Shown here: piece after piece, positions 1-20,027 of the stretch
Position numbering within the stretch: position 1 is the first letter of the stretch
How the letters are laid out: the number at the start of each line of letters is the position of its first letter
Source of the DNA: a virus
Reading direction: 5' to 3' (one strand)
IMG/VR virus record: IMGVR_UViG_3300042542_001970
Coordinates: 1 to 20,027 of that record
Length of the DNA stretch: 20,027 nucleotides
Program-made: the position numbers and the translations under genes
The notes under the pieces: model-generated
What the model was told of the DNA's origin: nothing
Seen by the model: only the letters and a program-made list of their open reading frames with translations
The model's database searches: none

Positions 1-1
1 T

Positions 2-268
2 CTGTCGCCCGCGCAGCAAAAAGCTAGGGCGTTTCAGATATTCCAAGAACGCAAGAGCCCAGGACTTGAGGGTGTGCAGACTAGGGTCGATGCTACGGCT
101 GAGCTGGAAGCACGGCAGCGGACACAGCGGCGTACACTTACTGACGCGGTGTTTCAAGAGGCTGTGCGTAAGAAAGACGCCGCCGGGCAAGCGGCGCGTC
201 GCGCTGCGATTTTGGCTGAGGAAATGAAAAAACCGGCTGGCGGTGGCAACGTAATCAAACTTGATTGA
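2..268 (+). CDS. C-terminal part of a probable virion or internal protein (5' end outside window)
   Basis: The frame is open from the left edge, so this is the last 88 residues of a longer protein. A GTG at 74 could be read as a start, but the reading continues upstream of it (LSPAQQKARAFQIFQERKSP) with the same composition, so truncation by the window is the simpler view. The visible part is charged, rich in Ala, Arg, Glu and Gln, predicted helical by eye, and ends in a Gly-rich tail (GGGNVIKLD). I recognise no family. Its stop codon is 8 bases before the ATG of the giant protein and the sequence TTGAGG over the stop supplies that gene's Shine-Dalgarno, so the two are probably cotranscribed and translationally linked. 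In podoviruses this place is often filled by an internal core or ejected protein, but that is inference from position only. Confidence 0.6.
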   Translation: MSPAQQKARAFQIFQERKSPGLEGVQTRVDATAELEARQRTQRRTLTDAVFQEAVRKKDAAGQAARRAAILAEEMKKPAGGGNVIKLD

Positions 269-276
269 GGCTTTGC

Positions 277-3200
277 ATGCCCATCTACGAATACAAAGGT
301 CAGCAGTACGAACTGTCTACGACTGACCCTGCGGAGGCTAAAGCTAAAATTTTGAGCTACCTAGCGCAGCAGTCCTCTGCCTCTGCCTCCGCTTCGCCAC
401 CTGCTGATAAACCGCCCGCTGCGGCTGCACAGCAGTCCCCCGCTGCCGCTTTGCCCCCTGCCAATAGACCGCCCGCTGCGGCTGCACAGCAGCCCCCTGC
501 CAATAGACCGTCCGCTGCCAGACCAGCTGCGGCTGCGTCCGTCGCTCCAACTGAGCCTCCTATTAGCGGACTAAGCGGAGAGTTTGCTGGGTTTGCAGAT
601 GTCTTTGCGCCGCCTGCTGAGCCAGCGCCCCGGAAAACTTTTACGGGTAGCGTGTTTGACACGGTGCCGTTCAATCCCCCGTTTGATCCAGCAGAAGCAG
701 CGCGGCTGTCCAACCGTGCGTACGCCGAAGGGACTATGCGGCCACCGGCTAGGAGGCTGCCCGGAGCAAGTATGACCGCCACGCCTGCGCGTGAGCAGCG
801 AGGACGTACGGCAACTGAGACAGTGGTTGATAGCTACATAGGCTTGATGCAAGGCGGTGCGGGGTTCTTCAAGGACATCCTTGACAACATTCCCGGTGAA
901 CCCGGCCAAGCCGTATTCGGTGGTTACATAGAGGGGCTTGAGCGAGCAAAGTCTCCGCAGCTTCGGTCGTCACAGCTTGCTCGCGAGGGGCGTATTGCCC
1001 GGGCAAGAGCACTGGAGGGTGAGGTTGGCGCTACCCGTGTAGCGTATCAAACGCTCTTTACTCCTGCCGGTGCCGACATCATGATGCAAGGCGCAGGCTC
1101 GCTGATACCAAGCGTTGGCATGAGTCTCGCCGGGCTTGGCTCCAAGGCTCTCATCGCGACAAACATGCTGTCCAACGCTGGCGGGGCTGCGGTCCAGTCG
1201 GCCAACCAACTCAAGCAGATATCGCCTGAGCAGTGGAGCAAGAGTGACGTTTACCAAGACCTGCGTAAAAAGGGGCTGTCGCATCGTGACGCGGTGTCTT
1301 TGTTGGCGCCGATTCTTGCGCTCCCCGCACAGATAACTGGCGCGGCTACTGGTCTTGTATCTGGCGCAACCGGCTTTGAGCGGGCGCTAACTCGTGGTAC
1401 TGAACGTGGGGTACGTGCGGCTGCTGGTCGTGCTGGTGCTGAATTTGGTGGTGAGCAGCTTGAGAGCCTTGCTCCGCAGTTCGTGGGCAATTTGATTGCC
1501 GGAACGCTTGAGCCAAACATCTCCGCACTTCAGGGGCTTGGTCAGACTGCGGTCGAGACGGCTGCTGGTGCGCTACCCGGCGCTGCCTTGGCTGCGTTGC
1601 CCTCCAAGCGGATGAACACTCTGAATGACTTTGCCCAGCGTAATGGGTTCAAAGACGTTCAAGACATGATTCGGAACACTCGTGACCGCAAGTCGCTTGA
1701 AGACCGATTGATTGAAGAACTCGACAAAGAGACCGACACTCAAGATACCGCCTCTCAACAGCAGCAGGAACGAAGAGAGCCGACGGTTGATCTGACCGCG
1801 TTAGGAGCGCAAGATGCTAGACAACCTATCCTCCCAACAGGTGGAGCTGGCGTTTCAGTGGCTGGCGAGCCCGCTGGTGGAGCCGCCCCCGGAAGAATTG
1901 AACCATCTGAACCAAGCGGAGTGGTTCCTGCTACAGCGGATGTTGGACAGCCTCCTGTTGGAGAAAGAGCAGGGGCCGGTGCAGTAACACCCACTGCACT
2001 GACACAGCGGATTGCGGAGCTTGAAGTTGAGCAAGAACTTCTTTCTTCGCGGCCATTGCAAAGGGGTGAGTCCAGGTTTATCCGAGAAGCTAAGCTTGCA
2101 GAGGTACAGCAGGAAATTGATGCGCTGAAAGAGAGACTCGCCCAAACCACTGAAACCGTTCAAGCAGAACCGCAAGCTCCTACTGCGCCAGCCGCCGCTC
2201 CTGCTGTCCCTACTGCACCTGCTGTTGAAGAGGCTAAACCAAAAACAAAGCAAGAAATACAGCAAGAAATACTGGAGGCTGCCACAGACGAAGAGCTTCA
2301 ACGGGCTATGCGCGAGATTGGCGGGTCAGAAGTTTCTCTCTTGCCCGTTGATCTCATACAGGGGGAAATTGACAAGCGCAAGGCCGCAAAAAGCGCCCCG
2401 CAGCAGCTTCCGCTTACTCCGTACATCACAGGGATCAACAAGCAGCTAGACGATTTCTACGGCGCGGTTTACAGCAAACCATTTGACGACCTGCCAGAGA
2501 GTCTCCGCCCCGCTCGCATGGCGCTGGACGACGTTAATGATGCCATTGGATTTGTCCAAGGGCGTCTGGCAAAGTGGGATCACCCTGCAATCACTGGCAA
2601 GACTGACACCGAACGCAGCATCGGTAAGGCCAAAGCCACCGCTGAAGAGAAAGAATTGCTTGGTGCTGTCAGCGGATTGGCTGGGCTCGGCGCTCGTATC
2701 GCTGGTCAGGCTATGGCCCTCAACAAGGGCTACAAGGGCAGGAAGGCTGGCAGCCAAGAAAAGATTGACGCCGCCGTCAAAGACGTCGAACAGTTGTTTG
2801 TTCGTGCTAATGAATTGCTTGATGCTCGCGGGCTGTTGTCTGAGGAAGAAAGCGCTGACCTACGAAAAGAGTTGGGTAAAGCCGCCCCACCGGCTGCTTC
2901 CGAAGGTATAACCGTTGAGTCCCAGCAACGCGGGAAAGATGATTTTGGAAACGCTGCTGTTGACGTTACGCTGTCTAATGGTAGTAGGTACAGAATCCAA
3001 CGTCTTAACTCAACTGAGTCGATGGGGCTGCCGGGATGGCACGATGCCTCTGGTGAATTCGGCGCTACGGTAACCAGCACTCTAGCAGGCGGCTTTTTGG
3101 GTAACACCAAAGAAGAAGCCATTCAAGAACTGATCCGTCGGGAAACAGCGAAACAGCGAGCACCAGCGGCTGAAGGCGCTCCGCCACCCAAAGCGCCCGT

Positions 3201-6200
3201 AGACAAACCCGAACCGTCTGCTGACTTGAACGTGCCTGAGGCACCGGGCGATTCGACAACTCCGCCTCCTGTAGAAGACACGCCGTACTACGGCTCTGAC
3301 GAGATCAACGCCCTTGGCGACAAGATCAAAGACACCGCGAACAAAATTGCTTCCGACTTCATGGTCGGCGACATGGTGCGTTACGGGAATGTAAACGGCG
3401 TCGTTGTTGGCGTGGACAACGTGTTTAAGCGCGTGATGATCCATCCCGACGGTGCTAAATGGGCTAAAGCCTACCATGCCGTACCGAAAGAAAAAGTAGA
3501 GTTGATCGCTCGGCCCGACACCACTTCCAAAACCGCCGCGATGGCAATGCCGGGGGAAGATAAAAAGTTTGGTGCGGAACAAGGCAAGCTCAACGCCGAC
3601 ATGGGCGGCCTCATTCAGTTGCTGGGTGCAAACATGTACGCCAGTTCAATTGCCGAGGTGACCATTAAAGAGTTGCTGCAAAACGCTTTCGATGCTGTGA
3701 AAGGCGCTGTGTCCGACAAGAAAGCGCCGTCGCTCTACAAGAGCGGCAAGATTACCGTAACTTTTAACGACGCTGACCGCACCATTACTGTGACCGACAA
3801 CGCACGAGGCATGACGCCTGATATCGTGCGCGATGCGTTCTTCACCGTAGCAGGCTCGGACAAATCCGATCTCAACCCAGAAGACCGCAGCGGTGGCCTC
3901 GGGCTCGCCAAGATGGGCTTCATGCTGGGCTCTGAGCAACTCATTCTCGACACCGTGCGAGACGGCGTGCGTGTTCGCGTAGACACCACGGCTAAAGATA
4001 TTGCCAACAGCAACTTCCAAATCACCAAGTCCCCAGCCCCCAAGGGCGAGCATGGCACGTCGGTCACTGTCAAGATTCCTGAGTTCTACGTGGACCCCAA
4101 GACGGGCGACAAGAGAAACATCTACTTTTTCTCTAACGCAAAGTACATTGAGCCCCTCCAAAAACCGCTGATCGGTCCGGTGGAAGTTAGCGTCGTTAGA
4201 AAAAATTCTTTTGAGGATGAAGTAGAGCAACTCCCCGTCGGCCTCAATTTCCCTGCTGACAAATACGTCACTTTCAAAGTTAACTTTGGGTGGGGGTCGG
4301 CGGACGTCTATTTCAGCAAGGAGCGCAACCCCGGCGCTTCGTATGCGATCAAGCATCAGGTGCTGTCATCTGGCGTGTACCAGTTTGATACGGACTTCAC
4401 GCATAACAACGAGAAGCTTCCGTACGACATCATCGTCAACGTCAAAGCAAATGTCGAAGCCAAGCACCCCGACTATCCGTTTGAGAACAGTCGCGAGCGG
4501 TTCAAGGGCCGTTTGAAGGACGACATTGCCGCTCTCAACACGTACCTTGTAAAAATTGCTTTGGGTAACGAAGCCCAGGACCTGCAAGAAAACTTTAAAA
4601 ACATCGTATCCATGCCCCGCGTTGAGATCGGGCAGGAATTGGCTGACGCCTCCAACAAACTACGCAAAGCGTTTGACCAGCGCGGTACAAGCGAGCGCCG
4701 TGAGTTGCCCCCTATGCCGAAAGAAGTTCGGGTGGAAGGCACCAAAGTTGTTGCAATTGACACTGGCAAGGTCGTCGCCGACACCGCCAAGAAGGCAGAG
4801 AAGGTCGCAAAAGAGTCGTTCACGGCAGAAAAAGAAGCTCCTGAGATGAAGGACTTCTTGCTGCAAATGTCGCAGAACCCCAACCAGCCAATCTTTCATA
4901 ACAACACCAACGTCGATCTGCTGGAGGTTGGTCGGCAGTACGGTAACCCCGAGCAGTTCTTCGCCGAGCTTGGTACGCTGATGGTGGAGATGAAAGAGGC
5001 TTTGGCCACCAGTGGTATATACCGCTACGACGTCCTCAAGCCTGAGAACCTGTTCTTTGCTGGCGTGTCCGTTGACAAGGGCTACGGCGGTGTGCATATC
5101 AAAGTGCCGTACAAGGCTGTGCTGGTCAATCCGTTCTACGACTTTGGCGCAAAGACTTTGTTTGGTGTGCGGGAGTACTTATGGGAGACCATGACTCACG
5201 AGATTGCCCACACTGGTGACATGGGGCATGGCGTTGGGCACAACACACATATGCTAAAAGTGCGTCAGTATCTGGCTGACGAAGGGCTTGCGGATTATTT
5301 CCGTGACGCGCTGATGGACGTGCTGACCAAGCACGAATCAACTTTTACCGCAATGAGGGAATCGTATGGACGAAGTACAACAAAGAACACTGCAAAATCT
5401 CTTAGCGACTACGAGAAAGGTTCCGCCTCAATTTCGGATGGAAGCGCTGCAAGTCGCGACCCGGACGCAGTACGGCCTCTACCGGCAGGAGGGAGACCAG
5501 CAGGGGATGGCGATATACGAACCGCTGGTCCTCTTGACACAACGAGCGGAATCCCCCGAGCAGCTGGAAGCACTGCTCCAACAAGCGTAAAAGGGCTGAA
5601 CCAAGACGTCGTCGATGCGATCAACCGCAACGATGTCAACGGAGCCCTGCGTGCCATTGCACGCACCACGACTGGATGGTATTCGGAATTGGCGCGGCGG
5701 CTGGCCGAGCTTAATTTGCCAACGGGCATCATCTTCAACAATGAGCGTGCGCTTGTAAAGAAGCTTATTGATGACCGTTCTGCGCCGCAGCAGATTCGGC
5801 TCTTTGCGTACCTGAGCAGGGTTGCGCCCAAGTTCTACGACCAGTACTTCAAGGACTACGACAAGGCTGAGAACCTTGAGCGGGTCTACGAGGGCCTTCG
5901 CAGGATTCCAGTGGTGGGCATCAACATTGCCCCGGTCAGTGCCGAGCTTGCCGATGTGAGGATTGCGTTTAACAGAACGATGCCCGGACTGGTTCGCCCG
6001 GGATTCTTTGCGCCTTCTCTCGATGCAATAAACATCAAGCCCGACAGCGCTTTCGGATCGAGCAACCGAGTGCTGCTGCACGAGATCGTTCACGCCGCAA
6101 CTGAATACCTTCTTTCTGAGAAGGTGACGCTGACCCCAGAGCAGGAAGCTGCGGCACGAGACCTGCGGGAGATGTATCGGTACGCTCAGACCAAGCTGCC

Positions 6201-9200
6201 GCCTGATGAATACGGGTTCACCAACATCTCTGAGTTTGTCGCGGAAGCGATGACGAACCCGAAGTTTCAAGCCAAGCTCAAGGGGGTGACGTTCCCGGCC
6301 CGCAAGACTTCGCTGTGGAATCGGTTCATGCAGGTCATATCGGATATGTTCGGCCTTGATAACTTGGCTGGCGCATCTGTATCAGCGATCAACGATCTTC
6401 TGTCGGCTCAGCGTCCGTCGGGTATTCAGCAAATGCCGCTGCGTTTTGCTGCGCCTAAAAAGGGCAAGCGAGTCCGTGGCCCGATCAGCCAGCCTGACAC
6501 TTGGCGCACCGCTGAATCGGTGGAGACCACAATCAAGGATGTTATTGATGACGCCACACAGGGCCGCGTGTCGCTGACCGAATCGCTAAAAGATTTGACG
6601 GGCGCGTTGTGGAGCGCCTCCGGCACGGGCGTACGGTTTGTCGTGCTGCCTGTACTGCAATTGCGACAGCTCAGGGATTTGACCCGTACCAAGTTTCCGC
6701 AACTTGGCGGCGCTATCACTATCGTCGAGCAGATGGTGGCCTATAGGGGCAGAAAGCTCAAGGTTGCCGAAGACATCGTGCAGAAGTGGTCTGAACTGCA
6801 AAACGAAAACCCGAGGCAGTCTGGCCTGATGGCTCGCATCATGCTTGAGGCAACTATTCGCGCCCGCGATCCAGATGATGGTGTACCGCCTGGGGCTACG
6901 CCTGATGCACTCGACAATGCTTGGAACGGCCTACGCCCTGAGTTCAAGCAACTGTACCGTGAAGTACGAAACTTCTACGCCGACTCCGTCAAAGAGATGG
7001 TGCGCACCATGAAGCAACGCGCACTGGGACTGCCCAAAGCTGATCGGCAGGAGATGATCCGCAAGATCAATGAGCAGTTTGGCCCCGACAAGCTGGTCAA
7101 GCCGTACTTCCCGCTGCGCCGTTTTGGTAAACACTGGTTCCAAGTCGGCGAAGGTAATTTCAAAGAGTTCTACACGTTTGACAGCGTAATCGGCCGCAAC
7201 TTTGCGTTCAACAGACGCCGTCGCGCTTTGAAGAATGGGAACACCCAACAGCGGACCGCAGCAGAAACCATGCGGATGGGAGATGGCATATCTGAGTTGT
7301 TCTCTCAGAATGTGGCTACCACGCAAGTCCTGCGTAACATGGAAGACGTCGTCGACAACCTAACTGCTACAGACGTCCCGACGCTCAAAGCCGAGATCAA
7401 AGACAGCATCAACCAGCTGATCTACTTGTTGCTGCCCGAACAGAGCATGCGCAAGATGTTCATCAATCGCAAGGCCATTCAGGGTGCCAGCTCGGACATG
7501 CTGCGGGTCTTCTCCAAGACTGCCGTTCACAGTGCGTATCAACAAGCACGATTCAAATACGCCGAACCGTTTTTGAACAACATCAGCCGCGCTCGTGAGT
7601 ACATTGAAGACTTGGAAAAATCCAAGCTCGCTACGCCTGAGCAGGGTAAGGTTTACCGGGATTACGTGCTTGAGTTGGAGAACCGTACAAAAACCGTGCT
7701 TGGTGTTGAAGACACCAGCTTTTTTGCCCGGCTCGTTGGGGGAGTGACCAACATCACGTTCTTCTTCATGCTGTCGGCACCGGCCAGTGCGCTGCTCAAC
7801 ATTGTGGGTATGGCGTCTCTCACGATGCCGCGCATCGGTGCTAGGTATGGATACGCCAAAACCAATGCACTGATGCTGAAAAACTTGGGGCTGTATACAG
7901 CGACCACACCCAAGCGTTCATTGGCCCCTGTAGTCCAGGGCAACTTTATGCAAGCCTCATTCCCCTCAATTGTGGAGGGGGCCACGCTTGACCCGCTGCT
8001 GAGATTAGCCGCAGATCGTTTTGTGGAGGACGGGGACATCAACATCTCCATGACGAACGACATCATGGGTATGAGCGATCTTCCGTCTGACTTGTATACG
8101 GGCAAGGCGAACACGCTGAAGAAAGTCATGGGCGGCCTGTTCCACCAAGCAGAGCGGCTCAATCGAGAAGTTGCCCTGCTGACAATTTTTGAGCTTGCGT
8201 TTGACAAGTACTCCGGTGCCGACCGTAAAGACATTCGCGGCGTTGTTGAGCGCGACCCTACGACAAAGCAGCCTCTTAAGTACACCGCGAATGAAGCGTT
8301 CGAACTTGCCATCCAAGAAGCCCGCGACATTGCTGGCTTGACGCTGGGCGACTACACCCGGCAGATGAAGGGCCGAATTTTTGCTATCCCGGGCGTCAAT
8401 CTTGTGACGCAGTTCAAGCAGTACGCGATCATCGGTACGTACAACATCTTGCGCGATTTCTATCTGTCTGTCGGTGCTCCATTCCGCAAGGCTGAGATTG
8501 AGCAGTTTCGGCAGCAGATGGTCAAGGATGGGTTGTCGCCGACTGTGATAGAGCAGCGCCTTGACGAGGCTGAGACATACCGCAAGGAGATGTACCGCGA
8601 AGGCATGAAACGGCTGGCCGGTGTTCTCGGCATGACGTATTTGTTTGGTGGTATCGTTGCCCAGCCCTTCTTCTCCATGCTCGGCCAGCTTATCGCCATG
8701 TTCGCTCCGGACGATGACGACGAGTTCTTCGACTGGGAGAACTGGTTCTACAACTTTATGGAAAATGAGGTCGGCGGTGCTGCCGCAGCTATCTTTACAA
8801 AGATGGGTGTGGATGCCGCCAAGTCTGAACGCGCAGGTATTGCACTAGGCGAAGCCCTTGCTAGAGGCCCAGTGGCGACGGCCACAGGAACGTCTCTTGC
8901 AGACCGCGTAAGTTTGGACTTGAAGAACCTCTGGTGGCGCGAAGGCCGCTACTCGCCCGATGCCCGCGAAGCAATCCAGCAAGAAGTGATTGCTAACATA
9001 GGTCCGTCGGTCGGCTTGGCACTCAATTGGGCCGATGCTTGGCAACTAGCAGGTGAAGGTCAGTGGGGGCGTGCGTTTGAAAAAGCTGCTCCTGCTTTGT
9101 TTGCAAAACCTGCGACAGCATTCCGGCTTGGCACTGAGGGAGCTACGAATCGTGGCGGTGTAGTGATTGGGGGCTTGTACTCTCAGGAGTTCACTACTTG

Positions 9201-9543
9201 GAACTTGGCCATGCAGGCAATTGGGCTTCAGCCTGAAAAACTTGCACAGGCGCAAAAAGCCGCCATTCAGGCAAAAACTTACGAGCGTAAAGTCCTTGAC
9301 CGCCGCAACGCACTGCTTGATCGGCTCTGGATGGAGCGTGGCACGCCAAGCTATGCGGACGCAGAGTTGAAGGCCAAACAATTTTCTCTGTTGTATCCAG
9401 AGCTTGCTATTGACGACAAAGCGATTGAACAATCTTTTGACGCACGGGCAGAAGCCAAAGCGCAGGCCGAGGCTATGGGCGCACGGCTTGACGAAAAACT
9501 TATCGAGCGTACAGGCCCCATGATGCGATACGGCATGCAGTAA
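277..9543 (+). CDS. Giant PLxRFG-motif polyvalent protein with GHKL ATPase and two zincin peptidase motifs
   Basis: 3,088 residues. I chose ATG 277 because GAGG lies 6 bases upstream; an in-frame TTG at 265 is less likely. Order by residue: short beta-rich start (PIYEYKGQQYEL); Pro/Ala-rich linker about 38-95; small-residue hydrophobic helices about 265-292 and 338-366; linker 513-570; coiled coil about 575-630; SH3-like patch about 1029-1078; GHKL ATPase with N box ELLQNAFDA (Asn1136), G1 box DNARGM (Asp1174) and G2 box GGLGLAKMG (from 1206); zincin HEIAH (1641-1645) with His1651; linker 1697-1772; second zincin HEIVH (1935-1939) with downstream Glu1986/Glu1990; PLRRFG at 2279-2284; hydrophobic segments about 2490-2516 and 2780-2810, the latter followed by DDDDE. 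PLxRFG and zincin-bearing giants are known as large polyvalent phage proteins thought to be injected with the DNA. The functions of the ATPase and peptidases, and their substrates, are not readable from sequence. Confidence 0.93.
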   Translation: MPIYEYKGQQYELSTTDPAEAKAKILSYLAQQSSASASASPPADKPPAAAAQQSPAAALPPANRPPAAAAQQPPANRPSAARPAAAASVAPTEPPISGLSGEFAGFADVFAPPAEPAPRKTFTGSVFDTVPFNPPFDPAEAARLSNRAYAEGTMRPPARRLPGASMTATPAREQRGRTATETVVDSYIGLMQGGAGFFKDILDNIPGEPGQAVFGGYIEGLERAKSPQLRSSQLAREGRIARARALEGEVGATRVAYQTLFTPAGADIMMQGAGSLIPSVGMSLAGLGSKALIATNMLSNAGGAAVQSANQLKQISPEQWSKSDVYQDLRKKGLSHRDAVSLLAPILALPAQITGAATGLVSGATGFERALTRGTERGVRAAAGRAGAEFGGEQLESLAPQFVGNLIAGTLEPNISALQGLGQTAVETAAGALPGAALAALPSKRMNTLNDFAQRNGFKDVQDMIRNTRDRKSLEDRLIEELDKETDTQDTASQQQQERREPTVDLTALGAQDARQPILPTGGAGVSVAGEPAGGAAPGRIEPSEPSGVVPATADVGQPPVGERAGAGAVTPTALTQRIAELEVEQELLSSRPLQRGESRFIREAKLAEVQQEIDALKERLAQTTETVQAEPQAPTAPAAAPAVPTAPAVEEAKPKTKQEIQQEILEAATDEELQRAMREIGGSEVSLLPVDLIQGEIDKRKAAKSAPQQLPLTPYITGINKQLDDFYGAVYSKPFDDLPESLRPARMALDDVNDAIGFVQGRLAKWDHPAITGKTDTERSIGKAKATAEEKELLGAVSGLAGLGARIAGQAMALNKGYKGRKAGSQEKIDAAVKDVEQLFVRANELLDARGLLSEEESADLRKELGKAAPPAASEGITVESQQRGKDDFGNAAVDVTLSNGSRYRIQRLNSTESMGLPGWHDASGEFGATVTSTLAGGFLGNTKEEAIQELIRRETAKQRAPAAEGAPPPKAPVDKPEPSADLNVPEAPGDSTTPPPVEDTPYYGSDEINALGDKIKDTANKIASDFMVGDMVRYGNVNGVVVGVDNVFKRVMIHPDGAKWAKAYHAVPKEKVELIARPDTTSKTAAMAMPGEDKKFGAEQGKLNADMGGLIQLLGANMYASSIAEVTIKELLQNAFDAVKGAVSDKKAPSLYKSGKITVTFNDADRTITVTDNARGMTPDIVRDAFFTVAGSDKSDLNPEDRSGGLGLAKMGFMLGSEQLILDTVRDGVRVRVDTTAKDIANSNFQITKSPAPKGEHGTSVTVKIPEFYVDPKTGDKRNIYFFSNAKYIEPLQKPLIGPVEVSVVRKNSFEDEVEQLPVGLNFPADKYVTFKVNFGWGSADVYFSKERNPGASYAIKHQVLSSGVYQFDTDFTHNNEKLPYDIIVNVKANVEAKHPDYPFENSRERFKGRLKDDIAALNTYLVKIALGNEAQDLQENFKNIVSMPRVEIGQELADASNKLRKAFDQRGTSERRELPPMPKEVRVEGTKVVAIDTGKVVADTAKKAEKVAKESFTAEKEAPEMKDFLLQMSQNPNQPIFHNNTNVDLLEVGRQYGNPEQFFAELGTLMVEMKEALATSGIYRYDVLKPENLFFAGVSVDKGYGGVHIKVPYKAVLVNPFYDFGAKTLFGVREYLWETMTHEIAHTGDMGHGVGHNTHMLKVRQYLADEGLADYFRDALMDVLTKHESTFTAMRESYGRSTTKNTAKSLSDYEKGSASISDGSAASRDPDAVRPLPAGGRPAGDGDIRTAGPLDTTSGIPRAAGSTAPTSVKGLNQDVVDAINRNDVNGALRAIARTTTGWYSELARRLAELNLPTGIIFNNERALVKKLIDDRSAPQQIRLFAYLSRVAPKFYDQYFKDYDKAENLERVYEGLRRIPVVGINIAPVSAELADVRIAFNRTMPGLVRPGFFAPSLDAINIKPDSAFGSSNRVLLHEIVHAATEYLLSEKVTLTPEQEAAARDLREMYRYAQTKLPPDEYGFTNISEFVAEAMTNPKFQAKLKGVTFPARKTSLWNRFMQVISDMFGLDNLAGASVSAINDLLSAQRPSGIQQMPLRFAAPKKGKRVRGPISQPDTWRTAESVETTIKDVIDDATQGRVSLTESLKDLTGALWSASGTGVRFVVLPVLQLRQLRDLTRTKFPQLGGAITIVEQMVAYRGRKLKVAEDIVQKWSELQNENPRQSGLMARIMLEATIRARDPDDGVPPGATPDALDNAWNGLRPEFKQLYREVRNFYADSVKEMVRTMKQRALGLPKADRQEMIRKINEQFGPDKLVKPYFPLRRFGKHWFQVGEGNFKEFYTFDSVIGRNFAFNRRRRALKNGNTQQRTAAETMRMGDGISELFSQNVATTQVLRNMEDVVDNLTATDVPTLKAEIKDSINQLIYLLLPEQSMRKMFINRKAIQGASSDMLRVFSKTAVHSAYQQARFKYAEPFLNNISRAREYIEDLEKSKLATPEQGKVYRDYVLELENRTKTVLGVEDTSFFARLVGGVTNITFFFMLSAPASALLNIVGMASLTMPRIGARYGYAKTNALMLKNLGLYTATTPKRSLAPVVQGNFMQASFPSIVEGATLDPLLRLAADRFVEDGDINISMTNDIMGMSDLPSDLYTGKANTLKKVMGGLFHQAERLNREVALLTIFELAFDKYSGADRKDIRGVVERDPTTKQPLKYTANEAFELAIQEARDIAGLTLGDYTRQMKGRIFAIPGVNLVTQFKQYAIIGTYNILRDFYLSVGAPFRKAEIEQFRQQMVKDGLSPTVIEQRLDEAETYRKEMYREGMKRLAGVLGMTYLFGGIVAQPFFSMLGQLIAMFAPDDDDEFFDWENWFYNFMENEVGGAAAAIFTKMGVDAAKSERAGIALGEALARGPVATATGTSLADRVSLDLKNLWWREGRYSPDAREAIQQEVIANIGPSVGLALNWADAWQLAGEGQWGRAFEKAAPALFAKPATAFRLGTEGATNRGGVVIGGLYSQEFTTWNLAMQAIGLQPEKLAQAQKAAIQAKTYERKVLDRRNALLDRLWMERGTPSYADAELKAKQFSLLYPELAIDDKAIEQSFDARAEAKAQAEAMGARLDEKLIERTGPMMRYGMQ
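411..510 (+). repeat. Imperfect direct repeats in the Pro/Ala-rich linker
   Basis: A 25-base unit at 411-435 (ACCGCCCGCTGCGGCTGCAC plus AGCAG) returns exactly at 468-492. The 19-base unit GCCCCCTGCCAATAGACCG at 453-471 returns exactly at 492-510. They encode repeated PPAAAAQQ and PPANRP blocks inside the giant protein. Such repeats can expand or shrink by slippage or recombination, so linker length may vary between related phages. Confidence 0.85.
1814..1987 (+). CDS. Small overprinted ORF (57 aa) nested in the giant gene, +1 frame
   Basis: Begins MLDNLSSQQVELAFQWLA, ends KEQGPVQ, stop TAA at 1985-1987. AGGAG at 1803-1807 lies 6 bases before the ATG, an ideal ribosome site. The product is leucine- and tryptophan-rich with alternating hydrophobic and acidic residues, as in a small folded helical protein (AEWFLLQRMLDSLLLEKE). 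By hand count 47 of 57 codons end in G or C in this frame, while only 16 of 58 giant-gene codons do over the same bases; a 40-codon stretch of the giant gene's ATPase region gave 26 of 40. Over this stretch the giant protein reads as Gly/Ala/Pro/Glu linker. Together this argues that the small frame is the one under codon selection. I recognise no family, and no signal peptide or membrane segment is evident. Confidence 0.68.
   Translation: MLDNLSSQQVELAFQWLASPLVEPPPEELNHLNQAEWFLLQRMLDSLLLEKEQGPVQ
5366..5590 (+). CDS. Second overprinted ORF (74 aa) nested in the giant gene, +1 frame
   Basis: Begins MDEVQQRTLQNLLATTRK and ends LEALLQQA. TGAGGGA just upstream places GAGG (5355-5358) 7 bases before the ATG. 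The product is Gln/Leu-rich and looks helical and soluble (RMEALQVATRTQYGLYRQEG, then PEQLEALLQQ). By hand count 46 of 74 codons end in G or C in this frame against 27 of 75 in the giant gene's frame, which here gives Ser/Gly/Ala/Asp/Pro-rich linker with otherwise uncommon codons such as GGA, CGA and AGT. It starts after the first zincin module and ends just before the next ordered stretch (GLNQDVVDAINRN). Function unknown. Like the ORF at 1814, it uses the frame whose codons begin one base after those of the giant gene. Confidence 0.68.
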   Translation: MDEVQQRTLQNLLATTRKVPPQFRMEALQVATRTQYGLYRQEGDQQGMAIYEPLVLLTQRAESPEQLEALLQQA

Positions 9544-9548
9544 AAAAG

Positions 9549-9566
9549 ACCCCGCCGAAGCGGGGT
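9549..9566 (-). terminator. Rho-independent terminator of the leftward operon, UUCG tetraloop
   Basis: On the - strand this reads ACCCCGC, TTCG, GCGGGGT, then C and six T: a 7-bp GC-rich stem closed by a UUCG-type loop with a U tract. It lies 12 bases past the stop of the last leftward gene and 5 bases past the stop of the rightward giant gene. Read on the + strand the same hairpin has no following U tract, so it is a strong terminator only for leftward transcription. Confidence 0.9.
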
Positions 9567-9578
9567 AAAGGGGGGTGA

Positions 9579-9776
9579 TCATTTGATTCGCCAGACGCGA
9601 AGGCCTTTGATGCCCTCTTCAATAACAGGCTTGATCAAAACTTTGTAGCCAAGCCGTTTTGCCACAGCGGCCACAATTTCTTTGCTTTCTGCCAAGCGCA
9701 GGCATGGCACAAAGAACGAGGCGCCTACACGGAACTTTTTCCAGTCAACGCGGTACTCAAGCCCGTTCACCTTCAT
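9579..9776 (-). CDS. Small phage protein of unknown function (65 aa)
   Basis: Starts MKVNGLEYRVDWKKF and ends LRVWRIK. The ATG at 9776 lies 20 bases inside the 3' end of the primase-helicase gene, with GAGG 6 bases upstream. The sequence alternates strand-like (EYRVDW, GASFFVPCL, YKVLIKPVI, LRVWRI) and helix-like (ESKEIVAAVAKRL) parts, so it is probably a compact basic alpha/beta protein; the strand-helix-strand layout would suit a small nucleic-acid-binding or regulatory fold, but I cannot name a family. As the last gene of the replication operon, directly before the terminator and overlapping the primase, it may act with replication proteins. The overlap suggests coupled translation. Confidence 0.75.
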   Translation of the reverse strand: MKVNGLEYRVDWKKFRVGASFFVPCLRLAESKEIVAAVAKRLGYKVLIKPVIEEGIKGLRVWRIK

Positions 9777-12603
9777 GGGCAGCCTCGGCTTCTTCGTCCA
9801 CAGGGCCTTCGGCTTTGACAGCAGCTGCGATCACGTCGGGGTCAATGAAGTCACCTTTAGAGCAGTCAAACATGAAGGTGTCCACAGCTGGTACGTTCGG
9901 CATCTTGGTGCCCTTGGCCATGCGCTTCTTCACCACTCCCATGTACACGCCGTCGGCGGTCAGCGAATTCAAGACATCCTTGATCGTAATCTGATGCGTC
10001 GCGCACCAGTTACGAAACTTCTTGGCAATGATGTACAGCCGCTGTGAGTCTGGCTCCATGCGGATAGTCAACTCACCTATTGGCTCAAGGATCGGCAGCA
10101 TCTCCACCCCGGTGCGTTTGTCCACTTCGGCATTGATGATCAACGTGTTGCGGCGGTGCTCGTTCCAAAACTCACCCACAATGCTGGCGTGCGTAGACGA
10201 CGGAGGCTTGATCTCTTGGCGCATCTGCGAAAACTCTTTGAGCATCCACTTAAATACGCGGCCGACGTCAATGTCAAACAACCCTAGCCGCTTGGCGAAA
10301 AGAGCCCCGGCAATATTGCAGGCGGCAACGCCCGACCAAAACCTTTCCCTATTCGTAAAGCCAACCTTTTGGTCAATGAGGCGCTGCACTTCCTTGACCT
10401 CTGCCACGCGCTCTTCCAAGTTCGATACCAAATCATGCAGGTAGATACGCCCTGCATGCCCGTAATTTGAATAGAGCTTGGGGTAGATGTTGTCGGCCTC
10501 GGCTTTGGTCAGCAGCTTGGTCTCGGGGATTTCGTATTCAATCAGGCGCATCAGTTCGCCGTCAGGCGTGGACTTGAGAGACTGAAGTTTGTCGACCACC
10601 GAAGCATTCGATGTGCACAAAAGGATGGTCTGCCACTTGGTCATGTTCATCCGCTCGGCGTTTTCATTGGCCTTCATCCGCCCCCTACCTCGGCCTTGAG
10701 ACACAGCGTACAGAAAGTCAGAGCAGTCATCGGACGGCATCTTTGTGATCTCATCACACCCTAGGCCGAGATTGTTCATGACGCCGAGGCGGTGCAGCCG
10801 CACGTTCATAGTGTCTCGCTGAATGAGCATCAACTCTTCGGGGTGGCCGTACACACTGTGCATGGCTTTGATGGCAGTCGTCTTGCCAGTACCCGACTGA
10901 TTGTTGATCATGTTGATCATGGCCCCCTTGAGGTGGAGGTGTTTCATCAACGGTGCGCCGAAGGCAGTGAAAAAGCCGAACGCGTGCGGCTCAAACCCTG
11001 CTCGGTTGTACACATTGATGACGGATTGCCACTCTTCGAACGTGCCGACTGGAGCGAACCAATCTGCAAGCTGTGCCAAGCCACTGGACGGGGGGCTGTA
11101 TCTATCGCCGTCGGCACATATTTCAGTGTCGCCGACAATGAAAGACTTGTTGTTCTCCGTCCACCCAAATTGCGAGCGCATAATCTCTGCTCCTTCTTTG
11201 TATTGCAGCTCTTTCGCAAACCGCACGATGTAGGACATGATGTTGTCCATTTGCTTTTTCAACGCAATCACACCAAACCAAGCCAGCCGCTCGCGCAACT
11301 TATCGCTGGTCAGCAGGTCAACTGCCGGTAGCGCGAACTCCTTGATCCCATCCCGTGGGGTGTGCAAGCGCATCCAGATCACTTCGCCTGCCTGAGGGTC
11401 CTTGAGTCGTTTGACCACATATAGGTCGTGCTCGTAGACCATGACTGGCGCAGCTTCGTCGTCTTCCTCGTTCTTGCGATACACGCCGCCGTTTTTGCCA
11501 CGAAAGTAGGGAAACGGGTACTCGGGAATCTTGTATATGACCGGCGTGGTTGATGCTGGCGCCGTGAACTGCACTGTGTTGTCGGCCTCGGTTGCAGCTG
11601 CAATCTCTGCGCCGAGCACAATGGGGGACGATATCTTGCCTTTATGGACGCAGTTGTCGCACCCACTGGGGTTGAGCCCTTCCCACTTCTCACAGGTGTA
11701 TGGCCCCTTGATCCTCTGCGCTTTGTCCGCTGTTACTACAGCATCGTAGTCGGGGTGATCCTTGGAGATGTCGTGTATCGCCGACTCGGCATCGACGCAG
11801 TGTGCCGCAATTGAAAGCGCTGCCCTCCAACGCGGCTCCTCTATCGTGGCTTGATCAGAGATAGCCTTGCTCAATTGGAAGCAGCCGCGACCCTTGGCAT
11901 TCTTGTCGACGATGACGCTGAACCGGAACTGCTTGTTGCCCATGAGGGCTTTGGTCATATCGTCGGCATACGTCGGCAGGTAATCTGGAATATCGTCCAG
12001 TACCCCCAGCTTGGACTTCAATGTCTCGTAGTCCACGGGCTTAGACATAGCCATGACCCTGACTTCCAGGGGCGGCTCAACTTTGTGGTTCAGGGTGTCA
12101 GGCATCCGCATGATGGACGCCACATCTGCCGTTCGCGCCGGGTCAGCTTCAAAGTCGTGCTCAACGCAGAGCGCCTTGAGCCTCGCCGCCACAGACTTCC
12201 ACTGCTCTTTTGTTATCTCAGCAGTCAACGGCCAGTAGACATGAATGCCCCTGCCCGAATTGACGATACATGGCCTTGGTAGACCAACTACTTCACAGAA
12301 CGCTTTGAGCGCGTCCAACCCTTCGCCTTGAGTGGTGTACGGCTTGCCTTCACCACAGTCGATATCCAGCCAAAACGATTTGGCCGACTTTACGTTATCA
12401 GTCGTCCGAGACTTGTCTGTCTCGTACTTTGCACAAGCGAAATACACGTCGTAGTGCTTCGCTAATAAATCCTCTACCGCCCCATCAACTTCGTCCAACC
12501 CCTGCACAAACACTTGCTTGGGGAGGCCAGTCTTCTTAAGACCGACGACACAGTACCATCCATCCGGGGACAGAACTGCCGACAGAAAATCTGTTCTTGT
12601 CAT
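9757..12603 (-). CDS. AEP-type primase fused to an SF3-like (DUF927-type) helicase
   Basis: 948 residues from ATG 12603, preceded by AGAGG at 5-base spacing. The frame is open 126 bases further upstream, but that part runs through a hairpin and into the HTH gene and does not look coding. The N-terminal half carries archaeo-eukaryotic primase features: FWLDIDCG with Asp80/Asp82 (metal-binding DxD) and SGRGIHVYW with His121. A cysteine group (CEKWEGLNPSGCDNC) follows, as in primases with a metal-binding knuckle. The C-terminal half has Walker A SGTGKT (570-575, Lys574), Walker B LGCDE (Asp617-Glu618) and a polar segment after it (LLCTSNAS) like sensor 1 of SF3/AAA helicases. The protein would prime and unwind DNA at the phage fork. 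A DUF927-type helicase is my best family guess for the second half. Confidence 0.88.
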   Translation of the reverse strand: MTRTDFLSAVLSPDGWYCVVGLKKTGLPKQVFVQGLDEVDGAVEDLLAKHYDVYFACAKYETDKSRTTDNVKSAKSFWLDIDCGEGKPYTTQGEGLDALKAFCEVVGLPRPCIVNSGRGIHVYWPLTAEITKEQWKSVAARLKALCVEHDFEADPARTADVASIMRMPDTLNHKVEPPLEVRVMAMSKPVDYETLKSKLGVLDDIPDYLPTYADDMTKALMGNKQFRFSVIVDKNAKGRGCFQLSKAISDQATIEEPRWRAALSIAAHCVDAESAIHDISKDHPDYDAVVTADKAQRIKGPYTCEKWEGLNPSGCDNCVHKGKISSPIVLGAEIAAATEADNTVQFTAPASTTPVIYKIPEYPFPYFRGKNGGVYRKNEEDDEAAPVMVYEHDLYVVKRLKDPQAGEVIWMRLHTPRDGIKEFALPAVDLLTSDKLRERLAWFGVIALKKQMDNIMSYIVRFAKELQYKEGAEIMRSQFGWTENNKSFIVGDTEICADGDRYSPPSSGLAQLADWFAPVGTFEEWQSVINVYNRAGFEPHAFGFFTAFGAPLMKHLHLKGAMINMINNQSGTGKTTAIKAMHSVYGHPEELMLIQRDTMNVRLHRLGVMNNLGLGCDEITKMPSDDCSDFLYAVSQGRGRGRMKANENAERMNMTKWQTILLCTSNASVVDKLQSLKSTPDGELMRLIEYEIPETKLLTKAEADNIYPKLYSNYGHAGRIYLHDLVSNLEERVAEVKEVQRLIDQKVGFTNRERFWSGVAACNIAGALFAKRLGLFDIDVGRVFKWMLKEFSQMRQEIKPPSSTHASIVGEFWNEHRRNTLIINAEVDKRTGVEMLPILEPIGELTIRMEPDSQRLYIIAKKFRNWCATHQITIKDVLNSLTADGVYMGVVKKRMAKGTKMPNVPAVDTFMFDCSKGDFIDPDVIAAAVKAEGPVDEEAEAAHEGERA

Positions 12604-12629
12604 AGCCGCCTCTGCACCGATGAAACAAA

Positions 12630-12659
12630 CGCACTGGGAGCATTGCGGCCCCCAGTGCG
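12630..12659 (-). terminator. Hairpin between HTH and primase genes, possible attenuator
   Basis: A 9-bp perfect inverted repeat (CGCACTGGG and CCCAGTGCG) with a 12-base loop starts just after the HTH stop codon and is followed on the - strand by TTTGTTTC. The U run is interrupted, so termination would probably be partial. It could set the ratio of primase to the upstream proteins, or be an operator for the adjacent HTH protein. The structure is certain; the role is inferred. Confidence 0.6.
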
Positions 12660-12662
12660 GAC

Positions 12663-12902
12663 CTACTTGCTGGCGTGGGTGCTGAGATACAGTACGATTT
12701 GCTCGACGTGTGACCTTCGTGGAAGCCACTCACCCATAAACCATTTGTAGATGGTCATACGGCTGACGCCAAATTCCTTGGCGATGTCTCGTACTGAAAT
12801 ATCCCGCTCTATGCAGAACCTCCCCAGCTTGACGCCAGGGTGTCTGCCATTGGCCGTTTTATTGGCCGCTACCACCCGCCACGCGTAGCCTCTGTTGTTC
12901 AT
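12663..12902 (-). CDS. Small helix-turn-helix DNA-binding protein (79 aa)
   Basis: A helix-turn-helix lies at about residues 36-56 (SVRDIAKEFGVSRMTIYKWF), with the AxxFGVSxxTIYKW pattern of resolvase- or XRE-like recognition helices. A basic N-terminus (RGYAWRVVAANKTANGRHPG) precedes it and a short hydrophobic helix (HVEQIVLYL) ends it. The ATG overlaps the stop of the ssDNA-binding protein gene as TGATG, with no clear Shine-Dalgarno, so translation is probably coupled. Possible roles are autoregulation of the replication operon, origin recognition next to the primase, or a Cro-like switch protein. The neighbouring hairpin at 12630-12659 is a candidate binding site. The HTH is clear; the role is not. 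Confidence 0.82.
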   Translation of the reverse strand: MNNRGYAWRVVAANKTANGRHPGVKLGRFCIERDISVRDIAKEFGVSRMTIYKWFMGEWLPRRSHVEQIVLYLSTHASK

Positions 12903-13765
12903 CAGTCGTCAGTCGCCCAAGTGTTAAGGACGTCCACGAAGTCCTTCTTGGGGGCTGGCTCAGCGGTCTTTTTGGAAGCACGCTTGGTAGGCTCAGGTAC
13001 TTCTTGAGCGGGCTCGGCCTCGACGGCCACGGTTTTGGGTGCGGCTTTCTTTGCACCGTCGGTTTGGGCTGCGGTCTGGATGACGGCTGCCTTGGCGGCA
13101 GGAGAGTCAGCCTTTTCTTTTGCGACTGCCCACTGCTCACGGGTCAGATAGCCGACGGGCTTGAAGGTCAGCTTCGGTGTTGCACTGTCACTATCCAGAC
13201 GCATCTCAGTGATCAGGGTACCGAGGCTGCGACCCATAGAGCCAACGTACTTGGCGTACTGCTGGAACGGCATCTTGTCCACATCACCACGACCGAAGAT
13301 CGACTGCGACGGCAACAGCAGTTGAAACACATCGCCTTCAATGTCGTCGGCCAGCAAGACTGCCAAACGCTGCTGATACCGGCAAGCACGAGAGTCACCT
13401 TGGCCAGAGCCTTTGATGTTCTGCGGGCACCCATCGCAAGAGGCATGCTGCGGGTACTCAATACTGGCGTCGGGCTTGTCGCCGTCATTGCTCCAGCAGT
13501 CGGGTGAAGTGGTTTCGCCGGGGGTGTATTTGCCAGCATAGAACTGGCGCGACACCTTGGGGTTGCCATTCACAATCACGATGTTCATTGAACGGTTTTC
13601 GTTCTTGGCGATCTCTTCGCCATTGACCATCATGCGAAACACGCCGCCCCGGATGGAGATGCGCTTGACCGCAGTGTTGCCCGCAAGGGCCTTGGTCATT
13701 GTGTCGATGCCGACTTCCTTGAGGTAGTCAGGTACTTGGTTCAAAAGAGCGATGTCGTTGCTCAT
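12902..13765 (-). CDS. Probable ssDNA-binding protein with a four-cysteine metal site
   Basis: 287 residues from ATG 13765, preceded by AAGGAG at 6-base spacing; an upstream in-frame start at 13810 would overlap the preceding gene and lacks this site. Residues 1-80 include basic beta-rich stretches (KRISIRGGVFRMMVNGEEI, MNIVIVNGNPKVSRQFY). Cys90, Cys110, Cys113 and Cys128 (DCWSNDG, SCDGCP, ACRYQQR) are spaced like a zinc site. A core (LAVLLADDIEGDVFQLLLPSQSIFG) follows, then a long Ala/Pro/Lys linker and an acidic end with an aromatic (NTWATDD). A core plus a disordered linker plus an acidic tip is the classic SSB plan, and its place before the primase-helicase fits. I recognise the protein type from phage replication modules, but the SSB role is inferred from architecture, not homology. 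Confidence 0.7.
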   Translation of the reverse strand: MSNDIALLNQVPDYLKEVGIDTMTKALAGNTAVKRISIRGGVFRMMVNGEEIAKNENRSMNIVIVNGNPKVSRQFYAGKYTPGETTSPDCWSNDGDKPDASIEYPQHASCDGCPQNIKGSGQGDSRACRYQQRLAVLLADDIEGDVFQLLLPSQSIFGRGDVDKMPFQQYAKYVGSMGRSLGTLITEMRLDSDSATPKLTFKPVGYLTREQWAVAKEKADSPAAKAAVIQTAAQTDGAKKAAPKTVAVEAEPAQEVPEPTKRASKKTAEPAPKKDFVDVLNTWATDD

Positions 13766-13775
13766 GCGGTTCTCC

Positions 13776-14177
13776 TTACTTGGTGCTACGTCTTTGAATG
13801 GTGATCTCATATTCGCTGTCGATATGAAGACCGGGTGGATGAAGGTCTGGATTGTTGTCCAAGAATTCCTTCATGTTGGTTTGATGAATGCGCTTCTCCA
13901 GCAAGCCCATCGCATCGTGCTCCTGCATCATCTTGTAGAACTCCTCCCAATTGTTTGTCCAATACCGATTCTTGACGGTACGGTATGCAACCCCGTGCGG
14001 GGTAGAGAAACTGGTGGCCCCAGTCTCTTTGGAGATTTCAACGAGTCGATGCTTGAGGAGCGTCATCTGCTCTTCCAACTCGTCGCTCTGTGACTTGTAC
14101 TCTCTGTAGAGCAGGTCCTTTGTGTCGCGTAGCTTGATGTACGCTTTGACAATCTTCTCGATTGGTGCGTCTTCCAT
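13776..14177 (-). CDS. Coiled-coil protein resembling Gam/Gp157-type phage proteins (133 aa)
   Basis: The ATG at 14177 is chosen because GGAG lies 8 bases upstream and because the promoter puts the likely transcript start near 14198, so the longer frame (GTG 14213, inside the -10 box) cannot be made from it. The first half is a charged coiled coil (IKLRDTKDLLYREYK, DELEEQMTLLKHRLVEI). The second half runs through a short beta part (TSFSTPHGVAYRTVKNRYW) and ends in PPGLHIDSEYEITIQRR. A long helix, a TxxG beta hairpin, then a pGlxx....xxIR end is the general plan of Gam (host-nuclease inhibitor, DNA-end binder) and Gp157 families. That is a pattern resemblance only. First gene after the internal promoter; its stop codon overlaps the Shine-Dalgarno of the ssDNA-binding protein gene. 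Confidence 0.78.
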   Translation of the reverse strand: MEDAPIEKIVKAYIKLRDTKDLLYREYKSQSDELEEQMTLLKHRLVEISKETGATSFSTPHGVAYRTVKNRYWTNNWEEFYKMMQEHDAMGLLEKRIHQTNMKEFLDNNPDLHPPGLHIDSEYEITIQRRSTK

Positions 14178-14204
14178 GTTGCTTTCTCCGGTTATGAGGG
14201 CTTC

Positions 14205-14232
14205 ATTATACACCCTTTCTTTACTGTGTCAA
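14205..14232 (-). promoter_or_regulatory. Consensus sigma-70 promoter for the SSB-primase part of the operon
   Basis: On the - strand: TTGACA (14232-14227), 16-base spacer, TATAAT (14210-14205), both hexamers perfect. Transcription should begin near 14198, giving a leader of about 20 bases with GGAG before ATG 14177. The TGA stop of the helicase gene (14231-14229) lies inside the -35 hexamer. It should be read by host RNA polymerase without phage factors. Confidence 0.92.
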
Positions 14233-15782
14233 GTGCTCAGTTCATTCTTGTAGAGGTCGATGATGCGCTCATGCACATCCAACTTGTTCTGGAGCGCCGA
14301 GTACAACTTATTCTCGACCGGGCTACCTTCGATGTGAACGATAGTCATCGGGTTGCGCTGACCTGTCCTGTCGATGCGTGCGTTCGCTTGCAGGTAGGTC
14401 TCGATGGAGGTCACCGGAGCGTACCAGATCACCACGTTCGCAGCAGTCAGGGTTACCCCGTGTGCGGCAGCTTGCGGTTGGATGAGCAAGACCTTGGGCT
14501 TGTCGGTCTCTTGGAACTGCTTGAAGATTTCGGTGCGCCGCGTCACGCTTACACTGCCATTGATGATTTCATTGGCAATGCCGTTCTTGGTCAAGAAGTC
14601 TTTCAGCAACTCCAGCGCATGCGTAAAAGGCACGAACACCAAGACCTTGTGCGAGGCTTCGTTGATAACCTCCAGCACGGCGTTGAGCCTGTCTGAAACA
14701 TCAAGGTCAATGACGTTACCTGTATCGGTGTACACAGCCCCGCAGGAAATCTGTAGGAGCTTGTTCACGTTCGCAGCGGCGTTGACTGCCGATACTTCTT
14801 CGCCAGCCGCCTCAATCAACATGTCTTTCTTGAGCAGCTTGTAGTACTTGAGCTGCTGCGGTGTCAGCGGCACAAAGCGCGATGTGTACGTCACGTCGGG
14901 CAGGTCCAGGCAGTCTTTCTTCTCGTACCGAATGGCTGGCTGCAAAATCCTATGGACGGTCTGCTCGGCCCCGGGCTTGGGAATCCATTTGAACCGTGTG
15001 AGTTGATACATTACAGAGTCACGGTACGTGCCATACAGCGACGGCGCAGTATCAGGAACGCAAAGCTTTGCCAGCCCATACGCATCGAGGGGCGATTGCG
15101 CGGCGGGGGTGCCTGTCATCATCCACATCCAAGTCGTAGGCTGTACCAACTTGCGCATGGTCTTGAACCGCTTGGTCGTAGCGTTCTTGTACGCATTGGC
15201 CTCGTCGATGATGATCAAGTCGAAACCGCTGTTCGCAATGTCGTCGGCCACGATATCCACGCCGTCATAGTTAATGATGATGAACTCGGCTGGGCCATTG
15301 ATGATGTCACTGCGTTTGTTCCGAGCGCCATACGCAACATCGACTGTGCGGTGCACTGCGAACTTAAACAAGTCGGCTTGCCACGCGGACTGCATGATGG
15401 ACAACGGGCATACGATGAGGACGCGCTTGACTGCGCCAATACTTAGTAGGTAGTCGGCCGCCCAGATCGCTGCGCCTGTCTTGCCTGTACCCTGCTCATT
15501 GAAGCAGAACGCTCTTCGATGTAGGGTAAGAAACCCCGCCGTGTCTTTCTGGTGCGCCATCGGTTGGTAGATGCCGGGCCACGCGTAGTCACGTTCGATT
15601 GGAGAGGGTACTTTTTTAATGCCTAGCATGCGCAGGGCTTGCGCCTCTTGCAGCCCCCAGTGAACAGCAACGGCCGTGACATCTCCTTGCTGCTCGACTT
15701 CTTTGCTCTTCTTGATCGCGGTTGTGATGCGCCCCGGATTGCGGGTGCGAACCACCAGCAGCTTGTTGTCGATGATTTCCAT
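14229..15782 (-). CDS. SNF2-family superfamily 2 DNA helicase/translocase
   Basis: 517 residues. Motifs in order: Q-motif-like YQPMAHQ (72-78); motif I EQGTGKTGAAI with Lys101; motif Ia region VLIVCPLSIMQSAW; motif II IIIDEANAYKN with DEAN at 193-196 in place of DEAH; motif III MTGTPAAQSPLD (TGTP 223-226); motif V region QAAAHGVTLTAA; motif VI QANARIDRTGQ (465-475) with Arg469 and Arg472. This is the small phage SNF2/DEAD-like helicase type found beside phage polymerases; it probably remodels forks or helps recombination or replication restart. The ATG overlaps the stop of the HNH gene as TGATG. The length is normal for this phage class and no motif is missing. Confidence 0.93.
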   Translation of the reverse strand: MEIIDNKLLVVRTRNPGRITTAIKKSKEVEQQGDVTAVAVHWGLQEAQALRMLGIKKVPSPIERDYAWPGIYQPMAHQKDTAGFLTLHRRAFCFNEQGTGKTGAAIWAADYLLSIGAVKRVLIVCPLSIMQSAWQADLFKFAVHRTVDVAYGARNKRSDIINGPAEFIIINYDGVDIVADDIANSGFDLIIIDEANAYKNATTKRFKTMRKLVQPTTWMWMMTGTPAAQSPLDAYGLAKLCVPDTAPSLYGTYRDSVMYQLTRFKWIPKPGAEQTVHRILQPAIRYEKKDCLDLPDVTYTSRFVPLTPQQLKYYKLLKKDMLIEAAGEEVSAVNAAANVNKLLQISCGAVYTDTGNVIDLDVSDRLNAVLEVINEASHKVLVFVPFTHALELLKDFLTKNGIANEIINGSVSVTRRTEIFKQFQETDKPKVLLIQPQAAAHGVTLTAANVVIWYAPVTSIETYLQANARIDRTGQRNPMTIVHIEGSPVENKLYSALQNKLDVHERIIDLYKNELST

Positions 15783-16057
15783 CAGGCGTTTCTTTTTACT
15801 GTGTGGTCCGAGTTGCGTTTAAAAGAGCGGTTGTCACTAGCGGTCTTGACCTTGAGATTGCTGCGGGTCGTCTTGCCACCTTTGCTCAGCGGAGTCTTGT
15901 GATCAACGTCCTTGCCGTCGCCTTTGTGCACCAAGCCAGCTTGCTCCATGATGCGCCGCGCTTTGTTGCGCTGCGCTCGTTTCTTCTTCACCTTCTCGGT
16001 GCCGTCGTACTGCGCGTACTCTTTGTCGTACGGCCTGGGTTTGTTCACGTAGGGCAT
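15782..16057 (-). CDS. Small HNH-type endonuclease domain protein (91 aa)
   Basis: After a basic N-terminus (KVKKKRAQRNKARRIMEQAG) comes VDHKTPLSKGG with Asp52-His53, then SNLKV with Asn67 and DNRSFKR with Asn76. The DH-PLxxGG-N-N order is the signature of small HNH (HNN variant) nucleases; the CxxC knuckles of larger members are absent. ATG 16057 follows the Cas4-like gene by 2 bases, with GGAG 6 bases upstream. HNH proteins in phages act in packaging, homing or recombination. Its place between a Cas4-like nuclease and an SNF2 helicase points to DNA processing during replication or recombination rather than to homing, though a free-standing homing nuclease is possible. Confidence 0.85.
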   Translation of the reverse strand: MPYVNKPRPYDKEYAQYDGTEKVKKKRAQRNKARRIMEQAGLVHKGDGKDVDHKTPLSKGGKTTRSNLKVKTASDNRSFKRNSDHTVKRNA

Positions 16058-16059
16058 GA

Positions 16060-16725
16060 TTAGCTCCGTTTCTGATTGTGCTCACAGTCACTCACCGGGC
16101 ACCAACCTCGGCACGTAAAGTTGGGGCGCGGGTTCCAAACGTCATTCTTAAACGCCTCGTCCAGCAACCGGGCCTCGCCAAGCCACCGCTGCCAGCTTTC
16201 TTCTTGCGCATCACGCTCGTACTTGGCAGGCACCAAGTCATCGGCTACCAAAAACACAAGCCCTGCGGACACAGTTTTGACTTTGGGGAAATGCTTGAAC
16301 ACCAAAAGCGAAAGCAGCTCTAGCTGTTTGCGGTCAGCGTACTTGCTGTTCTTGCTCGTCTTCCAGTCAATGACACGGGCTTTGTCGCCGTTGATAATCA
16401 GCAGATCAGCAATGCCACGAAACCAAACATCCTTGTCGCGGAACCCGCACGGCTCCAAGTTACGGGTCACCCCCATCTCGTACTCGCAGTGCATCGTCCC
16501 AGGGATGTGCTTGAACGGTTCGATCTTGGACCGGATGTAAGCGTACTTCTCTGGCACTGGAGTGCCGTCCCGCAAATATTCCTCGGCGGCTTTGTGAACC
16601 GAAGACCCGTAGATCAGATGCTCTTGGGGCGGCTCAACAATGTCCTTGACAACACGCAGGCGGTGATATTTGCGCGGGCACTGTTGGAACAGTGACATGC
16701 TGGAGTACGACCATGTTTGGCTCAC
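16060..16725 (-). CDS. Cas4/RecB-like PD-(D/E)XK nuclease with probable Fe-S cluster
   Basis: 221 residues. The nuclease core shows FRGIADLLI followed by ARVIDWKTSK, the Asp ... Asp-x-Lys pattern of PD-(D/E)XK enzymes, and a later Gln/Tyr-like helix (ADRKQLELLSLLV). Cys16 (QQCPRKY) and a C-terminal trio Cys205, Cys209, Cys214 (FTCRGWCPVSDC) match the four-cysteine iron-sulfur arrangement of Cas4 and AddB nucleases. There is no CRISPR array or cas1/cas2 nearby, so this is a phage replication/recombination exonuclease, probably processing ends with the polymerase and helicase. The start is GTG 16725, overlapping the upstream stop as GTGA; ATG at residue 10 would cut off the conserved N-terminal segment. 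Confidence 0.9.
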   Translation of the reverse strand: MSQTWSYSSMSLFQQCPRKYHRLRVVKDIVEPPQEHLIYGSSVHKAAEEYLRDGTPVPEKYAYIRSKIEPFKHIPGTMHCEYEMGVTRNLEPCGFRDKDVWFRGIADLLIINGDKARVIDWKTSKNSKYADRKQLELLSLLVFKHFPKVKTVSAGLVFLVADDLVPAKYERDAQEESWQRWLGEARLLDEAFKNDVWNPRPNFTCRGWCPVSDCEHNQKRS

Positions 16726-16895
16726 TGCTTGTCTCTTTCGTTTTTGAGCGCGGCCAGCGCAAGACGAATCTCGACGATTGCCTGCATGCCCTCTTCATAA
16801 GCCTCGTCGTACCTACGCTCCAGTGCGTTGTTGTACATGTCTTTGAGCGCCCGCTCGGCAACGATCAAAGGCTTCGCGTAATCAAGAATCTCCAT
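16722..16895 (-). CDS. Small helical protein between polymerase and nuclease (57 aa)
   Basis: Reads MEILDYAKPLIVAERALKDM and ends ALKNERDKQ, with the middle rich in Glu, Arg, Tyr and Ala (LERRYDEAYEEGMQAIVEIRLALAAL), so it is almost certainly one or two amphipathic helices. Two starts are possible: ATG 16901, which forms an ATGA overlap with the polymerase stop but has AAGG directly against it, or ATG 16895, which has AAGG at a good 6-base spacing; I prefer 16895. The stop overlaps the GTG of the nuclease as GTGA. The gapless junctions on both sides and the protein-like sequence make it a real gene. No family recognised; it may be a small subunit or regulator of its neighbours. Confidence 0.8.
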   Translation of the reverse strand: MEILDYAKPLIVAERALKDMYNNALERRYDEAYEEGMQAIVEIRLALAALKNERDKQ

Positions 16896-16897
16896 GT

Positions 16898-18736
16898 TCA
16901 TCCTTCGAATTTTTTAGCGCCGCCGTAACTGTTACCGTACTTGGCTTCACAATTTAAAGGCAAAGTTTGGGCCCACAGCGGACGCCACCGCATACATTCT
17001 TGCACGTACAAAGCGGCCTCGCGCCACTCTTTCTCAGGTGCGATGCAGGCAACTGCGTCATGGACGGTTAGCACAACCTTGTACCGCTTGGCGATACGCA
17101 GCATTTGCTCCCCGATGACACATCTTGCAAGGGCTTGGCAGACATTCTCAACCACCTTGCCGCCGTAGATTCGCACTGGGCCTCGACGTGTGGAGTAAAT
17201 ATACTGGGCCCGCCCCCCGGAGTCAACTTCGGTGGCCCTGAGATCGGTGTACTTCAGCGGCAAGCCGCTTGGCAGGTCAAACCCAACCCCCGGCAGGACG
17301 CTGACGGCCTGCGGCTGTACGCCAAACGGAACCGTTTTGAGTCTTACACCCGCCAAAGCGTCCAGGCATCTGTGTGCTGCTTCCCAGAGCCTCGGGATGT
17401 GAGGGAACCCCTCCCGATACGTTGTCAGGATGCGGCGGCATTCGGCTTCGCTGAGCGTGACACCGAAGTTCTTCAACTGGGCCTGAAACTTCACAGCCCC
17501 CATGCCGTACCCCGCACCGAGAATGGTGGTCTTGCCCACAAATCGCTCAGCATCGTCGACACCACTGGCAGGCTTGCCGTAGATTTTGCCCGCCATGATC
17601 TTGTACACGTCCTCGCCGATTTCAAAAGCGTGTACCAAATCGTTCTGCCCAGACAGCCACGCAAGAATCCGCGCCTCAATCTGACTGGAGTCGGCGTCAA
17701 TCAGCACGTAGCCCTCAGGCGCGGTGATGGCAGACTTGAGTTTGGACTTGCGCGGTAGGTTCTGTAGGTTGAGCTTGTCGTCGCCGCCCCACCTGCCGGT
17801 GTGTGCAGCGTAGTACCTGAGGGGGACCGGGAGGCTACCACGCTTCGCTATCGCCACAAATCGCTCAGTGCGTGTCTCCTCCAGGGTGCTCTTTGTCCCA
17901 AGCCTTGCAGCGACAAGCGCCTGTACCCGCACATCATCGTGGTCTGCCAATGCCTTGAACGCCGGGTCGCTCTTTGCCAGCGCCAGCGTCAGCTTGTTCG
18001 TGGTCGGACTGATTTTCATAGGCGGGTCAACGCCGAACTCCATCAGCCGTCTTGCAAACTTCTCGTTCGACAGCAGCACATCCCGGTCAGCATTGGCGTC
18101 GGCGATCAGCGCCTCTTTACGCTCCACCACTTCAATCAGATGCTGCTCAAGTAGAGGCAGATCGAGTTGTAGTGTCGGCCGCGTAAACATCCGAAGTGTC
18201 AAGTCAATCAGTTTCAGTTCCTGCTTCTTAAAAGAACTGGCCAAAATCTTGAACAGGTCGTAGGTCAACTGGACATCATTGACGCAATACTCTGCGTATC
18301 GCCGCAAGCTTTGCGGGTCAAAGTCGGCCCGCCGCTTCCCCAGCGCCATCACAACTTCCGTACCCTTGGCCCCCAAGCCGTAACGCTCGGCTGCCTTGGC
18401 AAGGCTGTTACCGACTTCAGTGCCGTCGACTGCACGTAGCATTGCCAGCGTATCAAGCAGAGCCATCGGGTGAATGCCGAAGCGCCATCCAAGAATGGCA
18501 CCGTCAAACATCATGTTGTGAGCAAGTACCGCCGATGACTCCCAAGGAAACGTAGCCAAGAAAGACTTGATTTGCTGGTGGCTACCAGAGCACCACACAG
18601 GTTCCTCATCGTCAACCTTGACCGCGACGCCGATCACTTCAAATCGGTCGTCGCGAACGTACTCCTCAGTTGTCATCTTCGACAAGGAAAAATCCCTGTC
18701 GTAGTAAGTTTCAAAGTCAAGCGTAATGAAGTTCAC
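16898..18736 (-). CDS. Family A DNA polymerase with 3'-5' proofreading exonuclease
   Basis: 612 residues from GTG 18736, which overlaps the upstream stop as GTGA with GGAG 10 bases away; the longer in-frame GTG at 18784 lies inside the upstream gene. Exonuclease motifs: TLDFETYYD (Asp7, Glu9), HNMMFDG (Asp78), YCVND (Tyr150, Asp154), the DEDDy type. Polymerase: HTGRW, motif A DADSSQIEAR (catalytic Asp349, Glu354), motif B RFVGKTTILGAGYG (Arg398, Lys402, Leu406, Tyr410), motif C TVHDA (His559, Asp560). No 5' nuclease domain. Leu406 aligns with Phe762 of E. coli Pol I, a substitution common in environmental phage polymerases. This is the replicative polymerase of the phage. All catalytic residues are present. 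Confidence 0.96.
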   Translation of the reverse strand: MNFITLDFETYYDRDFSLSKMTTEEYVRDDRFEVIGVAVKVDDEEPVWCSGSHQQIKSFLATFPWESSAVLAHNMMFDGAILGWRFGIHPMALLDTLAMLRAVDGTEVGNSLAKAAERYGLGAKGTEVVMALGKRRADFDPQSLRRYAEYCVNDVQLTYDLFKILASSFKKQELKLIDLTLRMFTRPTLQLDLPLLEQHLIEVVERKEALIADANADRDVLLSNEKFARRLMEFGVDPPMKISPTTNKLTLALAKSDPAFKALADHDDVRVQALVAARLGTKSTLEETRTERFVAIAKRGSLPVPLRYYAAHTGRWGGDDKLNLQNLPRKSKLKSAITAPEGYVLIDADSSQIEARILAWLSGQNDLVHAFEIGEDVYKIMAGKIYGKPASGVDDAERFVGKTTILGAGYGMGAVKFQAQLKNFGVTLSEAECRRILTTYREGFPHIPRLWEAAHRCLDALAGVRLKTVPFGVQPQAVSVLPGVGFDLPSGLPLKYTDLRATEVDSGGRAQYIYSTRRGPVRIYGGKVVENVCQALARCVIGEQMLRIAKRYKVVLTVHDAVACIAPEKEWREAALYVQECMRWRPLWAQTLPLNCEAKYGNSYGGAKKFEG

Positions 18737-19161
18737 TGACTTGTTACTCCAGAGTGTGTGCTGATCTCGCGCTTCAAGTACCACAGCGCCTTCTCCAAGT
18801 CCTGTTTGCGGTTGCCCTTGAGGTCAGCACGAGTGATGTACTTGACTACGTTGCCAAGGTTGTAATTCAATTCCTTCGCCTCGATGAAGTCAATCGTCTC
18901 GATACCCCCGGTTTTGTAATGCGCAGGGTGGTTGACTGGATCGTGTTCTGTTTTCATGATTGGGCTCAGCACGACATTGCTCTGCGATGGCTTGATCGTG
19001 ATCGTGTCGCTCTCGGACTGCGCTTTCTTCATCTGCGACCTGATTACATAGACATACGCTACGCTGGCGTTGAATCTTTGCGCTACTTCGATGCCTTTTT
19101 CGTTTGGGTGCTTCGTGATGTACTCACGGATTTTTGCGGCGGTGCTCAATTTCTTTGCCAT
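18733..19161 (-). CDS. HTH domain fused to DUF3310 (T7 gp1.7-like) domain
   Basis: 142 residues from ATG 19161, with AGGAGA 5-6 bases upstream. Residues 1-45 (STAAKIREYITKHP, VAQRFNASVAYVYVIRSQMKK) look like a winged or simple HTH of the kind with the VAxxFNxSxxYVY recognition pattern. After a polar linker (about 46-72), residues 74-133 match DUF3310: VNHPAHYKTGGIETIDFIEA, then LGNVVKYITRADLKGN and DLEKALWYLKREI. DUF3310 is the conserved part of phage T7 gp1.7, a nucleoside monophosphate kinase, and is widespread next to phage replication genes. Fusion to an HTH suggests DNA tethering or regulation. The gene is directly upstream of, and overlaps, the polymerase. Confidence 0.88.
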   Translation of the reverse strand: MAKKLSTAAKIREYITKHPNEKGIEVAQRFNASVAYVYVIRSQMKKAQSESDTITIKPSQSNVVLSPIMKTEHDPVNHPAHYKTGGIETIDFIEAKELNYNLGNVVKYITRADLKGNRKQDLEKALWYLKREISTHSGVTSQ

Positions 19162-19200
19162 GCTTTTCTCCTAGAAAGGTGCCTCTTCGGCGGTTGATAA

Positions 19201-19220
19201 GTCAGGCTTTATTGCCTGAC
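19201..19220 (-). other. Inverted repeat at the 3' end of the zinc-ribbon gene
   Basis: GTCAGGC and GCCTGAC form a 7-bp perfect stem with a 6-base A/T-rich loop, overlapping the last codons and stop of the zinc-ribbon gene. No U tract follows on the - strand, so it is not a standard terminator. It may be an RNA stability or processing hairpin between the small-gene cluster and the replication genes. Confidence 0.5.
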
Positions 19221-19426
19221 GATGCGCTCTTTCGAGCAACTTCGGGTCCACTCTCGTGAACGGCCACGCTCTTGCGTAGTCTGCGCTTTGGTTTGGGTTC
19301 GCTGATCGCAACTTCTTTGGTGTTGAAACTATGTTCGTTGTAGCAGTGTCGGCGTCTGATGGGTACGCCGTCGATGTGCTTGGTTGATTTGACATCACTT
19401 GGGGCTCCGCACAGTTCGCACTTCAT
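19202..19426 (-). CDS. Small zinc-ribbon protein resembling NrdR/Ogr metal-binding ends (74 aa)
   Basis: The N-terminus MKCELCGAPSDVKSTKHIDG, then VPIRRRHCYNEHSFNTKE, has the order of the NrdR-type ribbon (CxxCG ... S/T ... IRRRxxC ... FxTxE). Likely ligands are Cys3, Cys6, Cys28 and His32, so one usual cysteine is replaced by histidine. The rest is basic (EPKPKRRLRKSVAV) and could contact DNA or RNA. NrdR and Ogr proteins are transcription regulators; this one lacks the ATP-cone and is too short for NrdR. The ATG overlaps the upstream stop as ATGA. It may be a small phage transcription factor; this is inferred from the ribbon and basic tail only. Confidence 0.75.
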   Translation of the reverse strand: MKCELCGAPSDVKSTKHIDGVPIRRRHCYNEHSFNTKEVAISEPKPKRRLRKSVAVHESGPEVARKSASSGNKA

Positions 19427-19608
19427 TCCTCCACTCCAAAAGCCTTGCGGATCAGATCAGCTGAATGGAACGGCTCGGCCTCGTATGCGATTTCGGCGCA
19501 TCGGTTGGCGACAAGGGCGGCAAAGCGTTCAAGGGCAGGCGCGTGCAGGTCAGCCATTGCGTCACCGTAGCCAGCCTCCCGCGCCATCTTGGCTACGTCT
19601 TCAGTCAT
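19423..19608 (-). CDS. Small protein common in betaproteobacterial phages (61 aa)
   Basis: Reads MTEDVAKMAREAGYGDAMAD, then LERFAALVANRCAEIAYEAE, ending AFGVEE. The MAREAG and LERFAALVA phrases are familiar from short hypothetical proteins encoded in many Burkholderiales phages and prophages; no function is known to me. The ATG overlaps the preceding stop as ATGA, and the Shine-Dalgarno is the repeated GCAAGGGGGCAAG cassette. Predicted helical by eye. Belongs to the small-gene cluster at the upstream end of the leftward operon. Confidence 0.82.
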   Translation of the reverse strand: MTEDVAKMAREAGYGDAMADLHAPALERFAALVANRCAEIAYEAEPFHSADLIRKAFGVEE

Positions 19609-19751
19609 ACTTGCCCCCTTGCTCGGTGGTGCGGGTATGCAATGGGCAGATCAGCGCCGCATCGTTCGCACCTGTCGTGCGTAACTTTCCCATCAACCAC
19701 GCAACTGATGGTGTTGCGGTGTCCAAAAATCCAGCAAAGAATTCTCTTCAT
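19605..19751 (-). CDS. Tiny cysteine-containing phage protein (48 aa)
   Basis: Starts MKRILCWIFGHRNTISCVVD and continues GKVTHDRCERCGADLP, ending RARGQV. The layout of a short hydrophobic start (LCWIFGH), then a CxRCG knuckle (Cys28, Cys31) is typical of very small phage proteins that probably bind one zinc with upstream Cys/His residues (Cys6, His11 and Cys17 are available). Both ends overlap neighbours as ATGA, and the repeated GGGGGC ribosome-site cassette precedes it, so it is almost certainly translated. Function unknown. Confidence 0.78.
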   Translation of the reverse strand: MKRILCWIFGHRNTISCVVDGKVTHDRCERCGADLPIAYPHHRARGQV

Positions 19752-19965
19752 GCTTGCCCCCTTGCTCGGATATCAGCGGCAATGTTCTTGCAGGCAGTAT
19801 GGTGTGCCACGTTTTCTTTTGCAGATGCGTCCAACAGCATTCTGTTTTCGGCCACCTTCGCACACGCCTCGCGCTCGGCTTCAACGGCCGCTTTCACCGC
19901 CGCCTCAAGCTCTGAGCGGTAGCACAGGGTGTCGTCGTCATCTTTGGTCATGCTTGCCCCCTTGC
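19610..19965 (-). repeat. Three copies of a ribosome-binding-site cassette before consecutive genes
   Basis: On the + strand CTTGCCCCCTTGCTCGG occurs at 19610-19626 and 19753-19769, and its first 13 bases again at 19953-19965. Read on the - strand each gives GCAAGGGGGCAAG, then one base, then ATG. Each copy also encodes the last residues (ARGQ-A or -V) of the preceding protein. Confidence 0.88.
19748..19951 (-). CDS. Small charged helical protein (67 aa)
   Basis: Starts MTKDDDDTLCYRSELEAAVK, continues AAVEAEREACAKVAENRM and ends IRARGQA. The EREACAKVAE phrase is frequent in short hypothetical proteins of phages and prophages of Betaproteobacteria. It is predicted to be mainly one long amphipathic helix. 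The Shine-Dalgarno cassette GCAAGGGGGCAAG lies just before the ATG, which overlaps the upstream stop as ATGA. No function known. Confidence 0.8.
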   Translation of the reverse strand: MTKDDDDTLCYRSELEAAVKAAVEAEREACAKVAENRMLLDASAKENVAHHTACKNIAADIRARGQA

Positions 19966-20027
19966 CTTGAGCATGGCGTCGGCCACAATGTACGCCGCCT
20001 GAGCAATCTCTTGCACGTTCGTGCCAC
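19948..20027 (-). CDS. C-terminal end of another small protein (5' end outside window)
   Basis: The last 25 full codons of a frame entering from the right edge: GTNVQEIAQAAYIVADAMLK, then ARGQA and a TGA that overlaps the next ATG. Sequence and junction match the style of the neighbouring small genes, and the AAYIVADAML phrase is common in short phage proteins. Only the end is visible, so neither length nor role can be given. Confidence 0.65.
   Translation of the reverse strand, partial: GTNVQEIAQAAYIVADAMLKARGQA

Follow-up and report, generated by a model that had tools for sequence, protein, structure and literature searches.

Phages have genes that are embedded in, or overlap, another gene on the same strand; examples are Rz1, inside the lambda gene Rz, and the overlapping genes of phiX174. 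More generally, overprinted overlapping genes are well known in viruses (reviewed in PMC8227390). Separately, the polyvalent proteins of phages and conjugative elements have been defined as a class (Iyer et al., 2017; PMC5512222); in the available part of that text, the word "overlapping" is absent and nothing is said about embedded genes, and the open-licence literature yielded general papers on overprinting but no report of genes embedded in polyvalent proteins. The ORF considered here spans positions 5366–5590 of the plus strand of a 20,027-nt stretch of viral DNA (IMG/VR record IMGVR_UViG_3300042542_001970, positions 1 to 20,027; hereafter the window), where it occupies 74 codons plus TAA inside a giant gene. 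Like Rz1 within Rz and the phiX174 cases, it is a complete small gene nested out of frame in a larger one; it is read in the same direction and possesses a start codon and a ribosome site of its own. Unlike them, its host is a giant polyvalent protein whose linkers accommodate two embedded ORFs that are unrelated to each other, and its product has no family match, no cysteine (in the window's copy) and no lipobox. An Rz1-like embedded lysis gene was considered and rejected on the last two absences, which leave no lipobox signal sequence, together with the helical character of the product. Judging from the comparative sequence evidence set out below, we regard 5366–5590 as a genuine, functional same-strand overlapping gene with a probability of roughly 0.93.

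The host gene is a plus-strand ORF at 265–9543, encoding 3092 aa when counted from the first TTG, and its domains comprise a GHKL ATPase, an HExxH metallopeptidase, a second HExxH, LPD39, and a DarB-like C-terminal part. Tested for membership of the polyvalent class, it proves large and multidomain, with a zincin-like HExxH peptidase and LPD domains; the multidomain build, zincin-like metallopeptidase, LPD domain and DarB-like part are characteristic of the polyvalent proteins of PMC5512222. The GHKL/HSP90-like ATPase domain (HATPase_c; 3655–4080, plus strand, residues 1134–1272) makes up the upstream half of the segment that precedes the embedded ORF. The metallopeptidase domain (4852–5420, plus strand) carries the motif HEIAHTGDMGHGVGH from nt 5197, with HEIAH at 5197–5211 and an HExxHx5H spacing, and extends about 16 codons into the embedded ORF. 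This domain has no match in Pfam, and its best fold match, Wss1, is weak (E 1.9). By the giant's C-terminal part, the nearest cultured phages are the ~60-kb phages Erwinia PEp14, Ochrobactrum POI1126, Pseudomonas Skulduggery and Rollin, whose DarB-like giants show distant homology over the C-terminal third at 22–26% identity and differ in that four such loci gave no match to an HMM of the embedded protein. A search of cultured phages for the GHKL–peptidase segment did not recover it, giving no more than weak matches to its GHKL portion. The opposite strand of the window encodes a primase/helicase, a helicase, an HNH-type gene, an exonuclease and a DNA polymerase; amid these replication genes, a 145-aa ORF (13776–14213, minus strand) matches the PHROG "minor head protein" family (E 1.4e-20).

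The embedded frame opens at ATG 5366–5368, closes at TAA 5588–5590, and is read in the +1 frame relative to the giant ORF. Immediately ahead of it, the sequence TGAGGGA (5354–5360, plus strand), which reads M-R-E in the giant frame, both terminates the +1 frame upstream (TGA 5354–5356) and provides a Shine–Dalgarno-like GAGG spaced 7 nt from the ATG. By duplex energy, this site outranks ~95% of the other ATGs of the giant gene, in the window as in most relatives. Ribosomes would initiate internally, at ATG 5366, on the mRNA of the giant gene, and the 8.5 kDa product is probably a small, soluble four-helix protein. At the homologous start, the Shine–Dalgarno-like site is weak in L055 and missing from the distant loci L064 and L065, whose hosts may not depend on one. 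An earlier note, made from this one sequence, had described TGAGGGA followed by an ATG and 74 codons in the +1 frame, and the coordinates above confirm it; its counts of codons ending in G or C were likewise reproduced on recounting, with a GC3 of 0.62 (46/74) in the +1 frame and 0.36 (27/75) in the giant frame at the same place, the gene-wide value being 0.60. Its judgement that the case is hard to put down to chance fared less evenly. Conservation in relatives bears it out, but the open frame and GC3 of a single sequence are weaker evidence than was implied, since the +1 frame stays open in 64% of resamplings in which the giant protein is held fixed and its codons are redrawn from the usage of the gene.

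To find relatives without selecting for the embedded ORF, viral contigs were searched with the peptidase domain that precedes it in the giant frame, and the combined searches returned 46 distinct loci. Every one of the 46 carries the ORF directly behind the peptidase domain, although the loci are related to one another and such counts are not independent events. No in-frame stop and no lost start, either of which the earlier note had named as evidence against the gene if seen in close relatives, occurs in any of them. Counted from the homologous start, the product is mostly 61–78 residues long; in nearly all loci, 56 residues separate HExxH from that start, and the upstream +1-frame stop and ribosome site are kept in most. 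Three loci have the ORF despite only 33–39% identity in the peptidase domain. The HMM of the embedded protein matches its counterpart in all 46 loci, and the copy in L066 is still recognized (E=1.2e-4) by an HMM built with that locus left out. L064, L065 and L066 are distant giants in contigs of 75–115 kb in which the embedded ORF is retained. In L018, at ~3080–3121, a frameshift just 3′ of the embedded ORF breaks the giant frame, which continues in +1; it may be a sequencing error or real. A search of bacterial and archaeal genomes yielded no relative of the giant peptidase region.

Comparison of these relatives is what settles the case. The start codon consists of the second and third bases of a giant-frame codon and the G that follows, and in all 36 distinct loci with tyrosine at that position the codon is TAT; elsewhere in the giants, tyrosine is encoded by TAC 1810 times and by TAT 1322 times. 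The mean pairwise score of the +1 proteins is 145.5, versus 28.9 when the giant proteins are fixed and their codons redrawn; over the same DNA, the giant frame reaches a mean of 111.5, and the +1 score is the higher one in 572 of 666 pairs. When 14 close, disjoint pairs are pooled, positions 1, 2 and 3 of the giant codons carry 133, 63 and 70 substitutions within the overlap versus 113, 71 and 460 just upstream (Fisher p=9e-32, a value that among related loci serves as a contrast only). The synonymous-site comparison proposed in the earlier note therefore gave a clear answer, as synonymous change in the giant frame is far lower in the overlap than in flanking sequence. Within the overlap, pN/pS is 0.26 in the embedded gene and 1.19 in the giant frame; upstream, it is 0.11 in the giant frame and 2.05 in the +1 frame, which has no meaning there. 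When the measure was calibrated along the giants, only 13 of 3002 other windows reached the value of the overlap, and in the two pairs with several such windows these coincide with the other overprinted ORF of the gene, described below. As far as comparison of sequences can establish it, the embedded ORF encodes a protein family that is under purifying selection within the giant gene and has kept both its start and its place there.

Constraint is not evenly shared along the overlap. Over its first 16 codons, pN/pS is 0.46 for the giant frame and 0.82 for the embedded one; beyond them, the values are 1.44 and 0.23. This split corresponds to the tail of the peptidase, which extends ~16 residues into the embedded gene, the rest of the giant frame (5421–5590, plus strand) being a linker with no amino-acid constraint of its own. 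Structure prediction draws a similar boundary: in a model of a giant-frame fragment, the peptidase domain is well predicted and ordered, and pLDDT falls below 50 at residues 182–247, the overlap corresponding to ~172–246. An AlphaFold model of the embedded protein, made with 19 of its sequences, has helices at 3–18, 21–42, 45–60 and 64–72, with pLDDT 95.3 and pTM 0.82. A helical product and a disordered giant linker are thus supported at the level of predicted structures. Which of the two frames came first is a question of origin, and either answer is compatible with the overlapping-gene reading. It is possible that the overprinting ran in reverse, that is, that the embedded gene was formerly a separate gene behind a shorter GHKL–peptidase gene, and that the newer giant frame came to be read through it as disordered linker. 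The pattern of constraint and disorder fits a giant frame grown over an older gene, in that the giant is constrained over the first ~16 codons and free thereafter, while the remainder is where the embedded gene is constrained and encodes what is predicted to be a folded product. However, a codon-usage test of ancestry, in which the embedded gene was the better fit in 13 of 29 cases, favours neither frame, and no relative with the two as separate genes was present among the loci found. We consider the odds of this order of events to be even.

What, then, does the embedded protein do? Searches against Pfam, PHROGs and PADLOC profiles gave no significant match, with none below E 0.03; sequences of solved structures revealed no family, tblastn in phages and plasmids gave no credible match, and Foldseek against PDB and BFVD returned no match with E under 1. 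By structural alignment (VIA-align), the best Z was 6.1, an ordinary value for helical bundles. A TPR-like reading of its LYxQEGDxEGxxxYxPL hairpin was dropped, as no support for it was found. One reading, to which we assign a chance only slightly short of even, is that the gene is real yet unrelated to the function of the giant, its product being a small protein for the virion, for assembly or for host takeover that happens to be encoded at this place. Position is the sole link between the two, and the lack of a family match is in keeping with such a protein. Against it stand the fixed place directly behind the GHKL–peptidase segment, which is constant while the giant domains downstream vary between groups, and the presence of a single copy of the embedded gene in each of the long phage records that matched. 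Alternatively, the embedded protein may be a dedicated partner of the GHKL-ATPase/metallopeptidase segment, acting as an adaptor, a chaperone or in protease control, with one mRNA serving both. We put this forward tentatively, and it follows from the location of the gene directly behind that segment, whatever domains come after. The same location could simply reflect the common ancestry of that part of the gene.

The remaining alternatives question whether the ORF is a gene of its own, and they fare considerably worse. Programmed frameshifts are used by phages, and with both frames open across the region, frameshifting from the giant frame could in principle yield a truncated giant with a +1 tail and dispense with internal initiation. 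This is very unlikely given the +1 stop just ahead of the ATG in most loci, the retention of that ATG everywhere together with the invariant TAT codon, and a Shine–Dalgarno-like site that in most loci surpasses the great majority of other ATGs. It is also possible to imagine that a signal in the DNA or RNA, such as a structure, a packaging element or a regulatory site, has been conserved rather than a coding frame, as the third positions of the giant frame are strongly suppressed throughout the overlap. The suppression is frame-specific, however, with giant position 1, the third position of the +1 codons, being the most variable. A nucleotide-level element would not give such a pattern, and the alignment of relatives further shows that the +1 protein accommodates in-frame length changes, which together with its confidently predicted fold makes a signal of this kind a highly improbable explanation. 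Lastly, the notion that a Ser/Gly/Ala/Pro linker poor in +1 stops left a functionless 74-codon frame open by chance, as most resamplings of the single sequence would allow, has already been refuted by the comparative tests, namely the presence of the ORF in every locus fetched blind to it, pairwise scores far above the resampled null, the inverted codon-position pattern and the low pN/pS of the +1 frame.

The gene at 5366–5590 is not the only overprinted ORF of its host. A second lies at 1814–1987 on the plus strand, where 57 codons (MLDNLSSQQVELAFQWLASP...EWFLLQRMLDSLLLEKEQGPVQ) are read in the +1 frame within another stretch of giant linker. It is conserved in many relatives (L012, L014–L017, L020, L021, L024–L028, L033, L047–L050, L054, L060–L063), in agreement with the earlier suggestion that the same giant gene harbors two cases of overprinting, and was not found in L010/L013 or L064–L066. 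The shift in substitutions among codon positions is present over this ORF as well. A wider proposal, which we consider rather less likely than not, is that the 5366–5590 product is an ancient, dedicated partner of the ATPase–peptidase segment (an inhibitor, adaptor or chaperone) whose embedding in the gene of that segment would ensure that the two are always inherited and translated together, the disordered linkers of the giant serving as hosts for embedded genes, at least two in number.

The locus thus contains a deeply conserved protein family, predicted to fold well, that has been hidden in the linker of a polyvalent protein behind the same ATPase–peptidase segment. At any one locus, gene finders usually retain a single frame, and embedded genes within giant phage genes would consequently be missed. 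The case suggests looking for more such genes in the linkers of giant phage proteins, and through this small embedded gene the control of polyvalent proteins becomes a directly testable question.
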